A stretch of DNA of 64,000 bases from contig QEVF01000008.1 in assembly GCA_003576915.1 (NCBI GenBank), forward strand, positions 62,001-126,000. Reading direction: 5' to 3'. Below the pieces are notes generated by a model. That model saw nothing but the letters and a program-made list of their open reading frames with translations. It ran no database searches and was not told the DNA's origin. A program made the position numbers and the translations under genes. Positions 1-64,000 of this stretch are shown one piece after another; position 1 is the first letter of the stretch; every line of letters starts with the position of its first letter. The stretch is from Planctomycetota bacterium. Lineage in GTDB: Bacteria; Planctomycetota; UBA8742; UBA2392.

Positions 1-243
1 ATCGTTGGGGTCCCACTTCTTGGCGTAGCTGTCATAGAGAATCTTCAGCGCGCGGGGGTCCTGCGTCGCCGCCAGCTTGATGCGCCCTCTCGAACGCATC
101 TGCAAGCTGGGACGCTTGATGTAGTCTTCGTACGCCACCTTCGCCGGGCCGTAGTCCGAGCTCTGCGAACTCGACGAGGTGCCCAGCAACAGCACCAGCG
201 CGGCACTCACGGCCGCGCCCCCAAAGAGCCTCATGGAAATCAT
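1..243 (-). CDS. N-terminal part of a secreted protein, cut by the window edge
   Basis: The first 81 codons of a minus-strand gene are open to the window edge. The start at 243 is preceded by an AGGGG ribosome site six bases upstream; a second in-frame ATG lies at 234. The protein begins with a typical signal peptide: MISMRLFG, a hydrophobic stretch rich in Ala, Val and Leu, then a Ser-rich cleavage region. The mature part contains RPSLQMRSRGRIKLAATQ followed by DPRALKIL, which has the look of a HEAT-type helical repeat, but too little is present to name a family. It is probably exported. Function unknown. Confidence 0.6.
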   Translation of the reverse strand, partial: MISMRLFGGAAVSAALVLLLGTSSSSQSSDYGPAKVAYEDYIKRPSLQMRSRGRIKLAATQDPRALKILYDSYAKKWDPND

Positions 244-418
244 GTCATTCCCCTCGAGCCTGCCCCGACGGGCCTCCTCCATCGGGGCGCGGCTTCACCA
301 GCCCAGTCCTATGTGAACGGTATTCTAACGTGGCAGGGTGCAAAAAGGCTCAACTTCGGGGCCGAATTCCCGGCCTGCCAGTTTCATGGCTGGTTCATCG
401 TTTTGCCATGCCGCCGGC

Positions 419-796
419 CTACCAGTCGCCTATGCCGTCAAGCAGCATGCCCAGGTCCGCCACCGTGCGCTCGTGGAGTCGCGCCATGAAGCGCGCGGCG
501 GCGGGCTGGTCTTCGACGTCGCCCACCATCTCTGCCACACTGTGATGTTCGAGCTGGAGGTCTGCGATCAGCCGGTCCTGAGGTCGTAGGCGGTCAGGCG
601 GCACGCGGTAGTAGCCCGCCACGAGTTGGGCTGCCTTGAGGGCGGGGTCTTCGGCATTCCAGGCAAAGGGGGCGCGGCGCAGCAAGGCCCGCCGCTTCAT
701 GCCGCCCATAAAGATGATGAAACCAAACATCAGGGCGGGCCCGATCAGCAGGGCCCCCAGCAGCAGGGCGTTGTCGAGCGTGAAGAAGGCGCCCAT
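419..796 (-). CDS. Small single-pass membrane protein, function unknown
   Basis: A 125-residue protein whose ATG shares one base with the TGA of the upstream cyclase gene (TGATG), so the two are translationally coupled. Residues about 8-32 form one hydrophobic helix (LLLGALLIGPALMFGFIIF), followed by basic residues (KRRALLRR) that should stay in the cytoplasm, then a soluble tail of about 85 residues. The tail segment YRVPPDRLRPQDRLIADL loosely recalls acyl-carrier-type domains, but no attachment serine motif is evident and I do not assign that function. Being last in an operon with signal peptidase I and a membrane cyclase, it may be a membrane-anchored partner of the cyclase; that is inference only. 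Confidence 0.6.
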   Translation of the reverse strand: MGAFFTLDNALLLGALLIGPALMFGFIIFMGGMKRRALLRRAPFAWNAEDPALKAAQLVAGYYRVPPDRLRPQDRLIADLQLEHHSVAEMVGDVEDQPAAARFMARLHERTVADLGMLLDGIGDW

Positions 797-3696
797 CACT
801 TGCTTTTCTTGATGAAGACCCCGTTCCAATCAGCGGGGGGAGGATGGTCGATGAAATGCTCGCAGCGCTCAATGTAAAGAGCGCTGGGGTTATCTGCGTC
901 TTTGTCGGGTTCGTTCTGAAGCGATGTCTTGAACCACTCCAGAGCTCCCTCGAACTGGCGCGCCCTGAACATCTCAACGCCGCGCTCGAAGTCCCGGCGC
1001 AGATCCTGGATGAACTGGGGCACGTCTTTGGGTCCCAGCAGCTCAAAGACCTCTGTGGGCCTGGTCTTGCCCTTGACCACGATGAGGTCGAGGCGCCTTG
1101 TGGTGAACTCGCCGCGGATGAGCTTTTCGGTGTTCTCGCCGATCATGATCCAGGAGCCGTACTCCTTATTCTGTCCCTCGAGGCGGCTGGCCAGGTTCAC
1201 GGCATCGCCCATGACGGTGTAGGCAAAGCGCTTGCTCGAGCCCATGTTGCCCACGGTGACCAGCCCCGAGTTCAGGCCGGCGCGGGCGGAAAGCACCGTG
1301 CCGTCGGGCTTGATCAGTTGCGGCGCCGTGGCCCGCACGGCGTCTGCGAACAGGGGCTGCATGCGGGCCATTTCCACCTTGCAGGCCAGGGCGCCCTTGC
1401 AGGCGCGGACGGCGTGGTCTTCCATGTCGCGGGGCGCACCCCAGAAGCACATGAGGGCATCGCCGATGTACTTGTCGATCACTCCCCCGCTCTCCAGCAT
1501 GATGTCCGTCATGCGTTCGAGGTAAATGTTCAGCAGCTCCACCAGGCGGTCGGGGTGCTCGGGGCCCAGGGTTTCAGTCAGGGTCGTGAAGCCGGCCACG
1601 TCGCTGAAGTAGATGGTCATGTGCCGGTTCTCGCCGCCGAGCTTGAGGGCGTCGGGCCGGGCAATCACATGCTCGACCAGCTCCGTGCCCATGTACTGCC
1701 GCGCGAAGGCCTCGCGTTGGGCTTTCTGGCGGCCCTCGGTCAATGCCTTGGCCAGAGAGCCCCCGGCAAAGCCAATGAACAGGGAAGCCAGGGGGCCGCT
1801 GACGTGAAACCAGTGCTGCATCGAAAAGGCCAGCCAGGCGGCCGCCCCGGCCAGCAGGGCCAGGGCCGCCAGGGCCAGCAGCGAGTGCAGGGTGCGCCGC
1901 GCATAGAGCGTCACACTCACACCGAGCAGCACCGCAAGCATGGCAAAGAGCCACACCTGCCAGCGGGGTTGCTCGTGCATGACGTCGCCCCGCAGCAGAT
2001 TGTCCAGGGCGGTGGCGACAATCCAGGTGCCGGGGGTATTGGGGTCCAGGGGGGTAGCGTGGGCGTCGTAGAGGGCGGCAGCGCTTCCGGCCACGATCAC
2101 GATCTTTCCCTTGACGAGTTCCGGGGGCTGGCCCAGCAGCAGGTCCAGGTCCTTTGAAGGCAGGGCCTGGAGTTCGCGCCGGGCCTCCTCAAGGGCCGCA
2201 GGCTCGGCCTTGCCCTCGGCCACTTCGCGCGTGAGGCGCTCAACGAGAGCCGCAAACTCCCGGCGCCTGGCATTGGCGTGCCGCGCGTCGTAGTCGCGCA
2301 GCATATCCCGCGCGCTCACGCTGGGGTAAAGCGCGAAGACCTCCTCGCGCCCGCCGCGTTCAAAGTAGGTCTCGGGAGCCAGGCGATAGCCGGGCGTGTC
2401 GCGGTAGTCCATGAAGTTGCGGTAGCGAAGCTGGATGCGGCCCTCGATGTCCAGCGCGACGCGGCAACCCAGGTAGCGCGCCTCATCGCCCTCAAATTCG
2501 ATGGGGGCGTCTCGCAGGCCCAGGGCCAGATCGTGGCGTCGCGTCCCCGCCCGCAGGCCCTGATCGTCAACGGTCAAGCCCTCAAAGCGCCGCGCGAAAT
2601 CGGCGCGCTTTGAAGCGTCCGTCTGGGCTTCGCGGGCGTGCGACAGCACAAACAGCCGGTAAGCTTCCAGGGCCAGGCTGCGGCAGGGCTGCTCGCCGAC
2701 GTAGCCAAAGAGGTCCATGGCGCGCACGCGGCCGTCTACATCGGCAAAAACATTGACCACGCCCGCGCCCCCGATGCCCTGAACGTGTTCGCGCCGGGCC
2801 AGGGGCAGCAGTGAGCGCATATGGGCTTTGCGGGCTAAATCAGCGTCGCCGTTGACGGCATCTTCATAGCCGCGCACGTACTCCAGACGTTCATCGGCGC
2901 TGAGGGTGGGGGTGCGGGCCTCGGCCACGAAGTCGGGGATGCCGTCGAGCAGGCCGGCGATGGGCGTGGTGCCGGAGTTGTAGGGCGCAAAGCGCCGGCG
3001 CACGGTTGCGGGCAGGTTATCGCCCTTGAGGGCATAGGCGGCCAGCAGGCGGTCGCGCAACTCGGGCTTGCGCTGCGAAGACTCGGCCGTGATGGCCACG
3101 GCGACATCTTCGCGGGCCGAGGCCTCAAGGATGAAGAGGTCGTCTCCGGCGCGCTCAAAGGTCCAGACTTGCAGGGGCTTGCCGTCGACCGTGGCGTCAA
3201 TCACCGGCTGGTTGGTGTTGGGACCGCTTTCGCTGAACACCAGGTCGAACACCACCACGCGCGCTCCGCCCTCTCGGCAGTAACGGATGATCTTGTTGTA
3301 CACGCTGCGCGGCCAGGGCCAGGCATAGCGGTCGCTGCGGGCGGTGTCTTCGCTTTCCTGGCCAAAGCGACCGGAATCGCCGTAGGCCAGTGACGCGTCG
3401 TCAATGTTTACGATCAGGATGTCCGGGCTTCGCTGCGTGTTGCCTTCAAGCAGCCGCACCCGCGCGCTCTGCAGGGGCTTTTCAACATGTTCGATGGGCG
3501 CCTGGGCGCCGCCCAGCAGCAGGCTTCCCGCCAGCAGGCCGCAGCACAGGCTGGTGATCAGGGCGACGCGCCGCTTGTGGCGCGGCTCGTGGGCGTGGCC
3601 GAAGTCGACTGTGGCCTTGCGCACGAGATTACGGGCGGACACCAGGGTGCTGCCCAGGCCCTTGAGCGCGCGATCGACTGTGTTTTCGCTGGCCAT
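796..3696 (-). CDS. CHASE2-domain class III adenylate/guanylate cyclase
   Basis: A 966-residue sensor cyclase that makes cAMP or cGMP from the nucleoside triphosphate. An N-terminal membrane helix (about 43-65) leads into a large extracytoplasmic CHASE2 sensor domain (about 70-560; note VNIDDASL near its start), then three closely spaced membrane helices (about 580-665), then a cytosolic class III cyclase domain. The two metal-binding aspartates are visible: D699 in IYFSDVAGFT and D746 in YIGDALMCFWG, with the later motif VMGDAVNLASRLEG. The C-terminus carries a short tail with a possible TPR-like helix pair. It starts four bases after the cca stop and overlaps the next small gene, so it is in the lepB-cca operon. 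The ligand of CHASE2 is unknown. Confidence 0.93.
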   Translation of the reverse strand: MASENTVDRALKGLGSTLVSARNLVRKATVDFGHAHEPRHKRRVALITSLCCGLLAGSLLLGGAQAPIEHVEKPLQSARVRLLEGNTQRSPDILIVNIDDASLAYGDSGRFGQESEDTARSDRYAWPWPRSVYNKIIRYCREGGARVVVFDLVFSESGPNTNQPVIDATVDGKPLQVWTFERAGDDLFILEASAREDVAVAITAESSQRKPELRDRLLAAYALKGDNLPATVRRRFAPYNSGTTPIAGLLDGIPDFVAEARTPTLSADERLEYVRGYEDAVNGDADLARKAHMRSLLPLARREHVQGIGGAGVVNVFADVDGRVRAMDLFGYVGEQPCRSLALEAYRLFVLSHAREAQTDASKRADFARRFEGLTVDDQGLRAGTRRHDLALGLRDAPIEFEGDEARYLGCRVALDIEGRIQLRYRNFMDYRDTPGYRLAPETYFERGGREEVFALYPSVSARDMLRDYDARHANARRREFAALVERLTREVAEGKAEPAALEEARRELQALPSKDLDLLLGQPPELVKGKIVIVAGSAAALYDAHATPLDPNTPGTWIVATALDNLLRGDVMHEQPRWQVWLFAMLAVLLGVSVTLYARRTLHSLLALAALALLAGAAAWLAFSMQHWFHVSGPLASLFIGFAGGSLAKALTEGRQKAQREAFARQYMGTELVEHVIARPDALKLGGENRHMTIYFSDVAGFTTLTETLGPEHPDRLVELLNIYLERMTDIMLESGGVIDKYIGDALMCFWGAPRDMEDHAVRACKGALACKVEMARMQPLFADAVRATAPQLIKPDGTVLSARAGLNSGLVTVGNMGSSKRFAYTVMGDAVNLASRLEGQNKEYGSWIMIGENTEKLIRGEFTTRRLDLIVVKGKTRPTEVFELLGPKDVPQFIQDLRRDFERGVEMFRARQFEGALEWFKTSLQNEPDKDADNPSALYIERCEHFIDHPPPADWNGVFIKKSK

Positions 3697-3700
3697 GCTC

Positions 3701-4972
3701 TCAGGCGTCCATGCGGGACTTCACGAAGGCGAGGGCGCCCTCACGGGTGCCTACTCTGCCTTCGAGCATTTCATCCTCAAGGGCGCTGAGCAGCTCGCGA
3801 TAGCGCGGCCCGGGCGGCAGCCCCAGGGCCTTGAGATCGTCGCCGGAAAGCGGCAGTTTGGGCCAAAGGCTTTGCGGCCCCTGGGCGCGGAAGGCGGCCA
3901 GGCGCGTCAGGGCCAATCGCACCTGAGCTGGGTCGGCGCCCTGGTCAAGGCTGCGGGCGCGTGCCAGCTCAAGCCATTCATCGACGTGGGGCCTGCGCAG
4001 CAGGCGTTTGAGGGCGGCCTGACCGAGATGTTCCAGCCCCGCCAGTCGCGGGACGTCGCTGACAATGTCGCGCACGCGCGAGGCCAGCTCGTTGCTGCAC
4101 TTGAGGCGGCGCAGCGTGGCGGCCGCCGCCTCTTCCCCGGCGTCGGCCAGCAGGGCGCTCCAGGCCAGGCTGAGGGAGGGATTGGCCAGGGCATCGAGGG
4201 TCATGAGCGCGCGCGCCAGCAGGTTGCGCGCGGGCCCCGGGCTTGCCCGGTCGGCCAGTGCCGCGACTTCAGGCAGCAACGCGTTGAGCAGGCCGGCCTC
4301 CTGCATCAGACGCAGGGCGCGCGAGCGGCCGGGGCTGGTGAGCATGCGGTGCAGTTCTTCGCGGATGCGTTCGGCGCTGCACACCACGACCTGGGGCGCC
4401 ATGCGCTTGAGGGCGGCGAAGGTCGCGTCGTCGAGTTCGAAGTTCAGGGCGCAGGCAAAGCGAATGGCCCTGAGCAGGCGCAACTTGTCTTCCGCAAAGC
4501 GCACGGCGGGGTCGCCCACGGCCCGCACCAGCCTCGCCTTGAGGTCCTGCACGCCGTTGACATAGTCAATGACTTCGCCGCTCTCGGGGTCCAGGTACAG
4601 GGCGTTGATGGTGAAGTCGCGGCGCGCCGCGTCTTCCTGGGCGTCGGTGAAGCGCACGGAGTCGGGGTGGCGGCCATCGCTGTAGGGTCCGTCGTGGCGA
4701 AACGTGGCGACCTCGACCTGCACACCGTCCACCTCGCCCTGCACCGTAATCACGCCAAAGCTTTTGCCCACGGGGATGGATTTCTCGAAGGCGGCCTCGA
4801 CTTCCTCGGGCCTGGCGTCCGTCGCCACGTCGTAGTCCTTTGGCGTTCGACCCAGCAGCAGGTCCCGCACGCAGCCGCCGGCCAGCCAGGCCACGTGGCC
4901 ACGCGCCCGCAGCGTCTTGACCACGCGGCGCGCGAGGGCGGAAGCCGGAACATTGGGCAGATCGAGCTTCAT
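3701..4972 (-). CDS. cca: CCA-adding tRNA nucleotidyltransferase
   Basis: A 423-residue class II nucleotidyltransferase that adds or repairs the 3-prime CCA of tRNAs (or, in a poly(A) polymerase variant, adenylates RNA). Visible signatures are GGCVRDLLLGRTPKDYDVAT, the G-G / DxD catalytic motif of the polymerase beta superfamily, RRDFTINALYLDP, and the helical neck motif EDKLRLLRAIRFA. No HD phosphohydrolase domain is evident. The start at 4972 overlaps the lepB stop by ATGA; a much longer in-frame extension upstream lies antisense to nothing but runs through lepB in another frame and is not used. The two tRNA genes in this window already encode CCA, so a repair role is likely here. Confidence 0.93.
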   Translation of the reverse strand: MKLDLPNVPASALARRVVKTLRARGHVAWLAGGCVRDLLLGRTPKDYDVATDARPEEVEAAFEKSIPVGKSFGVITVQGEVDGVQVEVATFRHDGPYSDGRHPDSVRFTDAQEDAARRDFTINALYLDPESGEVIDYVNGVQDLKARLVRAVGDPAVRFAEDKLRLLRAIRFACALNFELDDATFAALKRMAPQVVVCSAERIREELHRMLTSPGRSRALRLMQEAGLLNALLPEVAALADRASPGPARNLLARALMTLDALANPSLSLAWSALLADAGEEAAAATLRRLKCSNELASRVRDIVSDVPRLAGLEHLGQAALKRLLRRPHVDEWLELARARSLDQGADPAQVRLALTRLAAFRAQGPQSLWPKLPLSGDDLKALGLPPGPRYRELLSALEDEMLEGRVGTREGALAFVKSRMDA

Positions 4973-5799
4973 GGCAGCCTGCCAAACCCGCCGGGCCCCT
5001 TGAGGCGCCACACCACGCGCCCCGTGATGTGGGCGGTGCTCACGGTGCCCAACCGGCGGCTGTCGTGGCTGGCGGGCGGATTGTCGCCCACGAAGAAGTA
5101 GCGTTCCTCGCCCACCACCATGCCCACCTCCAGATAGCCGCCATAGTGCAGGCTGGCGGCGCCTTCCAGGCCCGGCGGCGGGAACACCTGCTCGCCGTCG
5201 GCGTAGAGGCGGCCGTCCTTCACGCTCAGCGTCTGGCCCGGCGCGGCTGCCAGCCGCTTGATCATGGGCTGGTGGGGCTGGCCGGGGATTTCCACGACGT
5301 AAATTTCGCGGCCGGGCAGGGCGAAGTCGCGGGGGCTGCCCTTGAGGTCCACCAGCAGCACATCGCCGGGCAGCAGTGTGGGCACCATGCTCTCGCCCTC
5401 GACGCGCACGACTTTGAAGTTCACGGCCAGGGTCAGGGCCAGCACGGGCCCGCCCAGCAACGCTCCCGCCGGCGCCAGCAGCGGCAGTCGGCGGCCGGCC
5501 AGCGGCAACATGGCGGCCAGCATGCACCAGGCCAGCCAGCCCGGCATCAGGCCGGGTAGCGGCGGCCAGTAACGCAGCCATATCAGCAAGGCCGCCAGCA
5601 CCCCGCAGGCCAGAGGCGCCGCCATGGCCGCGAGCACCGCGGTGAAGAACCCCGGACCAGACCTTGGCGTCTCGGCGGGCGCCTGTGCCTCGGGCGCCGC
5701 GGGCAGGTCCTTGCGCTCAATCTCGGACAGGGCGTGCTCGGCCACGGCCTTGTCAGTCGTGCGGCCCTTCTGAACTTTGCGCGTGGGTGCTTCGGCCAT
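4969..5799 (-). CDS. lepB: Signal peptidase I
   Basis: A 276-residue leader peptidase that removes signal peptides from exported proteins. Two to three hydrophobic segments (about 50-72, 80-100 and 105-127) anchor it, followed by the catalytic domain. The Ser-Lys dyad is visible: S137 in GESMVPTLLPGD and K181 in MIKRLAAAPGQ. Box E is VGDNPPASHDSRRLGTVS. The N-terminal 48 residues are a polar cytosolic extension. It is the first gene of a minus-strand operon with cca and the CHASE2 cyclase (ATGA overlap with cca). Its ribosome site is weak: a GGAGG lies rather far, about 13 bases upstream of ATG. Confidence 0.95.
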   Translation of the reverse strand: MAEAPTRKVQKGRTTDKAVAEHALSEIERKDLPAAPEAQAPAETPRSGPGFFTAVLAAMAAPLACGVLAALLIWLRYWPPLPGLMPGWLAWCMLAAMLPLAGRRLPLLAPAGALLGGPVLALTLAVNFKVVRVEGESMVPTLLPGDVLLVDLKGSPRDFALPGREIYVVEIPGQPHQPMIKRLAAAPGQTLSVKDGRLYADGEQVFPPPGLEGAASLHYGGYLEVGMVVGEERYFFVGDNPPASHDSRRLGTVSTAHITGRVVWRLKGPGGFGRLP

Positions 5800-5894
5800 A
5801 ACGACAGTATGCCTCCGGCTGGCGCATTGCGCCCTTGGTCGTTAGAGTTCGCGCCGCCTGCAAGGCAGGCAAACTACACGGCGCGGAAGGGCCC

Positions 5895-6176
5895 ATGGAC
5901 GAGCATACAGTCAGGCACGTGGCAAAGCTGGCGCGGCTGGAGCTGGACGAGGCCGAAATCAGGCGCATGGCGGGAGAACTGGCCAAGATCACCGGCTACA
6001 TCGAGCAGTTGCGCGCCGTAAACGTCGAGCACGTCGCCCCCACGGTCCATCCTTTTTTTGACCTCAACGCCTGGCGCGAGGACGAAGTGAAGCCGTCCTT
6101 CAGCCGCGCCGAGGCCGTGAGCAACGCCCCCGAGCAGGAAGAGGGGTTCTTCAGGGTACCGCCCGTCATCGAGTAG
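5895..6176 (+). CDS. gatC: Asp/Glu-tRNA amidotransferase subunit C
   Basis: A 93-residue GatC, the small wrapping subunit of the GatCAB complex that converts misacylated Glu-tRNA(Gln) or Asp-tRNA(Asn) to the correct amide form. The family N-terminus is clear (VRHVAKLARLELDEAE) and so is the C-terminal region (PTVHPFF then FFRVPPVIE). The start at 5895 has GGAAGG six bases upstream and fits family length; a longer reading from 5835 adds 20 non-conserved residues. Three bases separate it from gatA. No gatB lies in the window. Confidence 0.93.
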   Translation: MDEHTVRHVAKLARLELDEAEIRRMAGELAKITGYIEQLRAVNVEHVAPTVHPFFDLNAWREDEVKPSFSRAEAVSNAPEQEEGFFRVPPVIE

Positions 6177-6179
6177 CCT

Positions 6180-7628
6180 ATGCCAGCGATCAAGGACAGT
6201 TTTGAGCTGACCAAGCGCTTTGCCGCGGGCGAGAGCAGCGCCGAGGCCACGCTGCAGGCCGCCCTGCGCGTCATTGACGCGCGGGAGCCCAAGGTCGGCG
6301 CGTTCCTGCACCTTGATCGAGACGGCGCCCTGGCCCAGGCCCGCGACCTCGACGCGCGCCGCAAGCAGGGCCAGAAGTTGGGCCCCCTGGCAGCCGTGCC
6401 CATAGCCGTCAAGGACAACATTCATGTCGCGGGCCACGCCACCACCTGCGCCAGCCGCATGCTCGATGGCTTCAAGGCCCCCTATGACGCCACGGTCACG
6501 GCGCGCCTGAAGGCCGCGGGCGCCATCATTCTGGGCAAGACCAACCTCGACGAGTTCGCCATGGGCAGTTCGTGCGAGAACTCCGCCCTCAAGCAGACCC
6601 GCAACCCCTTTGACCTCGAGCGGGTGCCCGGCGGCAGTTCCGGCGGCAGCGCAGCCGCGGTAGCCGCGCGCATGGCACTCATGGCCCTTGGCAGCGACAC
6701 GGGCGGCAGCATACGCGAGCCCGCGAGTTTCTGCGGTGTGGTGGGGCTCAAGCCCAGCTATGGGCGGGTTTCGCGCTACGGGCTGGTGGCCTTTGCCTCA
6801 AGCCTGGACCAGATTGGCCCCTTCACGCTGTCCGTGCGTGACGCGGCTTTGAGCCTCTCGGTCATGGCGGGCGCAGACCCCCTGGATGCCACGTCCAGCA
6901 GCGAGCCCGTGCCGGATTATCTGTCGGCCCTGCGCGCGGACCTCAGGGGAATGCGGGTGGGGGTGGTGCGAGCCTACTTCGACGAGTGCCCCAACCAAGA
7001 CGTGGCTGACCGCTGCCGGCAGGCCGTGGAGCGCATGAAAGCCCTGGGCGCCGAGATCGTGGAGATCGAGCTGCCCCGCGCCAAAGACGGCCTTGCCGTT
7101 TATTACGTGGTGGCCAGCGCCGAAGCTTCGAGCAACCTTTCGCGCTTTGACGGCGTGCGCTACGGCCTGCGTGAGAAGACGCCAAGCGCCATCCAGAACT
7201 ACTTTGCCACGCGCGGGCGCGGCTTTGGGCCCGAGGTCAAGCGCCGCATCATGTTGGGCACCTACGCGCTGTCGGCCGGCGCCTATGAAGAGTTTTACGG
7301 TCGCGCCAGCAGGGTGCGCACGCTGATGGTCAATGACTTCAAGGCGGCGTTTGCGCGCTGCGATGTGATTGCTTCTCCCACGGCGCCGTTCACGGCCTTC
7401 AGGGCCGGCGAAAAGTCTGATCCCCTGAGCATGTACCTGTGCGACATCTACACGATTCCGGCAAACCTCGCGGGGCTGTGCGCACTGTCCATGCCCGTGG
7501 GTGCTGATGCCCGGGGCCTGCCCGTGGGCCTGCAGCTTCAGTGCGCCCCCTATGCGGAGACCACGCTGTTCGGCGCAGCCAGCGCCCTGGAGTCGGACCT
7601 CAATTTGAACCTCGCGCCGACGCTTTGA
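6180..7628 (+). CDS. gatA: Asp/Glu-tRNA amidotransferase subunit A
   Basis: A 482-residue amidase-signature enzyme that hydrolyses glutamine to deliver ammonia to GatB. The Ser-cisSer-Lys triad is in place: K78 in AVPIAVKDN, S153 in VPGGSSGGS and nucleophile S177 in GSDTGGSIREPA. Other GatA hallmarks are ILGKTNLDEFAMGSS and LKPSYGRVSRYGL. It follows gatC by three bases, so both are cotranscribed; the partner gatB must be elsewhere in the genome. Its 3-prime end overlaps the convergent rnpA gene by 29 bases. Confidence 0.96.
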   Translation: MPAIKDSFELTKRFAAGESSAEATLQAALRVIDAREPKVGAFLHLDRDGALAQARDLDARRKQGQKLGPLAAVPIAVKDNIHVAGHATTCASRMLDGFKAPYDATVTARLKAAGAIILGKTNLDEFAMGSSCENSALKQTRNPFDLERVPGGSSGGSAAAVAARMALMALGSDTGGSIREPASFCGVVGLKPSYGRVSRYGLVAFASSLDQIGPFTLSVRDAALSLSVMAGADPLDATSSSEPVPDYLSALRADLRGMRVGVVRAYFDECPNQDVADRCRQAVERMKALGAEIVEIELPRAKDGLAVYYVVASAEASSNLSRFDGVRYGLREKTPSAIQNYFATRGRGFGPEVKRRIMLGTYALSAGAYEEFYGRASRVRTLMVNDFKAAFARCDVIASPTAPFTAFRAGEKSDPLSMYLCDIYTIPANLAGLCALSMPVGADARGLPVGLQLQCAPYAETTLFGAASALESDLNLNLAPTL

Positions 7629-7962
7629 CGCAGAGGGCCAGCCAGCTCTGCTCGAGCTCGGCGTGGCCGGCGCTTCTGGCCTCGCCGTGGCGCGCAGGCA
7701 TGGCAATGACATCCACGGCGCCCAAGAGCGCGCGGTGGCGCCGGAAGATTTCCCGCAGCCGGCGCTTGAACAGGTTGCGCTTGACCGCGTTGCCGAAGGC
7801 CGTACTCACGACCAGCCCCAGGCGCGGCTGCCCGGCTTGATTGGGCGCAAAGAACAGCGTCAGGCGCCGGTCGCCCACGCTTTGTTTGCGGGCAAACACG
7901 GCGTCAAACTGCGCGCGCGAAAGGAGCTTGTCGGATTTCGTGAATCGCCCGGTGCCGGCCAT
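7600..7962 (-). CDS. rnpA: Ribonuclease P protein component
   Basis: A 120-residue RNase P protein subunit, which helps the catalytic RNA mature tRNA 5-prime ends. The family helix is clear: GNAVKRNLFKRRLREIFR, preceded by RLGLVVSTAFG, and the N-terminal FTKSDKLLSRAQFDAVF. I prefer the start at 7962 (MAGTGRFTK); an upstream ATG at 7995 adds 11 residues. Normally rnpA sits directly after rpmH and before yidD/yidC, but here it is alone: priA is divergent immediately upstream and gatA is convergent with a 29-base overlap. Confidence 0.9.
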   Translation of the reverse strand: MAGTGRFTKSDKLLSRAQFDAVFARKQSVGDRRLTLFFAPNQAGQPRLGLVVSTAFGNAVKRNLFKRRLREIFRRHRALLGAVDVIAMPARHGEARSAGHAELEQSWLALCVKASARGSN

Positions 7963-8009
7963 GTCGCCGGGCAGGATAGCATGGCCGGCGTCCAAGGCCC
8001 CTGACCCCT

Positions 8010-10457
8010 GTGGCGCGAGCTGTTACATTGCCTTACGTGTTCTCCGAGCCCGCCAGCGCCGCTTCCCCTGCCGTCCGCGGACGATTTGCCGAAGTGGCCC
8101 TGCCCACGCCTGTGGACCGGCTCTTTGATTATCTCGTGCCCGAGCCCCTGGCAGCCCGCGCCCAGGTTGGGCATCGCGTGATGGTGGCCTTCGGGCGCCG
8201 CGAATTGCAGGGCTTCGTCGTCGGCCTCAAGGACGAATCCCACCTGCTGCGTCAGCAGATCAAGGAGATTCTGGCCGCGCCCGATGACGAGCCCCTGGTC
8301 GGCCCCGGCATGCTGCACCTCACGCGCTGGATGGCCGAGTACTACGCCTGCTCGTGGGGCGAGGCCCTGCAGGCCGTGCTTCCAGCCGTCGTGCGCACGG
8401 GCCGCGCGAGGCGCATGCTCACGCGCGTGAGCCTGGCGCGCTCGCGCGAGGAAGCTTTGGCCCGCGTGCAGGAACTGGAAGCCGCCAGGCCGCCCCGCAG
8501 GCCCCCGGGCGAAACCGGCCCCGGGCCGGATTCGCGCCTGGCGCGCTATGCCAAGATCCTGCGCACGCTGGCGACGTTCGATGAGCCCTTCACGCCCGGC
8601 GCCCTGGCGGCGAAGCTGGGCTTCTCGCTGGCGCCGTTCAACACGCTGCGCAAGCAGGGCTGGTTGAAGTACGAAAAAGTGCCCGTCGATGCCGCCTTGG
8701 CCGGCGCGCTGGGCGGCGGCGAAGAAACCCCGCCCGCCACGCTGACGCCCGACCAGCGCCAGGCGCTGGACGCGCTCTGCGCCAGCCTTGACCGCGACGA
8801 GTTCAAGACCTTCCTGCTCTTCGGCATCACGGGCAGCGGCAAGACGGAGGTCTACATCCGCGCCATCGCCCGCGCGCTCGAGCACGGCAAGAGCGCCATT
8901 GTGCTGGTGCCGGAGATTGCGCTTACGCCCCAGACCGTGCGGCGCTTTACGCGGCGTTTTGAGCAGGTCACGTTCCTGCATTCCTCCATGACTGACGCCG
9001 AGCGCCGCGAAGCCTGGGCCCGCATCAAGGGCGGGGTTTCGCGGCTGGTCGTGGGCCCGCGCAGCGCGCTGTTTGCGCCGGTGAAGGACCTGGGCCTGAT
9101 TGTCGTCGATGAGGAGCACGAGCACACCTACAAGCAGGACAGCACGCCGCGCTACCATGCCCGCGACACCGCCATCATGCGCGCCAAGCTCGAGCATGCC
9201 GTCGTGCTGCTGGGCTCGGCGACGCCCAGCCTCGAGAGCTGGCACAACGCGCAGGGCGGCAAGTACCGGTTGCTGGAGTTGACTTCACGGCCCGCGGCGC
9301 AGGGCCGGCCGGCGCCCCTGCCGCCGCCGGATGATCCGGACACGCGGCACATCGGGCCTGCGGCGCGCGGCGAGCTGCACGTTCCGCCGGCGGGGCTGGG
9401 GTTGCCCAGCGTCGAGATCATTGATATGGCGCGCGAGTGCCACGAGCAGCACGCGCTTGCCTGGTTCTCGCGGCGCCTGCGGGGCGCCTGCGCCCAGGCC
9501 CTGGAGCGCGGCGAGCAGGTCATGCTCTTTCTCAATCGCCGCGGCTATCACACGCTGCTGACCTGCCAGGCCTGCGGGCAGGCCGTGAGCTGCCCGAACT
9601 GCTCGACGCATATGAGTTTTCATCGCAAGCTCAACAAGGCGGTATGTCACTATTGCCTGGAAACGCGGGAGCTTCCGCGCCAGTGCCCGGCCTGCGACCT
9701 CGGCCCCGTGAAGCAGATGGGCATGGGCACCGAGAAACTCGAGGAGGAACTCAAAGTCATATTCGCCGGCCATGCCGTGGCCCGCATGGACAGCGACGCC
9801 ATGAAGTCACGTGAAGACTATGAATCGACGCTGGAGGCCTTCCGGCACGGCGAAACCCAGGTGCTGGTCGGCACGCAGATGATTGCCAAGGGGCTGGACT
9901 TCCCCAACGTCACGGTGGTGGGGGTCATCTCCGCCGATGTGGGCATGAACCTTGGAGACTTCCGCAGCTTCGAGCGGGCCTTTCAGCTCATCACGCAGGT
10001 TTCGGGCCGCGCGGGCCGGGGCGACAAACCCGGCCTCGTCATCGTGCAGACCTTCAAGCCCGAGCACCCGGCCATCGTGGCGGCTGCGCGCCAGGACTAC
10101 CGGGCGTTTGCCGCCTGGGAAAGCGAGCATCGCCGGCTCAGCCTCTACCCGCCCTTTGCGCGCATCGTGCTGGTCACCGTCGAGGGCCGCGTCAAGGCCC
10201 GCGCCCAGGAGCTGGCGGGCAAGGCGGCATCCACCGTTCAGGATTTTGCGCGGCAGTTCAGGGGCGCCATCCACGACGTCAGCGAGCCCTTTGAGGCGCC
10301 CATGGCGATGTTGCGGGGCCGCCACCGGTTCCAGGTGATGATCAAGGCGCGGGGCTTCAGGGAACTGTCGGCGGTGGTCGAACGCCTCAAGCCGCTGGTG
10401 AAGGTGCAGGAGAATCTGCGCATGTCCATTGATGTCGACGCCATGGACATGATGTAG
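8010..10457 (+). CDS. priA: Primosomal protein N-prime, replication restart helicase
   Basis: An 815-residue superfamily 2 DNA helicase that reloads the replisome at stalled forks. The N-terminal 3-prime-end-binding domain (about 22-105, with VPEPLAARAQVGHRVMV) is followed by the helicase core: Walker A GITGSGKTE (about 272-280), DEEH (about 367-370) and GSATPSLES. A zinc region (about 520-565) shows CQACGQ, CPNCS, CHYC and CPAC pairs, and helicase motifs V-VI are GTQMIAKGLDFPNV and QVSGRAGRG. The usual start is uncertain because the first codon is GTG at 8010 with no strong ribosome site. The TAG stop is the first three bases of an inverted-repeat element. Confidence 0.95.
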   Translation: MARAVTLPYVFSEPASAASPAVRGRFAEVALPTPVDRLFDYLVPEPLAARAQVGHRVMVAFGRRELQGFVVGLKDESHLLRQQIKEILAAPDDEPLVGPGMLHLTRWMAEYYACSWGEALQAVLPAVVRTGRARRMLTRVSLARSREEALARVQELEAARPPRRPPGETGPGPDSRLARYAKILRTLATFDEPFTPGALAAKLGFSLAPFNTLRKQGWLKYEKVPVDAALAGALGGGEETPPATLTPDQRQALDALCASLDRDEFKTFLLFGITGSGKTEVYIRAIARALEHGKSAIVLVPEIALTPQTVRRFTRRFEQVTFLHSSMTDAERREAWARIKGGVSRLVVGPRSALFAPVKDLGLIVVDEEHEHTYKQDSTPRYHARDTAIMRAKLEHAVVLLGSATPSLESWHNAQGGKYRLLELTSRPAAQGRPAPLPPPDDPDTRHIGPAARGELHVPPAGLGLPSVEIIDMARECHEQHALAWFSRRLRGACAQALERGEQVMLFLNRRGYHTLLTCQACGQAVSCPNCSTHMSFHRKLNKAVCHYCLETRELPRQCPACDLGPVKQMGMGTEKLEEELKVIFAGHAVARMDSDAMKSREDYESTLEAFRHGETQVLVGTQMIAKGLDFPNVTVVGVISADVGMNLGDFRSFERAFQLITQVSGRAGRGDKPGLVIVQTFKPEHPAIVAAARQDYRAFAAWESEHRRLSLYPPFARIVLVTVEGRVKARAQELAGKAASTVQDFARQFRGAIHDVSEPFEAPMAMLRGRHRFQVMIKARGFRELSAVVERLKPLVKVQENLRMSIDVDAMDMM

Positions 10458-10560
10458 CAGGCCGCTGAAAAGCCGCTTGAAATGAAGGTCGGGCCAGATT
10501 CACTTTGGCCCGACAGAGCTGAAAAAGTGGCCGGATGCCACCTTTTCAGCAGCCTGGTAG
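10455..10560 (+). mobile_element. MITE-like inverted-repeat element, copy 1
   Basis: A roughly 105-bp non-coding element bounded by inverted ends: TAGCAGGCCGCTGAAAAG on the left and, reversed, CTACCAGGCTGCTGAAAAGG on the right. Inside are two further hairpins: GTCGGGCCA pairing with TGGCCCGAC, and AAAAAGTGGCCGGATG pairing with the following CACCTTTT side. A nearly identical copy in reverse orientation lies at about 59088-59187 and a diverged one at 12884-12984. No transposase is encoded, so it would be mobilised in trans. Its first three bases are the priA stop codon; as RNA it could also act as a terminator. Confidence 0.8.
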
Positions 10561-10576
10561 GGAGGCGCCGGCTGGC

Positions 10577-10661
10577 TGGTGCGGACGGTGGGATTTGAAC
10601 CCACACACCTTGCGGTACAAGATCCTAAGTCTTGCGCGTCTGCCAGTTCCGCCACGTCCGC
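10577..10661 (-). tRNA. tRNA-Leu (anticodon UAG)
   Basis: A full cloverleaf reads on the minus strand. The acceptor stem GCGGACG (10661 inwards) pairs with CGTCCGC, followed by discriminator A and an encoded CCA. The D arm is TGGCGGAACTGGCAGAC, the anticodon loop CTTAGGA gives anticodon TAG, a long class II variable arm (GTACCGCAAGGTGT region) is present as expected for leucine, and the T arm contains GGGTTCAAATCCC. Confidence 0.95.
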
Positions 10662-10669
10662 GTTCCTGA

Positions 10670-10697
10670 ATTGTGCCAAGCGAGACGGCGCGGGCAA
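10670..10697 (-). promoter_or_regulatory. Possible promoter for tRNA-Leu
   Basis: On the minus strand TTGCCC (10697-10692) and CACAAT (10675-10670) are separated by 16 bases and would start transcription a few bases before the mature tRNA end. The match to the sigma-70 consensus is moderate. Confidence 0.35.
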
Positions 10698-10740
10698 CCA
10701 CCGGTCACCCGCGCCGCGGTCACAAGCCGGAGTGAAGTCC

Positions 10741-10753
10741 AGCAGCCTGCTAG
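10741..10753 (-). repeat. Isolated inverted-repeat end of the MITE family
   Basis: The 13-mer AGCAGCCTGCTAG is identical to the copy at 21197-21209 and matches the terminal repeats of the three full elements. On the minus strand it reads CTAGCAGGCTGCT and its TAG is the stop codon of the alpha/beta hydrolase gene. No second end is recognisable nearby, so it is a remnant or a solo end. Confidence 0.65.
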
Positions 10754-11982
10754 AACTCCTCTTCCGATTCGTCCGACGGGCCGTCTTCCCGGCGCCGATC
10801 CTTGCGCTCCTCGCGCCGCTCCTGCCGGCGCTCTGCGGGCTTTGGGGGGTCCTTGGGCGCTTCGGCCTTGGGCTGGGCCACGGGCTTTCCGTTGCGGTCG
10901 AAGGCCGGGGTGTACTCCACGCTGTCAGGGTCCAGCTTGGCCGTACCGAGCGTCACACGCATCTGGCAAAGGGCGCAGCCATCGCTGTAGCGACCCATGA
11001 AGCGCTGCTTTTCAGTGTCGCCCAGCGCGTAGTCGCGGTGCTTTCCGTGGAAGGCCGTGTCGGTCAGGGCGTCAAAAAGCTTCCAGTAACCAAACCAGTC
11101 AAAGGCGTCCTGGCCCGCGTTGCGCAGCGCACCCGGGGTCTGATGTGTGGCGATCATCTTGGGCGAGCCATGCACGCAGGAGCGAACTTCGATCAGATTC
11201 TTGTTCTCGGCCGACACGCCCGTGGCGCCCGCGAAGATCTTCATGGCGCAATAGCTGCCCACGGTCTGGTCGCTGTCGCCGTAAACGCAAAGCAGGTGGG
11301 TCTCGCGCGGAATCTTCGAGAAGTCCGCCAGATTGATCATGCCGTTGTCGCGCTGGTTCGCCGTCGAGTAGCCAAAGGCGCGCCCGGGCTGAACCGGCAT
11401 GGCCGCCAGGGGCTTGGGCAGCCCCAGTTCTTCCCATTGCGCCGCCAGGTTGCCTGTCGTCATGCCACCCGCGGAATGTCCCACGATGGCAAACTTCTCC
11501 TTCAGGGGCTGCACCCGCGACTTGTCGGCCTCCAGGTGCTCCATGGCCAGCTTGAACGACTCCGCGCAGTTGGGCGCGTAATTGTCCGTCGGCTCCAGCG
11601 CCGTTTCCTGATAGATGGGGAACAGCACAATGTTGCCCCGCATGACCAGGTGCTCAATCCAGCCGATGTAGGTGCGCTCGGGGTCCGTGGCACCAAAGCC
11701 ATGCACCAGCATGATGACGGGCGCCTGTTTGGGGGCGGGCTCGGCGGGGGTGTAGAGCCAGTACTTCTTGGCCCCCTTGCCGCCCGTGACCATCTCCACC
11801 TTCTTGTGGCCGTACTCCGCGCCGCCGGGGCCGCTCTTGGGCTGTTCCGCCGGAGGCTTGGCCTCGGGGTTGGGCGAGACCGGTCTGGCATCGTCGTTTC
11901 CGGGTTTGGCGTCCTGGGCAAGATGCCGGGGAGCCATCGCCGCCATCAGGCACAGGCCCAAAACGAAAAGCAGCTTCTTCAT
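10750..11982 (-). CDS. Secreted alpha/beta hydrolase (dienelactone hydrolase / chlorophyllase-like)
   Basis: A 410-residue exported hydrolase. A signal peptide (MKKLLFVLGLCLMAAMA) precedes a proline-rich linker and an alpha/beta fold. The oxyanion strand motif is VIMLVHGFGATDP, the nucleophile elbow is GHSAGG, the acid is likely in VYGDSDQTV and the histidine in HGSPKM. This arrangement fits PAF-acetylhydrolase or chlorophyllase-type esterases; the substrate cannot be told. The last 50 residues are low complexity, first Pro/Lys/Glu then RRQERREERKDRRRED and an acidic end. The start at 11982 has GGAG six bases upstream, better than an ATG at 12000. The stop codon is part of a MITE-type repeat end. 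Confidence 0.82.
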   Translation of the reverse strand: MKKLLFVLGLCLMAAMAPRHLAQDAKPGNDDARPVSPNPEAKPPAEQPKSGPGGAEYGHKKVEMVTGGKGAKKYWLYTPAEPAPKQAPVIMLVHGFGATDPERTYIGWIEHLVMRGNIVLFPIYQETALEPTDNYAPNCAESFKLAMEHLEADKSRVQPLKEKFAIVGHSAGGMTTGNLAAQWEELGLPKPLAAMPVQPGRAFGYSTANQRDNGMINLADFSKIPRETHLLCVYGDSDQTVGSYCAMKIFAGATGVSAENKNLIEVRSCVHGSPKMIATHQTPGALRNAGQDAFDWFGYWKLFDALTDTAFHGKHRDYALGDTEKQRFMGRYSDGCALCQMRVTLGTAKLDPDSVEYTPAFDRNGKPVAQPKAEAPKDPPKPAERRQERREERKDRRREDGPSDESEEEF

Positions 11983-12041
11983 GGATTGCTCCGGAGTCAT
12001 TCACGCTCACTCTATGCTTAGTGACGCCAATTGGCCATTCC

Positions 12042-12647
12042 TCACGCGGCCAGGGCACCCGGCCGCCCCGCCAACCGCTCCGCCGCCTCCTCGAGCAGGC
12101 GCTGTTTCTCCGTGTCCGTAAAAGTGCCGGTCACGATCCGTACCACCTCGGCCACGAAGGCCGGGTTCATGGCCTCCTTGCCGCGTCGGCGCACGTACTC
12201 GCGGATTTCGGCCAGACTCACGCGCCCGTTTCTGTCGGCGTCGAGGGCGCCGGACTTCAGGTCCTCCAGCAGCCCCACCACCAGCGCCATGCCGCCGCTG
12301 AAGGCCGCCGTCTTGGCCCGCTCAGCGCTGACGCGGCGGCGGCCGCGCAGGGCGGCATAGGCAGCGGCCAGCAGGCCCAACCCCGCGCCCAGGGCGCCGC
12401 CCCAGGGTCCGCCCAGAGCGGCGGCTCCCTGCATCAGGGCGCTGGCCCCTTCGCCGGGGCCGGCATGGAAGGCGGGTTCGTGGGGCCGGCCCTCGCTGTC
12501 GTGGGATTCAGTGGTCAGGCGGCCATCTGCCGTGACGAACAGGTCATGCCCCTGCGCGTCGCGCATGCGCCCCAGAAGCAGGGCGTCAAGGGCGGCACAA
12601 CCGCTGAGCAGCAGAGCCAGGACCAGCAACAGGGATGCGTACTTCAT
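12042..12647 (-). CDS. Lipoprotein with central membrane helix and EF-hand-like motif, last gene of the phage cassette
   Basis: A 201-residue predicted lipoprotein: signal MKYASLLLVLALLLSGC with the lipobox cysteine at residue 17. A glycine/alanine-rich hydrophobic segment (about 85-110, GGALGAGLGLLAAAYAALRG) may be a second membrane helix, followed by basic RRR. Residues about 140-152 (DADRNGRVSLAE) match a calcium EF-hand loop. Its ATG overlaps the stop of the upstream 75-residue membrane protein by ATGA, so the two are cotranslated. Position at the end of a phage structural cassette beside a one-helix protein suggests a lysis or envelope role (holin/spanin-like), but no family is recognised. 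Confidence 0.65.
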   Translation of the reverse strand: MKYASLLLVLALLLSGCAALDALLLGRMRDAQGHDLFVTADGRLTTESHDSEGRPHEPAFHAGPGEGASALMQGAAALGGPWGGALGAGLGLLAAAYAALRGRRRVSAERAKTAAFSGGMALVVGLLEDLKSGALDADRNGRVSLAEIREYVRRRGKEAMNPAFVAEVVRIVTGTFTDTEKQRLLEEAAERLAGRPGALAA

Positions 12648-12871
12648 GGGTTTCTCCGGTTCAAGGGCGCCTGGTTGGAGCGCCAGTGCTGTTTCAGAAG
12701 TTCGATGTCGCGAGCGTGGCTGGCGTTCTGGCGCACCAGCAGGCGCACCACGACCCCCAGCCGCTGCACGGTGTTGTTGAGGCGAAGACCTACGCTGATG
12801 AGTCCGATGCCGATGGCGCCCAGCCAGGTGGCCAGCACTGAAACAACGACCGTTTGAAGTGTCTGGTCCAT
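12644..12871 (-). CDS. Small one-helix membrane protein, holin-like in position
   Basis: A 75-residue protein starting MDQTLQ, with GGAGG six bases before the ATG at 12871. Residues about 6-30 form one membrane helix (VVVSVLATWLGAIGIGLISVG), followed by a basic amphipathic tail (RLLVRQNASHARDIELLKQHW). Size, single helix and charged tail fit a phage holin or holin-accessory protein but are not diagnostic. A MITE-like element begins 13 bases upstream and separates it from the hub-fibre gene. It overlaps the downstream lipoprotein gene. Confidence 0.6.
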   Translation of the reverse strand: MDQTLQTVVVSVLATWLGAIGIGLISVGLRLNNTVQRLGVVVRLLVRQNASHARDIELLKQHWRSNQAPLNRRNP

Positions 12872-12883
12872 GCTCCCTCCTAA

Positions 12884-12984
12884 CAGGCTGCTGAAATGGT
12901 GGGTTCCGGCCACTTTTTCAGCCGCTTGAAATGCGCAAGCCACCCACGGCTTGCGTCCGCAGGCCGTGTTTCAGCGGCCTGCTA
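12884..12984 (-). mobile_element. MITE-like inverted-repeat element, copy 3 (diverged)
   Basis: About 100 bp bounded by CAGGCTGCTGAAA on the left and CAGCGGCCTGCTA on the right. The left half matches copy 2 (TCCGGCCACTTTTTCAGC and CGCTTGAAATG); the right half is unrelated and holds a hairpin of GCAAGCC with GGCTTGC. It sits inside the phage cassette between the hub-fibre gene and the one-helix membrane gene, and its terminal CTA provides the TAG stop of the 1424-residue gene. Confidence 0.75.
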
Positions 12985-15900
12985 TGTGGGCGTGCCCCAA
13001 ACCACGATGTGATAGGTCGTGCCGTTGGCGTTGCGCGAGCCGTGTGTGGTGTTGATGGTCAACACCTGGTTTGAGCCTGCGGCGGGCGCGCTCAGGGAGT
13101 CCTCCGTGTAACCCGTAGCGTTTGCCAGGTCGTTGTGCGTGACGGAGCCCGTGGCGCCCAGCGGCAGATAGAGCGGCACGTTGGCCGAGGCGCCCGTGGC
13201 CATCTTCATGATCAGTATTGCGTGCGCCCGGTTGATGCCCGTCAGCGTCACCGTCTTGCCGCTGGTACCGCTGCCCGTGTAGCTGACCGTCCGGCAGATA
13301 AGAACCTGGCCGGTGGGGTCCAGGTCATCAAGGTTGACGTACTTGGCGATGTTCGAGGCATCGAGAGCCAGCACCTTGAAGTCGCGGGTTGCGCTTGTGG
13401 CTTGGGCCAGGTGCTGCATTCCGTTCATGAACGCCTGGGGCGTAATGGAATCCGTGGCCGCGCCGCTGTTGTCGTACAGGGGCAGCTTGTCGTTGGCCGG
13501 GTCCAATGCGGTTTCGGCGGTCAGGGACCCAATTAGGTTTAGGGCCTGCTGGAAGGTCGCTGCACCCGCCTGCGAGGCGTGGGAAGCCACCTCAAAGGGG
13601 AAGCGGTCAGCCAGCGCGGGGGTACGGTTCGTGGCGGCGCTGACGATATTGTTGATGGCCCCATCGGCATCAGAGGCGCCCGTTCCGCCATCCGCGATGG
13701 CAACATCCGTGCCGCCGGAGCGGTACACGGATGCGGGGGCGAAGCCAGCGTCCTCAAGGTTGCCCGCGCCATCGCTCTTGACCAGGTTGCCGGGCACGTA
13801 AATGCCCGTGATGCTCGCGGTGCCCGCGCCGATGTTGCTGCGCGCCGTGGCCGCGTTCGTCACCTCGCTCAAGTTGTTCGAGCCCAGCATCACCCGGTTG
13901 GCGCCATGCTTCAGGACGTTGCTGGCGGTAGAGTCCAGCCAGAGCGTGTTCGCTGCTGTGCCGCCGGGGTTGGCTGCAACCGGTGTCAGTTCAAGGCCCG
14001 TGGGGTCAATCAGCCCATCCACCGTCAGTTTCCCGGCAATGGTGGCGCCGCCTGCTTCGAGGATGCCCGTCGTCTTCAGCACCCCCGGTGCAGGCGAGAA
14101 AAGCAGGGTGTCGGGCCCCAGTGCGACCGCGCCTTCAAGGCCCCCCGCGAGTCGAAGGGCGCCGCTCTCACCATAATCAGCCTCGCCGGGCCCCAGACGC
14201 AGATGCCCCTGCACCGCAAGGCCGCGCGAGGTGTCAACCTGCGGCTGGCCTGCCGCGTCGAGCGCCTGGAGGCGCAGGTCCAGTGCCGGAGTCTGCTGCA
14301 ATTGCCAGCCGCTGTGGACGCGTCCGCGTGCTGGGCCTGCCAGGCCAGGCAGGCCGAAGGCAAGGCTCACCTCAGGGTGCAATGTGAAGAAGTGGTCCCT
14401 GCGGCCGCTGTCGTCCTGCGCTTGCGCCAGGTTGCGCCACGGCGCCAGCACAAGAGCGCCGCCGCCCAGCGCCACCCGTGGCACGCCGGCATCCTCACCG
14501 GCCCAGCCTGTGCTTTTGAGGGCCGGGCCCGGATACTCAACTTCGCCGACGGATTCCGGGTGCGATGGCGGCGGAACCCAGTCAAATGAAGGCGCCCATA
14601 CTTCGTTATCGCCCACCATGGGTTGAACGGACGGGTAGGGCAGACACACCGCCGCGGGCGGGTCCTTGACGGGGGGCTCATCCAAGGGTGGCGGCGGCGG
14701 AGGCTCCACGGGGGGCTGCCAGGTGGGAGGCACCGTCGGCGAAAAGGGCAGCCGGTATTGAATGCGCCACAATCCCTCCTTTATCTGACTATTCCAGGGA
14801 TGCCGGCCATCAAAATCATATTTGATCTGCGCTTCGTAGGGAGGCCAGGGCGGCACGCCGCCCTCGAAGCGCTGTGACACGAAGGCCAGTGGCGCATCAA
14901 AGACTTCGCTTCCCGGCACTTTGAAATACGCCTGGGTGCTCAGGTGACCACTGGCCTCGGTATACAGCCCGTCGTCGGACAGCGCCTCGCCGAAGCGATG
15001 CTTCGTGCATTGCCTCGCGTCGGCCAGCAGCGGGCCCCCCTGGCTCCGGGCGCTCAACCGCCCCAGGGATCGACCGTCGCCCTCGGCAAAGAGGCCGCGA
15101 CCGTTGCGCGCCTTCGCCGCGGTGGGCTCATCGCGGAAGTTCAGGACCGGAACCCAGCCCGGGGGCCCGTGCGGGGGGCCGCCGGCTCCCTCCCGCTGGT
15201 GGGAGGGGCTGAAGGCCAGCACACTCAGAAAGTGCAACGGACCCGCGCGGCGGCGGCTGAGCCGATCACCCTCCAGATCTGATATGAGGTTTGAAGCCGC
15301 CGGGAGGAGCGTGCCGCGCGAGTCACTGACCAGGGGGCCGCAGTCGGCGAGGCGCAGTTCGCCGTCGAGACTGACCAGGAGCCCGCGCATGCCGCGCGGA
15401 GTGCTGCCGCGCGTCAGGTTCAACGCCTGCGGTTCGAGTTCGTCATGGCGTATGTCGGGGCCATCCTGGGCCAGAATGCGAACGCGACCTTCGGCCGTGG
15501 CCTCGACGCCGGCGACGAAGAACCAGCGTCCCGCGCGGCCGGGGTCAAGGCTGGCGACATGAAAGGGGTGTGCCAGGGGGCCCAGATTGGCGAGTTCCAG
15601 CGCTCCCGTTCGCAGGTCGCGTCGGGTGGCCTCAACGGCCAGGTAGGATTCACTTTCCGGCGTTTCGCCGCCGCAGCGCAGTATCAGGGGCCCGGCGCGG
15701 TAGGCGTTCTGGGGCGCGTGCAGCCCACTGGGCAGCGGCGCCACGGCCCGCCCGGCATCCGGCATTCCTGGCGCGGTGCCGGGAGGGGCGGGCAGCACGC
15801 CGGGTGCCAGGGTCACGCCCGTGGTCAGCCCCTGGGGCCCTGCCACGATCTCAACTTCAGAAATAGTCATATTCGGTTGCGTCGCCAGCAGGCCGGCGAA

Positions 15901-17256
15901 GAGGTACTCTGAAGTTTCGGCCGGAACCTGCGCCGCCAGCAGTGCTTCGGCGGCGTCCTTCAGCGTCGATTCATTGAGGAGTCGGCCCTCGGTGCTGTAC
16001 AGCGCCACGAGATGGGGTGCGCTCAGGGGGCGAGTGCCACGCCCCAGGGTGAACGGGGGCCGGCGGTTTGCTGCCGCAATGGTCAGGCGCATCAGGGGTG
16101 CGCCCGTCAGGGTTCGATCCTGGCGCGTGGGGTCGTGGGGGCCGCCAGCGGCGTCGCTGAGCAGGTAGGGGGGCTCCTGCAGCAGCACAATGCCGCGTTC
16201 ACAATCACATTCCCAGCCTGCGGGTTCCTCAGCCCAGCCGGAATCGGAGTATAGGGCCTCCCGGAAGTCCGTGGGCCCGCTTGAGAGAGGCCTTGAGCGG
16301 CGCGTCTGCAGGCCGGCCGGTTCAAAGCAGCCCGCCCTTGTGCCTCCGACGGGAATCCACGGCAGATGAAGGTGAGCGTGGACGGAACGGAAGGCCTTGA
16401 AGGCGTAGCGGTTGAGCAACGCCAGCCGGAAAGCTCCCCGGCTGCTGCTGCTTCCCAGCAGGCGCTCAAAGCCGGCGTCGCTGAGGCAGGCCTGCCGCGC
16501 CAGAGTTTCGCTGATGCCCCACGCGGCCAGGGCATCCTGCAGGGGATAAAACTCTCCGGGGTCAAAGCCGGGGCTGCCGTCCCCGGGAACGACGGCTTGC
16601 CAATCTGAGACTTCCTGCAGCTCGAGCGACGGTCCGCCCACCACGCCGTCAAAGTCAGAACTGCCTGCCGCCCGTTGGCGCATCAATCGCGCCGCGTCGG
16701 GCTCAAATCCAGCCTTGGCGCCGGCCTCGAGGCTGCCGTCGTCTCTGACGAGCAGCGTCAGACCGCAGGCTTCAAGGCAGCGAGCGACGGCCTCATGGAG
16801 TTTGGTGCCGGCAGGCACGGGCACATTCACTATGGCCGAAGACGGTACCGCCAGCGGCGGGGCCTCCACGCCCGCGGCGGCAAACAATCGCTCCATGAGC
16901 GCGGACAAGGTCCAGGGTCGGCCATGATCCAGGCTGCTGGCTTCATGCACACTGCCGTCACCACGGGGGGTGTTGAAGCTCTGCCGCACCTCATGGCGCG
17001 ACCACCGCGCACGCAGATCCTCGCCGCGCACCTCGTACAGGCCCCGGCCGAGTTCCGCCACGCTGGCGACGCTGAATTGTGAGAATTCGCGCCGGAGGCC
17101 CCCTTCTTCGAGGACCAGGCGAATGCTCTCACCGGCGCGCGGCGCGGCCGAAGTCGGCAACACGGCGGCGAATTCCGAGGGCCGGGCACCGCGCCGCAGC
17201 CTCACGCTGAGATTGAGCAGCGGCTGCTGATTGAGGGTGGCGGTGATCGGATTCAT
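12982..17256 (-). CDS. Phage tail hub-like protein fused to tail-fibre domain
   Basis: A 1424-residue virion protein. The N-terminal part (about 1-200: LNLSVRLRRGARPSEFAAVL, then LVLEEGGLRREF and a segment resembling LHEAVARCLEACGLTLLVRDDG) looks like the hub or gpD/VgrG-type beta domain of tail tips. The middle (about 200-830) is unique, ending in a proline-rich linker near 860. The C-terminal 350 residues are typical tail-fibre sequence: NLSEVTNAATARSNIGAG, VAIADGGTGASDADGA, then a beta-rich tip ending in IVVWGTPT. GTG/ATG overlap with the next upstream gene (17253-17256) shows operon structure. The TAG stop lies in a MITE end, so the original C-terminus may have been changed by that insertion. 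Confidence 0.8.
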   Translation of the reverse strand: MNPITATLNQQPLLNLSVRLRRGARPSEFAAVLPTSAAPRAGESIRLVLEEGGLRREFSQFSVASVAELGRGLYEVRGEDLRARWSRHEVRQSFNTPRGDGSVHEASSLDHGRPWTLSALMERLFAAAGVEAPPLAVPSSAIVNVPVPAGTKLHEAVARCLEACGLTLLVRDDGSLEAGAKAGFEPDAARLMRQRAAGSSDFDGVVGGPSLELQEVSDWQAVVPGDGSPGFDPGEFYPLQDALAAWGISETLARQACLSDAGFERLLGSSSSRGAFRLALLNRYAFKAFRSVHAHLHLPWIPVGGTRAGCFEPAGLQTRRSRPLSSGPTDFREALYSDSGWAEEPAGWECDCERGIVLLQEPPYLLSDAAGGPHDPTRQDRTLTGAPLMRLTIAAANRRPPFTLGRGTRPLSAPHLVALYSTEGRLLNESTLKDAAEALLAAQVPAETSEYLFAGLLATQPNMTISEVEIVAGPQGLTTGVTLAPGVLPAPPGTAPGMPDAGRAVAPLPSGLHAPQNAYRAGPLILRCGGETPESESYLAVEATRRDLRTGALELANLGPLAHPFHVASLDPGRAGRWFFVAGVEATAEGRVRILAQDGPDIRHDELEPQALNLTRGSTPRGMRGLLVSLDGELRLADCGPLVSDSRGTLLPAASNLISDLEGDRLSRRRAGPLHFLSVLAFSPSHQREGAGGPPHGPPGWVPVLNFRDEPTAAKARNGRGLFAEGDGRSLGRLSARSQGGPLLADARQCTKHRFGEALSDDGLYTEASGHLSTQAYFKVPGSEVFDAPLAFVSQRFEGGVPPWPPYEAQIKYDFDGRHPWNSQIKEGLWRIQYRLPFSPTVPPTWQPPVEPPPPPPLDEPPVKDPPAAVCLPYPSVQPMVGDNEVWAPSFDWVPPPSHPESVGEVEYPGPALKSTGWAGEDAGVPRVALGGGALVLAPWRNLAQAQDDSGRRDHFFTLHPEVSLAFGLPGLAGPARGRVHSGWQLQQTPALDLRLQALDAAGQPQVDTSRGLAVQGHLRLGPGEADYGESGALRLAGGLEGAVALGPDTLLFSPAPGVLKTTGILEAGGATIAGKLTVDGLIDPTGLELTPVAANPGGTAANTLWLDSTASNVLKHGANRVMLGSNNLSEVTNAATARSNIGAGTASITGIYVPGNLVKSDGAGNLEDAGFAPASVYRSGGTDVAIADGGTGASDADGAINNIVSAATNRTPALADRFPFEVASHASQAGAATFQQALNLIGSLTAETALDPANDKLPLYDNSGAATDSITPQAFMNGMQHLAQATSATRDFKVLALDASNIAKYVNLDDLDPTGQVLICRTVSYTGSGTSGKTVTLTGINRAHAILIMKMATGASANVPLYLPLGATGSVTHNDLANATGYTEDSLSAPAAGSNQVLTINTTHGSRNANGTTYHIVVWGTPT

Positions 17257-17912
17257 GGACGGGTCTCGCCGGGCAGTGAAACCTGGAAAAGGGGGCGCAT
17301 CACATAGCGCCAGCGCAGACCTGGCAAATCGGTCCCGGCGTGGCGCTCCACACGTTGCTCAACCAGGGCCTGGGGCAGCAGGGGCGGCGGCAGGGGCGCA
17401 TCGTGGCCGGCCTGACCCTCCTGGACGATTTCCTGCAGGGGCGCGCCGGTTTCCTGCCGCCACGGCGGGGCGCCGGGCGCAAGCAGGGGCAGGTCTACGA
17501 TGCGTCGGGTCGTCAAAGTAATAATCGTTTCCTGAGCCGCCGGGGTGGGCGTTGCGGAGTCCGTGGATGTTCCGAGGCGGGCCAGAAACTGGAGTCTGAA
17601 GATGCGCTGGGGGTGGGCGTTTGCGTCATCGCCGGCATTGAGAAGCAGGCGCTCCAGGGCTGGACCATCGGCGCAGGCCGCCAGGGGCAGGCGGCGCAGC
17701 ACATTGGCGCCCTCACGGACTTCCAGGCTGCCCTGGCCGGCGAGAGCCCCCTCAAGCAGGGTGGCGCCGCGCTCTGCGGTGGCGGGTGTGGCGCCTGATA
17801 CTTCGATTCGCGCCTGCCACCGCTCAAGCATCGCCTCGCCCTCGGCCTGTCTCGATATCTCCAGGGCTGCCAGGCCCCCCAGCAGGCGGCCGCCAAAGTG
17901 CAGGGTCAGCAT
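17253..17912 (-). CDS. Phage-cassette protein of unknown function
   Basis: A 219-residue protein starting MLTLHFGGRLLGGL, without signal peptide or membrane helix. It is beta-rich at the N-terminus and has a proline-rich C-terminal third (PLLAPGAPPW, PLPPPLLPQ). It overlaps the hub-fibre gene by four bases and begins two bases after the upstream 436-residue gene stop. By place, between a jelly-roll virion protein and the hub-fibre, it is probably a tail or adaptor component. No family recognised. Confidence 0.65.
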   Translation of the reverse strand: MLTLHFGGRLLGGLAALEISRQAEGEAMLERWQARIEVSGATPATAERGATLLEGALAGQGSLEVREGANVLRRLPLAACADGPALERLLLNAGDDANAHPQRIFRLQFLARLGTSTDSATPTPAAQETIITLTTRRIVDLPLLAPGAPPWRQETGAPLQEIVQEGQAGHDAPLPPPLLPQALVEQRVERHAGTDLPGLRWRYVMRPLFQVSLPGETRP

Positions 17913-17914
17913 GG

Positions 17915-19225
17915 TTACTCCGCGAGGCTGTCGTTCACCGTCGGGGTGTCGGACGAGGGCAGGGCCGTGTGCAGGCGGTCCCGGAACAGGCGCTGGAAGG
18001 CCCCGGCATCATCACTGAGCGTTACGATCTCAAAGCGGTCTGCCATAGGCGCGCAGAGCGGCGGCCGCGAACCCTGAAACAGCGCCAACTGCAACCCGGC
18101 GTGGGCCATCTCCACGGCGGGGGCCAGGGAGACGCCATCGAGCAGCACCACGCCGCTGAAGTCGGCGCTGCAGCGCACACGCACTTTGACTTTGCCGGGG
18201 TGGGCCTGGCGCGGCAGGTACTCAAAGCCGCCCAGGTGCAACCATTGGCCCGTGGGGGTGCTGCCGCTGATGATGTGCGTGAGTGACGACGGAGAACCGT
18301 CCACGAGCAGATCCAGCATGACACTGCCGGCACTGAGGGAACTTACATAGGCCCAGGTTCCCAGGGCCCAGAAGCGACCTACGGCCAGAGGCGGCTGGCG
18401 CTGCGCCAGGTCCTGCACGAGCTCGGCCGCCGTGGCGCCGTTGCCGCTGATTTTCAGCGCACCTCCGCCGAACAGAAACTGCGTGGTGTCCCGGGAGAGT
18501 ATGGCGGCGCCCGACAGGGCCTCCCAGTGCGTGAAAGACCCGGAATCATAGTCTGCAAAGGCGCCGTCGATAATCACATTGCGGCGATCCGTCGCCGCGC
18601 CCACCGTGACGGGAATGACCCACAACGGCTGGGCCGCGCCGTGTTCCGGCGTGGCGCGGAACTCTTCGCCGCCCTCGGCCACTCGGTGCTGCACGGCATC
18701 CTTGACGCACTCGACGCTGATGGATTGGGAGCGTGCCCGCTCGTTGGGTTGCACCGTTTCCGAGGGGTCCACGGACATCAGCGCCGCGTAACAGCGCGCA
18801 TTGCCTGCATTCTGCGGCGCGGCCGTAACGCTGGCGACGTTGACACTGGAGCGCCGGACAGTTTCACCGGCGGCATCCATGGCTCGGGCCAGGGCTGCCA
18901 GCACGACTTGGGGCGAGGCGCCGCGGACGCCCAGCTCCGCAGCCAGGGGACCGCGAATCCAGGTTTCGAGGTGGCCCTGCAGGCGCGCGGCCCACCCTTC
19001 CACGCCGCGCGCGGCTTCATGAAACAGCGACAGGGTCTCGAGCATGTCGCGTTCCGGCGGGCTGTCGTTCAGGACGGCGATGAACTCCTCGCGCAGGCGA
19101 TCGAGCGAGCGGAAGGATTCGCCTCCGCCGCTGAACAGCAGGCCGCGCCGGGCCAGATTCTCAAATTGAGTGAACGCGCGGGCATAGACTCCGAACACTT
19201 CGAACAGTGCGTTGAAATCCGGCAT
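17915..19225 (-). CDS. Phage-cassette structural protein with carbohydrate-binding-like beta domain
   Basis: A 436-residue protein. Residues 1-125 are helical (MPDFNALFEVFGVYARAF; LDRLREEFIAVLNDS). Residues about 215-375 look like a jelly-roll carbohydrate-binding module: NVIIDGAFADYDSGSFTHW, a central strand region and VKVRVRCSADFSGVVLLDGV, the 'feature plus description' pattern seen in CBM-type domains on virions. No catalytic motif is evident. It is transcribed with the other cassette genes, 15 bases after the preceding stop. Likely a surface or neck-attached virion protein; host-glycan binding is inference. Confidence 0.65.
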   Translation of the reverse strand: MPDFNALFEVFGVYARAFTQFENLARRGLLFSGGGESFRSLDRLREEFIAVLNDSPPERDMLETLSLFHEAARGVEGWAARLQGHLETWIRGPLAAELGVRGASPQVVLAALARAMDAAGETVRRSSVNVASVTAAPQNAGNARCYAALMSVDPSETVQPNERARSQSISVECVKDAVQHRVAEGGEEFRATPEHGAAQPLWVIPVTVGAATDRRNVIIDGAFADYDSGSFTHWEALSGAAILSRDTTQFLFGGGALKISGNGATAAELVQDLAQRQPPLAVGRFWALGTWAYVSSLSAGSVMLDLLVDGSPSSLTHIISGSTPTGQWLHLGGFEYLPRQAHPGKVKVRVRCSADFSGVVLLDGVSLAPAVEMAHAGLQLALFQGSRPPLCAPMADRFEIVTLSDDAGAFQRLFRDRLHTALPSSDTPTVNDSLAE

Positions 19226-19240
19226 GGATTCTCCCAGCGC

Positions 19241-19894
19241 TCAGGCGCGCTTGACGTGATGCGAAAACGGAAACCACGGGCGGCCCTCAACGCTCAGGCG
19301 AAGGGCGGCCAGGGCCGAGGCAGCCTGCCGGCGATACTTCTCCGCCAGATACGCAGCGGGTTCGCCCTGCCGGTGGGTGAGGAAGTCGTAGATGAAGGCC
19401 ATGGCGTAGTGCGCGGCTACGTCCGCCAGCGGCTGCAGCGAGTCAAGGCGATCTGGGCCCTGGCGGGCTTGCAGCAGGCAATCGAGCGTGCGCTTGGCCG
19501 AGGCGCAGGGCAGGTCAAATCCCGGCTCGCCCGCAAAGCGCCCGGCGGACAGAAAGCCGGCGATGCCGGCCTGAAGCGCCGCAAGGTCATCGCCGCAGGC
19601 ATAGAACAGGTCCAGTTCGCCCTTTCCGGCAGAAGGCGCGTCCAGGCGCACGCGGCCGCTCAGCCCGCTGTGGTTGAGCGCTTCGAGAACCAGCAGGCCC
19701 CTCCCGCCCGGCAGGGTGCCGCCGGCCACGGCTGCCGTGCGGGCGGCGTCAGAATAGAGGCTTATCGCGGCATCGCCCTCCGAGACAACGACCGTCGAGT
19801 AGAGCCGGCCGTGATCGGTGTTGGCGCGGTTGGCGCCGGAAAAGCGCCACGCGGATGTACCCGCCAGTCCGCGAATTGTCACATAGTCGAGCAT
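19241..19894 (-). CDS. Phage-cassette protein at head-tail connector position
   Basis: A 217-residue protein starting MLDYVTIRGLAG at 19894, with GGGGA eight bases upstream; an upstream ATG at 19963 would overlap the capsid gene and adds 23 low-complexity residues. The N-terminal half is beta-rich with Gly/Ala; the C-terminal half is helical (LADVAAHYAMAFIYDFL; EKYRRQAASALAALRLSVEG). Directly downstream of the major capsid gene, where tailed phages encode head completion or connector proteins. No sequence family recognised, so the role rests on position alone. Confidence 0.6.
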   Translation of the reverse strand: MLDYVTIRGLAGTSAWRFSGANRANTDHGRLYSTVVVSEGDAAISLYSDAARTAAVAGGTLPGGRGLLVLEALNHSGLSGRVRLDAPSAGKGELDLFYACGDDLAALQAGIAGFLSAGRFAGEPGFDLPCASAKRTLDCLLQARQGPDRLDSLQPLADVAAHYAMAFIYDFLTHRQGEPAAYLAEKYRRQAASALAALRLSVEGRPWFPFSHHVKRA

Positions 19895-19907
19895 GGGATC
19901 GTTCCCC

Positions 19908-19945
19908 GGCAGGCGGGCGGGGGCGCCCGTGCGCCCCCGCCTGCC
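19908..19945 (-). promoter_or_regulatory. GC-rich hairpin behind the capsid gene
   Basis: GGCAGGC plus GGGGGCGC (with a four-base GGGC bulge between) pairs with GCGCCCCCGCCTGCC, a 15-bp stem with a four-base loop. It lies between the capsid stop and the ribosome site of the next gene. There is no T-run, so it is more likely an RNA-stability or partial-termination element than a full terminator; this would keep capsid mRNA above that of downstream genes. Confidence 0.5.
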
Positions 19946-19949
19946 GCGG

Positions 19950-21095
19950 TCAGGCCGTGGCAAGGTTGGTGATCACGCCGTGGCCGCCGTCGCCGGCGTT
20001 GAGCACCTCCAGCGTGTATTCGCCGATGATCTGCGCTTTGCGGAAGTCGCCGCTCTCGGCCAGGGGCTTGACGAAGAAGCTGCGGCCCTGAAGCGGCAGC
20101 ACCTGAATCTTGTCGAGGTCCAGCAGAAACACTTTGTCCGCCGGCACCCAGCGCGAAAGCACCACACGCTGCGCGCCAAAGTCGCTTTCGTAGACATCGA
20201 CGACACTCTTGAGCACGGTGCTCTCGGCCTCATAGCGCCGCGCGCTCTGGATGAAGCCTGAAATGCGGCGCTTCTGGAAGCCGCCGCAGACAATGGCTCC
20301 GGGGCGGCCTCCCTTTTCCCAGCAGGCGCGCAGGGCGCTGTTGAGCGTTGCCTCGTCCAGCGCGGCAGCGGCAGCGTCATGGACTACGGCCTCGGCGCCG
20401 GAAATGAACTGGAGCAGCCCGCCCATGGTGCGGCGAGCCGAAGCGCTGCCCTCGGGGCTTGTGGCGGACTTGAAGCCGTTGATCACGCTCTGTTCCAGCG
20501 AGCGCAGCAGCTCACGCAGGCGCTGGATGACCTGATAGTCGAACTCGCGCTCCACCGCATGGAGACCGACGGCGTCAAGGGAGCCCGAGATCATCACGCT
20601 CTCCGTGAATATCTGGGTGAAGTTCTCGCGTCGCTGCCGGTTCTGGAAGGCGGGCAGGGGCGCATCCTCGCCTTCCAGAGCAGCGTGGCCGATCACGCGC
20701 ACAAGCTGGTTGTCGGACACGGCAGCAGCCACGCTGCCGCCGTAGCCGCGCGCCACGGTCAGGGTGTTGGCGGCGACGGCGGTTATCTGGAGCACCTCGT
20801 CGCTGCCCTCGGGCTTGATCAGGTCTCCGACGCGGAATGCGGAACCCTGGTCCACGATCCAGCTTGTGGCCGAGGCGTTGTAGCCGGCGGCGTTGTCGAT
20901 GCGCGAGTAACCGGGGTTGAGCTTGTCTTCGAACCATTCGTGGCGCGTGGACTTGGCGGCGTAGCGCGGGCTGCCTATGGCGTCGAGCAGGGGCGTGTCG
21001 AAGGGCGTGATCAGCCCCACGAGGTCACTGACGTCGTCCACAAGTTCAGGCAGGGCGCTGCCGCCGTCGTAGGTGGCTTTTCCGGTAAAGGGCAT
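19950..21095 (-). CDS. Phage major capsid protein, SU10/DUF5309 type
   Basis: A 381-residue HK97-fold capsid protein. The N-terminal hallmark of the SU10-like (DUF5309) family is plain: DLVGLITPFDTPLLDAIG followed by STRHEWFEDKLN. The central part RENFTQIFTESVMISGSLDA, the RTMGGLL motif and the C-terminal DKVFLLDLDKIQVLPL also fit. Length matches the family. Intact, no stop or frameshift. It lies between a scaffold-like gene upstream and a connector-position gene downstream, as in phage head modules. Family knowledge: such proteins form the icosahedral shell. Whether this one still assembles is not shown by sequence. Confidence 0.9.
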   Translation of the reverse strand: MPFTGKATYDGGSALPELVDDVSDLVGLITPFDTPLLDAIGSPRYAAKSTRHEWFEDKLNPGYSRIDNAAGYNASATSWIVDQGSAFRVGDLIKPEGSDEVLQITAVAANTLTVARGYGGSVAAAVSDNQLVRVIGHAALEGEDAPLPAFQNRQRRENFTQIFTESVMISGSLDAVGLHAVEREFDYQVIQRLRELLRSLEQSVINGFKSATSPEGSASARRTMGGLLQFISGAEAVVHDAAAAALDEATLNSALRACWEKGGRPGAIVCGGFQKRRISGFIQSARRYEAESTVLKSVVDVYESDFGAQRVVLSRWVPADKVFLLDLDKIQVLPLQGRSFFVKPLAESGDFRKAQIIGEYTLEVLNAGDGGHGVITNLATA

Positions 21096-21196
21096 GTCGG
21101 TATCTCCAAATGGGGTGTGGGCAGGAGGCCCGTGCCGAAGGTTGGCGGGCTACTGCGGGTCAGGCGGGCTGCAGGCCCGCAAGTGGGTCCGGCGCT

Positions 21197-21209
21197 AGCA
21201 GCCTGCTAG
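21197..21209 (-). repeat. Second isolated MITE-family end
   Basis: AGCAGCCTGCTAG, identical to 10741-10753. With two more bases it forms the short palindrome CTAGCAG-C-CTGCTAG, which could be an excision footprint of a full element. The TAG on the minus strand is the stop of the 134-residue cassette gene. Confidence 0.6.
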
Positions 21210-21610
21210 GACCGGGCCCGTTTGATCGGCCTCAGCGTGTGGACGCCGCGGGATAGGGCGCCGTGCTTGACGGCCTCGCGCATGCGCTCCATTTCGGGCG
21301 TGGCCGCGGCCAGCTTTTCTGCGGCAGGCGAAGCGGCAGGCCTGAACAGCCAGGGCCGGCCGCGGCGCAGCTCGGCATAGGCGGCATCAAGGTCCGTGAG
21401 TTGGACGGCGTCCAGCAGCTTCAGGGCGTCGCCCGGGAACTGCAGTCCTTCGCGGGGGGCGCGCTCGAGAAAGGCCTGCTGCGCGGCCAGCGTGGATGCG
21501 CGCAACTCAAGCTCTTTGACTCGATCGAGCGCAGACGCCACGGCGGGCTCCTGGGCCAGCGCCTGGGGCAGGGCGGCTGCGAGTTGCTCGGAGAGGGACT
21601 TTTCGGGCAT
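21206..21610 (-). CDS. Scaffold-like small protein of the phage head module
   Basis: A 134-residue, mainly helical and charged protein (SLSEQLAAALPQALAQ; VKELELRASTLAAQQAFLER). It starts at 21610 with GGAG six bases upstream; an ATG at 21622 is possible. Position between portal and major capsid genes and the helical make-up fit a capsid scaffolding or head-decoration protein, but no motif proves this. A basic C-terminal tail (LRPIKRARS) is like the capsid-binding ends of scaffolds. The stop codon falls in a MITE-type end. Confidence 0.6.
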   Translation of the reverse strand: MPEKSLSEQLAAALPQALAQEPAVASALDRVKELELRASTLAAQQAFLERAPREGLQFPGDALKLLDAVQLTDLDAAYAELRRGRPWLFRPAASPAAEKLAAATPEMERMREAVKHGALSRGVHTLRPIKRARS

Positions 21611-21649
21611 ATGGGTCTCCATGGTCGGAATCGGGGCCGCTCCGGGGCC

Positions 21650-23056
21650 TCAGCGGGCGACGCCCGGGGCCGGTGGCTCGGCGGGACAGGGGCCCCCGGA
21701 GCCGATGGCCGCCATTTCGGCGCGCCGGGCCAGCCAGCGGCGTTTGGCGTCCTCTGGTGAATCGAAGGCGTCAGGGTCGTCACGCAGCATGATGTCCCAG
21801 GGCGCAATCAATCCCTGCTCGAGGCGCCAGCGGTCGTGGGCCATGCGCTCGGAGATGCTTTGCTCGAGCTGCGGCTCGGGGAAGTCCATGGCCAGCCGGA
21901 CTTCGCCGGTCAGGCCTTCGTGCTCGCGCAGCACGGCCAGGGCGCAGCGCAGAAGATCCTGCTCGGCGGCGCCGAACAGCGCCATGCGCTCGACACGGTC
22001 TTCCAATACGGGGGACTGTGCGGCGAGAATGCTGACGCCGCTGACGCCCTGGCCGACGTTGACACTGAGCACGCTTTCCGGCACACGCTGGGTCTTGAGC
22101 AGGGTGCGCAGGTGAAATTCGAGGTCAGAGATCAGCTCGGCGATGGGCGCGTTTGGCGACTTGAAGTTGATGCCGAAGGGCTGCTGTCCGCTGACAGAGA
22201 ACGCGATAGCCCGCGCCGGCCCCACGGCGATCTCCTGGGCGGGGTCCGGGTTGACGATCTCCATCACGCCAAAGCCCTGCATGGCCACCGTGAACGCCAG
22301 TTCGGAAAGCTTGGCGTTGAACTCGGCGTTGGCGTGGCACAGCGAGCGGCCCCGGCCCTCGACCCAGAAGCCATCGACGGGCAGGCGGTCATGGAAGAAC
22401 ACGAAGGGAACCCGTCCCAGTTCATGGCTGCTTTCCGCCGCGACGCGGCCGTTCACGACGGTGGTGACCTGCCGGGCTGTCCAGACGTGGGCCAGGTTTT
22501 CCTCGCGCTCGCCAAAGGCCAGCGCCACCACGGCCAGGGGGCGCACGGGCAATGCCGGGTCGGGAAGGACGACCAGCCGGTGCGCGGGCCAGGGCCAGAA
22601 CCGCAACTCGCCTTCCTGATAGCTCACGCTCAGGGCGCACACGCCCTGCAGGCGCGTGAGGCGGTCCACGGTCAGCATGAGCGGCGCCATCGGGTTGATT
22701 GAAAGGGCGCGCTGGATACGCTCTGCTGCCCGCGCATCGCCGCTGAAGCGGCGGTTGACGGGGCGGTGGTAGAGCTGGCCCAACACGTCAATGACGACGC
22801 GGGTCAGGTTGAGGAAGCACTTGTGCGGGCGGCGCGAGAACTCGAGGGGGCTTTCGCCGGGCAGCCTCGGAATGTAGGCCAGCTGATCGCCCTGATACAT
22901 GGCGTGGCAGAAGCGGGCCTGGGCCAGGCGGGCTTCTTCGCTCGGGGCCAGATGGTAGATTTCGTCCACGCTGCGCGGCATGAGCCGGCGGCGCGCGCTG
23001 GCGGGTGCGGTGAGCTCAACGGCGATGGACAGCGCGGAGTTGTGGGCGTCTTGCAT
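21650..23056 (-). CDS. Phage portal protein
   Basis: A 468-residue portal-type protein, the dodecameric ring at the capsid vertex through which DNA passes. The start at 23056 (MQDAHNSALS) has GGAGG five to six bases upstream; a longer reading to 23161 lacks a site. Features of portals: N-terminal segment KCFLNLTRVVIDVLGQLYHR, beta wing region (LRFWPWPAHRLVVLPDP), long central helix segment (FNAKLSELAFTVAMQGFG) and FHLRTLLKTQRVPESVL with a helical C-terminus. It is the first gene of the cassette; no terminase gene precedes it, since divergent argS begins 133 bases away. Confidence 0.82.
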   Translation of the reverse strand: MQDAHNSALSIAVELTAPASARRRLMPRSVDEIYHLAPSEEARLAQARFCHAMYQGDQLAYIPRLPGESPLEFSRRPHKCFLNLTRVVIDVLGQLYHRPVNRRFSGDARAAERIQRALSINPMAPLMLTVDRLTRLQGVCALSVSYQEGELRFWPWPAHRLVVLPDPALPVRPLAVVALAFGEREENLAHVWTARQVTTVVNGRVAAESSHELGRVPFVFFHDRLPVDGFWVEGRGRSLCHANAEFNAKLSELAFTVAMQGFGVMEIVNPDPAQEIAVGPARAIAFSVSGQQPFGINFKSPNAPIAELISDLEFHLRTLLKTQRVPESVLSVNVGQGVSGVSILAAQSPVLEDRVERMALFGAAEQDLLRCALAVLREHEGLTGEVRLAMDFPEPQLEQSISERMAHDRWRLEQGLIAPWDIMLRDDPDAFDSPEDAKRRWLARRAEMAAIGSGGPCPAEPPAPGVAR

Positions 23057-23188
23057 GGCGGCCTCCAACCCCTGGAAAAAATGGACACAGTTGCAGCGCG
23101 TTTTTCTTGCGGGCGAGTGGCGCGTTTGGCGCAAAGTGCGGCATGAGACGTAGTTGGGCAATTCAGGATTTCCGGCCGGGAGCGGACC

Positions 23189-25168
23189 ATGGATATTCTT
23201 CGGGCACCCATTGCGCAGGAGCTGGCCCGCTGGCCTTCATTCCGGCAGGCGGGGCTGACAGCGGCTGAGATCCAGGCCCAGCTTGTGCGCCCGCCCAAGC
23301 GGGACATGGGTGATGTTGCCCTCGGGTGCTTCGTGTTCGCCAAAGCGGCCGGTGTCAAGCCCAACGAGGTGGCGGCGAAGCTGGCCGCCGGCGATGTGCC
23401 GCCGGACAACGGCGCCCCGCGCCTGATCGAAGGGGCGACGGCAGCCGGGCCCTATGTCAATTTCAAGCTCAATCGCGCGGCATGCATGGCTCTGGTGCTG
23501 GGCGCCATTGAGCGCAGTTGCCCGGGCGAAAACATTGAAGACGCGCCGCAATGGAATTTTGGCGCAGGCGAAGAGGGCAAGGGCAAGACGTTGGTGCTGG
23601 ATTTTTCCAGCCCCAACATCGCCAAGCCCCTGGCGGTGCATCACCTGCGCAGCACGATGATCGGCTACGCGATCAAGAAGATGCGGGAGAGCCAGGGGTG
23701 GCGCGTAGTCGGCATCAATCACCTTGGCGACTGGGGCACGGGCTTTGGCAAGCTGATTGCAGGCCTGAAGAAGTACTTTCCCGAGGTCGGCCAGCGCGCG
23801 CTGGCGGGCGATGCGCGGCCCCTGGGCGACATGACCGTGCAGGTGTTGATCGAGACGTACCAGCGATTCAATCAGGAACTCAAGCAGCACGAAGACCTGG
23901 AAGACGCGGGTAAGCGCGAGTTTGCGCTGCTGGAGCGCCACATCGAGGCTCTGATGGCCGACCGGGCCCACGAAGCGGGGCCGGAGGGCAAAGCCAACTT
24001 CCTGATCTGGGAGCACGCGCGCAACATCAGCCTTGCCGAGTTCGAGCGCGTTTACGCCCACCTGGGTATCAGCTTTCACCTGTGGCCCGTGGTGGACCTG
24101 CATCGCAAGCGCGTTCTGACGGAGGAGCCGGAGCGATTTTTCCGCGAGAACGCGCTCTACATCGGAGAGAGCTACTACGTCACGGCGGAAGACCTTTGCC
24201 GCCGCATCATCGCCGACGCCCTTGAGCTGAAGGTGGCCGAAGAGTCCGAGGGCGCCATGGTGATCTACACCCACGGCAAGGACAAGCCGCCGATCATCCT
24301 GGTGAAGAACGACGGCGCAACGGCCTATCACACGCGCGACATGGCAGCGGCGCTCTATCGCCACCGGCACTTCAACAGCGAAACGCTGGTCTATGTCGTG
24401 GGCGGCGAACAGCGGCTTCATTTTCAGCAGTTGTTCAAGGGCCTGGAATTGCTTGGTCACGCCTGGGCCGGCCAATGCGCGCATGTCGATTTCGGCCTGC
24501 TTCTCTTCAAGCAGCCGGACGGAAAATGGGCCAAGGCCAGCACCCGGGCCGGCCGCGTCGTCATGCTCGAGGATCTGCTCGACGAAGCGGTCGAGGCCGT
24601 GCGCGGCATCATCCGCGAGAAGAACCAGGATCTCGCCCGGGACGCGCAGCAGGCTGAGCGCGTCGCCCATGCCGTGGGCGTCGGGGCTGTCGTGTTCAAC
24701 GACCTGAAAAGCGGGCGCCGCAACGACATCAAGTTCGACTGGGACGAGATCCTCAACTTCACGGGCGAAACCGGGCCCTACATGCTCATGCAGTTCGTGC
24801 GCATGGGCAGCGTGACCGAGAAGTTTCATGAAGCCGCGAGGCTGAAGGACTGGGGGGCCCACGCCTGGAAGCAGGGCGATTGCGCCCAACTCAAGCGCGA
24901 TGACGAATGGGAGCTTGTCCTCCTGCTGGCCAATTTTCCTGAAGCCCTGCGCCGGGCCAGCGCGGACTACGAGCCGTCCATCGTGGCCAAGGCCCTCATT
25001 GAAGTCGCCGCGCAGACGTCGAGCTGGTGGACCAACACCAAGGACACCCGCATCGTGGGCGAAGACGCCGAGCTTTCCAAGGCCCGCGTGCGCCTGGTCA
25101 ACGCGGTGCGCAAGGTGCTGGGCCGCGGATTGCTGCTGCTGGGCATGACGCTGGTGGAGCGGATGTAG
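23189..25168 (+). CDS. argS: Arginyl-tRNA synthetase
   Basis: A 659-residue class I synthetase charging tRNA-Arg. The N-terminal Add1 domain (about 1-120) is followed by the catalytic core with DFSSPNIAKPLAVHHLRST; HHLRS (151-155) is the HIGH-type motif. KASTRAG holds the KMSKS position. The C-terminal DALR anticodon domain ends in the usual GLLLLGMTLVERM. The ribosome site GGGAG is six bases upstream. Transcribed alone, divergent from the phage cassette and convergent with greA. Confidence 0.97.
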   Translation: MDILRAPIAQELARWPSFRQAGLTAAEIQAQLVRPPKRDMGDVALGCFVFAKAAGVKPNEVAAKLAAGDVPPDNGAPRLIEGATAAGPYVNFKLNRAACMALVLGAIERSCPGENIEDAPQWNFGAGEEGKGKTLVLDFSSPNIAKPLAVHHLRSTMIGYAIKKMRESQGWRVVGINHLGDWGTGFGKLIAGLKKYFPEVGQRALAGDARPLGDMTVQVLIETYQRFNQELKQHEDLEDAGKREFALLERHIEALMADRAHEAGPEGKANFLIWEHARNISLAEFERVYAHLGISFHLWPVVDLHRKRVLTEEPERFFRENALYIGESYYVTAEDLCRRIIADALELKVAEESEGAMVIYTHGKDKPPIILVKNDGATAYHTRDMAAALYRHRHFNSETLVYVVGGEQRLHFQQLFKGLELLGHAWAGQCAHVDFGLLLFKQPDGKWAKASTRAGRVVMLEDLLDEAVEAVRGIIREKNQDLARDAQQAERVAHAVGVGAVVFNDLKSGRRNDIKFDWDEILNFTGETGPYMLMQFVRMGSVTEKFHEAARLKDWGAHAWKQGDCAQLKRDDEWELVLLLANFPEALRRASADYEPSIVAKALIEVAAQTSSWWTNTKDTRIVGEDAELSKARVRLVNAVRKVLGRGLLLLGMTLVERM

Positions 25169-25187
25169 CGCGGCATGTCCATCCATG

Positions 25188-25217
25188 GAAAGGGGCGGCC
25201 CCAAGGCCGCCCCTTTC
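25188..25217. terminator. Bidirectional terminator between argS and greA
   Basis: GAAAGGGGCGGCC and GGCCGCCCCTTTC form a perfect 13-bp stem around a CCAA loop in the 64-base gap between two convergent genes. The stem ends in A/T runs on both sides, suiting both directions. Confidence 0.8.
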
Positions 25218-25232
25218 ATCGCGCGTCCGCCA

Positions 25233-27443
25233 TCAGGCCAGGGCCTTTTCAATGGCAACGACTTTGTAGTTCACGCTGCCTTCCGGCGTGGTGACCACGG
25301 CATCCTCGCCGGCGGCCTTGCCGAGAATGCCCTGGGCGATGGGGCTTTCGTTGCTGATGATGTTGTTGGCATGGTCTGCCTCGTAGGGGCCCAGGATCGT
25401 GTACACGACCTGCTTGCCCTGCGGGTTCTTGAGCGTCACCCGCGTGCCGAAGCCTGCCTTCGTGGAGTCGACTTCGTCGGCGGAGACCACCTTGACGCGC
25501 TTGAGCTCTTCCATGATCTCCTTGGCGCGCTCCTTGAGGCGGGACTCCTTCTCGCGCGCGGCATCAAGTTCCGCGTTCTCCGAGATATCGCCCATGGCCA
25601 ATGCCTCGCCGATCTGCTTGGCGACTGCCGGGAGGTCTTCTTCCTGGAGCCGGCGAAGCTCGTCTTCGCGCTTGCGGCGGCCGTTGGCGGTGGCGAGGAT
25701 GCCTTCGGCCTCTTCGATCTGACCCAGGGGCACGAGCTTTTCCTCACGCTGCAGCAGGGCGGGAAAGGCGCGGGTGATAACGTCGCGCAGCGTGCCCAGG
25801 TGGGTCTCACTGAGCCAGCGCGAACGCTTGATGGCGTGCAGCAGGTGGCTGGCGGACTCCTCGTCGCGGCCGGCAATCGCTGTCTGGAGCAGGCGACCCT
25901 GGCGATCGGTCATGGCGCTGCGCAGGGAAGCCAGGGTGTCCTTGAGCTTGGACTCGCCACGCTCGATGCGGGTCAGAACCTTGTTGGCCAGCCAGGTCAG
26001 GCGTTCAAACAGGCGGTCGGAGGTGGGCAGCTCGAGGCCCTGCGGCAGCTTCTGGCCCAAAATGGCACGGCGCGCAACCCAGAGGTACTGCAGGGGGTAG
26101 GCCTCGGGGTCGTCGAGTACGATCTTGACGGCCTTGAGCAGCGGACCCTGGTTGTCGCCCTTGAGCAGGCGCTCGCTGATGCGGTCCCACACGTCAGCCA
26201 TGTCCTGAAGGAAGGCGCGGCCGAAGACTTCGTTCCAGCCCTCTTTGTTGAGGGAGCGGTGCATCTCGAGGGCGCGCTCCTGGTACTCGGCGTCGCCCAA
26301 CTTGACGGTCATTTCGAGAAGCTTCTCGGCGTCACGCACAAGGTCTTCAGCGCTGGCCGGGGCGCTGACCCCGAGGTCTTCCTCGGCCTGGGCCAGATCG
26401 GCGATCATGAAGCAGACCAGCAGCTTCTCATGGTCCTTGTTGGCCAGGGGCAGGAGGCTTTCGGCAAAGCCCTTGAGCAGCGCCTTGCGTTCCGTGGAGC
26501 TGTCACTCTCCTTGAGGTAGCGACGCATGACATTGAGCTTGTCGAAGAGGCGCCGCGCGTTCTCAAACATCTCGCGGGCTTCCGTTTCCTGGGTCACGGC
26601 GGTCTGGAGGCGCTCAATGGTGGGGTTGTTGCCGGCGCCTACCTTCACGTAGGGGTGCTTGGCCAGCGCCTTGCGGGCGCCCTGCCACCACTTCGACCAC
26701 TCCTTGGCGGGAATCACGGAGGGGCAGAGTTCGGCCTTGATGCGCTTGAGGTTGCTGGAGTTGTTCAGGCTCTTGAGCACGGTCAGGATCACGCCGGCGG
26801 GATCTGTGCCCGCGCGGGCTTTGAGGCCGTCGCCGTCGGCGGCCTTCTGCACGAGGATGTTGTCAGTCGAGAGCTTGGCAAAGAAGCGGGCGGCGGCGCC
26901 GAGCTTGACCGTGTGGCCCTTCTTGTCCGCAAAGTCGATGGTCAGGGTGCCGGCGGCGGCGTCCATGGCCGTGACCTTGCCCAGGCCCCAGCCCTGCTCA
27001 TGGAAGAGGTAGTCACCGGGGATGAACGTGAGCTGGCGCATCAGGGAGTCAACGAAGGCGAAGTCCGAGCCCTTGGACTCCTCGGTGGCGCGCGCCACAA
27101 TCTTGTCAAAGCCGGGGATCGAGGCGTATTCGGCCTGGTAGGTCTTGACCGCGAGATCCCTCAGCCGCGGGTTCTTGGGGCTGACCTTCGCAATGGCCTC
27201 CACCACGCGCACGGCCTTGCGCGGCTCCTTCTCGAGCAGCACGGGTACCAGGGGTTCCAGCAGGTTGCCCGCCTTCTCGCCCTGGCCGGCCTTGTCGAGT
27301 TTGTCCACGATGGGAAACAGGCTGTCCACCTCCGTCGGCGCCTTCTGGGCGGCGCTGGCAAAGGCGGTTTCCACCTCGCCGAACTGGGAACGGCTGATGA
27401 GTTCGTTCATGCGCTGGACATCGGCGGACAGGGCGTTGCTCAT
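25233..27443 (-). CDS. greA: Long-form GreA transcript cleavage factor with N-terminal helical extension
   Basis: A 736-residue protein whose last 155 residues are a complete GreA/GreB factor, which rescues backtracked RNA polymerase. The coiled-coil tip motif GDISENAEL carries the Asp and Glu needed for catalysis; the C-terminal FKBP-like domain includes GTRVTLKNPQGKQVVYTILG and ISNESPIAQGILG. The first 580 residues are helical and TPR-like, with the segment GDYLFHEQGWGLGKVTAMD about residue 145 resembling a small beta domain. This long form is known from Chlamydiae and some relatives, which supports a PVC affiliation. Start at 27443; upstream lie a good promoter and a hairpin (27492-27548). 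Confidence 0.9.
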   Translation of the reverse strand: MSNALSADVQRMNELISRSQFGEVETAFASAAQKAPTEVDSLFPIVDKLDKAGQGEKAGNLLEPLVPVLLEKEPRKAVRVVEAIAKVSPKNPRLRDLAVKTYQAEYASIPGFDKIVARATEESKGSDFAFVDSLMRQLTFIPGDYLFHEQGWGLGKVTAMDAAAGTLTIDFADKKGHTVKLGAAARFFAKLSTDNILVQKAADGDGLKARAGTDPAGVILTVLKSLNNSSNLKRIKAELCPSVIPAKEWSKWWQGARKALAKHPYVKVGAGNNPTIERLQTAVTQETEAREMFENARRLFDKLNVMRRYLKESDSSTERKALLKGFAESLLPLANKDHEKLLVCFMIADLAQAEEDLGVSAPASAEDLVRDAEKLLEMTVKLGDAEYQERALEMHRSLNKEGWNEVFGRAFLQDMADVWDRISERLLKGDNQGPLLKAVKIVLDDPEAYPLQYLWVARRAILGQKLPQGLELPTSDRLFERLTWLANKVLTRIERGESKLKDTLASLRSAMTDRQGRLLQTAIAGRDEESASHLLHAIKRSRWLSETHLGTLRDVITRAFPALLQREEKLVPLGQIEEAEGILATANGRRKREDELRRLQEEDLPAVAKQIGEALAMGDISENAELDAAREKESRLKERAKEIMEELKRVKVVSADEVDSTKAGFGTRVTLKNPQGKQVVYTILGPYEADHANNIISNESPIAQGILGKAAGEDAVVTTPEGSVNYKVVAIEKALA

Positions 27444-27491
27444 GGCTTGGGCTCTCGAAAATCGCGGATTCAGGGTCCGTAAACAAAACGT

Positions 27492-27512
27492 CCGTCGGCG
27501 GATTGCCGACGG
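27492..27512 (-). promoter_or_regulatory. Terminator-like hairpin in the greA leader
   Basis: CCGTCGGC and GCCGACGG pair around a five-base loop; on the minus strand the stem is followed by ACGTTTTGTTT. It would form in the first 25 bases of the greA transcript if the promoter at 27521-27548 is used. It looks like an attenuator or a 5-prime stabilising hairpin. Confidence 0.55.
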
Positions 27513-27520
27513 CGCGTGCC

Positions 27521-27548
27521 GTTATAGATGACGCCAAGCCCGCGTCAA
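27521..27548 (-). promoter_or_regulatory. Sigma-70-type promoter for greA
   Basis: On the minus strand TTGACG (27548-27543) and TATAAC (27526-27521) are spaced by 16 bases, one of the best promoter matches in the window. Transcription would begin near 27514, about 70 bases before the greA start. Confidence 0.7.
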
Positions 27549-27655
27549 GGCCGGGAAATCCGCCCCAAACCCGGAATTGCCTCAAGCCGCCCGCGCGACC
27601 ATGACGATTCGCCACAGACGAGCCGCGCTCGCCACCTCTCTATTCCGGAGCCTCC

Positions 27656-28732
27656 ATGCAGCCCAACGCTTCAGCGCCCGCCAGCAAGCCTCAAAGCGGT
27701 GTCCTCTTCGTCGGTATTGACCTCGGCACCAGCCACAGCGCCATTGCCGCCTCCAACGGCGTGCGCACCAGCATCGGCAGCTTTGTAGCCTACCCGCGCG
27801 ACGTGATCTCGAAGAAGGCCCTGGGACGCGACAAGCTGTTCGGCGATGAAGCCCTCAAGCACAAGCACGCCTGTGATTTCTACCGCCCCATGGAAAAGGG
27901 CGAAGTCCTCTACCGCGACCTCGACAAATCCATCAATCGCGACCCCGCCCGCACCCAGCAGGCCATCCACGACTTGCTTGAACACGTCGTCAGCCTGGCC
28001 AAGCCGCGCCCCGATGACCTCATCTACGGCGTGATCGGAGCGCCGGCCCAGGCCAGCCTGCACAGCCAGAAGAGCCTGCTCGAAGCCGCGCGCGGCGTGC
28101 TGGACTGCGTGATGATCTGCAGCGAGCCCTTTGCCGTTGCCTACGGCCTGAACTTTCTCACGGACACACTGGTGATTGACATCGGCGCGGGCACGACGGA
28201 CCTGTGCCGCATGCACGGCGCCCTGCCCAGCGCCGACGACCAGGTCACCCTGTCATCGGCGGGCGATGCGGTGGATCGCCGGCTGTTTGAGTTGCTGCGC
28301 GAGGCCTGCCCCGGCGCGGACTTCACGATCAACATGGTCAAGCAGATCAAGGAGAAGCACAGCTTTCTCTCGCAGCGCGCGGCCGAGCGCGTGGTGGTGA
28401 CTCTGCCGGTGCGGGGCGTTCCCACACAGTTTGACGTGACAGAGGCCTTGCAGAAGGCGACAGAGAGCATCGTGCCGGAGATCGTCAACGGCCTGCACAC
28501 TCTGATTGCGGGCTACGACCCCGAGTTTCAGGCAGGCATGCGCGACAACGTGCTGCTGGCCGGCGGCGGCTCTCAGATCATCGGCCTGGACAAGGCCATC
28601 GAGCGCAAACTGGCTGAACTGGGCGGCGGCAAGGTGAGGCGCGTGGAAGAGCCCGCATTTGCCGGAGCCAACGGTGCCTTGCACCTGGCCCAGGACATGC
28701 CCGCCGAGTTCTGGAACCAGCTCGACGGCTAG
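27656..28732 (+). CDS. MamK-like bacterial actin filament protein
   Basis: A 358-residue actin-fold ATPase. Phosphate-1 loop: LFVGIDLGTSHSAIA; phosphate-2 loop: LVIDIGAGTTDLCRM; adenosine motif: LLAGGGSQIIGL. Beyond the shared fold, several stretches follow MamK of magnetotactic bacteria rather than MreB or DnaK: YPRDVISKKALGRDKLFGDE, VIGAPAQASLHSQ, EPFAVAYGL, DDQVTLSSAGDAVDRRL and the C-terminal AEFWNQL; length is also that of MamK (about 350). DnaK-type substrate domains are absent. MamK makes cytoskeletal filaments that align magnetosomes; no magnetosome gene is near here, so it probably positions something else. GGAG lies five bases before the ATG. It is monocistronic with its own terminator. 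Confidence 0.82.
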   Translation: MQPNASAPASKPQSGVLFVGIDLGTSHSAIAASNGVRTSIGSFVAYPRDVISKKALGRDKLFGDEALKHKHACDFYRPMEKGEVLYRDLDKSINRDPARTQQAIHDLLEHVVSLAKPRPDDLIYGVIGAPAQASLHSQKSLLEAARGVLDCVMICSEPFAVAYGLNFLTDTLVIDIGAGTTDLCRMHGALPSADDQVTLSSAGDAVDRRLFELLREACPGADFTINMVKQIKEKHSFLSQRAAERVVVTLPVRGVPTQFDVTEALQKATESIVPEIVNGLHTLIAGYDPEFQAGMRDNVLLAGGGSQIIGLDKAIERKLAELGGGKVRRVEEPAFAGANGALHLAQDMPAEFWNQLDG

Positions 28733-28758
28733 CGCGGGCATGGCGGCAGCGAACCCCG

Positions 28759-28788
28759 CGAAGCCCACAGCACCTGCTGTGGGCTTCG
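28759..28788 (+). terminator. Terminator after the MamK-like gene
   Basis: CGAAGCCCACAGCA and TGCTGTGGGCTTCG form a perfect 14-bp stem, 26 bases after the stop codon. The following sequence has few T residues. The rest of the gap to 28990 shows no convincing gene. Confidence 0.65.
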
Positions 28789-28990
28789 TGCGTACGGCAG
28801 TTCAAACATGGTCCTGCCTGCCCGTCGCTTTGGCCGCTGCCGCGCGGCCCGTCGGTCAGCCTGGGGGCCGACCCCACCATCGCCGATGCCTGCCCATACG
28901 AGGTCTGGAGGCGTCACCGGAGTGGGCAAGGCAGAAGTGGCTCGCACAGGAGCCTCTCGAACCGGTTGAAGCTGTCCAGCGGTATTGCGG

Positions 28991-29626
28991 TCACTTCTGA
29001 CGGTCCAGCGGGGTTCTTTGTCCGGCACTGAAGAGCGCTTCGAGCATGTCGCGGTAGGCGAGCGCCTGCTTGGCGATGATGTCGGGCTCTTTGTAAGTGC
29101 GCGCGAGTATGAAGGCGCCTTCGAAAATGACCTGGAACATCTCGGCCACCTGGCGCAGGTCGGCGGGCGCAGGCTTGCGCGTTTTGGCGGCTGACTTCAG
29201 CTTGCCCTCAATCCAGTCCGCCCACAGCCGCAACTGCGCCTCGCAGGCCTTGCGCGACTCTTCGTTGAAGAGCTGCCCCTCATAGCAGTAACTCGCCATC
29301 AGGCAGCCCGGGTTTTCGGGCGCCTCCTTGAACATCTCGGCCGCCAGCCCGCAGAGCAGCAGCACCTGTTGCAGGGGGTCGCGCGAGAGCGACTCCACGC
29401 GCGCGACGGCTTCCTTGAACAGGGCGTGGTCGTGCTCGACAAAACGGCGGACCAGCTCCACTGCAAGTTCGTCCTTGCTCTTGAAGTGGTAGAAAAACGT
29501 GCCCTTGGTGAGCTTCGCCTTCTCAAGAATCTCGTCAATGGAAGTCGCCGCCAGCCCGTTCTCGAGCGCCAGTTCAAGCGCGGCATCGAGCAGCAAGGTG
29601 CGTGTCTTGGAGCCGTCCTTGGGCAT
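28991..29626 (-). CDS. TetR/AcrR-family transcriptional repressor
   Basis: A 211-residue regulator. The N-terminal TetR helix-turn-helix is typical: LLLDAALELALENGLAATS, then DEILEKAKLTKGTFFYHFKSKDEL (quoted in two parts of one region, residues about 12-55). The rest is the helical ligand-binding and dimer domain. It is divergent from a membrane hydroxylase gene, with one palindrome beside each start (29637-29652 and 29736-29755), the usual layout for a repressor that controls itself and its neighbour. The NemR-like operator form suggests a reactive or lipophilic inducer, which is inference. Confidence 0.9.
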   Translation of the reverse strand: MPKDGSKTRTLLLDAALELALENGLAATSIDEILEKAKLTKGTFFYHFKSKDELAVELVRRFVEHDHALFKEAVARVESLSRDPLQQVLLLCGLAAEMFKEAPENPGCLMASYCYEGQLFNEESRKACEAQLRLWADWIEGKLKSAAKTRKPAPADLRQVAEMFQVIFEGAFILARTYKEPDIIAKQALAYRDMLEALFSAGQRTPLDRQK

Positions 29627-29636
29627 GGGATGAGTC

Positions 29637-29652
29637 TATACCAAGCGGTCTA
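29637..29652. promoter_or_regulatory. Palindromic operator beside the TetR start
   Basis: TATACC-AAGC-GGTCTA is an inverted repeat with one mismatch, like the TAGACC-N4-GGTCTA boxes bound by NemR-type TetR regulators. It ends 11 bases before the repressor start codon at 29626. Confidence 0.6.
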
Positions 29653-29735
29653 GAAACACAAGGGCCGCTCAAGGCTAGTTCTGCTGGACACTTGTGGTGA
29701 TTTTAAAAATCGGCTTGCCGGAGCGCTTTCGATGT

Positions 29736-29755
29736 TATACAAACTAGTCGGTATA
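29736..29755. promoter_or_regulatory. Palindromic operator and promoter of the hydroxylase gene
   Basis: TATACAAACT-AGTCGGTATA is a 20-base palindrome matching at eight of ten pairs. Its first six bases, TATACA, could be the -10 element, with TTGCCG at 29715-29720 as -35 (15-base spacer). Binding here would block transcription of the gene at 29793. Confidence 0.55.
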
Positions 29756-29792
29756 AATTACGGCACCTGCCGAACGGACAACGGAGACTGAA

Positions 29793-30614
29793 ATGGACGA
29801 TTATCTGCCCCTCTTGATGGCTTTTGGCCCCCTGGCCTTCATCCCCCTGTTCCTGCTGCTGGACCTGCTGCCGCACGCCCAGAGTTATCGCAGCACCCGC
29901 TGGTGGAAGCTGCGCGCTCTGGCTGTGTCGCTTGCCGGCGTGGGGGTGTCGTTCGGCACGGGACTTCTGTGGGAGCGTGTGTGGGTGTTCCCTTCTCTGC
30001 TGGATCTCTCCTGGCTTGGCGTGATGGGCGCGGCGGTAGGCGTTGTCGTGTACGAGTTCTTTCACTACTGGTTCCACCGCGGGGTGCATCGCTTCAGCTT
30101 CACTTGGCGCTGGTTCCACCAGATGCACCACGCGCCCGAGCGCTTTGACGCCTACAGCGCCTTCTACCAGTCGCCGCTGGACGCCGTGGCCTTCACCAGC
30201 ATAGGCATTGTCGTCGCCTTTCCGCTTCTGGGGCTCAGCCCTGAGGCGGGCGCTCTGCTCAACGCCTTCCTGATGTTCAACGCCATGTTCCAGCACGCCA
30301 ACATCAAGACGCCGCGCTGGCTGGGCTACATCATTCAGCGGCCGGAGAGCCACTCGGTGCACCACGCCCGCGGCGTGCACATGTTCAACTACTGTGACCT
30401 GCCCATGTGGGATATGCTGTTTGGCACCTTCCGCAATCCGCCCAACTTCGCCCGCGAGGTGGGGCTCTATGACGGGGCGTCGGCGCGCATCGGTGCCATG
30501 CTGGTGGGGCGCGACCTCCGTCCCGAACAAGCCCCGGTGGCAGCCCGCGACCTTGAAGAAGACGAGCGCATGGCCGCCTACTGGTCGGACCGCCAGGCCC
30601 GCCTCAGCTCATAG
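29793..30614 (+). CDS. Sterol desaturase / fatty acid hydroxylase family membrane di-iron enzyme
   Basis: A 273-residue integral membrane oxygenase. Four to five hydrophobic segments surround the three histidine clusters that bind two irons: HYWFHRGVH (about 90), HQMHH (about 112) and HSVHH (about 190), matching the family pattern HxxxH / HxxHH / HxxHH. It would hydroxylate or desaturate a lipid or sterol-like chain using O2. GGAGA lies six to nine bases before the ATG. It is under probable control of the divergent TetR repressor. The substrate is unknown. Confidence 0.9.
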   Translation: MDDYLPLLMAFGPLAFIPLFLLLDLLPHAQSYRSTRWWKLRALAVSLAGVGVSFGTGLLWERVWVFPSLLDLSWLGVMGAAVGVVVYEFFHYWFHRGVHRFSFTWRWFHQMHHAPERFDAYSAFYQSPLDAVAFTSIGIVVAFPLLGLSPEAGALLNAFLMFNAMFQHANIKTPRWLGYIIQRPESHSVHHARGVHMFNYCDLPMWDMLFGTFRNPPNFAREVGLYDGASARIGAMLVGRDLRPEQAPVAARDLEEDERMAAYWSDRQARLSS

Positions 30615-30639
30615 CCCATGGAAGGGTGTGTACGAAGGG

Positions 30640-30663
30640 GCCGGCCGCTGACGCGGCCGGCCT
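30640..30663. terminator. Perfect hairpin after the hydroxylase gene
   Basis: GGCCGGCCGC and GCGGCCGGCC pair over 10 bp around TGAC, 26 bases after the hydroxylase stop. It lies between convergent genes and could end both transcripts; the T-run is poor. Confidence 0.65.
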
Positions 30664-30770
30664 CTGCTCTTGGCGTGGTCGCGCGCCCGTGAAGGGCGGG
30701 GGCGCAAAATGAAGACCGGTTCGTCGCCGAACCGGTCCCTGTCTGCTTCGAAGTCAGCAATGGGCGCTGA

Positions 30771-31670
30771 TCAGCGGCCGCCGCCGCTGCCTCCGCCTCC
30801 CATACCGGGGATCATCTGACCCCAGTCGCCCATGCCGGGAATCATGCCGCCCATGCCGGTGGGATTTTCCTTGTATTTCTTGTACTGCTCCTCCGTCAGG
30901 ACGGTCTTCACCTGCTGGTCCTGGTCAGCCATCGTCTGCTGGATGTCCTTCTGAGCCTGTTCGGGGGTGATGGTTCCGTCCCTGGACTGCGTGCGGATGT
31001 CCTGAATCTTCTTGAGGGTCTCGTCCTCGATACGGTTGAGGTTTTCCGCGGCGCGCTCGTCGAGGCCCAGGTTGGCGTTGCGCTGCTTGCGGCCTTCCGT
31101 GCGCATCACATCCATGGCCTTCCTGCGCAGTTCCGGGTCGCTCATGATGCGCCGCATGGAGCCCATGGGATCCTTGGCGTCAAAGGGGATGTCGTTCTCC
31201 TTGGCGATGCGTTCGGCGTCGGCCATGCGCGCCTGCATGTCGGCCTGCTGCTTCTCGCGGCGCTCTTTCTCCCGGCGCTCGGCCATGGCCTGGAACTCCT
31301 TGAAGCGCTCCTCCTCGGAAGCGGCCTTGGCCGCCACCTCACCGCCAAGTTCCTCGATGGCCTTGTTCAGTTCGGCGAGCTTCTCGGGGCTGATGGCCTT
31401 GAGCTTCTCGTCCTGGGCCGCGAGCTTCTTCTCCAGGCTGGCCTTCTCCAGCTCCAGGGCTTCAAGGCGGGCACGCAGGGCCGCGAGGTCGGCGCTGGAC
31501 TTGTTGTCCTCCGACCCCCGGACCGTGCCCTTCTCCGCCATGTCCGATTCGAGCTGGGCCACCTTCGCATTCAGTGCGGCAATCTTGCCGTCCGTGGCCG
31601 AGTTGTCCTGACAGCCCGCAACCCAGAGCGAGGCCGTGAGCAGAAGTGAGGCAGCGAGGTAACGCTTCAT
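30771..31670 (-). CDS. Coiled-coil lipoprotein with glycine-rich C-terminus
   Basis: A 299-residue predicted lipoprotein. Signal MKRYLAASLLLTASLWVAGC gives the lipobox Cys at residue 20; GGAGA is five bases before the ATG at 31670. Residues about 30-130 form a long coiled coil (IAALNAKVAQLESDMAEKG; LEALELEKASLEKKLAAQDE). A highly charged helical middle follows, then DQQVKTVLTEEQYKKYKEN, a pattern seen in small periplasmic folding/stress proteins with LTxEQ motifs, and finally a Gly/Met-rich tail (MIPGMGDWGQMIPGMGGGG). Probably anchored in the envelope. No precise family. Confidence 0.75.
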   Translation of the reverse strand: MKRYLAASLLLTASLWVAGCQDNSATDGKIAALNAKVAQLESDMAEKGTVRGSEDNKSSADLAALRARLEALELEKASLEKKLAAQDEKLKAISPEKLAELNKAIEELGGEVAAKAASEEERFKEFQAMAERREKERREKQQADMQARMADAERIAKENDIPFDAKDPMGSMRRIMSDPELRRKAMDVMRTEGRKQRNANLGLDERAAENLNRIEDETLKKIQDIRTQSRDGTITPEQAQKDIQQTMADQDQQVKTVLTEEQYKKYKENPTGMGGMIPGMGDWGQMIPGMGGGGSGGGR

Positions 31671-31803
31671 TGCAATCTCCGGTTCTTGAAGCCCGGCGGG
31701 AGCCCTTGGTACTTCGCACCCTGTCGCAGGCATTCATAGTGCGCAGGGGCGGCCAAAGCTCACGGGCAAATCCGCAAATTCATGGCCAAGCTATGCTTGC
31801 GCC

Positions 31804-33045
31804 ATGCCCCGGCGCAACCTGAACCTCTTTCTGCTCTGGCTTGGCCAGTTTGTGAGCGCCACGGGCGATGCCTTCTTTTCCACCTGCGTCGGCTTTCTCG
31901 CCCTTTTCCTGTTGACCCGTCAAGGCGGACCCGACCCCGGCCTCGTCGTCGGCATCACGCGAGGCGTGGACGCCCTGCCCTTTCTGCTCTTTGGCGCCTA
32001 TGCCGGCGTGCTGGTGGACCGCTTTGACCGCCGACGCACCATGCTCGTGTCAGACCTCGCGCGGGCCCTGATTCTCGCCTGCATTCCCCTGCTGTTCTTC
32101 ACGGGCATGCTGGCCTGGTGGATGCTGCCGGCCGCGGCCTTCCTGCTCTACAGCTTCAGCACCCTCTTCAATCCTGCGCGCGACGCCCTGGTACCCCTGC
32201 TGGCCGAGGGCGGCAACCTGCTGCGCATCAACAGCTGGTTCCAGACCAGCGGTCAGCTCGCCATGATTCTGGGCGCCACCCTCGTGGGCCTGCTGGTGCC
32301 GGCCGCTCAGGGCCAGATTTCTGAGGGTCAGGCAGAGCGCATGGCCTGGCTGCTGGCCGCTGATGCCGCCACCTTCCTCTTCTGTTTTGGCTGCATTCTT
32401 GCCATCGCTGCGCCGCCTGCGGTCTTGGCACGCAGGCCCGGCGGCAGCCTGGGCGCCCTCAGGGAGAGTGTGGTGTTTGCCCTGAAGGACGCCCGGCTCA
32501 GGGCCCTGCTGTTCATCACCGCCGTGAACAACTTCTTCATCATGGGCCCGGCGATAGTGGGCGCGCAATTCCTGATCCTGCACGAGTTCAAGCTGGGACC
32601 CGCCGAATATGGCTGGTTTGAGGGAACACTGGCCCTGGGCTGGTTTGCCGGCACCCTGCTGATTGCGCGCCTGGCGCCGCGCTTGAAGACCGGGCATCTC
32701 GTGCTCGCGGGCATGCTGCTCGACGGCCTGACCTATGTTCCCTTCCTGTGGGTGCCGGACTTCGGCTGGTCTTTGGTGTTCATCTTTGCCCACGGCCTGG
32801 CCATTCCCCTGATTACGGTGGGGCGCACCACACTGATCCAGCGGTACTACGAGAACGCAAGGCTGGGCCGTATCTTCTCGCTGGTGGCCCTGACGGTGCA
32901 GGGCTTCACGGCCCTCAGCGCGCTCTGCACAGGACTGGCTCTGACCTGGCTTTCGCCGCGCGAGCTGTTCTTTGCGGCCGGCGCGCTCGGGGCGGCCTGC
33001 GGCGTGGCGGGCCTGGGGTTTGCCTCCCTTCGGCGCACGGCATGA
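31804..33045 (+). CDS. Major facilitator superfamily transporter
   Basis: A 413-residue, 12-helix permease of the EntS/MFS_3-type drug or siderophore export group. The loop between helices 2 and 3 has AGVLVDRFDRRRTMLVSD, the conserved MFS motif A. The cytosolic middle loop is about residues 205-225. Start MPRRNLNLFLLWLGQF enters straight into helix 1. Divergent from the coiled-coil lipoprotein and followed 46 bases later by ribD, possibly in one unit. Substrate unknown. Confidence 0.88.
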   Translation: MPRRNLNLFLLWLGQFVSATGDAFFSTCVGFLALFLLTRQGGPDPGLVVGITRGVDALPFLLFGAYAGVLVDRFDRRRTMLVSDLARALILACIPLLFFTGMLAWWMLPAAAFLLYSFSTLFNPARDALVPLLAEGGNLLRINSWFQTSGQLAMILGATLVGLLVPAAQGQISEGQAERMAWLLAADAATFLFCFGCILAIAAPPAVLARRPGGSLGALRESVVFALKDARLRALLFITAVNNFFIMGPAIVGAQFLILHEFKLGPAEYGWFEGTLALGWFAGTLLIARLAPRLKTGHLVLAGMLLDGLTYVPFLWVPDFGWSLVFIFAHGLAIPLITVGRTTLIQRYYENARLGRIFSLVALTVQGFTALSALCTGLALTWLSPRELFFAAGALGAACGVAGLGFASLRRTA

Positions 33046-33091
33046 TGGAGTGAGGGCAGCGCTCAAGTTATAGTCCGGCCGGAGGGGCACC

Positions 33092-34258
33092 ATGACCGAC
33101 GACCGCAGACACATGTGGCGTGCATTGGAGTTGGCGCGACGCGGCAGGCCCTATGTCGCGCCCAACCCCATGTGCGGTGCTGTCATCGTCAAGGACGGCA
33201 AGCTGGTGGCGGAGGCCTGCCATGAGGCCTTTGGCGAACTGCATGCGGAAGCTGCGGCGCTGAAGGTGGCCGGTTCCGGCGCGCGGGGTTCGACGCTGTA
33301 CGTGACGCTTGAACCCTGCTGCGAGCATTACGAGGGCAAGAAGACGCCGCCCTGCGTGCCGGCGCTGATCGAGGCCGGCATCAGGCGCGTGGTGGTGGCC
33401 GTGGAGGACCCGCACCAGCACGTGCGCGGCAAGGGCCTCAAGCTGCTGCGTGAGGCCGGCGTTGAAGTGGAAGTCGGCGTGTGCAAGGAAGAAGCCCGTG
33501 AACTCAATGCGGCCTATTTCAGCCATGTCGAGCGCGGGCGACCTCTGGTGACGGCCAAATGGGCCATGACGCTGGACGGCAAGATTGCGACGCGCACGGG
33601 GGACGCGCGCTGGATCACCAGCGACCAGGCGCGCAATGAAGTTCACTACGATCGTGGCTGCACCGGGGCCATTATCGTGGGCATCGGAACGGTACTTATC
33701 GACGATCCGGAACTGACGGCGCGAGGTGAAGTCGGGCGCCAGCCCGTGCGTGTGGTGGTGGATACTGACTTGCGCCTGCCGCTGGAAAGCAAGCTGGTGC
33801 GGACGGCGGATCAGGGGCCGGTGTTCGTGTACGCGGCGGAGGACTCAAGCCCCGAGCGCCAGTCCCGGCTTGAAGAGGCGGGGGTCTACCTGATTCTGCT
33901 GCAGCGGCACGGCAAGACCCACCTGCGCTGGATGGAAATCTGCACAGACCTGGGGGAGCGCGGCGTGAACTCGGCCATCATTGAGGGCGGCGGCAGCCTG
34001 GTGGCCAGCGCGTTTCAGGAGCGCACCGTGGACCGGGTGAAGATCTTCGTGGCGCCCAAGGTCTTCGGCGGAGAGGACGCCAAGAGCCCTGTGGAAGGGC
34101 CGGGGGTTCCCGACGTATCGAGGGCGGTGACTTTCACGAAGCTTCACACCCGCACCCTGGGACCCGACATTGTCATCGAAGGAACGGTGGTCTACCCGAC
34201 TGACGACGGTCCGTCGCCCAGCGGCTATTGGACCGGCTATGGCGGCGACAATCCCTGA
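33092..34258 (+). CDS. ribD: Riboflavin biosynthesis deaminase/reductase
   Basis: A 388-residue bifunctional RibD: an N-terminal pyrimidine deaminase and a C-terminal NADPH reductase converting the GTP cyclohydrolase product to 5-amino-6-ribitylaminouracil phosphate. The zinc site is HAEAAAL together with LEPCCEHYEGKKTPPC. The reductase begins near residue 150 (PLVTAKWAMTLDGKIATRTG, DARWITS) and includes GIGTVLIDDPELT and IIEGGGSLVASAF. GGAGG is six bases before the ATG. No FMN riboswitch or other rib gene is near. The last 20 residues are an unusual Pro/Gly/Tyr-rich extension. Confidence 0.95.
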   Translation: MTDDRRHMWRALELARRGRPYVAPNPMCGAVIVKDGKLVAEACHEAFGELHAEAAALKVAGSGARGSTLYVTLEPCCEHYEGKKTPPCVPALIEAGIRRVVVAVEDPHQHVRGKGLKLLREAGVEVEVGVCKEEARELNAAYFSHVERGRPLVTAKWAMTLDGKIATRTGDARWITSDQARNEVHYDRGCTGAIIVGIGTVLIDDPELTARGEVGRQPVRVVVDTDLRLPLESKLVRTADQGPVFVYAAEDSSPERQSRLEEAGVYLILLQRHGKTHLRWMEICTDLGERGVNSAIIEGGGSLVASAFQERTVDRVKIFVAPKVFGGEDAKSPVEGPGVPDVSRAVTFTKLHTRTLGPDIVIEGTVVYPTDDGPSPSGYWTGYGGDNP

Positions 34259-34281
34259 TTGTCACGCTCAAAACATGGGGT

Positions 34282-34305
34282 TTGCACAGGTTGCACAGGT
34301 TGCAC
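34282..34305 (+). repeat. Tandem 9-bp direct repeat upstream of the HTH-receiver gene
   Basis: TTGCACAGG occurs twice head to tail and a third time as TTGCAC. The array ends about 175 bases before the regulator start and could be a protein-binding site. Nothing else is evident in 34259-34480. Confidence 0.5.
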
Positions 34306-34480
34306 TGCCGCAATCGCCCCGAACCGCAGGATGTGTCAAATTCGAGGGGCGTGCAGCCTTGCCAGCGTCGGACCTTGCAGCTACATGATGGGTAGGGCTG
34401 AAGTAGGCCGCAGTTTTCGGATGTCGCAAATCATACCATTGCAGCACCTTGCGCCATCTCTCTCCCGGCGCCTTGACTCC

Positions 34481-35065
34481 ATGCGCTACTACACCACCAG
34501 CGAAGTCGCAAAAATCTGCAAGGTCCACCGAAACACCATTTTGACGGCGATCCGTAAAGGCGTGCTGCGAATTCACCGCACGCCCGGCGGCCACGCCCGG
34601 ATCTCGCAGGAGGACCTCGACGAGTTCATCCACCGACGCAGCCTGGCTACCACCAAGGTCAAGTCGGCCAAGCGCGTGCTGATTGTCGATGACGACCCCG
34701 TCTTCAATCAGATCACCAGCGCCGTCCTGGCCAGCGCGGGCTACTCCGTGCGGGTGGCGGCCACGGGCTTTGAGGCCGGCATGCTTCTGGCCGAGTATCG
34801 CCCGGACATCGTGCTGGTGGACCTCATGCTGCCTGACGTGCGGGGCGACGCCATCTGCCGCCGCATCCGTTCCACTCCGGCCCTGGCCGACATGGCCATC
34901 CTGGCTGTCTCCTCCACGAGCGACAAGCCGCTGGTAGACCAGTTGCTGCGCGCCGGGGCCGACGATTTCCTTGCCAAGCCCTTCAGCCACGAATCTCTCC
35001 TCACGCGCGTGAGCTATCTGCTCAGTCCCGTAGGCGTCAGCGCGCGCACCACCCGCGTGCTCTGA
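34481..35065 (+). CDS. Response regulator with N-terminal excisionase/MerR-type HTH
   Basis: A 194-residue regulator with reversed domain order: an HTH_17 (excisionase/BldC-like) DNA-binding domain at residues 1-50 (YYTTSEVAKICKVHRNTILT; GGHARISQEDLDEF) followed by a CheY-like receiver (about 62-185). Receiver residues are intact: acidic VDDDP, phospho-Asp in IVLVDLMLPD and Lys in FLAKPF. The usual order is receiver first. Start chosen at 34481 (MRYYTTSE) because family homology begins there; ATG at 34421 would add 20 residues, and neither has a clear ribosome site. No sensor kinase is adjacent. Confidence 0.82.
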   Translation: MRYYTTSEVAKICKVHRNTILTAIRKGVLRIHRTPGGHARISQEDLDEFIHRRSLATTKVKSAKRVLIVDDDPVFNQITSAVLASAGYSVRVAATGFEAGMLLAEYRPDIVLVDLMLPDVRGDAICRRIRSTPALADMAILAVSSTSDKPLVDQLLRAGADDFLAKPFSHESLLTRVSYLLSPVGVSARTTRVL

Positions 35066-35097
35066 CCGTCACGGCCGCTTCGAGCTACAATCGTTGC

Positions 35098-36654
35098 ATG
35101 CGTGTTGCCGCGCTCTGCCTGCTGGCCGGTCTGCTTGCCTCTTCGGCGGCGGCCCACCCATTTGACGACCGGGCGGACATGATCACGCACATCGCGGTCA
35201 CCGCTGACCGCAAGCTGAACGTGACCGTGCTCTATTACTTCGCCACGGTGCCTGCCTCCTATGTCGAGGCGCGCTTCAAGCTCGACGCTGACCGCAACGA
35301 CAAGATCACCTCCGAGGAGCGCGACAAGCGTCTGGCCGAACTGGCCCAGGAGCGGCTGGACAACATGGACATGAGCGTCCATGGCCGGCGTGTCCGGCTG
35401 GTCAACGACGCGCGGCGCAACGAGTGCTTCGACCTCAACAATCCGGAGAACGACTTTGCCGCGCCCGGCGGCTTTTCAGTCGTGAACGTGCGCCTGGGCT
35501 ATGCCCTGAACTTCACGGCGGATCTGGCCATGGAGCCTGAGCAGGGCGGCTATCGCGTGCTGCTGACCTTCATGAACAAGGCCGAGCGCATTGATGACCC
35601 GGACAGCCAGATCCGCGCCTTCGATGAACGGGTGCAGCCCCGCGTGGTGATTGAGAACCTTCGCCATGAGCGCTCCGACGGCGGTTTGTTCCAGGTTCGT
35701 TTCTCCTACGGTGTGGCGTCGCAGCCGCCGCCCAGCGAACCTCCCGCCGTGCAGCCGCAGCCGCCGGCTCCCCAGACAGCCCGTCAGCAGCTCGAGGCCA
35801 TGGAGGAGCGCCCGCGCGAGGACAAGAACCGGGAAGGGTTCTTTCAGGAGCTGTTTTCGGCCCTGCGCTCGGGCGAGGGCGACTTCATCTACTGGTTCAC
35901 CGCGCTGGCCTTCGTCTTTGGCTGGGGCGCCTGGCACGCCCTCCAGCCCGGCCACGGCAAGACTCTCGTGGCCAGTTACCTGATCGGGACCCACGGCCGG
36001 CCCTCCGATGCCCTGTTTCTGGGCGTGGTGGTGACGCTGGCGCACACCAGCGGAGTGCTGCTGCTGCTGGGCGGCATCACGCTCGTGCGCGAGCTCTACC
36101 CGGAGATGTTCGCCGACCCGACCAAGGCATTGAGCGAGTGGATCACGGTGGCGGTAGGGGCCACAATCCTTTTCATGGGCGTGGGCTTGCTGCTCAAGCG
36201 CGCAAACGCCGGACACGCCCACGAACATGACGTTTTCGGCCGCCACGTTCACCCCGAGGACGATCACGACCATGGAACGCCGCCGGACCCCAAACGCATG
36301 GGCCGTCTGGAGATCCTCCGGCTTGGCATCCTGGGGGGTGTCGTGCCCTGCCCGGCGGCCTTCGTGATCGCCTTGATTTCCATAGAGCAGAGGTTGTTCG
36401 CGGCGGGCCTGCTGCTGGTGCTGGTCTTCAGCCTCGGGCTGGCCCTGGTGCTGGCCACCATCGGCCTGATGCTGGTGGCGACCAAGAGCTACATGCATGC
36501 GCGTCGCAACAAGCCGAGAAACGCCCTCTACCGTTTCATGGAAACGAAAGTGCCGGTGCTGGGCGCTCTGGCCATCACACTGATCGGCTTTACCATGGTG
36601 CTGATGGCCCTGTTGCGGCTGCAGGTACTGGACCTGGCCACGTTTACGGCTTGA
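35098..36654 (+). CDS. NicO-family nickel/cobalt exporter with periplasmic N-terminal domain
   Basis: A 518-residue membrane transporter. A signal peptide (MRVAALCLLAGLLASSAAA) and a roughly 200-residue periplasmic domain with an EF-hand-like LDADRNDKITSEE lead to a proline-rich linker, then six or more membrane helices. NicO/RcnA motifs are HALQPGHGKTLVASYLIG and VTLAHTSGV. A cytosolic or loop segment of about residues 375-400 is rich in His and Asp (HAHEHDVFGRHVHPEDDHDHG, about 21 residues of metal-binding type). It should export Ni(II) or Co(II). The gene lies 28 bases before the thioredoxin-like gene and may be cotranscribed with it. Confidence 0.85.
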   Translation: MRVAALCLLAGLLASSAAAHPFDDRADMITHIAVTADRKLNVTVLYYFATVPASYVEARFKLDADRNDKITSEERDKRLAELAQERLDNMDMSVHGRRVRLVNDARRNECFDLNNPENDFAAPGGFSVVNVRLGYALNFTADLAMEPEQGGYRVLLTFMNKAERIDDPDSQIRAFDERVQPRVVIENLRHERSDGGLFQVRFSYGVASQPPPSEPPAVQPQPPAPQTARQQLEAMEERPREDKNREGFFQELFSALRSGEGDFIYWFTALAFVFGWGAWHALQPGHGKTLVASYLIGTHGRPSDALFLGVVVTLAHTSGVLLLLGGITLVRELYPEMFADPTKALSEWITVAVGATILFMGVGLLLKRANAGHAHEHDVFGRHVHPEDDHDHGTPPDPKRMGRLEILRLGILGGVVPCPAAFVIALISIEQRLFAAGLLLVLVFSLGLALVLATIGLMLVATKSYMHARRNKPRNALYRFMETKVPVLGALAITLIGFTMVLMALLRLQVLDLATFTA

Positions 36655-36681
36655 GAATGTTTACGGTTCAAGGAGGATCGC

Positions 36682-37941
36682 ATGAAACGATGGACCCTGT
36701 TCGCGCTGACCCTGTCGCTTCTGGGCGGCGCTGTCACTGTGATGCCGGTAAGGGCGGACGAAGCGCCCAGGGCGGCCGAGGCGCCCAAAATGGATGAGGG
36801 CCACGCCGCGGCCATCAAGGCCTACGAGCGCTACCAGGCTGTCCAGAAAACCTCAAGCGCGGCACGGGCCGAGGCCTTGAAGGTCTATCGCGAGGCCAAG
36901 GGCGAAGAGGCCCAGAAGGTGGCCCTGGAGAAGTACCAGGCCGTGGTGGAAGAGCAGAACGCCAGGGTGGAGGCCGCCCGGGACGAGTTCGTCTCGGCCT
37001 TCGACAAGGCGAATCTGGACGCTTGGGACCTCAAGGCACACGCGGAAGTGGTGGAGATGGGCCTGTTGATGTCCGGGAGCCTCAAACAGGAATCGGACCC
37101 GAAGGGGGCCGTTCACTGCTACGAGAAGCTGCTTGAGAAACTTCCCAAGAGCCGCCTGGCGGGCGTGGTGCGCAGCAACTACCTGCCTGCCGCCCTGATG
37201 ATGACGGGCGACTACGAGGCTGCCCAGGTCCGTGTCGAGGCCCTGGTGAAGGAAGGCGACGAAATGCAGAGGCCCGGCCTGACGACCACGCTGGGCGACA
37301 TCAAGGCCGTGAAGGGCGACCTTGAAGGGGCACAAAAAACCTACGCCGAGGCCCTCAAGCTGATTCCGGCCGATCTGGAGAAGAACGATGTCCGCGCCAG
37401 CGCCAAGCGCTACCTCGAGCCCAGGATTGCCCTGATCGGGAAGCCCGCGCCGGAAATCAACAGCAAGCACTGGCTGGGCGCCGAAGCCACGGCCCTTTCG
37501 GCCATGAAAGGCACCGTGCTGCTGATTGACGTCTGGGCGACGTGGTGAGGCCCCTGCAAGTCAGGCATGCCGGGATTGCATGCCCTCCACAACAAGCTGT
37601 CGAAGGACGGTTTCTCGGTGCTTGGTGTAACGAAGTACTTCGACAGGGGATCGCTGCCGGGCGAAAGCGGCGACATGAAGGCCCGCCTGTCCAAGACGAC
37701 CTCGGTCAAGGACATGGACGAAAAGGACTTCGGCGAGCATCTCAAGACCTTCCATGAGCGGGTCCAGCCCAGCTATCCCTTCGTCGTGGCCAGCAAGGAA
37801 GAGCTCGACGCCTACAAGGTGCCGGGCTACCCCACCCTTTTCGTGGTCAACCGGCAGGGGATCATTGTCTATCTGCAGGTGGGAGGCGGCCGCGAGGCCA
37901 TTCTCGAGGCCGTCATCCGGCGCCAGCTTCAGGAGAAGTAG
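36682..37941 (+). CDS. TlpA/ResA-like thioredoxin-fold protein, probable selenoprotein (in-frame UGA = Sec289)
   Basis: Read through one TGA at 37546-37548, this is a 419-residue exported protein. AGGAGG is five bases before the ATG; a signal peptide (MKRWTLFALTLSLLGGAVTV) and a helical TPR-like domain (about 25-240) precede a thioredoxin domain. The redox motif reads D-V-W-A-T-W, then TGA, then G-P-C-K, so TGA stands exactly where the first Cys of WCxxC belongs. Thereafter the domain continues intact in the same frame: GMPGLHALHNKL, the cis-Pro loop GYPTLFVVNRQG and the terminal helix. Without readthrough the first 288 residues would lack any active site. A hairpin with bacterial SECIS spacing follows (37564-37584). 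A TGY-to-TGA nonsense mutation or sequence error is the alternative. Confidence 0.8.
37564..37584 (+). promoter_or_regulatory. Candidate bacterial SECIS hairpin
   Basis: GGCATGC and GCATGCC form a perfect 7-bp stem with the seven-base loop CGGGATT. The loop begins 22 bases after the UGA, within the 16-37 bases typical of bacterial SECIS elements, and has G at its second position. It lies inside the coding sequence, as expected. Confidence 0.6.
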
Positions 37942-37953
37942 TTTTCACGCCGA

Positions 37954-37981
37954 CGAGGCGGCGCCCGCGGGCGCCGCCTCG
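37954..37981. terminator. Terminator after the thioredoxin-like gene
   Basis: CGAGGCGGCGCCCG and CGGGCGCCGCCTCG form a perfect 28-base palindrome 12 bases after the stop, followed by CTGTTTT. It lies seven bases before the convergent gene's stop and probably serves both. Confidence 0.75.
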
Positions 37982-37987
37982 CTGTTT

Positions 37988-39136
37988 TCAGGCGTTCACG
38001 TTCACGCGGTCGTACAGCGGGTCCCAGCTCGCGATGCGCCCCTGCACGGCGAAGTTGTCGCCGCGACGCAGGCTGGAAAGCTCGCGGCTTTTCGCGGCAT
38101 CAAAGCGCACGGCCACCTTGGTGCGCAACCCGCTGAGGATGCCCACAACCGTGCGGCCATCCTTGAGTTCATCGGGAACGTCAAAGCTGCTGGTCAGCTC
38201 CACCCGCTCCACCACGATGGGCAGGGTTACGCTCTGGTCCTTGAGCCTTGCCAGGGCCTCGTCACGCTCGCTGCCGAGCAATGAAGCATCCGACAACCGG
38301 TCCAGCACGGCCATGACGCCGCCGTCGCCGCGCGGTGTGTTGTCGGGCTTTGGTCCGGGCAGGTTCGTCAAGGGCGCGGCCACCTTGGCGGGCCTGGCCG
38401 CGGGTCTGGGCTGCGGCCGCAAAGCGGGCGCCGCCACGGGCAGCTCAACGGGTTTGGGGGGCGCGGGCGGCACCTTCACGGGCGCGGCCTGGGGCGCAAG
38501 CTGCTGCATGGTATCGGTGATGGCTCGGGCCAGCAGCACGGCCTCGGAGATGGCGGAGTACATGCGCGCGGGATCGCTGACCATGCCGCGCTGCTCCATC
38601 AAGATGTTGCCGGCGTAGAGAACGAATTCCGGCCGCGTCTGCACGATGCGGAAAAGGGCTTGGCGGATGGCGGGCTGGCTGACGAAGTGGCGCACGGCGT
38701 TTTCATCGCGCCCCTTGAGGATGAAGGCGTCGTCGATGGCCTGGTCTCCGACGTGAATATCCTGCCCGCCGAAGAACTTGCCGACTTTGCTGAACACGTT
38801 CTCCTGGTGGATCTGCAGGCCCAGGGGCATGGGGCAGTTGAGCATGGCCTGGAACTGGGTGTAGGTGCTGCGGTTCTTGCCCGAGCCGCGGGTGATGGTG
38901 CCGATGTGGACGTAGATGCCGTCAAACCAGCCGGAGATGTGGGGCCGCGAGGTCCAGCTTTCGCCGCCGGTCATCTGCAGGCCATAGGTGGCGGCAAAGC
39001 GGGCCCAGTTTTCGCGAGCCTTCTGGCTCTGGTAAATGCCCAGTGCCGCAAGACCCACGAACAGGGCGATGAACAGCGGGAAGATGATGAGGGGCGCAAA
39101 GTCCGCCGCGAGAAAGATGCAGAGCATGGGTGTCAT
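37988..39136 (-). CDS. Membrane-anchored protein with duplicated C-terminal domain, function unknown
   Basis: A 382-residue protein. Residues about 12-34 form a membrane anchor (FAPLIIFPLFIALFVGLAAL); residues 40-205 are a soluble domain (WARFAATYGLQMTGGESW; PEFVLYAGNILMEQRG); 205-265 is a Pro/Ala-rich linker; the last 110 residues form a compact domain ending ASWDPLYDRVNVNA. That last domain matches the whole of the neighbouring 137-residue protein (39146-39559): both show GRT-x-x-GI-x-x-G, K-x-AVR, RG-x-x-F-x-V-x-G and WDPL. I do not recognise the family. The three genes aat, 137-residue and this one read the same way with small gaps. Confidence 0.7.
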   Translation of the reverse strand: MTPMLCIFLAADFAPLIIFPLFIALFVGLAALGIYQSQKARENWARFAATYGLQMTGGESWTSRPHISGWFDGIYVHIGTITRGSGKNRSTYTQFQAMLNCPMPLGLQIHQENVFSKVGKFFGGQDIHVGDQAIDDAFILKGRDENAVRHFVSQPAIRQALFRIVQTRPEFVLYAGNILMEQRGMVSDPARMYSAISEAVLLARAITDTMQQLAPQAAPVKVPPAPPKPVELPVAAPALRPQPRPAARPAKVAAPLTNLPGPKPDNTPRGDGGVMAVLDRLSDASLLGSERDEALARLKDQSVTLPIVVERVELTSSFDVPDELKDGRTVVGILSGLRTKVAVRFDAAKSRELSSLRRGDNFAVQGRIASWDPLYDRVNVNA

Positions 39137-39145
39137 GGCTGGTTC

Positions 39146-39559
39146 TCAGTCCGACTCGACGATCAGCCGTTCAAAGAGCGGGTCCCATCCGGCCACCTTG
39201 CCGTGGACCTTGATGAACAGCCCCCGCGTGAACGACTCGACCTCCGCGTTGCGGGATTCCGGGTAGCGCACGGCGATTTTCAGCTTGCTGCCTTCCACGA
39301 TGCCGATGAGTGTGCGCCCGCCGCGCAGAGCCTCGGCCATCTCGTGCCCGCCGGCCGTCTGCTCCACGCGCTCGATGTTCACGGGCGCGGCGACAGCCTT
39401 GCCCAGAAGCATGGCCAGCAGCTTGTCGCGCTGTGCCAGGCTCGTGGCCGGGTCCACCAGCCGCGCAACCAGCGTTCCCATGGCCGCCTCCGAACGCGTG
39501 GGGGGCAGGGCGCTTTGGGGTTTGGTCTTCGAATGGGGCGCGTGCTTTCGTGTGGCCAT
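39146..39559 (-). CDS. Small protein paralogous to the C-terminal domain of its neighbour
   Basis: A 137-residue soluble protein with a basic, disordered N-terminus (MATRKHAPHSKTKPQ), then a domain also found at the end of the adjacent 382-residue protein. Shared pattern: an initial helix pair (LVARLVDPATSLAQRDKLLA), a strand ending in VERVE, GRTLIGIVEG, KIAVRYPES, FIKVHGKVAGWDPLFERL. The strand-rich order suggests a small beta barrel of OB type; this is inference. It begins 40 bases after the aat stop and ends 10 bases before the next gene. Confidence 0.7.
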   Translation of the reverse strand: MATRKHAPHSKTKPQSALPPTRSEAAMGTLVARLVDPATSLAQRDKLLAMLLGKAVAAPVNIERVEQTAGGHEMAEALRGGRTLIGIVEGSKLKIAVRYPESRNAEVESFTRGLFIKVHGKVAGWDPLFERLIVESD

Positions 39560-39599
39560 GGCTCAAGCATGCAGCGGGAAGTGACCGATGTCGATTAGA

Positions 39600-40316
39600 T
39601 TACGCGCCAGCTTTTGGAACCCACGGCAGGTCATCGTCCAGCACCCAGGGACCCCTGCGCGTTTCGCGCCGCAGGGTGCGTGCCAGAGATTCAAGGAACT
39701 GCTCGCGGGGAACAGGTCGTGTCCCGTAGCGGGCCATGTGGGGCGTGTAGGTTTCGGCGTCGACGAAATCGAAGTTCCAGCGGGCCAGTTGCTGCACCAG
39801 GGCGACGAAGGCGACCTTGGAGGCGTCATCGCGCCGGTGGAACATGCTTTCGCCGCAGAACATGCCCCCCAGGCTGAGTCCGTACAGGCCGCCCGCCAGT
39901 TCGTCTCCGGTCCAGGCTTCGACGCTGTGCGCCACGCCGGCTTCGTGCAGGGCCTCAAAGGCGCGCCGCAGCGCGGGGGTGATCCAGGTGCCGCGCTCGC
40001 CCTTGCGCGCGGCCTGGGCGCAACCGGCCATGACGCGCGAGAAGGCGCGGTCCAGGGTAATGCGAAAGGGCCTCTTGTGCAGGGTCTGGCGCAAAGAGCG
40101 CCAGAGCTTGATCTCGCCCACCGGAAGCAGGTAACGGGGGTCGGGGCTGAACCAGAGCAGGGGCATGCCCTCATGGGGCCAGGGAAAGATGCCGCAGGCA
40201 TAGGCGGCCAGAACGCGCGCCGGAGCCAGGTCGCCGCCGACGGCCACGATGCCGTCTTCGTCAGCCCCGCGCGGGTCAGGAAAGGCGATCTGACGGTTCA
40301 GTTGGTACACAGGCAC
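39600..40316 (-). CDS. aat: Leucyl/phenylalanyl-tRNA--protein transferase
   Basis: A 238-residue Aat enzyme of the N-end rule, transferring Leu or Phe from tRNA to proteins with N-terminal Arg or Lys so that ClpS/ClpAP degrades them. Family signatures: GIVAVGGDLAPARVLAAYACGIFPW, WFSPDPRYLLPVGEIK, GLYGLSLGGMFCGESMFHR and FDFVDAETYTPHMARYG (each shown only in part here). The start is a GTG at 40316 (V-P-V-Y-Q-L); another GTG lies at 40310. No clear ribosome site. Divergent from the sulfatase-like gene. Confidence 0.94.
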   Translation of the reverse strand: MPVYQLNRQIAFPDPRGADEDGIVAVGGDLAPARVLAAYACGIFPWPHEGMPLLWFSPDPRYLLPVGEIKLWRSLRQTLHKRPFRITLDRAFSRVMAGCAQAARKGERGTWITPALRRAFEALHEAGVAHSVEAWTGDELAGGLYGLSLGGMFCGESMFHRRDDASKVAFVALVQQLARWNFDFVDAETYTPHMARYGTRPVPREQFLESLARTLRRETRRGPWVLDDDLPWVPKAGA

Positions 40317-40391
40317 AAGGCAAGTGTAGCAGGGGGTGTTGGCCGCGGGGCAGCGCCTTGATGAGAATCCGTCGCAAGGCACAATCGCGCC

Positions 40392-41891
40392 GTGAACGTT
40401 CTCTTTTACGTGATGGATTGCCTTCGCGCCGATCATGTCTCGGCGCTGGGCTATGGCCGCAAAACCACGCCCAATCTCGACAGGCTGGCCGCTGAAGGCG
40501 TGGCGTTTTCGCGCTGCTATGCGCAGTCCGGCTGGACGGCGCCCAGCGCCGCCACGATGTTCTCGGGCCAGATTCCCTCGCGCACCGGCATTCACAAGAT
40601 GCGCGACGCCCTCAACCCTGACATGCCCTGGCTGCCGGAGATGCTCCAGCACAGCGGCTTTGTCACGGTCGGCTTTTCGAGCATGTACCAGGTCAGCAGG
40701 CTGCGGGGTTTTCACCGGGGCTTTACGGATTTCTTCGACCTGTTCATGGACCCGCAGATGATGGAGGTGTGCCGGGCGCGCGAAATCGATGCGCGCGGCG
40801 ACCACTACTGCCTGCCCCTGAGCGAAGACCTGCACACTCGCGCGCTGGCCTGGCTCGATGCCCGCAAGGAGAGCTTCGACCCCTGGTACATGCTGATCTG
40901 GAGCATCGACACCCACGAGCCTTTCCGCCAGCCGCCGGGCTACAACATCGACGCCGACCCGGAGTACCGGGGCCCCATCAACGGGCGCGGCCGGCCCTTC
41001 ACCGATGTCTCCAACGCGCGCGACAAGCAACAGCTCATCGACCTCTACGACGGCGCCCTGCGCTACCAGGACGAGCAACTGGGCAAGCTGGTGGAGGCGC
41101 TGCGCGAGCGCAACGCCCTCGATGACACGCTGATCATCGTGGTGGGAGATCACGGGGAGATGTTCTGGGAGCACGGCATGGCCGGTCACGGCAAGTTTCC
41201 GTGGGAGGAGGAACTGCGCGTGCCCCTGATCATGCGCTGCCCGCAGATTCTGCCGCAGGGGAAGGCCTATGATTCGCTGGTGCAGATGATTGACGTGCCG
41301 GCCACCATCGCCGACTATGCCGGATTGCCGCCCGAGCCGCGCTTTCAGGGCAAGTCCTTGCGGCCCGTGTTCGAGGGCGTGGCCGAGCATCTGCACGACG
41401 CCATCGTGCTGGAAATGCCATTTCCCCACGACCCCGAACGCAAGGAGATGGCCCGCGTCGTCATTACGAAAGACCGGCTGAAGCTGGTGCAGTATGTGGC
41501 CCCGGGGTTTCCACGCCGCCTGCGCTGGATGGTCAAGGAATATGGCCGCGCATTCCTGAGCCTGTTCCGGCCCGGCACGATTTCGCTCTATTACGGGCAC
41601 TATTTCAGGCGCGGTCCGCGCGTGCTGCTGGACGGCTTTTTCTGGAGCCTGTTCTGGCCCTTCTGGCTCGTGTTTGGCGGCACGGACACCTACGTGTTCG
41701 ATCTGAGCCAGGACCCCCGCGAGGACTACAACCGCAGCTCAAGTCACCCCCGGGTGAAGGAACTGCAGGCGGTGCTGGCCGCGGCGGACGCCGGGCAGGT
41801 CGCGGCCAAGTCATTGGCGGGCAGCAGCGCCGAAGAGCAGGAAAAGAAGATTGAGGAACACCTGCGGCAGTTGGGGTATGTCGAGGACTAA
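40392..41891 (+). CDS. Sulfatase/alkaline phosphatase superfamily hydrolase with Thr at the nucleophile position
   Basis: A 499-residue enzyme starting with GTG (MNVLFYVMDCLRADHVSALG). Metal ligands of the superfamily are visible: D9 and its neighbours, and later GDHGEMFWEHG with GHGKFPWEEELRVPL. The sulfatase nucleophile box, normally C/S-x-P-S-R, reads T-A-P-S-A in GWTAPSAATMFSGQIPSR, so the formylglycine cysteine is absent and a Thr stands there, as in phosphoglycerol-transferase-type members. Residues about 415-435 (GFFWSLFWPFWLVFGG) are hydrophobic and may associate with the membrane. No signal peptide. Likely a phosphatase or phosphoester transferase rather than a true sulfatase; substrate unknown. 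Confidence 0.82.
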   Translation: MNVLFYVMDCLRADHVSALGYGRKTTPNLDRLAAEGVAFSRCYAQSGWTAPSAATMFSGQIPSRTGIHKMRDALNPDMPWLPEMLQHSGFVTVGFSSMYQVSRLRGFHRGFTDFFDLFMDPQMMEVCRAREIDARGDHYCLPLSEDLHTRALAWLDARKESFDPWYMLIWSIDTHEPFRQPPGYNIDADPEYRGPINGRGRPFTDVSNARDKQQLIDLYDGALRYQDEQLGKLVEALRERNALDDTLIIVVGDHGEMFWEHGMAGHGKFPWEEELRVPLIMRCPQILPQGKAYDSLVQMIDVPATIADYAGLPPEPRFQGKSLRPVFEGVAEHLHDAIVLEMPFPHDPERKEMARVVITKDRLKLVQYVAPGFPRRLRWMVKEYGRAFLSLFRPGTISLYYGHYFRRGPRVLLDGFFWSLFWPFWLVFGGTDTYVFDLSQDPREDYNRSSSHPRVKELQAVLAAADAGQVAAKSLAGSSAEEQEKKIEEHLRQLGYVED

Positions 41892-41913
41892 GGCATAATG
41901 GCCGCAGGCAAGG

Positions 41914-42612
41914 ATGCGGACAAAGGACATGACCACGCAGTTCACTTTCAAGACACAGCCATCCAGCGCCTTAGGTCAGGGCGTGTATAGCGTAACGGAC
42001 GGTGCAAAGTTACTGAGGGTTTCGCCGTCCAAACTTCGTTACTGGTTCGTGGGCGGGAAGGATCGAAAGCCGTTCTTCGAGCCTGAGTACAAAGTTGACA
42101 ACGCTCCACTCCTCCTGAGTTTTCACGATCTGATTGATGCCTTTTTCGCGGTTCAATTGAGGTCGCACGGACTTAGTCTGCAGCAGTTGCGCAGGGTCTA
42201 TGAAGGTCTGAAGAAGTACTTCGGCGAGAAGCATGCGTTCTGTCGCGAGGATCTCCGCACCGATGGAGAGACCATTTTCCTGCATGTCGTCGATGACCGC
42301 GGAAGGCAGGAGTTGGTTGAGGTGCTTTCTCGGCAGAGGTGCTTCCCCCAAGTGCTTTTGCCATTTCTCAAGCAACTCGATTTCGATGTAAAGCGGATGG
42401 CATCGCGGTGGAATATTGCCCGCGGCGTTGTTGTAGATCCGGCAATCAGTTACGGGCAGCCGGTGGTCTTGGGATCGTGCATTTCAGCGGAAATACTCGC
42501 CCGGCAATGGCGCGCCAATGGAAGAAATATGGATCGCGTGGCTGCTTTCTGGGACATACCTCAGTCGCAAGTAGAATCTGCTGTTCGGTTCATTGAGGGT
42601 ATGGCCGCCTGA
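41914..42612 (+). CDS. DUF433-type antitoxin (VapB45-like) with MerR-like N-terminus
   Basis: A 232-residue protein. The N-terminal part (YSVTDGAKLLRVSPSKLRYW) is MerR-like HTH; the C-terminal part (about 165-230, PAISYGQPVVLGSCISAEIL; VAAFWDIPQSQVESAVRF) is the DUF433 fold, usual for antitoxins paired with PIN-like toxins. The stop TGA overlaps the first codon of the downstream toxin (CTGA). An ATG at 41929 is an alternative start. Codon use is more A/T-rich than in neighbours, which points to recent transfer of the pair. Confidence 0.8.
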   Translation: MRTKDMTTQFTFKTQPSSALGQGVYSVTDGAKLLRVSPSKLRYWFVGGKDRKPFFEPEYKVDNAPLLLSFHDLIDAFFAVQLRSHGLSLQQLRRVYEGLKKYFGEKHAFCREDLRTDGETIFLHVVDDRGRQELVEVLSRQRCFPQVLLPFLKQLDFDVKRMASRWNIARGVVVDPAISYGQPVVLGSCISAEILARQWRANGRNMDRVAAFWDIPQSQVESAVRFIEGMAA

Positions 42613-43034
42613 ATTTCTTTTTCGACAACAACTTTCCGCTTCCGCTGGTCCGCATGATGGAGGCGTACGCCGTCCACGAGGGCGGCCACCGACTCGTGCA
42701 TCTGAAGGACAAGTTCGACCCGGAGATCAAGGATACTTCGTGGATTGGCGCGCTGGCCGGCGACAGGGAGGAGTGGATTGTCGTGTGCGGAGATAACAAG
42801 ATCCTCCGCAAGAGAGATGAAGTGGCCGCAATGGTGACGTCTGGCTTGAGCTACTTCTTTCTGCGTGGCGGCTGGTGGGACCAGACTTTCCACCAGATAG
42901 CTGTCAAGTTTCTGAAGGTCTGGCCGGCCATCGTTTCGGCCGCAGCCGATTCTCGGGAATCGGCCATCTGGGAGGTTCCCGTGTCATCCGACAAATTACT
43001 CTCGCTCGGCCAAACCGCTCACTACCGGCGCTGA
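42609..43034 (+). CDS. PIN-like toxin (VapC45/DUF5615-like), probable CTG start
   Basis: A 141-residue PIN-like ribonuclease toxin, partner of the DUF433 antitoxin. The N-terminal acidic motif is NFFFDNNFPLPLVRMMEAYA; further motifs are HLKDKFDPEIKDTSW and EEWIVVCGDNKILRKRDE, which match the catalytic Asp/Glu pattern of PIN-like folds. Homology begins before the first ATG (42654), and the only codon that fits upstream is CTG at 42609, overlapping the antitoxin stop. TGA at 42594 closes the frame above it. Use of CTG with a CTGA overlap would tie toxin synthesis to antitoxin translation. Confidence 0.75.
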   Translation: MNFFFDNNFPLPLVRMMEAYAVHEGGHRLVHLKDKFDPEIKDTSWIGALAGDREEWIVVCGDNKILRKRDEVAAMVTSGLSYFFLRGGWWDQTFHQIAVKFLKVWPAIVSAAADSRESAIWEVPVSSDKLLSLGQTAHYRR

Positions 43035-43055
43035 TGCCGGCTCGAGGATGGCTTG

Positions 43056-43979
43056 CTAGGCGGCTTCACCGTCGGGGTTTTCGTCGGGGTGGGAGCGCTC
43101 GTAGACGTCAAGCATGCGCGCCGTGGTGACGTGCGTGTACACCTGCGTCGTGGCCAGGCTGGCATGGCCGAGCAGTTCCTGCACATCGCGCAGGTCTGCC
43201 CCGTGGTTGAGCAGGTGCGTGGCGAACGAGTGGCGCAGCGTGTGCGGCGAAACGTGGCAGGACAGGGCCGCCTTCTGCACGTACTGGTCCACGAGGCGCC
43301 GCACGCTGCGGTCGGTCAGGCGCGTGCCGCGCTGGTTGATGAATACGGCGCGAACGGCGGGGTCCAGGCCGGCGTCGCGCCGAGGGGGCAGGGCGCGAAC
43401 GGCAAACCAGGCGTAGAGGCAGCGCAGGGCCGCGGGCAGCAGGGGCAGCATGCGCACCTTGCGGCCTTTGCCGTGGGCGCGCAGGGTGCCGCGCCCGGTT
43501 TCGAGGTCGCCCATGTCCAGCTTGACAAGTTCGCTCACGCGCAGGCCCGTGCCGTAGAGCAGTTCCAGGATGGCGCGATCTCTCAGGCCGCTCCAGCTTT
43601 CGTCGGGTGCGGTGAGCAGGGCGTTGACCTGCTGCTCGTCGAGGAAATTGGGCAAGTCGCGGTGCACCTTGGGCGTGCGCAGAAGTTTGGCGGGGTTGTC
43701 CGCGATTTCGCGGCGTTTGTGAAGATAGCGGAAGAGCGAGCGCACGCTGGCCAGCTTGCGCGCGATGCTGCGGCGCTCATACTGATGCTCGCTCATGCCC
43801 GCTAGGTAGGCGCGCAGCGCCAGATGGTCCACCAGGGTCAGGTCCGGCGTGCCGCGTTTTTCGAGGAATTCGCGGAACTGGGCCAGGTCGTTGCGGTAGG
43901 CGCGCAGGCTCTCGCCCGAGAAGTTGCGCTCGACCTCGAGGTGGGTGAGAAAGCGTGAAATGGCGTCGTCAGCGTGCAT
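43056..43979 (-). CDS. xerC: Tyrosine recombinase XerC/XerD
   Basis: A 307-residue tyrosine recombinase for chromosome dimer resolution. N-terminal SAM-like domain: AISRFLTHLEVERNFS. Catalytic residues of the family are all present: R147 (GTGLRVSEL), K171 (HGKGRK), H246 and R249 (HTLRHSFATHLL), H272 (LLGHASL) and Y281 (TTQVYTHV). Length and motif details fit XerC/XerD rather than a phage integrase. It is not next to the phage cassette (20 kb away). Convergent with the toxin gene. Confidence 0.92.
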   Translation of the reverse strand: MHADDAISRFLTHLEVERNFSGESLRAYRNDLAQFREFLEKRGTPDLTLVDHLALRAYLAGMSEHQYERRSIARKLASVRSLFRYLHKRREIADNPAKLLRTPKVHRDLPNFLDEQQVNALLTAPDESWSGLRDRAILELLYGTGLRVSELVKLDMGDLETGRGTLRAHGKGRKVRMLPLLPAALRCLYAWFAVRALPPRRDAGLDPAVRAVFINQRGTRLTDRSVRRLVDQYVQKAALSCHVSPHTLRHSFATHLLNHGADLRDVQELLGHASLATTQVYTHVTTARMLDVYERSHPDENPDGEAA

Positions 43980-44041
43980 GGCCCAGGCCGATGTCCCTGT
44001 TCGTCATCGGCAAAAGGGCAAGCCGGGCCTGAGAAAAACCG

Positions 44042-44992
44042 TCAGTTCCGCACCTTGAGGCGCTGGGCAAAGTCATCAATCGTCAGCTTCAAACCCTCGC
44101 GCAGACCTACCTTGGGCGCAAAATTCAGGTGATGGTGCGCCCTGGAGATGTCGGGGCAGCGACGGCCCGGGTCGTCCTGGGGCAGGGGCTTTGGCACGGT
44201 CGAGAGTTTGCGGCCCGTGAGTTCGCAAACAGTCTGGGCCAGTTGATGCATGGTGATTTCGCCGGGGTTGCCCAGATTGTGAGGCTCGTGGCGGCCGTCA
44301 CCCTCATAGTCCATCAGCGCCACCAGGCCGTCGACGAGGTCACTCACATAGCAGAAGCTGCGCGTCTGGCGGCCGTCGCCGAAGATGGTGAGGTCCTGGC
44401 CGCGCAGGGCCTGCACGATGAAGTTGCTGACCACGCGCCCGTCGTCCACGTTCATGCGCGGCCCGTAGGTGTTGAAAATGCGTGGCAGGCGGATGTCGGT
44501 GCGGTGCTGGCGGTGGTAGTCCATCATCAGGGTTTCAGCCACGCGCTTGCCTTCGTCGTAGCAGGCGCGGGGCCCGAGCTGGTTGACGTTGCCGCGATAC
44601 TCCTCGCGCTGGGGGTGCTCGGTGGGGTCGCCGTACACCTCGCTGGTGCTGGCCAGAAGGATGCGGGCCTTCACGCGCTTGGCCAGGCCCAGCATGTTGA
44701 GGGTGCCGACCACATTGGTCTTGAGGGTCTTGACGGGATTGTACTGGTAATGCACGGGGCTTGCGGGGCAGGCCAGGTGGTAGATGCGATCCACCTCGAG
44801 GAGGATAGGCTCCACGATATCGTGGCGGATGAGTTCGAAGCGATCGCGCTGATCCAGCAGATGGGCGACGTTGGCCTTGCTGCCGGTGAAGAAATTGTCG
44901 AGGCAGATGACATCGTGCCCCAGCTTTACCAGCCGGTCGCAGAGGTGGCTGCCGATGAAACCGGCGCCCCCGGTGACGAGAATACGCAGCAT
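44042..44992 (-). CDS. UDP-glucuronate decarboxylase (UDP-xylose synthase)
   Basis: A 316-residue extended short-chain dehydrogenase that makes UDP-xylose from UDP-glucuronate. NAD-binding motif: [13 protein letters not shown] at the N-terminus; [15 protein letters not shown] and the catalytic STSEVYGDP with YDEGK (Y145, K149 counted from the ATG at 44992) are UXS-specific. [10 protein letters not shown] and SDLVDGL also fit. A GTG at 44998 is an alternative start. It follows the Wza-like gene by a few bases, so it is part of the exopolysaccharide operon. Confidence 0.92.
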
Positions 44993-45006
44993 GTTCACTT
45001 TCGGGA

Positions 45007-45783
45007 TTATCGGCCGAGATCGCCGCTGGTGAGCACATCGACCAGCAGGGCGCTCGACACACCCTGGGAGGCCGTGGCCACAACCGAGGAAACCACCCCC
45101 AGCGCGCGCCCCAGGTCCTGCAGCCAGGAATTGTCGATGAATACGACGTCGCCCGGATGCAGCGGCAGGTCCGGCGTGCCGCCGCGCACGGCCAACGCGA
45201 GATCAAAGCGGTACACGGTGCGCTTGAGCGACTTGATGTCGCGCACGACGTAAACGTAGGGCGCGATGTCGATGTCCGGTTCGGTGGGACCGCCGGCCAG
45301 GGCCACGGCCTCGGTCAGGCCCAGACCCTTGCGGTAGGCAATGGCGCTGGCGCGCTGGGTCTGGCCGCCGGCGCCGGTGCCAAAGCCCGTGGTGGCCCCG
45401 CCCCAGGCGCCCAGAAACACGATGGGGTCGGGGCCCTGGGCCTTGAGCAGGCGCAACGTGACGTCGGGACGGGTGTAGTAGTCCTTCAGCGCGACCACGA
45501 GCTTGTCGCGCAACTGGCGCAGGCTCATGCCCATGACGTCCATTTCACCCGCGTATTTGAACACCGCGCGGCCGTCGGGCAGCACCGTGGCTGACCACTG
45601 GTAGTTCTCGTCCTGCTGGATATCGACCTTGATTTCGTCGCCGGGCGTAATCGTGTAGACGTATTCGTTCTTGGGGAACTCGGTGAAGTTCTCGACCACA
45701 ATGGGCTCGGGCCCCTTGGCGCGGCAACCGGCCAAAAGGGCCAGCAGTCCGAGGCAAACTGACAGCAGGTTCAGCCTGTTCAC
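45007..45783 (-). CDS. Polysaccharide export lipoprotein (Wza-like)
   Basis: A 258-residue outer-membrane export lipoprotein. Signal [19 protein letters not shown] has the lipobox. The Poly_export domain begins [17 protein letters not shown] and continues [20 protein letters not shown]; a SLBB-type segment includes [11 protein letters not shown] and the end [16 protein letters not shown]. The start is GTG at 45783, overlapping the Wzz stop as GTGA. Family knowledge: it forms the outer-membrane channel for exopolysaccharide. A Gly-rich insert ([18 protein letters not shown]) interrupts the usual domain. Confidence 0.9.
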
Positions 45784-47867
45784 GCTGCTTCTCCCAGCTT
45801 GTGGCGGCGCAGCAGCGCAATGGCGATGGCCACGCCGACCACCAGGCCCACGACCAGGCCCACGGCAATACCCACGAGAGTCTTGGGTTCCAGGGGGCTG
45901 GCCCGGAGCGACCACTGAACTTCCTGCAACTCGCGGTCCGCGGTGGCGATGACCGCCTCGAGGTCTTCCTGAACGACCTTGTTGCGCTTGAGCTGGTCCT
46001 GAAGTTCCGATTCACGGCGCGTGAGCTCGGCACTGGCGAGGTACTTCTCGCGCAGGCCGTTGAGCTCTTTCTCGATGCGGGCCGCTTCCTCGGACCAGTG
46101 CTTTTCTTCAAGCTCAGAGGCGCCGAGCCTCGCCTTGGCTTCCTTCACGCGCAGGCCGGCCGTGACCCAGGCGGGGTTCTGGATGGTGGCCCGCCGCACG
46201 CCCGTTTCCTCTTCCATCTGCTCGACTCGGCGCAGCAGTTCGGCTCGCTGTGCGCGAAGCTCCGTGATCTTGTCGTGGATGGGGTGCTTGGGCCCGAACT
46301 CCGAGCGCTTGCGGTCAAGGTCGAGCAATTCGTCCGTCACCTGTTCCAGCTTGGCGTAAAGGGCATCGAGCTGGGGGTTGCCCGTGCCGGCCCGCGGGTT
46401 GGGTATGGTGGGCTCGGTGTCGCGAAGCTGGTCCTCAAAGTCCCTCAGCTCAAGCTTGGCCGCGGCCACGGCCAAGGTCGCCTTGGCGTGCTCCGCGCGG
46501 GACTTGCCCAGTTTCTCCATCAGCAGGCGCGTGCGCTCTTCCGTCGAGAGGCCGGCGGCCTCGCTGTCCGGGGCGATGTAGAACTCGTTCAGCTTCTGCT
46601 GCTTGATGCCTTCGAGCTCCCGCTCCAGGTCCGTGCCGCGCTTCTTGTAGTCGTCGAGGTTGGCCTGGGGTTCACGCACCAGCGTGTAGCGATAGCGGTC
46701 CTTGAACACACGGGCCGCCGTGTCGGCCACGGCCTGGGCCGTGTTGGCGTCCGTATGCGTCGCTGAAAACTCGATGAGATAGCTGCCCGACCCGAGGTCC
46801 TTGACCGTGGACCGAAGCGCCAGCGCGATGTCGTCCAGCGTCAGGGCCGTGATGGGCTGCTTGATGCCCTTGTTGGGACCCTGCGTCGGCGCCCAGCCCT
46901 CGCTGGCCAGCTTCTTCTCGATGTCCTGAAAGAAGCTCAAAATGCGCGTCATTTCCGCCACGGCCTCGCGCGGCATGGTGGGCGCAAGCTGGGTGGTTTC
47001 GTTGGTGATGGGTGCGCGCAGCGGGGAGGGCGCCGTTTTCTGGAGCAGCGCCGTGGCCTGATATTTCGTGGGCTGGGCCACGGTGATCAGGTAGCCCAGC
47101 AGGGAGAACACGAGCGCGGTGCCGAGGACGACGTACCAGCGGTCGAGGGTGGCGCGCCCCACGAAGTCGAAGATGTCCGTCTGGTCGGCGCCGCCGGAGG
47201 CCTGAGTCTGGGGCGCGGCCTGACCCGCGCGGGGCTCCTGTTCAATCAGAATCTTGCCCAGCACGGGCGCGCCGCCCGGCTCTCCGGTCTTCTCGACGGT
47301 GGGAACATGGGCCGTGCCGCCCAACGCATTAGGCGCCTCCTGCACCGCCGGTTGCAGCCCGCTGCGCCAGGGTTTGCGGTTGAGCAGGTCGCCGAGCGTC
47401 GAGGCCGTACGAGCAGAGGGTTCCCGCAGCGAGCGCTGCAAGGGCACGTCGAATCGGCGCTGGGTCAGGTCGTTCATCTCTCCGCCCAGATAGTCCACGA
47501 AGGCGTCGGTTTCCGCCGCACTGCCCCGGCGCGCCAGCTCGCCGGCGCGCGACAGCAGGGTGATGGCGGCGCCGGCGACCCCGAGGCGGGCGTATTCGTC
47601 TTCCGCCAGGCGCTCAAGGATGCGCGAGGCGGCCTCCGCGGCAGACTCGCTGTCTTTGGCCCTGAGCAGTCCGCGCACGACATCGACGGACTCAAGCACC
47701 TCCAGCGTGCGTGCAAGCTTGGGCAACTCTGCCGCCAGGGCGCTGTTCGTTTCAGGCGATTCCGACATCCGATCAGACAGTTCGTAAAGAGCCTCACGCG
47801 CGTCGGCAAACTTGCCGCGCGCTGCCAGCTCCCGGATTCGTGCTGCCTGTTCAGTGATGCCCGCCAC
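45780..47867 (-). CDS. Wzz/GNVR chain-length determinant with long N-terminal helical extension
   Basis: A 695-residue inner-membrane copolymerase. Unusually, about 240 helical, repeat-like residues (IRELAARGKFADAREALYEL and following) and a low-complexity linker precede the first membrane helix (DRWYVVLGTALVFSLLGYL). Then comes the Wzz domain (YQATALLQKTAPSP), a long periplasmic coiled coil (about 420-640) and the second helix (GIAVGLVVGLVVGVAIAIALL). No tyrosine-kinase domain. Start chosen as GTG at 47867 with GGGAGG about four bases upstream; an ATG at 47906 adds 13 residues. It overlaps the Wza gene (GTGA) and sets polymer length. Confidence 0.87.
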   Translation of the reverse strand: MAGITEQAARIRELAARGKFADAREALYELSDRMSESPETNSALAAELPKLARTLEVLESVDVVRGLLRAKDSESAAEAASRILERLAEDEYARLGVAGAAITLLSRAGELARRGSAAETDAFVDYLGGEMNDLTQRRFDVPLQRSLREPSARTASTLGDLLNRKPWRSGLQPAVQEAPNALGGTAHVPTVEKTGEPGGAPVLGKILIEQEPRAGQAAPQTQASGGADQTDIFDFVGRATLDRWYVVLGTALVFSLLGYLITVAQPTKYQATALLQKTAPSPLRAPITNETTQLAPTMPREAVAEMTRILSFFQDIEKKLASEGWAPTQGPNKGIKQPITALTLDDIALALRSTVKDLGSGSYLIEFSATHTDANTAQAVADTAARVFKDRYRYTLVREPQANLDDYKKRGTDLERELEGIKQQKLNEFYIAPDSEAAGLSTEERTRLLMEKLGKSRAEHAKATLAVAAAKLELRDFEDQLRDTEPTIPNPRAGTGNPQLDALYAKLEQVTDELLDLDRKRSEFGPKHPIHDKITELRAQRAELLRRVEQMEEETGVRRATIQNPAWVTAGLRVKEAKARLGASELEEKHWSEEAARIEKELNGLREKYLASAELTRRESELQDQLKRNKVVQEDLEAVIATADRELQEVQWSLRASPLEPKTLVGIAVGLVVGLVVGVAIAIALLRRHKLGEAA

Positions 47868-47984
47868 CCTGCCTCCCTGGCCCAGGACCGTAAGTCTAAT
47901 CGGCAACTACAGGCCCGCAGCCGAACAAGCTATCTTAGTAACATCGCCGCAGGCCGAAAACCCCAAGAATGAGAGCTTTGGCAC

Positions 47985-49523
47985 ATGGGCCAGACCGCCT
48001 TCGTCAAGGGCCGCTACCAGGAGAACATCGCCGCAAGCCGCACCGTGGGGCGCGCCCTGGTTTATGGCTCCATCATCGCCATGGTCGGGGCGGGCGTGGG
48101 CGCGGCCTTGGGCGGAGAGAGCCCCGGAATCGGTGCGGTGCTGGGCGGCGGCGGTATCCTGATCATGGCGGCGAGCGTGGTGGCCCTGGCGGACTGGCGC
48201 CGGGGCTTCCTGTTGCTGGCATTGATCGTGCTGGCGGAGGATTCTGTACGCAAGGCCATCCCCGGGGCGCCGGGCTGGGTGAATCTGGGCAAGGACTTCG
48301 TGGTGGCAACCTGCTACCTCGGCTACTTTTTCAGTCCGCGCCGATTTGAACCCCGGGAGCGTCTGCCCGGCAAGGTGCGGGGACTGATTCTGCTGCCGAT
48401 TTTCCTGTGGTACGCCTTTGTGGTGGTGCAGGCCTTCAACCCCGGTGTGCCGCACTTTCTGCTGGGCATTTCGGGCATCCGGACCTGGGTGCTGTACATG
48501 CCGGTGCTGTGGATTGCGGCGTCCTACTTCCGCGACGCCGAAACGGCCCAGAGATCGCTCAACTGGGTGTGCGCCCTGGCCCTGCCCTTTCTGGGGCTGT
48601 GCCTGCTGCAGAACAACTTCTCGGAGGTTCTGCCCGCGGCCTTCAAGGAGGGCGTGTTCAAACGCGAGCGCAGCCTCGAGGGCGGAGGCTGGATTGGCTA
48701 CAACGAGTCCTTCTTCGCCAGCCCCACCCTTTATGCGCTGATCTGCCTCTTCCAGTTCTGCCTCGTGGTCGGGTTGCTCAAGACCCAGCAGACCACGCGC
48801 TGGACGGTGGTCCTCTGGGCTGCGGGCTACGCGGCTGTGGCGGGCGCCTATCTCTCCGGCGTGCGCACGGCGCTCTCGCTCATGGCCATTGCCGTGGCGA
48901 CCTTGACGCCGCTGATGCTCATGCGCAGCTACGTCGAGCCCAACGGACAGGTGAGGCGCCGACGCGGCCTGTTTTTGGGCGGACTCGTGGGGCTGCTGCT
49001 GGGCGCGCTGCTCGTGGCCAGCATGGGCGACTTGCGCCAGCGCGCTTTCTGGACGGCCTTCAATTCGGATTACGTGGACGACCGCGTCACGGCCTCCGTG
49101 CGCGTCATTGACGACTTCCACGGCGGCCTGCTGGGCAATGGCACGGGCACGGCGGGCGCCAGCGGGCGCGTCATGTCGCTCGTGGGTCTGCCCAATCCCT
49201 CCGTCGAGAAGGCTGAGTGGGGCACCACCGTGATCAGCTATTGCTTCGGCACCGTGGGCCTGTGGCTGGGCATCATTCTGGTGAGCTGGTTCCTGCTGGG
49301 TACCCTGCGCATGGCCACGGAGTATCGCAACGGACGCTTCGCGCCCCTGCGCTACAGCCTCTGGGTGTTCATGGGGGCGCAGTTGTCCTGGTACCTGTTC
49401 AAGGCCTTCCCCGTGCTTGAAAACGGCACCATGTGCCTGGTGTTCTGGGTCAGCGCCGGGTTGATCCTCGGCCTTCACCGCCTGGACGAGCGCGACTTCA
49501 TGCAGGCCGGGTTGCGCGGATGA
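47985..49523 (+). CDS. O-antigen ligase/polymerase-like membrane protein
   Basis: A 512-residue polytopic protein with about 12 membrane helices, a long loop (about 200-240, LPAAFKEGVFKRERSLEGGG) and a large loop (about 350-400, TASVRVIDDFHGGLLGNGTG) typical of Wzy/WaaL proteins. The GVRTALSLMAIAVA segment also fits the O-antigen ligase family. It probably polymerises or ligates the exopolysaccharide made by this locus. Divergent from the wzz-wza-uxs operon. Its TGA overlaps the next glycosyltransferase start (ATGA). Confidence 0.85.
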   Translation: MGQTAFVKGRYQENIAASRTVGRALVYGSIIAMVGAGVGAALGGESPGIGAVLGGGGILIMAASVVALADWRRGFLLLALIVLAEDSVRKAIPGAPGWVNLGKDFVVATCYLGYFFSPRRFEPRERLPGKVRGLILLPIFLWYAFVVVQAFNPGVPHFLLGISGIRTWVLYMPVLWIAASYFRDAETAQRSLNWVCALALPFLGLCLLQNNFSEVLPAAFKEGVFKRERSLEGGGWIGYNESFFASPTLYALICLFQFCLVVGLLKTQQTTRWTVVLWAAGYAAVAGAYLSGVRTALSLMAIAVATLTPLMLMRSYVEPNGQVRRRRGLFLGGLVGLLLGALLVASMGDLRQRAFWTAFNSDYVDDRVTASVRVIDDFHGGLLGNGTGTAGASGRVMSLVGLPNPSVEKAEWGTTVISYCFGTVGLWLGIILVSWFLLGTLRMATEYRNGRFAPLRYSLWVFMGAQLSWYLFKAFPVLENGTMCLVFWVSAGLILGLHRLDERDFMQAGLRG

Positions 49524-50647
49524 CCATTCTTCACGTCATTCCGGCACTCAATCCCGCCCAGGGCGGCCTGCTCTCCACGCTGGCGGGCCTCTGTCTGGCC
49601 TGGCACAAGGCGGGCGGCCGGTGCGAAGTGGCGGCCCTGGAGAGTTCGGGTCGGGCCGCCGTGCTTGAGCACGCCAAGGTAAAGTTGTTTGCCCCCGGCC
49701 GGCCCCGGAGGCTGGCGGCCAGCCCCGCCATGAAGGCCTGGCTCGCCCGGAACGCCCCCCGCTTTGACGCCATCTTCGCCCAGGGCCTCTGGCTGTCGCC
49801 CACGCGCTATGCCTTCAACGCGGCGCAAAGCGCCCGACGCCCCTTCTTTCTCCTGCCCGCGGGAATGCTCGACCCCGACGCGCTGGCCCATCATCGCTTT
49901 CGCAAGGCCTTGCGCTGGTGGCTGGGCGAGGGCGGCATGGTGCGCCGTGCCAACATCCTGTTTTCCACAGAAGAAGACCGCGACCGGGCCATGAACCATC
50001 TGGGGCTTGAGCCCGGGCGCTGTCACATTCTCCCAAACCCGGTGCAGGATGTCTGGTTTGACATGGCGCCCCCCGCCCCGGCCCCGATGCCGCGCGTCGC
50101 CTGCCTCAACCGCCTGCACCCGCGCAAGGGTGTGCTGGAGCTGGTACAGGCCCTGTCGCTGCTGCACGGCCGGGGCGTGGCCGTTCACGCCACCGTGGCC
50201 GGCCCCGAGGAAGACCGAGCTTACGTTGCCCGCTGCCGGGAGGCCGGCGCGGCCCTGGAGCGCGCCGGCAGGCTCTGCTGGGCGGGCCTGCTGGATGGCG
50301 CCGGGGCGCGGGCGCTGGTGGCGGCGTCCGACATCGTGGTGCATCCCGCTGTCGGTTTTGAGAACTTCGGCATGGTGATCGCGGAAGCTCTGGCGGCCGG
50401 CCGCGTTGTCGTCGCCAGCCGCCGCGCGCTGGTGACTCCGCAACTGGAGCGCGCGGGCCTGGTCGAGGCCGTGGAGCCCCAGCCGGCCTCACTGGCGGCG
50501 GGACTGTCACGGCTGCTGGAGCGCCGCGCGCGCTGGCCGGAACTCGCGGCGCGGGCCAGAACCTACGCGCGCGAGCACTTCGGCGCCGATGCCGTGGGCC
50601 GGAGGCTGATGGCACTGCTGCAGGGTTCGATAACTACTTGCGTTTGA
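49520..50647 (+). CDS. Group 1 glycosyltransferase
   Basis: A 375-residue GT-B enzyme of the GT4 family. N-terminal MTILHVIPALNPAQGGL is the glycan acceptor domain start; the C-terminal domain shows RVACLNRLHPRKGVLELVQAL and the nucleotide-sugar E-x7-E motif in HPAVGFENFGMVIAEALAAG. Its ATG overlaps the ligase stop. The stop overlaps the convergent FHA gene by 14 bases. Adds a sugar to the exopolysaccharide or its lipid carrier; donor unknown. Confidence 0.88.
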   Translation: MTILHVIPALNPAQGGLLSTLAGLCLAWHKAGGRCEVAALESSGRAAVLEHAKVKLFAPGRPRRLAASPAMKAWLARNAPRFDAIFAQGLWLSPTRYAFNAAQSARRPFFLLPAGMLDPDALAHHRFRKALRWWLGEGGMVRRANILFSTEEDRDRAMNHLGLEPGRCHILPNPVQDVWFDMAPPAPAPMPRVACLNRLHPRKGVLELVQALSLLHGRGVAVHATVAGPEEDRAYVARCREAGAALERAGRLCWAGLLDGAGARALVAASDIVVHPAVGFENFGMVIAEALAAGRVVVASRRALVTPQLERAGLVEAVEPQPASLAAGLSRLLERRARWPELAARARTYAREHFGADAVGRRLMALLQGSITTCV

Positions 50648-51062
50648 CAACGATTTTGGGCGAGGCTTTGGCTTTCTCGGCCTTGGCCAGTTCGAGCTTG
50701 AAGCATTCGTTGGTGCCCAGGCGCAGTTCGCGGGATTTGCGGCCCAGGTCGCTGACCGTTACGGAACCCTGCACCCTGGCCCCGTCCAGAAAGCTTCCGT
50801 TGTGCGAGAGATCTTCGATCTGGATCTCGCCTTCGCCCTTGAAGCTGATGCGCACGTGCTGGCGGCTCACCGTCTTGTAGTGGTCTTCCTTGGCGCCCTC
50901 GACGGCCCCTTCATCGCCCGACTGCCTCAACTCGCGCAGGCTGATGTCACAGGAGCGTGAGCGCCCGATGACCGTGATGCTGCCCGGTTTGAGCACGAAG
51001 GTCTGGCCCTGAATGTAGCCGGCAATTCCCGTGAGCTTCAGGTGCAGCGCTTCTTCAGCCAT
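50634..51062 (-). CDS. FHA-domain protein
   Basis: A 142-residue phosphothreonine-binding protein with a single FHA domain: VIGRSRSCDISL, then VSRQHVRISFKGEG and the NGSFLDG turn, the conserved GR-S-x-H-NG set. An acidic insert (GDEGAVEGAKEDHY) sits between strands. Binding partner unknown; it may recognise phosphorylated proteins at the envelope or replication systems. No kinase gene is near. Next upstream gene on the same strand is yebC. Confidence 0.9.
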   Translation of the reverse strand: MAEEALHLKLTGIAGYIQGQTFVLKPGSITVIGRSRSCDISLRELRQSGDEGAVEGAKEDHYKTVSRQHVRISFKGEGEIQIEDLSHNGSFLDGARVQGSVTVSDLGRKSRELRLGTNECFKLELAKAEKAKASPKIVVKRK

Positions 51063-51082
51063 GGTCAGGCCTCGCGCAAAAC

Positions 51083-51826
51083 CTACATCTGCGCCATCAG
51101 GGATTCGGGGAGTTCGTGGTTCGAGAACACGTTCTGCACGTCTTCCAGTTCATCCAGCGCGGCAATGAGCTTGAGAAGCTGGCGCCCCTTGTCTTCGTCA
51201 ACGGGCACGGTCATCAGGGGCACCTGTACCAGCTCGGCCGACTCCATGATGATCTTGCGGTCGCGCAGCACTTTCTTCACGGCCTCGAACTTCGCCGGGG
51301 GCGTCTTGATTTCGTAGTACTCGCCGCTGGAGTCAAGGTCGTCCGCCCCGGCGTCGGCCACCAGCTCCAGCAGGGCATCCTCGGGCGCCTTGTCCTTCTC
51401 GACGAGGATGATGCCCAGGCGCTCGAACTGCCTCGTCACGCTGCCGGGGGCGCCCATGTTGCCCCCGTTCTTGTCAAAGGCGTGCTTGACGGCGGGCGCC
51501 GTGCGCGCGCGGTTATCGCTCAGCGCTTCCACGATGATTGCCACGCCGCCGGGGCCAAAACCCTCGTAGGTCAGTTCTTCCGGGTCCGCGCCTTCGAGTT
51601 CTCCCGTGCCGCGCTTGATGGCGCGTTCGAGCGTGAAGGCCGGCATGTTGGCGGCCTTGGCTTCTTCCAGCGCAAAGGCCAGCTTGAAGTTGCCCTTGGG
51701 GTCGCCGCCGCCCGATCGCGCGGCGACGATGATGTTGCGGGCCAGGCGTGACCATTCCTTGGCGCGCTTTTTGTCAGAGCGCGCTTTCTTGTGGCGAATC
51801 TGGTGCCATTTGCTGTGTCCGGACAT
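51083..51826 (-). CDS. YebC/TACO1-family regulator and ribosome-associated factor
   Basis: A 247-residue YebC/TACO1 protein. The N-terminus is exact for the family: MSGHSKWHQIRHKKARSDKK. The remaining motifs (GFGPGGVAIIVEALSDNR, FDKNGGNMGAPGSV) also match. Such proteins act as transcriptional regulators or help ribosomes at difficult sequences; which applies here is not visible. Start at 51826 is clear from homology; the frame is open upstream to 52006 but that part is unrelated. Confidence 0.95.
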   Translation of the reverse strand: MSGHSKWHQIRHKKARSDKKRAKEWSRLARNIIVAARSGGGDPKGNFKLAFALEEAKAANMPAFTLERAIKRGTGELEGADPEELTYEGFGPGGVAIIVEALSDNRARTAPAVKHAFDKNGGNMGAPGSVTRQFERLGIILVEKDKAPEDALLELVADAGADDLDSSGEYYEIKTPPAKFEAVKKVLRDRKIIMESAELVQVPLMTVPVDEDKGRQLLKLIAALDELEDVQNVFSNHELPESLMAQM

Positions 51827-51869
51827 GGGCGTCAGGTTACCGGGCGCGCGGCGATTTCCAAGGGGCGCT

Positions 51870-52781
51870 TCAGCGCCTCTTCCACAGATAGAGACCTGCC
51901 GCCATGAGGGCGAGGAGCGCGGCACTTGCGGCCAGCCACAGGGCCAGGGGCGAGGCCTGGCGCTCGGGCTCGCGCCTGGGCTCGCTGGAGAGCCTGGGCC
52001 AGGCATCGGCGGTGTACACCCTGAACGCGCTGAAGCGGGCCTCCACGCTGGCCTGCGCGCGCTGGGTGTCAGCCGCCACGGCCAGGGCCGTCACGGGGGG
52101 AGGATCCTCGCCGAAGATGGCGCGATAGTCCGAGGCCACGTCGCGCACCTCGTCGTACCAGGTTTCCGCGCCGGCCTCCCTGCCCCGGAGGTTGATGACC
52201 ACGATGCGCCCCTGGCCGAACAGCGCGTCCACGGCCTCGCGCGAGGGCAGTTCTCCCCCGAACGTGTAGCAGATGGCGCGCGGCGGCGGGCTTTCGCCGG
52301 TGGCTGCTTCCACCTTGCGCTTCCACTGCAGGGCCAGGCTGTCGGCGCCCTCCCAGCCGCTGTCGAAGCCCACCAGCAGCCGCGCCGGGAAGTTGTCAAG
52401 GTCCGGGGCCAGGGGGGTGGCCCGGGGCAGAAGGTTGGACACGCGCCAGCGCCAGGCCAGCAGGGGCTCGCGGCGGGGGTCAAAGAGGGGGCGGCCCGTG
52501 AAGTAGAACAGGCCCGCCGCGCTGTGGCTGGAGACGCAAAGGGAGCCATCGGTGACCGTGAGTGTGGAGACGTTCTTCACGCCCTCGACGGCAAACAGCT
52601 TCCAGCGACCCGCGGCGTCAGGCTGATGCAGGTCACAGAGCGGGCGTCCCTGGCTGTGCCGGCCGCAGTCAGGCCCATAGGCGCTGTCCACGGCGCGGCG
52701 GCGCTGGTCGGTGGTGCAGCCGGCCAGGGCCCCCAGGGCCAGGAGAGCCAGCAACCATCGCTCAGGCGACAAAGAGGCCAT
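51870..52781 (-). CDS. DUF3047 lipoprotein with C-terminal membrane helix
   Basis: A 303-residue protein. A signal (RWLLALLALGALAGC) gives a lipobox at about residue 22. The body fits DUF3047: LLAWRWRVSNLLP, FPARLLVGFDSGW, RAICYTFGGE and FRVYTADAWP-like ends (AFRVYTADAW). A C-terminal membrane helix (LWLAASAALLALMAAGLYLW) followed by KRR is unusual for a lipoprotein. The start at 52781 overlaps the lolD end by 20 bases; a start at an inner TTG is possible. Function unknown. Coupled to lolD, so it may be an envelope component. Confidence 0.8.
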   Translation of the reverse strand: MASLSPERWLLALLALGALAGCTTDQRRRAVDSAYGPDCGRHSQGRPLCDLHQPDAAGRWKLFAVEGVKNVSTLTVTDGSLCVSSHSAAGLFYFTGRPLFDPRREPLLAWRWRVSNLLPRATPLAPDLDNFPARLLVGFDSGWEGADSLALQWKRKVEAATGESPPPRAICYTFGGELPSREAVDALFGQGRIVVINLRGREAGAETWYDEVRDVASDYRAIFGEDPPPVTALAVAADTQRAQASVEARFSAFRVYTADAWPRLSSEPRREPERQASPLALWLAASAALLALMAAGLYLWKRR

Positions 52782-53502
52782 CCTTCATGCGCAAGGTTCG
52801 GTGGGCCCTTGAGGCAATCTGCTCGCCGTGGGTTACGACGAGGAAAGTCTGGCCCCGGTCTTTGTTGAAATGCTCGATCAGCGCGAAGATTTCGTCGGCC
52901 GTAGAGGTGTCCAGGTTTCCCGTGGGCTCGTCACAGAACACGATGGCGGGCTGGTTGATCAGGGCGCGGGCGAGGGCCACGCGCTGACGCTCGCCGCCGG
53001 AAAGCCGCGTGGGCTGATGGTGCAGGCGCTCGCCCAGCCCCACGCGCTTGAGCAGGTCTCTGGCCTGCTGCTCGAGGGAAGCGGCGTTCTTGAGCCAGCG
53101 CAGGCTGCCCGAGCCGATGCGCGCGGGCATCATGACGTTTTCCAGCGCCGTGAATTCAGGCAGCAGATGGAAGGACTGGAAGACAAAGCCGAACTCAGTG
53201 TTGCGAACGCGGGCCGCGGCCTCCTCGCTGAGCTGGGCGAGGTCCTGACTCCGGTAGAAGATGCTGCCTGCCGTCGGCGTGTCCAGCAGGCCCAGCAGGT
53301 GCAGGAGCGTGCTTTTGCCCGCGCCCGAGGCGCCGACGATGGCCGCGATTTCGCCTTCGTGCAGGGCGAAGTCCACACCCTTGAGCACGCGCAACTGCGT
53401 TTCGCCCACGGAAAATGTGCGGGCCAGGGCGCGGCACTCAAGGATCACGCGCCTCGCTGCGGCGGGCGAAGGGGCCATGCCGGCCTGGGTTTGAGTGGTC
53501 AT
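52762..53502 (-). CDS. lolD: ABC transporter ATPase, LolD/MacB type
   Basis: A 246-residue ATP-binding subunit. Walker A: GASGAGKSTLLHLLGLLD; Q-loop VFQSFHLLPEFTALENVMMP; signature LSGGERQRVALARAL; Walker B VFCDEPTGNLD; H-loop VVTHG. These match LolD, which powers release of outer-membrane lipoproteins, or related MacB ATPases. No permease (LolC/E) is adjacent; it precedes the DUF3047 lipoprotein with overlapping ends, which fits a role in lipoprotein traffic. Confidence 0.88.
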   Translation of the reverse strand: MTTQTQAGMAPSPAAARRVILECRALARTFSVGETQLRVLKGVDFALHEGEIAAIVGASGAGKSTLLHLLGLLDTPTAGSIFYRSQDLAQLSEEAAARVRNTEFGFVFQSFHLLPEFTALENVMMPARIGSGSLRWLKNAASLEQQARDLLKRVGLGERLHHQPTRLSGGERQRVALARALINQPAIVFCDEPTGNLDTSTADEIFALIEHFNKDRGQTFLVVTHGEQIASRAHRTLRMKDGLFVA

Positions 53503-53514
53503 GGGCGGCCGCGC

Positions 53515-55227
53515 TCAGGGTCGGGTGAAGAGCTTTTCCAGCTCGAAGGTCGTGGTCTTCTCGGCATGGGCCCCGTTGTAGCGGTTCTTTCCCAGTTTCA
53601 CATGGACCAGACCCTTGTCCGGTTCGATGACGAAGGCGTTGACCGTGGTCAGGCGGCCTTCGCCCTTGCGTTCGACCTTCTTCAGGGCCGCGAAGAACGT
53701 GTCCAGGTCCATGACTTCCTTGCCGCGCAGGCTCTCGTTCAGTTTCTGCACCCGGTCGCGGGCGTCACGCACGTACTCAGGAATCTCGAAGTCCTTGTTC
53801 TCTTCCTTGCGGGCCTTCCAATAGGCTTCGCGCTCCTCACGATAGCGGGTTTCGAAGGCGTTGGCGGCCGTGAGGCCGGTCTTGCCTGCTTCGGGTGTCG
53901 TGGTGCGGAACTCGACACCCTTCTGGTCGTCGTGATGGCCGTCCGCCTCTGCAATCACGTAGGGCGGGCGCGACTTGCGGCCGCCGCAGGCAATGATGGC
54001 GCCTCGCGTGAAGTGCTGCTTCTCCAGGGCCAGGGCCAGTTCATCGGGAAAGCGCGACGCACCCACACAGCGTTGCAGCGCTTTGCGCAGCAGCAGCGAG
54101 CGCGGCCGGCAGTGCAGCTTGTCCAGGCCCTCGCCGTCTCCGTCCTGCAGCATGGCAAAGGCCCCGTTCTGGGAGAACCCGACATAGCCGCTGATCATGC
54201 CGGCCAGGGTCAAAGTGGCGTAGGGCACCTGGCCCTTCTCCGTCTTCTTGTCCGGCTCGATGACCAGCCAGAGGGGGCGCCGGAATATCTCGTTGTTGTC
54301 GTCATAGCGGGTGTCGAGGTTCCGGCCCACCAGATTGCTGTCGCCCACCCTGGCGCACATCACGCTGCCGAAGATGCCGGCCCAGTCTCCGCTGGTCTGC
54401 AGCGCCAGCAGGTCGGCCAGTTTGAGGGGCCGGTTGTACTTGGCGATGATGCGGTCCTTTTCCGGCAGTTCGGCCTCCAGCGCCAGCAGCATGCCCTTGA
54501 CCTCCTCCATATGCGCAGGCTCGAAGTCAAAGCGCAGGTACTGCGCATCGCAGATGGCATCCCAGGGGATATCGCCCACGGCGCCGTCCATGGCGTCCGT
54601 CAGCATGTGGCGGTTCACCACTGACATGATCGCCCTGGCCATCAGCTTGCCGTAGGCATAGCCGCGCTGGCGCGGCGTGCCCCAGAGGTAGAGCAGATCG
54701 ACGTCTCCGGCCCTGGTCAGGGTGCCGGTGATGTCGCCCTGCGGGGCGCTGCCCAGTTCCCAGCCGGCGTAGGGCATGTCCAGGGCGGCATTGAGGAGTT
54801 CTTCATTGAGGCCCTCGCGCCGCATGACGAAGTCGATGGCGGTGCGCACGTCGTATTCGCGCATGAGCGTCAGGCACAGCGACTTGAGGACGTCTTCGGG
54901 GTCGAGCTTGAACGAAGCAAAGGCCTTGGCCGCGCCCTTCACGCCGTCGGCGCCGGCGGCGGTGTTGAGCGCCAGCATCTGGTCGCGGCTGAGGCCCGCG
55001 CGCTGCAGCACATTGCTGCGCTGGTTGTCATTGAGGCCCGTGCCGTAGAGCACGCCCAGAATCTTCTCGGCGCTGCCCTTGTGGTAAACGCGCAAAAACA
55101 CGCCCGCGCTGTTCAGCTTCTGGCGATTGATCTTGTCTTCCAGGTCCTTGCCGTAGGCGCGGGCCTGGGTGGGCGCCAGCGAAATCCACAGCAGGGCGGC
55201 GGCCAGTAACGTGATGCAGGCGCGCAT
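53515..55227 (-). CDS. Secreted C45-like N-terminal-nucleophile hydrolase
   Basis: A 570-residue exported protein with signal MRACITLLAAALLWISLAPTQA. An N-terminal helical region (about 25-150) is followed by a domain resembling peptidase family C45 / acyl-CoA:6-aminopenicillanate acyltransferase: DLLYLWGTPRQRGYAYGKLM and then FGSVMCARVGDSNLVGRNLD, where the Cys before a GRNLD motif fits the autocatalytic nucleophile. Later GYVGFSQNGAFAML and TTVNAFVIEP strands also fit. The long N-terminal part has no family I know. It is 12 bases upstream of lolD, in the same direction. Substrate unknown; acylase or amidase activity is likely. Confidence 0.65.
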   Translation of the reverse strand: MRACITLLAAALLWISLAPTQARAYGKDLEDKINRQKLNSAGVFLRVYHKGSAEKILGVLYGTGLNDNQRSNVLQRAGLSRDQMLALNTAAGADGVKGAAKAFASFKLDPEDVLKSLCLTLMREYDVRTAIDFVMRREGLNEELLNAALDMPYAGWELGSAPQGDITGTLTRAGDVDLLYLWGTPRQRGYAYGKLMARAIMSVVNRHMLTDAMDGAVGDIPWDAICDAQYLRFDFEPAHMEEVKGMLLALEAELPEKDRIIAKYNRPLKLADLLALQTSGDWAGIFGSVMCARVGDSNLVGRNLDTRYDDNNEIFRRPLWLVIEPDKKTEKGQVPYATLTLAGMISGYVGFSQNGAFAMLQDGDGEGLDKLHCRPRSLLLRKALQRCVGASRFPDELALALEKQHFTRGAIIACGGRKSRPPYVIAEADGHHDDQKGVEFRTTTPEAGKTGLTAANAFETRYREEREAYWKARKEENKDFEIPEYVRDARDRVQKLNESLRGKEVMDLDTFFAALKKVERKGEGRLTTVNAFVIEPDKGLVHVKLGKNRYNGAHAEKTTTFELEKLFTRP

Positions 55228-55284
55228 GGCGACCTCCGGTTTGCAGGACTCTCCACCTTACAAGTGCGCCCGCCTCGGGCCAGC

Positions 55285-56250
55285 TTACGAGGCAAAGCGC
55301 GAACCCTGGTGCGTGCCGCGCCGGCGCAGTTCATCGGTGATGAGGCCGACGACCTGCATCTTGGTCTTGCCCCAGGTTGGAGCGAGAACGCCGGGCGAGC
55401 TGATTTCGCCCACCAGGCGCTGGATGGCCGTAGCGGGGGGCATGCGCTCGATGCAGTCGGCCGCGAGCTGCACGTGGCTCTGCAGGGCGGGGGCCTCGTA
55501 CAGCCCGTCGCGCCACTGGCGCGCCAGCACGGTGTTCTCGTACACGTAGCAGTGGTGGAACTTGATGCTGTCGGGCGCGAGGCGCGCGCACTCGTCCATG
55601 CTGGCGCGGATCATGGAGGCGTTTTCGCCCGGCAGGCCCGCAATCAGGTGCAGGCAGAGATGGACGTCGGGCGCGATCCTGCGGGTCAGTTCGACGGCGG
55701 CCACGGTGTCGGCGTGGCCGTGGGCCCGGTTGATGCGCTCGGCCGTGGCGTCGTGCATGGTCTGCATGCCGTACTCGATGCAGACAAGTTTGTCCGGCAT
55801 GCGCTCGGCATACTGCTGGAACAGGGCAAGTTTGCCGGCGTCAATACAGTCCGGACGGGTGCCCACGCTCATGCCGACAATGTCCTGGTGCGCCAGGGCG
55901 TCGTCGTACAACCGCCTGAGGCGGCTCACATCGTCATAGGTGTTCGTGTAGGTCTGGAAATAGGCGAGGAACTTCCGGGCCTGGTAGCGCTCGCGGTAGA
56001 ACTTCGCGCCGTTGTCTATCTGGCGGCGGATCTCGGGGTCGCCCCTGCGCAGGGCCGGGCTGAAGCTCGTGTTGTCACAGTAGGTGCAGCCGCCCGTGGC
56101 CTTGCTGCCGTCAATGTTGGGGCAGGTGAAGCCGGCGTCGATGGTAACCTTGTAGACGGGTTCGCCAAAGCGGCGCTTCAAAAGAGCGCTCATCGGAAAG
56201 TAGAATGGCGGCTGCGTCAAATCGGGGTGCCAGGTCGTCAAGGTCTGCAT
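55285..56250 (-). CDS. Radical SAM protein, YhcC family
   Basis: A 321-residue radical SAM enzyme of the TIGR01212/YhcC type. The 4Fe-4S motif is in GFTCPNIDGSKATGGCTYC; other parts are QTYTNTYDDVSRLRRLYD, GTRPDCID and EYGMQTMHDATAERINRAH. Members may modify RNA or take part in oxidative stress; the reaction is not settled in my knowledge. The ATG at 56250 overlaps that of the divergent lipoprotein gene in a shared CATG. Confidence 0.9.
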   Translation of the reverse strand: MQTLTTWHPDLTQPPFYFPMSALLKRRFGEPVYKVTIDAGFTCPNIDGSKATGGCTYCDNTSFSPALRRGDPEIRRQIDNGAKFYRERYQARKFLAYFQTYTNTYDDVSRLRRLYDDALAHQDIVGMSVGTRPDCIDAGKLALFQQYAERMPDKLVCIEYGMQTMHDATAERINRAHGHADTVAAVELTRRIAPDVHLCLHLIAGLPGENASMIRASMDECARLAPDSIKFHHCYVYENTVLARQWRDGLYEAPALQSHVQLAADCIERMPPATAIQRLVGEISSPGVLAPTWGKTKMQVVGLITDELRRRGTHQGSRFAS

Positions 56251-57058
56251 GAAGCACTCTCTCAGTCATCCCCCCGCGCTGCGCACTATAGCGTGGTTGA
56301 CCCTGCTGGCAGCGGGGTGGCTGACGATTTCCGGCTGCGGCAGCGTCGCCTTCTTCACGCAAAAGCCGGTCGCGCCCTCGGAGCTGGCGCCCTACGCGCT
56401 GGAGCTTGAGGTGCGCGGCGAGCCTGCCCACGACGCCGATGGCTACGAAGTGACCCTGGCCTTTGACCTGCGCGCCGACGGCGAGTTCGCCTATAACGCC
56501 ATCGTCCAGGAAATCGTCCAGGAAACCGTCTACACCCGCGCCGACCGCTCCGAGATTCGAGAGCGCCTCACCCTCGTCGAGGCTTTCCAGATCGCCCGCG
56601 TCGGCGTGGACGAGCGCGGCAAGGTCTGCTATCGCCTCCTGCCCTTCCAGCGCGACCGCCACTACGAGCGCGGCTACCTCTCCCTTGGCCCACTGATCCA
56701 GCGAGCCGATGTCTGCCGCGTTGTACGCTATTACCCAGCCTTCGTGCGCGACGCCGACTGGACCAATCTTGGCTTTGCGCACCTGCCGCGCAACCACGAC
56801 GGCTCCATGGTCACCAATATCCCCCGCAATTTCAACGAGCGCCATCAGCGCGGCTACATTATCGATGGCGTCGTCGAGGCGGCGGACCGCGGGCGCGGGC
56901 GTTTTTACTCCATGCGCTATCGCTGGCAGCGCGAGCAGCCGGGTCAAAAGCCCGTGGCGGATTTCGTGTTCCGGCGCGACCAGCGCCCTCCGGATGAAAC
57001 CGCCTGGGTGGCCCAGACCATCAACAGCAGCAACCGCAGCGCCGGCGCGGGAGAGTAG
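56249..57058 (+). CDS. Lipoprotein of unknown function
   Basis: A 269-residue predicted lipoprotein. Signal HPPALRTIAWLTLLAAGWLTISGC gives the lipobox Cys at about 30 (quoted in part; LTISGC is the box). The mature protein is charged, with several Arg-rich strands and an internal repeat-like IVQEIVQETVY; no enzyme motif seen. The start codon shares CATG with the divergent radical SAM gene, so true starts may be slightly downstream. Convergent with the next gene, seven bases apart. Confidence 0.65.
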   Translation: MKHSLSHPPALRTIAWLTLLAAGWLTISGCGSVAFFTQKPVAPSELAPYALELEVRGEPAHDADGYEVTLAFDLRADGEFAYNAIVQEIVQETVYTRADRSEIRERLTLVEAFQIARVGVDERGKVCYRLLPFQRDRHYERGYLSLGPLIQRADVCRVVRYYPAFVRDADWTNLGFAHLPRNHDGSMVTNIPRNFNERHQRGYIIDGVVEAADRGRGRFYSMRYRWQREQPGQKPVADFVFRRDQRPPDETAWVAQTINSSNRSAGAGE

Positions 57059-57065
57059 CGAGCCG

Positions 57066-57953
57066 CTACTCTTTGGGCTTGAGTTCGATGGCGGGCAGGG
57101 TCTTCTGGTCTTCTTCGGTGGCCTGGGACTCCGGACCTTGGCCCTCATGCTTCAATTTGCACGGCACGCGCATGCCGGTTCTGGTGACGGCGATCACCCA
57201 ATAGAACCTGAAGTTCGCTTCCTTCAGCCAGCATGCCTTGGCGTCAGCTTTGAGTTCCTGCACCATCGGCTTGCTGTTTTCATCCTTGCCGGCCAGCCAG
57301 TTGTCAAAGCCGCACCGCCAGATCCAGTAGCTGCTGAGGGAGTTTTCGGCGCCGATGAAGAGGATCTTCTCGATTTCGTAGGGCTTGCCCAGCGCGGGCA
57401 CATCCCACTGGATCTTCGTGGGCGGCTTCTTGTTCCATAGCCGCGTGATGCTGGTGTAGGGCTGATAGCCGGGCATGTAGTAAAAATCGCTGCGCAGAAT
57501 GCCGGCTTCTTCGTTCTCGGCCTTCATGTTCCTGGGCAGGGAACGCTTGCCTTCGGCGTCGATGAAGAGCACGTAGATATTGCGGATGCGGTACTCCTCC
57601 TGGTGGTCCATCACGCCGAGCGCGGGGCGCTCGGCCAATACATCAATGCGCGTGCGCGAGGCTTCGGGCCCTCCGGCCTTGCGGAAGGCCTCGGCGTCGA
57701 ACTTGTCCGCAAATATGAAGTCGCGCCACTTGGGGCAGAACTCATCGATCGATGGAGCAATGGGCCAGACGGTGTGAAACACCCAGACCTCGAGCTGCTT
57801 GGGCGCGACTTCAGGCTTGTCCCAGGACACATACCACTGCCCCGGATGGGTGTTGCCGTTGGAGACAGAAATCTGAATGGGCTTGAACTCGACTTCGTCA
57901 GCGAACAAAGGCGCGGCCAGCAGGCAAAGCAGCAAGGCGGAAAGCAGACGCAT
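57066..57953 (-). CDS. Exported protein of unknown function
   Basis: A 295-residue secreted protein with signal MRLLSALLLCLLAAPLFADE and GGGAGA six bases before the ATG at 57953. The mature chain is rich in aromatic residues (WYVSWDKPEVAPKQLEVWVF; FHTVWPIAPSIDEFCPKW) in strands that recall Ig/fibronectin-like beta sandwiches, with five Cys. Residues 215-240 (YWIWRCGFDNWLAGKDEN) look like a binding loop. No family recognised. A longer open frame upstream to 58202 is antisense noise. Confidence 0.7.
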   Translation of the reverse strand: MRLLSALLLCLLAAPLFADEVEFKPIQISVSNGNTHPGQWYVSWDKPEVAPKQLEVWVFHTVWPIAPSIDEFCPKWRDFIFADKFDAEAFRKAGGPEASRTRIDVLAERPALGVMDHQEEYRIRNIYVLFIDAEGKRSLPRNMKAENEEAGILRSDFYYMPGYQPYTSITRLWNKKPPTKIQWDVPALGKPYEIEKILFIGAENSLSSYWIWRCGFDNWLAGKDENSKPMVQELKADAKACWLKEANFRFYWVIAVTRTGMRVPCKLKHEGQGPESQATEEDQKTLPAIELKPKE

Positions 57954-58047
57954 GGAATCTCCCAAGGGCCCCTGGGAATCAGGGCGGACATCATAGCGAA
58001 GGGTGCCCGCGCGATTGAACCAGCGGCGCAAACGGTCTGTCAACGGC

Positions 58048-58287
58048 TCAGGCGCAACACGTGGTCCGGAGACTGCTTTCCGGCCCGCAGGGCCGTACGC
58101 CAGTAGCCGTGGGTGGGACCGGCCCCAGGCGCGCCCCGCCCACGGAACGTGTCCTTTCCATCTTGATTGCCTGATGGATTGCCTCGGCGAGCGTATCAAC
58201 AAGGCCGGGGCGCTGCTTGTTGTACCAATCGTGGGCCGCGTCGATGTCTGCGTGGAACTGGGGCGAATGCGGGACCCTGCGGCTCAC
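58048..58287 (-). pseudogene. RelE/ParE-type toxin, truncated
   Basis: The first 45 residues match RelE/ParE toxins (V-P-H-S-P-Q-F-H-A-D-I, then AHDWYNKQRPGLVDTLAEAI). The frame then runs into unrelated sequence (ERTRSVGGARLGPVPPTATG) and ends without the conserved C-terminal strands R-x-FPY-x-V that carry the catalytic residues. So the toxin is probably inactive. Start GTG at 58287 overlaps the antitoxin stop (GTGA), the usual operon layout. Confidence 0.65.
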
Positions 58288-58502
58288 GCACTGCTCCGCA
58301 TTTTCGCGTCGAATTGTTCCTGGGTCAGGCATTTCTCGGGATTGGCGCGGGCCCACTGAAAGCGGCGCTCCATCTCGGCGACCATTGCGGGATCAACGGC
58401 GGGTTCTTCGTCGTAGATGGTCGCCCGGATTCTCTCAATCCACTCCAGGCGCTGCTTCGCGCCGAGCTTGCGGACGGCATTGATGTCGGTGGCCTGCGCC
58501 AT
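58284..58502 (-). CDS. Addiction-module antitoxin (TIGR02574-like)
   Basis: A 72-residue antitoxin of the CHP02574 type: IGAK-like start (AVRKLGAKQRLEWIERIRAT), middle PAVDPAMVAEMERRF, and end NPEKCLTQEQFDAKMR. It overlaps the toxin gene by four bases. With the toxin truncated, the gene may be a remnant. Confidence 0.75.
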   Translation of the reverse strand: MAQATDINAVRKLGAKQRLEWIERIRATIYDEEPAVDPAMVAEMERRFQWARANPEKCLTQEQFDAKMRSSA

Positions 58503-58574
58503 GTGGGTGGTTCAGCAGGAGGTGCGGGCTCGGTGAACTCCGTGTGCTCAGCGGCTCTGTGTGAACCGGAGAAG

Positions 58575-58619
58575 GGGGACAGTCCACTCGCCACACACTG
58601 CGCGACGGGGACAGTCCCC
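58575..58619. repeat. Pair of GGGGACAGTCC repeats
   Basis: GGGGACAGTCC at 58575 and the full palindromic GGGGACAGTCCCC at 58607-58619 are 21 bases apart. The second touches the TAG stop of the urocanase remnant. Such palindromes are widespread REP-like units in several phyla. Confidence 0.5.
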
Positions 58620-59087
58620 TACAACGGAGTCTGCACTGGCTTCTTGGCGCGCTTGTTGGCCGCTCGCGCCTCGTCGTAGCCGGCGTCGATGAGGCGGGCT
58701 ATGCCCATGCCGGGGTACGCCGTCAGTACGCGCTCAATGCGTTCGTCGGCGGCTTTGCTTCCGTCGCGGACGATCACTTGCCCTGCGTGGACCCAGTGGC
58801 CGATGCCTGTTTCTCCTCCGTGGTGGAAGCTGACCCAGGTGGTTCCGCTGGCCGTGTTGATTGACGCGTTCAGGATGGGCCAGTGGGCGATGGCGTCAGA
58901 GCCGTTGGCGAGATGCTTGTTCCTGGGGAAGAGTTTCAGCAGTTCGCGGTCCGTGGTGTTGATGTCCTCGGGGTCACCGCTGAGCGCCACCCATCCGGCG
59001 GCGGTCGTCGGTCCTGGCCCAAAGGAGGCCGAAGCGACCGCCGCCGCGCAAAATTCGGCCGGGAGGCCGGTATCCGGAACCCCTGGC
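58619..59087 (-). pseudogene. hutU: Urocanate hydratase remnant
   Basis: About 150 residues of urocanase (histidine breakdown) survive: GWVALSGDPEDINTTD and LFPRNKHL, then NGSDAIAHWPILNASINTAS, TTWVSFHHGGETGIG and GMGIARLIDAGYDEA. In intact enzymes about 75 residues (the dinucleotide-binding FQGLPARICWLGYG part) lie between the LFP and GSDA segments; here they are missing in frame. Everything before GWVALSGD is also missing, because an inverted-repeat element begins at that point. Non-functional. No other hut gene is near. Confidence 0.8.
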
Positions 59088-59187
59088 CGCCTGCTGAAAA
59101 AGTGGCATCCGGCCACTTTTTCAGCCCGGTCGGGCCAAAGTGAATCTGGCCCGACCTTCATTTCAAGCGGCTTTTCAGCGGCCTGCC
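59088..59187 (-). mobile_element. MITE-like inverted-repeat element, copy 2
   Basis: Nearly identical to copy 1 (10455-10560) but in opposite orientation: left end CCTGCTGAAAAAG, internal TCCGGCCACTTTTTCAGC, TCGGGCCAAAGTGAATCTGG, right end CTTTTCAGCGGCCTG. It stands between the truncated urocanase remnant and tRNA-Asn. The left end has one or two base changes from the consensus. Confidence 0.8.
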
Positions 59188-59221
59188 AGCAGACTGCTGG
59201 AAGCAAACCCTGGCTGGCGGC

Positions 59222-59297
59222 TGGCAGGGGTGGGTGGACTCGAACCACCAACCTTCCGATTAACAGTCGGACACTCTACCAATTGAGCTACACCCCT
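59222..59297 (-). tRNA. tRNA-Asn (anticodon GUU)
   Basis: Complete cloverleaf on the minus strand: acceptor AGGGGTG (59297 inwards) pairs with CACCCCT, discriminator G, CCA encoded. D arm TAGCTCAATTGGTAGAG, anticodon arm CGACTGTTAATCG with GTT, T arm GGTGGTTCGAGTCCACC. Like tRNA-Leu it lies beside a MITE copy. Confidence 0.96.
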
Positions 59298-59316
59298 GTG
59301 GCCGCGCCAAAACAGC

Positions 59317-59340
59317 GCGCCCCGCACAGGTGCGGGGCGC
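59317..59340 (-). terminator. Terminator of the small transcription unit upstream of tRNA-Asn
   Basis: GCGCCCCGCA and TGCGGGGCGC pair over 10 bp around a four-base loop; on the minus strand TGTTTT follows two bases later. It would end a short transcript started at about 59457. Confidence 0.7.
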
Positions 59341-59373
59341 ATTCGGTTCTCTCAGACTGCTGGAGCAAACCGC

Positions 59374-59430
59374 CTACGTCCGCGCACCGGAGGCGCGATT
59401 GTTCAGGCGGTTGTGATTGAACTTCGACAT
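59374..59430 (-). CDS. Possible 18-residue microprotein
   Basis: ATG at 59430 with GGGAAG five to six bases upstream opens an 18-codon frame, MSKFNHNRLNNRASGART, ending at TAG (59374). It lies between a promoter-like sequence (59464-59492) and a terminator (59317-59340). The peptide is basic and not known to me. The unit may instead be a non-coding RNA. Confidence 0.35.
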   Translation of the reverse strand: MSKFNHNRLNNRASGART

Positions 59431-59463
59431 GGTTGCTTCCCGTGGACTGCGGACTGAGAGATT

Positions 59464-59492
59464 CAAGTACCCCGAAGCGGGCGCGCCGTCAA
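59464..59492 (-). promoter_or_regulatory. Promoter-like sequence of the small transcription unit
   Basis: On the minus strand TTGACG (59492-59487) and TACTTG (59469-59464) are separated by 17 bases. The -35 is strong, the -10 weak. Confidence 0.4.
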
Positions 59493-59546
59493 TGGCAATC
59501 CCGGATTGTCCCGGCGCGCCATGTTCAAACCCCCGAGCTGGTGCGT

Positions 59547-60386
59547 CTATTCCCGGGGCGGGGGCGGAGGTGGCGGGCGCTTGGGCGGCAGCGGCGCCTG
59601 GCGCGGCGGCAGGGGCGGACTGCCGGGCAGCGGGGCCTGGCGCGCCGGCAGGGCAGCCCCGCCAGCCATGGGGGCTGGGGGCCCCGCATGGGGGGGCATG
59701 CGCTGGGCCATGGGCACATAGCCATTGGCCTGGGGCCGTGGCGGCTGCTGCGGGGACTTCTTGAAGAAGGACCATCCGACCCCGCCCACCAGTCCCACCC
59801 CCAGCAGCACCAGCAGGAAGCCCAGGCCGCCCGCGGGCTCCTCGTTCTCGTCGATGATGACGAAGTCATCGACGAGCCTGCCGCGCGCAGCCTGATTGAG
59901 GAGCTTGCGGTCTTCGCTGCTTTCGTGAAGGCCATAAAGCACGAGGCCCTTGACCGTGATGTTGCGGTTCATGCGCTGGTCGTTGTTCTGGATCCACTGG
60001 GCCTGGGCGTCTTCGTCAGGGATGTCGGTGTTGGCGGCCTCGCGGGCCAGCTTGACGCTCTCGTCGGAGTGACACTTGAGGAAAGCGATGACGTTGGACT
60101 CGTCGTCGCGCGACTTGTACATGGGCACGTAATACTCGCGATTGGTGACGGTTCCGGGCCCGCTCGAGTACTTGCCCTTGCTGATGGTCTGAATCTCGAC
60201 TGCGAAGCGGTAGTCCACCCAGGTGTTGCTCAGCTCCAGCCATTTGGCGGCGGGCCGCTGAGAGCAGTAGTTCTCGTACGTCATCTGGGTGGGTGAGAGG
60301 TTGGAAAGCCAGGTGAACAGGCTTTGCCCGCCGAAAACGAGTGCAGCCAGGCCGCCGATAAGCAGCCCGATGCGCAAGCGAATCAT
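59547..60386 (-). CDS. Membrane protein with proline-rich tail, function unknown
   Basis: A 279-residue protein with two membrane helices: an N-terminal one (LRIGLLIGGLAALVFGGQSLF) and one at about 190-208 (GGLGFLLVLLGVGLVGGVGW). Between them is a 165-residue extracytoplasmic domain (NREYYVPMYKSRDDESNV; IAFLKCHSDESVK). The last 65 residues are a cytosolic Pro/Ala/Met-rich tail with a run of seven prolines. No family recognised. A likely promoter is at 60434-60461. Confidence 0.65.
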   Translation of the reverse strand: MIRLRIGLLIGGLAALVFGGQSLFTWLSNLSPTQMTYENYCSQRPAAKWLELSNTWVDYRFAVEIQTISKGKYSSGPGTVTNREYYVPMYKSRDDESNVIAFLKCHSDESVKLAREAANTDIPDEDAQAQWIQNNDQRMNRNITVKGLVLYGLHESSEDRKLLNQAARGRLVDDFVIIDENEEPAGGLGFLLVLLGVGLVGGVGWSFFKKSPQQPPRPQANGYVPMAQRMPPHAGPPAPMAGGAALPARQAPLPGSPPLPPRQAPLPPKRPPPPPPPRE

Positions 60387-60433
60387 GTCAGCCCCGAGAG
60401 AAGTGTTGGGCGGTCCCCGCGCCCTTGACTTGC

Positions 60434-60461
60434 ATCATAGCCGCGAAGGCGTGAGGTGAAA
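60434..60461 (-). promoter_or_regulatory. Promoter for the 279-residue membrane protein gene
   Basis: On the minus strand TTTCAC (60461-60456) and TATGAT (60439-60434) are spaced by 16 bases, about 48 bases upstream of the ATG at 60386. Confidence 0.5.
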
Positions 60462-60482
60462 GAGGGCCGCTGGTGACCGGTG

Positions 60483-61937
60483 CTACGCTTCCTTGAGGGC
60501 TTTGATCAGGTCTTCACAGGCCTTGCGGCCGTCGGCGTAGAGCATGCGCACGTTGTCTTTCTCGAAGAGCTCGTTCTTGACGCCGGCAAAACCGGCGCCC
60601 AGAGAGCGCTTGATCACGAACACGCTGCGTGCTTCCTCCACGTTGAGCACGGGCATTCCGTAGAGGGGGCTGGCCTTGTTGTCCTTGGCCGCGGGGTTCA
60701 CCACGTCGTTGGCGCCGATCACGATGGCCACGTCCGTGTTCTTGAAGTCGCTGTTGATGGCATCCATCTCGAACAACTGGTCGTAGGGCACGTTGGCCTC
60801 GGCCAGCAGCACGTTCATGTGGCCGGGCATGCGGCCCGCCACGGGGTGAACGGCGTAGCGCACCGTGCAGCCGCGCTTGGCGAGCTGGTCGGACAGTTCA
60901 CGCACGGCGTGCTGGGCCTGGGCGACGGCCATGCCGTAGCCGGGCACGACGATGCAGCTCTGGGCGTCGGCGAGCACGAGGGCGGCTTCCTCGACATCGC
61001 AGGACTTGACGTTCTTGTATTCGTCCTTCTTTTTCTCGCCGGTTTCCGCTGCGCCAAAGCCGCCGAACATGACGTTGGCCAGGGAGCGGTTCATGGCCTT
61101 GCACATGATCATGGTCAAGATGATGCCCGAGGCGCCGACGAGGGAGCCCGAGACAATCAGCACCGGCGAATGGATCGTGAACCCCGCCAGAGCGCCGGCG
61201 ATGCCCGAGTAGCTGTTGAGCAGGGAGATGACCACGGGCATGTCGCCGCCGCCGATGGCCAGCACCAGTGTCACGCCCATGGCCAGCGCCAGCAGGCCCA
61301 CCAGCACCAGCAGCAGCACGCCGAGCACCGAGTTGGACACGGCCCAGACGGCCAGCGCTGAAAACCCCAGGGCCAGCAGGCCCAGCGCGACATTGATGGC
61401 GTGGCGGGCCGGCAGCAGGATGGGCACGCCCCGGATTTTCTCGGAAAGCTTGAGGAAGGCAATCACGCTGCCGGTGAAGGTCAGGCCGCCCACGATAACC
61501 GTGAGCATGAGGTTGACGCCCGTGAAGGCGCCGACGGCGGGCAGGGAAGCCAGGGTGCCCCGGGCGCCGGTTTCGATGAACTGGAAGTAACTGGCCAGGC
61601 CCACGAACATCGAGGCCAAACCGCCAAAGCCGTTGAGCAGGGCGACCATTTCGGGCATCTGGGTCATCTGGACGCGCCAGGCCAGATAGGCGCCGATGGC
61701 CGATCCCGCCACGATGCCCACGATGATGAACACCGGGTTGATCTGGCCTTCCTCCACGAACTGGCTGATGACGGCCAGGGCCATGGCACCGGCGGCCAGC
61801 CAGTTGCCCGAGCGCGCTGTCTTCACCTTGCTCATGCGCATGATGGCGAGCATGAACATGATGACCGAGGCGATGAAGCCGAACTCGGCGAGCGATTCAT
61901 TCCACTTCAACTGCATGGTCGCGGTAAGCAGGTTCAC
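60483..61937 (-). CDS. pntB: NAD(P) transhydrogenase beta subunit
   Basis: A 484-residue PntB. Eight to nine membrane helices (domain II) carry the proton path; the C-terminal cytosolic domain III binds NADP(H): VPGYGMAVAQAQHAV, VRYAVHPVAGRMPGHMNVLLAE (in part), NVPYDQL, NSDFKNTDVAIVIGANDVVNPAA. The enzyme uses the proton gradient to make NADPH from NADH. Start GTG at 61937; ATG at 61916 is an alternative. Third gene of the pntAA-pntAB-pntB operon. Confidence 0.95.
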   Translation of the reverse strand: MNLLTATMQLKWNESLAEFGFIASVIMFMLAIMRMSKVKTARSGNWLAAGAMALAVISQFVEEGQINPVFIIVGIVAGSAIGAYLAWRVQMTQMPEMVALLNGFGGLASMFVGLASYFQFIETGARGTLASLPAVGAFTGVNLMLTVIVGGLTFTGSVIAFLKLSEKIRGVPILLPARHAINVALGLLALGFSALAVWAVSNSVLGVLLLVLVGLLALAMGVTLVLAIGGGDMPVVISLLNSYSGIAGALAGFTIHSPVLIVSGSLVGASGIILTMIMCKAMNRSLANVMFGGFGAAETGEKKKDEYKNVKSCDVEEAALVLADAQSCIVVPGYGMAVAQAQHAVRELSDQLAKRGCTVRYAVHPVAGRMPGHMNVLLAEANVPYDQLFEMDAINSDFKNTDVAIVIGANDVVNPAAKDNKASPLYGMPVLNVEEARSVFVIKRSLGAGFAGVKNELFEKDNVRMLYADGRKACEDLIKALKEA

Positions 61938-61984
61938 GGCGGTTCTCTCGGTTCGGGTTCAGGCAGGCGCGGGGCTCAAAGCGC

Positions 61985-62278
61985 TCAGTCCTTCTTCTTG
62001 AACATGCGCATCATGCGCTCGGTCACGGCAAAGCCGCCCACCACGTTGATCATGGCCAGCGCGCAGGCCAGCATGCCGAAGATGGTGGACGCCCCAAACG
62101 GAGCCTCGGCGCTGACCTTGGCGACATACATCGCGCCCAGAATCGTGATGCCCGAGATCGCGTTGCTGCCGCTCATCAGCGGCGTGTGCAGCGTGGGCGG
62201 CACCTTGGAGATGAGCTGAAAGCCCGCAAAGCAGGCCAGCACGAAGACGTAGATTTCAAGCAGGATGAAAGCGTTCAT
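61985..62278 (-). CDS. pntAB: NAD(P) transhydrogenase alpha-2 subunit
   Basis: A 97-residue membrane subunit with three helices, equal to the C-terminal part of the enterobacterial PntA: LEIYVFVLACFAGFQLISKV, TPLMSGSNAISGITILGA and GMLACALAMINVVGGFAVTERMMRMF (each in part). The split of PntA into AA and AB is usual outside enterobacteria. It lies between pntAA and pntB with short gaps. Confidence 0.93.
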   Translation of the reverse strand: MNAFILLEIYVFVLACFAGFQLISKVPPTLHTPLMSGSNAISGITILGAMYVAKVSAEAPFGASTIFGMLACALAMINVVGGFAVTERMMRMFKKKD

Positions 62279-62315
62279 GGTCTCGCTCCGGCGCTTGTTC
62301 GCGCCTTTTTCGGCC

Positions 62316-63533
62316 TCAGGACTTGGCGGCTTGTGCTGCCTCGGGCGCTGCGGCGACAGGTGCCGCAGGCAGTTTCAGCGCCTCACGCACCTTGGGGTGC
62401 AACACTTCGCCGTTGTGCGTGATCAGCGCGCCGGGGTAGGCCTGGCCGTCCTTGGTCTTGCCGCCGCCCACGATGTCGTCGGCCAGGTCCCAGCCGAAGA
62501 CGCCCTTCTTCGTCGCGTCGCTCAGCACGTTCTGCACGTTCCTCGCGTACTGGTCGCTGGCGTGAACGGCCAGGGTATTGGCCAGGGCCAGCTCTCCCAC
62601 CAGCGTGATGCCATGCTTGACCACCGTTTTGCCCGGCTCGGTCAGCTCGCAGTTGCCGCCGCGCTCGGCGGCGAGGTCAACGATGACGCTGCCGGGCCGC
62701 ATGGCCTGGACGACGTCGGCGGCGATGAGTTTGGGGGCGGGGCGGTAGGGAATCAGGGCCGTGGTGATGATGGCGTCAGCGGCCACCAAGTGGGCGCGCA
62801 GCACCTCGGCCTGCTTGCGCTTGAACTCCTCGCTCTGCTCTTTGGCATAGCCGCCCACGGCGCTGAGGTTCTCTTCCGACTTCACCTCGATGTAGGACGC
62901 GCCCAGGGACTGCACCTGCTCCTTGACTTCGGGGCGCACGTCAGAGACTTCAACGATGGCGCCCAGGCGCTTGGCCGTGGCAATTGCCTGCAGGCCCGCC
63001 ACGCCCGCGCCGATGATGACCACCTTGGCCGGGCGAATCGTGCCCGCGGCCGTCATCTGCATGGGGAAGATCTTGGGCAGGTGCATCGCCGCCAGCAGGA
63101 CGGCCTTGTAACCCGCCAGGGAGGCCTGGCTGGTCAGGGCGTCGTCCTTCTGGGCGCGCGTCGTGCGCGGCACGGCATCCATGGCAAAGGCAGAAATCTT
63201 GCGCTCGGCCAGCAGCTTGATGAGTTCCAGATTGTCCAGGGGCCAGAGGAAGGAGACGATGCTGGCGCCCTCCTTCATCTGGCTGACCTGCGAGGCCATG
63301 GGCACGGAAAGCTGGCCGATGACATCGGCCGCGGCCCAGGCTCTGGCGGCGTCGGCCTCAATGGCGGCGCCGGCCTGCGCGTACTCGGCGTCGGGGTAGA
63401 ATGCCCCGGCGCCCGCTCCCTGCTCGATGGTCACGGTGTGCCCTTCCCGCACCAGCCGCTTGACGGTGTCCGGGGTGGCGGCGACGCGGCGCTCGCCGGC
63501 GGGGTACTCCCTGGGAAAGAAGATGGACGCCAT
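62316..63533 (-). CDS. pntAA: NAD(P) transhydrogenase alpha-1 subunit
   Basis: A 405-residue NAD-binding domain I protein. Motifs shared with alanine dehydrogenase: REYPAGERRVAATPDTVKRL, YLxSFLWP-type VSFLWPLDNLEL, AMDAVPRTTRAQ, VVIIGAGVAGLQAIATAKRLGA (in part) and DVRPEVKEQVQSLGA. It hands hydride from NADH to domain III of PntB. The start at 63533 has GGAGG four bases upstream; ATG at 63557 is less likely. First gene of the operon. A 55-residue Ala/Pro-rich C-terminal end is longer than usual. Confidence 0.94.
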   Translation of the reverse strand: MASIFFPREYPAGERRVAATPDTVKRLVREGHTVTIEQGAGAGAFYPDAEYAQAGAAIEADAARAWAAADVIGQLSVPMASQVSQMKEGASIVSFLWPLDNLELIKLLAERKISAFAMDAVPRTTRAQKDDALTSQASLAGYKAVLLAAMHLPKIFPMQMTAAGTIRPAKVVIIGAGVAGLQAIATAKRLGAIVEVSDVRPEVKEQVQSLGASYIEVKSEENLSAVGGYAKEQSEEFKRKQAEVLRAHLVAADAIITTALIPYRPAPKLIAADVVQAMRPGSVIVDLAAERGGNCELTEPGKTVVKHGITLVGELALANTLAVHASDQYARNVQNVLSDATKKGVFGWDLADDIVGGGKTKDGQAYPGALITHNGEVLHPKVREALKLPAAPVAAAPEAAQAAKS

Positions 63534-63647
63534 GGCGCCTCCGATCCAGCCTGCCAATGAGAACCAGAGCGTAGAGCTATATTCCCGGACGCGGCATCAC
63601 TCAAGCCCCAAGGCCGGTTTGCCGTGGGTGCCCGCGCGGTGCGCATG

Positions 63648-63675
63648 CCTTTGCCGATGTCACCGGCGGCAAAGG
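63648..63675 (-). terminator. Hairpin after the flavin oxidoreductase gene
   Basis: CCTTTGCC and GGCAAAGG pair over 8 bp with a 12-base loop that has further pairing potential. It lies 18 bases after the stop of the gene at 63693 and before pntAA. Confidence 0.45.
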
Positions 63676-63692
63676 GGCCTTGCCCGCCCTGC

Positions 63693-64000
63693 TCAAACCA
63701 ACTGGATGCCCTTGCCCTGCGGGTGTTTGAGCAGGCGGTCCAGCCACATGTTGGTGATCTTCTCCTGCAGGCTGTTGATGCGCAGGCGTGAATTGAGGTT
63801 GGCGAAATCGACCTTGTCCAGCTCCTGGTCCTGGTTGAAGCAGGAGAACACCGGAGCCGTCTCTTTGCCCGTGACCGGGTCGACGTGCTTCTGCAGACAC
63901 TGGGCGCAGATCTCCTTCATCATGCACTGCATCGTCGAGTTGATGGAGCCGATGGCCACGTGGCCTTCCTTGAGGAAGGGCTTCATCACGCCATGCCGCG
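63693..64000 (-). CDS. C-terminal end of an iron-sulfur flavin oxidoreductase (cut by window edge)
   Basis: The last 102 codons of a gene that continues past the window. The Cys cluster STMQCMMKEICAQCLQ together with APVFSCFNQDQ fits the [2Fe-2S] site at the end of dihydroorotate-dehydrogenase electron-transfer (PyrK-like) and related FAD/NAD(P)-binding oxidoreductases. GVMKPFLKEGHVAIGSINS before it is the expected NAD-domain end. Which enzyme it is cannot be told from this part. It precedes pntAA in the same direction. Confidence 0.6.
   Translation of the reverse strand, partial: RHGVMKPFLKEGHVAIGSINSTMQCMMKEICAQCLQKHVDPVTGKETAPVFSCFNQDQELDKVDFANLNSRLRINSLQEKITNMWLDRLLKHPQGKGIQLV

Follow-up and report, generated by a model that had tools for sequence, protein, structure and literature searches.

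A stand-alone MamK-family actin gene conserved across a class of Planctomycetota without detected magnetosome markers

In textbooks MamK figures as the actin that positions organelles, and finding a gene of its family away from any magnetosome genes raises the question of what such a filament does in its host. The gene considered here lies in a window of 64,000 nucleotides (the whole stretch of DNA that was analysed, C52:62001-126000) from an uncultured Planctomycetota MAG of 3.89 Mb in 59 contigs, 87% complete, the relatives of which are also uncultured Planctomycetota. The first-pass annotation of this window proposed that the gene encodes a MamK-like actin outside a magnetosome island and that it could position another compartment or protein body. 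Homologues of MamK are already known from non-magnetotactic bacteria and were explained as transfers or relics (PMC5955933). They have also been reported in general terms, not cleanly separated from homologues, in work that uses MamK as the best single marker of magnetosome gene clusters (PMC7449369), and planctobacterial MamK was named as a possible actin ancestor in a 2020 paper (PMC7203096).

Identity of the gene and its conserved sites

The open reading frame and the sites discussed below are located as follows.

27656..28732, plus strand: stand-alone mamK-family actin gene (ATG at 27656, stop codon at 28730-28732, 358 amino acids)
27713..27733, plus strand: phosphate-1 nucleotide-binding motif GIDLGTS (amino acids 20-26), identical in AMB-1 MamK and invariant in the class alignment A1
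28121..28135, plus strand: SEPFA codons (amino acids 156-160), including E157, equivalent to MamK E143 in the alignment with AMB-1 MamK
28175..28201, plus strand: phosphate-2 motif IDIGAGTTD (amino acids 174-182), including D175, equivalent to MamK D161 in the alignment with AMB-1 MamK
28532..28534, plus strand: codon of A293, equivalent by alignment to MamK A278 at the polymerisation interface
28759..28788, plus strand: perfect 14-bp inverted repeat shortly 3' of the stop codon, a hairpin without a T-run

By its sequence the frame is assigned to the MamK family of actins. It scored 411.7 bits (E 2e-123) with the NCBIfam model NF040964, over the curated MamK cut-off of 400 bits, and its best sequence matches in the PDB were MamK structures (5jyg, 5ljv and 5ljw, E about 1e-77 to 3e-77), followed by BeeR (8r2n, E 6e-37) and then MreB (1jce, E 1.2e-9). 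The protein is identical to AMB-1 MamK at 134 of 331 positions (40%) and shares 49% identity with a MamK from a Nitrospirota magnetosome cluster; its AlphaFold model, of moderate quality (pLDDT 67, pTM 0.55), had MamK 5ljv as first structure match (E 2.3e-27). The segments quoted in the first-pass annotation (YPRDVI, LGRDKLFGDEA, EPFAVAYGL, DDQVTLSSAGDAVDRRL and EFWNQL) are all present in the frame, and its choice of MamK rather than MreB or DnaK agrees with the NCBIfam score, the PDB ranking and the tree described below.

MreB, DnaK, BeeR and Mad28 were each considered as the identity of the protein and were ruled out by HMM scores, the tree and pairwise comparison. With MreB the scores were 56 and 41 bits against subfamily cut-offs of 293-366, and the BeeR score of 184.2 bits falls short of the cut-off, 530; the window protein has only about 15 residues ahead of its core, compared with the disordered N-terminal extension of 30-50 amino acids in BeeR. 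Mad28 is an actin-like protein that accompanies MamK in deep-branching magnetotactic bacteria, and a presumed Mad28 (in L084) is only 25% identical to the window protein over 129 residues. A true MreB is encoded elsewhere in the host genome and scores 418 bits with the Pfam model MreB_Mbl.

The phosphate-binding glycines of AMB-1 MamK and its catalytic residues E143 and D161 are kept in the window protein. S156, E157, P158 and F159, together with D175 and G177-D182, are invariant in alignment A1, and all 12 class relatives in that alignment match the NCBIfam MamK model. Exchange of MamK A278 for Asp blocks polymerisation (title of PDB 5ljw). Judged from the alignments, the nucleotide site of the window protein is intact and the interface residue is preserved. 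AMB-1 MamK (5ljv, 5jyg) and the MamKs of Nitrospirota and Omnitrophota clusters belong to the same HMM family, with the same catalytic residues and interface residue, and have the C-terminal end EFWxQL/YWxQL in common with the window protein. The inverted repeat after the stop codon folds as RNA at -32.7 kcal/mol (z -4.5) and is a possible transcript end, and a sigma-70 promoter scan found no promoter, a result that carries little weight in a planctomycete.

Magnetosome markers, conservation and phylogeny

Neither the window nor the class loci gave a match in tblastn searches with MamA, MamB, MamE, MamM, MamP and MamQ, in line with the earlier claim that no mam gene is present. Beyond the window, the genome-wide search comprised the magnetochrome domain and CDF proteins scored against MamM. 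PF18509, the magnetochrome domain, had no match in any of the 20 class genomes but was recovered from both magnetotactic genomes used as positive control; CDF proteins, present in all 20 class genomes, never reached the MamM cut-off of 350 bits (best scores 84.7 bits in the host genome and 190.8 bits in the class). In a reference magnetosome cluster from Nitrospirae (L088), MamM scored 400 bits and was accompanied by MamP, MamQ, MamB, MamA and MamE. The gene, as had been proposed, lies outside any magnetosome island, with no mam marker found in genome or class; this sets it apart from a functional magnetosome MamK, which would belong to or accompany a magnetosome gene cluster. Because these searches found no magnetosome genes, the role of this MamK in its host is not magnetosome alignment.

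The neighbours had been described as housekeeping genes, and the assignments around mamK bear this out (argS, GreA/GreB-domain protein, TetR, fatty acid hydroxylase and RibD), with a phage-type gene further upstream.

19950-21095, minus strand: phage SU10-type major capsid protein gene (Pfam E 1.7e-81)
23189-25168: arginyl-tRNA synthetase gene (argS)
25233-27443, minus strand: gene for a GreA/GreB-domain protein of 736 amino acids, divergent from mamK
28991-29626: TetR gene
29793-30614: fatty acid hydroxylase gene
33092-34258: RibD gene

In the 736-residue protein the GreA/GreB domain is C-terminal and follows a long N-terminal part without assignment, and the protein is conserved within the genus. 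The SU10-type capsid gene near argS is either a prophage remnant or a domesticated capsid; it and its neighbours at 17915-23161, which are without assignment, are common to genome G001 at high identity.

Orthologues of mamK were found in every genome of the family (16/16) and of the order (17/17) and in 19/20 for the class, where the one genome missing it is 54% complete. The class proteins are 55-98% identical to the window protein, and four of the 19 orthologues fall under the MamK cut-off (G009, G010 and G015 at 397-398 bits; the G006 protein is truncated). Class mamK genes gave dN/dS values of 0.03-0.28 (Nei-Gojobori; dS above about 0.7 is near saturation), an estimate that places the window gene under purifying selection. 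Conserved neighbours were sought in 18 class loci and were found within the genus only, apart from one lipoprotein gene 5' of mamK that genus g3 shares with G004, and no conserved cargo gene adjoins mamK in the class loci compared. The gene is stand-alone in the class and was kept throughout while its surroundings changed. From its presence in 19 of 20 genomes, the purifying selection and the lack of conserved neighbours it follows that mamK is a core gene of this planctomycete lineage, neither a relic nor a one-off. Two further observations concern these loci. The lipoprotein-like gene of genus g3 and G004 (L149:10642-13422, and at L141, L142 and L143) contains a very long EKxxREKKEKAEKERKE repeat, and a 60-residue open frame in G001 (L007, C8:2923-3087), 62% identical to the last 58 residues of MamK, is probably, by this similarity, a fragment of a second MamK copy.

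A maximum-likelihood tree of 125 rows, made with a quick search, separated a MamK clade of 123 rows from BeeR and MreB (SH-aLRT 96). The window protein did not group with MreB or DnaK, the placement that had been set beforehand as refuting a MamK identity; it falls within its own class, and the class falls within a 64-row Planctomycetota clade free of magnetosome clusters (SH-aLRT 95). MamKs from magnetosome clusters occupy three places in the tree, although a single origin for them was not rejected (AU p 0.21), and a grouping of the window's class with them was weakly rejected (AU p 0.035). MamK-family genes were found in 142 of 392 Planctomycetota genomes, some of which carry two or more copies, so that about 64% of the genomes sampled are without one.

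A coiled-coil protein encoded beside MamK in other Planctomycetota

Most MamK genes of Planctomycetota have a gene for a coiled-coil protein directly 5' of them (for example L067:9140-9949, L064:1534-2328, L060:1956-2783 and L042:396-1322). The family has the N-terminal motif DxLKxxGxxKVNVVxxxRIxxLIxxAV and a conserved end, SIYREVQGL...KKELMxxIFxANLxLQ, and in a Pfam search no family covered its core form. A model of it matched 52 of the loci examined, always on the MamK strand and directly upstream, with the stop codon 45-243 nt ahead of the conserved MamK core. Among the 392 genomes, 110 have both genes, 32 MamK alone, 19 the coiled-coil gene alone and 231 neither; the co-occurrence has a Fisher p of about 3e-47 when shared ancestry is ignored, and for 79 of the 99 coiled-coil matches listed, spread over 70 genomes, the gene that follows directly on the same strand is MamK. 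The linkage suggests the coiled-coil family as a candidate MamK-binding partner. A search of open-access papers returned no description of this planctomycete pair. Some loci carry additional domains or genes: a GGDEF domain is fused N-terminally to the coiled-coil protein at L061 (7886-9928) and, by eye, at L071 and L032, and about eight loci (L058, L064, L065, L067, L069, L072, L075 and L086) have, one gene beyond the pair on its upstream side, an ATPase gene of the MinD/ParA or tyrosine-kinase (CpsD-like) type.

No coiled-coil gene lies directly upstream of mamK in the window or at any class locus read, and 16 of the 32 genomes with MamK alone belong to the window's own family. The coiled-coil model did find distant matches in every genome of the family, one in each and two in G007 and G015, and unlinked proteins of three further class genomes (G016, G017 and G018) also match its C-terminal part. 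In the host genome the match is a coiled-coil protein of 404 amino acids on contig C33 (about 170984-172198, E 1.4e-6). A profile comparison covered its N-terminal 97 columns only (probability 87.5%, E 3.6e-6), a kind of match to be read with the proneness of coiled coils to false likeness in mind, and its AlphaFold model was poor (pLDDT 45). We regard this protein, on sequence similarity, as the best partner candidate in the host genome.

Role of the filament and alternative explanations

The presence of MamK throughout the class without signs of magnetosomes, and its usual pairing with a coiled-coil protein in other planctomycetes, lead us to conclude that MamK filaments probably have a non-magnetic job of older date. 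We propose, with a probability of roughly 0.6, that the window gene specifies a vertically inherited, ATP-driven MamK filament, organised by a coiled-coil protein, for internal cell organisation other than that of magnetosomes. Polymerisation, the physical interaction, the identity of the partner in the host genome and the cellular role are what we infer here. Going by established MamK biology, the window protein would bind ATP and assemble into MamK-like two-stranded filaments, which would turn over by ATP hydrolysis. A coiled-coil partner probably anchors, bundles, remodels or regulates the filament, as its linkage elsewhere in the phylum suggests, and in the window's family the gene for this putative partner would no longer adjoin MamK. 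The filament would then plausibly serve cell shape, partitioning or division, in a lineage with MreB but no detectable FtsZ; a model that matched FtsZ in 13 of 14 control genomes had no match in any of the 20 genomes of the class. Our leading guess is cell organisation or division in a cell without FtsZ. MamK is not a general answer to FtsZ loss, since about two-thirds of the Planctomycetota genomes sampled are without it, and the occurrence of the coiled-coil family in 19 genomes without detected MamK weighs against the proposed explanation. A more far-reaching version, which we hold to be doubtful, is that a planctomycete module of MamK-family actin and coiled-coil protein predates magnetosomes and was the source of magnetosome MamK, the filament of the class organising or dividing the cell.

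The main rival, because of an amidase linkage in the sister clade, is a cell-envelope or division actin whose filament would direct peptidoglycan remodelling and partly substitute for FtsZ/FtsA where cells lack FtsZ. At 16 sister-clade loci (between L090 and L131, for example L099:8857-9990 and L101:8899-10026), from Acidobacteriota, Nitrospirota, Desulfobulbaceae, Gammaproteobacteria and Bacteroidota, a gene for a predicted membrane-anchored N-acetylmuramoyl-L-alanine amidase lies directly upstream of MamK or overlaps it, and the failure to find FtsZ in the class would also fit. However, MamK of the window's class has no amidase or other wall gene as its neighbour, and MamK is absent from many Planctomycetota; we consider this explanation unlikely. 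Another possibility is that the gene is a relic or a recent acquisition from a magnetosome cluster, the other genes having been lost or left unassembled. This was the earlier explanation for MamK-like genes in non-magnetotactic bacteria (PMC5955933), magnetosome clusters do exist in some Planctomycetota and the MAG is incomplete. It is already disfavoured, and we rate it as very improbable, as the gene is retained under purifying selection in nearly the whole class with a distribution that follows taxonomy, it branches within a clade free of magnetosome clusters and apart from the MamKs of such clusters, albeit with the weak rejection given above, and neither a magnetochrome domain nor a MamM-grade protein was found in the 20 genomes. 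Stand-alone actins without an assigned role often turn out to be ParM-like, and a phage-type capsid gene lies 7 kb upstream, but a DNA-segregating actin of a replicon or mobile element is the least credible explanation for a chromosomal core gene that sits beside argS, has differing contexts in relatives, is much closer to MamK than to ParM and has no ParR-like adaptor noticed adjoining it.

The proposed coiled-coil-organised filament can be set beside several known systems. The MamK-like protein of AMB-1 (PMC2818848) is likewise encoded outside the main magnetosome island, although its host is magnetotactic, whereas no mam markers were found in the window genome; compared with the MamKs of magnetosome clusters, the window gene belongs to a vertically inherited core and to a clade free of such clusters. 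BeeR, a three-stranded tubular actin of Verrucomicrobiota related to MamK (PMC11929497, PDB 8r2n), is another example of such an actin in non-magnetotactic bacteria but branches outside the MamK clade, and the window protein is without its N-terminal extension. In Desulfovibrio magneticus RS-1, MamK works in a network with the coiled-coil proteins Mad20, Mad23, Mad25 and Mad26 (PMC12748827), a precedent for the pairing proposed here, although that system is magnetosome-bound.

A class-wide MamK without magnetosomes would show another conserved job for the family and makes MamK by itself a poor marker of magnetosome clusters. A general bacterial filament may lie at the origin of the cytoskeleton of magnetosomes, and the coiled-coil linkage provides a concrete lead to filament function in bacteria without FtsZ. 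Relatives of MamK also occur in Acidobacteriota, Nitrospirota, Desulfobulbaceae, Thiomargarita, Beggiatoa and Bacteroidota. MamK-family genes were seen in archaea-labelled MAGs (Methanoperedens and Poseidoniales; L106, L117, L130, L133 and L135), where binning errors are possible, and those in MAGs labelled Thiomargarita, Parabeggiatoa, Beggiatoa and a related gammaproteobacterium (L119, L120, L123 and L134) form a long branch of their own.

Follow-up and report, generated by a model that had tools for sequence, protein, structure and literature searches.

Selenoproteins with a UxxC motif have already been listed within the Redoxin family (PF08534) and among thiol-disulfide isomerase-like proteins (cd02966) (PMC13188914), and reviews also list Prx-like and TlpA-like UxxC selenoproteins. 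For the bacterial SECIS element (bSECIS), the published limits are a stem of 4–16 bp, a loop of 3–9 nt with a G in its first two positions, a distance of 16–37 nt between the UGA and the loop, and a folding energy of ≤ −7.5 kcal/mol (PMC13188914). The initial annotation of the locus described here implied that a selenoprotein of this kind is a rarity, a view not supported by the reviews, in which thioredoxin-like UxxC selenoproteins are both known and frequent.

The locus is situated within a 64,000-nt stretch of a Planctomycetota genome (contig QEVF01000008.1, positions 62,001–126,000; referred to as the window). Analysis of its nucleotide sequence indicates that region 36682–37941 very probably encodes a thioredoxin-like, presumably exported selenoprotein, in which selenocysteine (Sec289) would be inserted at an internal UGA codon in a SelB-dependent manner. 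As far as sequence data can tell, this reading is well supported with respect to (i) the frame, (ii) the equivalence of TGA and Cys codons, (iii) selection past the TGA, (iv) the presence of sel genes and (v) conservation of the hairpin.

Reading frame, domain structure and genetic context

The location of the identified features is summarized in Table 1. The only interruption of the frame is TGA 37546–37548. As claimed in the initial annotation, 130 codons continue past this triplet to TAG 37939–37941, and the codon bias is kept: the GC content by codon position is 0.67/0.42/0.84 before and 0.62/0.38/0.85 after the TGA, with GC3 values of 0.844 and 0.846, respectively. The TGA does replace the first Cys of WATW-C-GPC (residue 289 of 419; surrounding motif LIDVWATW-U-GPCK), and the thioredoxin landmarks, i.e. 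the terminal helix and the VPGYPT loop, whose P384 is the candidate cis-Pro, are encoded 3′ of it. The proposed ribosome-binding site was also recognized (AAGGAG is found at the equivalent place in L101 and L102), and a terminator scan placed the terminator behind the second half only, with none detected in the 130-codon segment that follows the TGA. Standard annotation would end the gene at the TGA, with loss of the active site.

Table 1. Location of features of the predicted selenoprotein locus (window coordinates).
Feature	Position	Strand	Remarks
NicO/RcnA-type nickel-cobalt transporter gene	35098..36654	+	Upstream, 27 nt before ATG 36682; PF03824, E=1.8e-10
Shine-Dalgarno AGGAGG	36671..36676	+	5 nt 5′ of ATG; read directly
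Selenoprotein gene, predicted	36682..37941	+	ATG 36682; 419 residues with Sec289; TAG stop 37939–37941
Probable signal peptide (MKRWTLFALTLSLLGGAVTVMPVRA)	36682..36756	+	Inferred from translation by eye: basic start, hydrophobic core, A-x-A-like end
N-terminal charged helical/TPR-like region, residues 26–248	36757..37425	+	Helical character by eye; conserved in relatives
Redoxin/TlpA-ResA-like thioredoxin domain, residues 252–411	37435..37914	+	Pfam, solved structures, curated models
UGA codon, predicted to be read as Sec289, first position of UxxC	37546..37548	+	Translation and homologue alignment
Cys292, putative resolving residue of U-G-P-C	37555..37557	+	Invariant among Sec and Cys homologues
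bSECIS-like hairpin	37564..37584	+	GGCAUGC-CGGGAUU-GCAUGCC: perfect 7-bp stem, 7-nt loop, G at loop position 2
Pro384, candidate cis-Pro of thioredoxin fold (VPGYPT)	37831..37833	+	Inferred by family comparison
Intrinsic terminator after full-length gene	37954..37981	+	12 pairs, then CTGTTTTC; terminator scan

The thioredoxin-like domain, which contains both the UxxC motif (WATWUGPC) and the Pro loop (VPGYPT), passes the curated Pfam cut-offs for Redoxin (PF08534, both halves joined: residues 253–411, E=3e-12, 47 bits, cut-off 26.6) and AhpC-TSA (PF00578: E=1.5e-11, 44.7 bits, cut-off 26). Among solved structures (e.g. 1jfu, 1st9 and 1kng) and curated models, those of the ResA, TlpA and DsbE types come closest to it. 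The NCBIfam equivalog/subfamily cut-offs for TlpA, ResA and DsbE were not reached (47–48 bits vs. 123–230), nor was the cut-off of 300 for NF041054 (33.3 bits). Within the N-terminal region, a Pfam TPR_14 match at residues 202–232 remained below the cut-off (22.2 vs. 23.5 bits).

The upstream transporter gene ends at a true TGA stop, and its match to NF007454 (E=1.2e-23) is below the cut-off. It is likely to be co-transcribed with the selenoprotein gene. The order of this gene pair and of two downstream genes is kept in the two congeners, G001 and G002, and a functional link between the transporter and the selenoprotein is suggested. Two minus-strand ORFs present in region 37988–39559 of the window (382 and 137 residues) have a homologous C-terminal segment (about 34–39% identity); neither has an NCBIfam match and the 382-residue ORF has none in Pfam. 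Their synteny with the selenoprotein gene is kept in the genus.

Homologues and selection past the TGA

A homologue search covered 149 related genomes, and 16 homologues (query included) were aligned. The codon at the Sec289 position is TGA in 5 of them (query included), TGC or TGT in 10 and AGC in 1; the question posed in the initial annotation, whether Cys or UGA occupies codon 37546–37548, is thus answered in the affirmative for 15 of the 16. Trp occurs at this position in no homologue aligned. The full-length TGA-bearing relatives comprise two congeners (89% and 61% identity) together with G006 and G015 of the same family, to which two genomes with TGC/TGT homologues (G003 and G004) also belong. 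A scan of the genome contig collection gave distant thioredoxin-domain matches only, mainly in Bacteroidota. PF07596, tried as a marker of the phylum, had no match in 7 genomes and was uninformative.

Comparison of the query genome (G000) with G002 yielded Ka/Ks ratios of 0.16 before and 0.10 after the TGA; the corresponding values for G001, whose synonymous sites are near saturation, were 0.32 and 0.21. Third codon positions account for most substitutions past the TGA, 43 of 60 in the first comparison and 55 of 98 in the second. Judged by these substitution patterns, the codons following the TGA are under purifying selection, i.e. they are translated.

These results bear on the possibility that the locus is a pseudogene or the product of a sequencing error, in which case the TGA would stem from decay or misreading of a Cys codon, and what follows it would be dead or mis-assembled. 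A single base change suffices to convert TGC into TGA, and the homologue in G006 (L103, G006:C202) contains an extra in-frame TAG further upstream, within the part encoding the N-terminal region, which may reflect an error, decay or a start codon located beyond it. However, the codon bias is unchanged and purifying selection acts downstream of the TGA, and four other species, each assembled independently, have the same TGA (the two congeners and two other relatives; 38–89% identity to the query), which also contradicts the misreading of TGC or TGT considered in the initial annotation. Since selected translation past the TGA is seen in independent assemblies, sequencing error and decay are effectively excluded, and we regard this explanation as very improbable.

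Equally little credence can be given to two separate genes, encoding proteins of 288 and 124 residues, the latter starting from ATG 37567. Both ORFs exist mechanically, but this ATG sits within the hairpin and lacks an evident Shine-Dalgarno sequence, the split would break the WATWxGPC motif, and the Cys-containing relatives are one continuous protein.

The homologue tree requires three changes of the TGA state, at least two of which are forced by well-supported branches. Therefore, the gain or loss of Sec at residue 289 seems to have occurred repeatedly. Within a single family of genomes this residue can be Sec, Cys or Ser, a well-supported Sec/Cys exchange series in which the gain and loss of Sec can be studied.

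Several related genes deviate from the common pattern. A second gene of G001 (L193 834–1982, G001:C34; 383 residues, 35% identity) has, by eye, Ser in place of Sec (WASYSAPC), and L115 (G013:C55) has an AGC (Ser) codon at the active-site position; both are paralogues that may have lost the redox site. In G015 (L198/L106, G015:C84), the reading frame of the Sec-thioredoxin protein extends without a break through another copy of the N-terminal region, which is truncated at the contig end; this is possibly a tandem fusion.

Selenocysteine machinery and the bSECIS-like hairpin

The source genome is a draft (87% complete), and the sel genes on which the initial annotation depended were all found in it: tRNA-Sec (selC) with anticodon TCA (UCA) (73.7 bits vs. 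a gathering score of 47), selA (548.6 bits; 0.7 kb from tRNA-Sec), selB (312.1 bits) and selD (385.8 bits). A genome-wide reassignment of TGA (e.g. to Trp) or low-level readthrough by an ordinary tRNA, which would fit a frame that is open once TGA counts as a residue, is extremely improbable, given the homologues with Cys rather than Trp at residue 289, the use of TGA as the stop of 10 among 19 long ORFs of the window that were treated as genes, and the presence of this dedicated tRNA-Sec.

The selD gene (L017 1531–1533 region, G000:C56) is itself a selenoprotein gene, with an in-frame TGA at the catalytic position (HGAGUGCK). The genome contains five sites with the WUGPC pattern, four of them, including the query, in plausible thioredoxin-like frames. 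The three additional loci (L160, L161 and L163; G000:C8, C16 and C47) are probable UGPC thioredoxin-like selenoprotein genes, and L163 has a 7-bp hairpin qualifying as a bSECIS. The remaining site (L162, G000:C43) was rejected as a chance match, lying in a short frame outside any thioredoxin context. Across the family, 45 WUGPC matches were detected in 16 genomes, compared to 1 for the reversed control. The mean number of sites was 1.62 in selA-positive and 0.68 in selA-negative relatives (controls: 0.29 and 0.27); this contrast is real but not sharp, since a selA gene may escape detection in draft genomes and chance accounts for some of the sites.

A second group of genes in the phylum, with the motif WGxWUGPC (L136, L140, L151, L152, L158 and L159), has a near-identical hairpin (CACGAGCGGTCGCTCGTG) 24 nt past the UGA; in one case (G141:C42) two UGA genes lie side by side. 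Many UGPC thioredoxin-like genes of this sort, whose SECIS hairpins could be put to the test, occur in the phylum as sampled here.

The hairpin of the query falls within every published bSECIS limit: its stem starts 15 nt and its loop 22 nt after the UGA, and its energy is −10.2 kcal/mol. The perfect 7-bp stem and the loop G reported in the initial annotation were confirmed, but the distance of 22 bases given there is that to the loop. The 55 nt after the UGA, for which a competing fold exists, fold as a whole no better than shuffled sequences (z +1.45), so the signal is the local hairpin and not overall stability.

All 21 bases of the hairpin are identical in G000, G001 and G002, even though G000 and G001 disagree at 55 of the 130 third codon positions beyond the TGA. 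Its codons include the minor ones GGA (9%) and TTG (6%), and an equally good hairpin arose in 3.6% of 2000 random synonymous recodings based on local codon usage. A different hairpin, also qualifying, is present in G006 (−10.6 kcal/mol). In G015 there is just a stem with a bulge, and this fails the strict bulge-free bSECIS filter. Qualifying hairpins were found in 26 of the 52 UGA genes of the phylum (50% vs. 7% expected) and in none of the 17 Cys genes that share the motif (0% vs. 2% expected). This count draws on related genes, includes hairpins common to several of them, applies one genome's codon usage throughout, and covers two UGA frames (L146 and L169) that are perhaps not real genes. 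The Cys homologue L105 has a hairpin too (−7.7 kcal/mol), and therefore a hairpin alone is not diagnostic of Sec.

Proposed mechanism and relation to known selenoproteins

For this protein, Sec insertion itself and export are predictions, and any redox direction, partner or substrate would be putative. With the ribosome at the UGA, SelB carrying Sec-tRNA(UCA) would bind the hairpin, Sec289 would be inserted and translation would continue to the TAG; without selenium, translation would stop at residue 288, giving a product without the active site. By analogy, the mature protein is probably a periplasmic TlpA/ResA-type thiol-disulfide oxidoreductase, in which the Sec289 selenolate would act as the nucleophile attacking a substrate disulfide and Cys292 would resolve the mixed intermediate.

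It is conceivable, though rather doubtful, that this gene and its relatives form a lineage-specific group of uncurated exported selenoproteins, which combine a helical/TPR-like scaffold with a Sec-thioredoxin, in some cases (G015) as a tandem. Within the genus they would be coupled to the NicO-type nickel/cobalt exporter. If so, they might serve, for example, in the reduction of metal-binding thiols or in the relief of metal-induced disulfide stress.

Among the known proteins, the UxxC selenoproteins of the Redoxin (PF08534) and cd02966 groups are of the same domain type by Pfam and have the same UxxC with Sec first; in this comparison, made by motif and domain, the query may differ from them in its long N-terminal helical/TPR-like region. 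The Prx-like thiol:disulfide oxidoreductase selenoprotein (PF00578, e.g. of Geobacter) is similar in its AhpC-TSA match and UxxC, but the nearest structures and models of the query are ResA, TlpA and DsbE rather than peroxiredoxins. TlpA, ResA and DsbE (CcmG) themselves resemble the query in the WATWCGPC-type site, the Pro loop and probable export (NCBIfam E about 1e-12), and differ in that the query has Sec for the first Cys and the extra N-terminal region; since every score falls well short of the NCBIfam cut-offs, the query is an equivalog of none of these proteins. NF041054, a ResA-like WAxxUGC selenoprotein, is likewise a ResA-like selenoprotein, but its motif is UGC and that of the query UGPC. 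The gene passes no NCBIfam cut-off and is thus uncurated there. By motif and domain, the predicted protein belongs to the known UxxC Redoxin/TlpA-like selenoproteins, of which it is an uncurated member rather than a new system.
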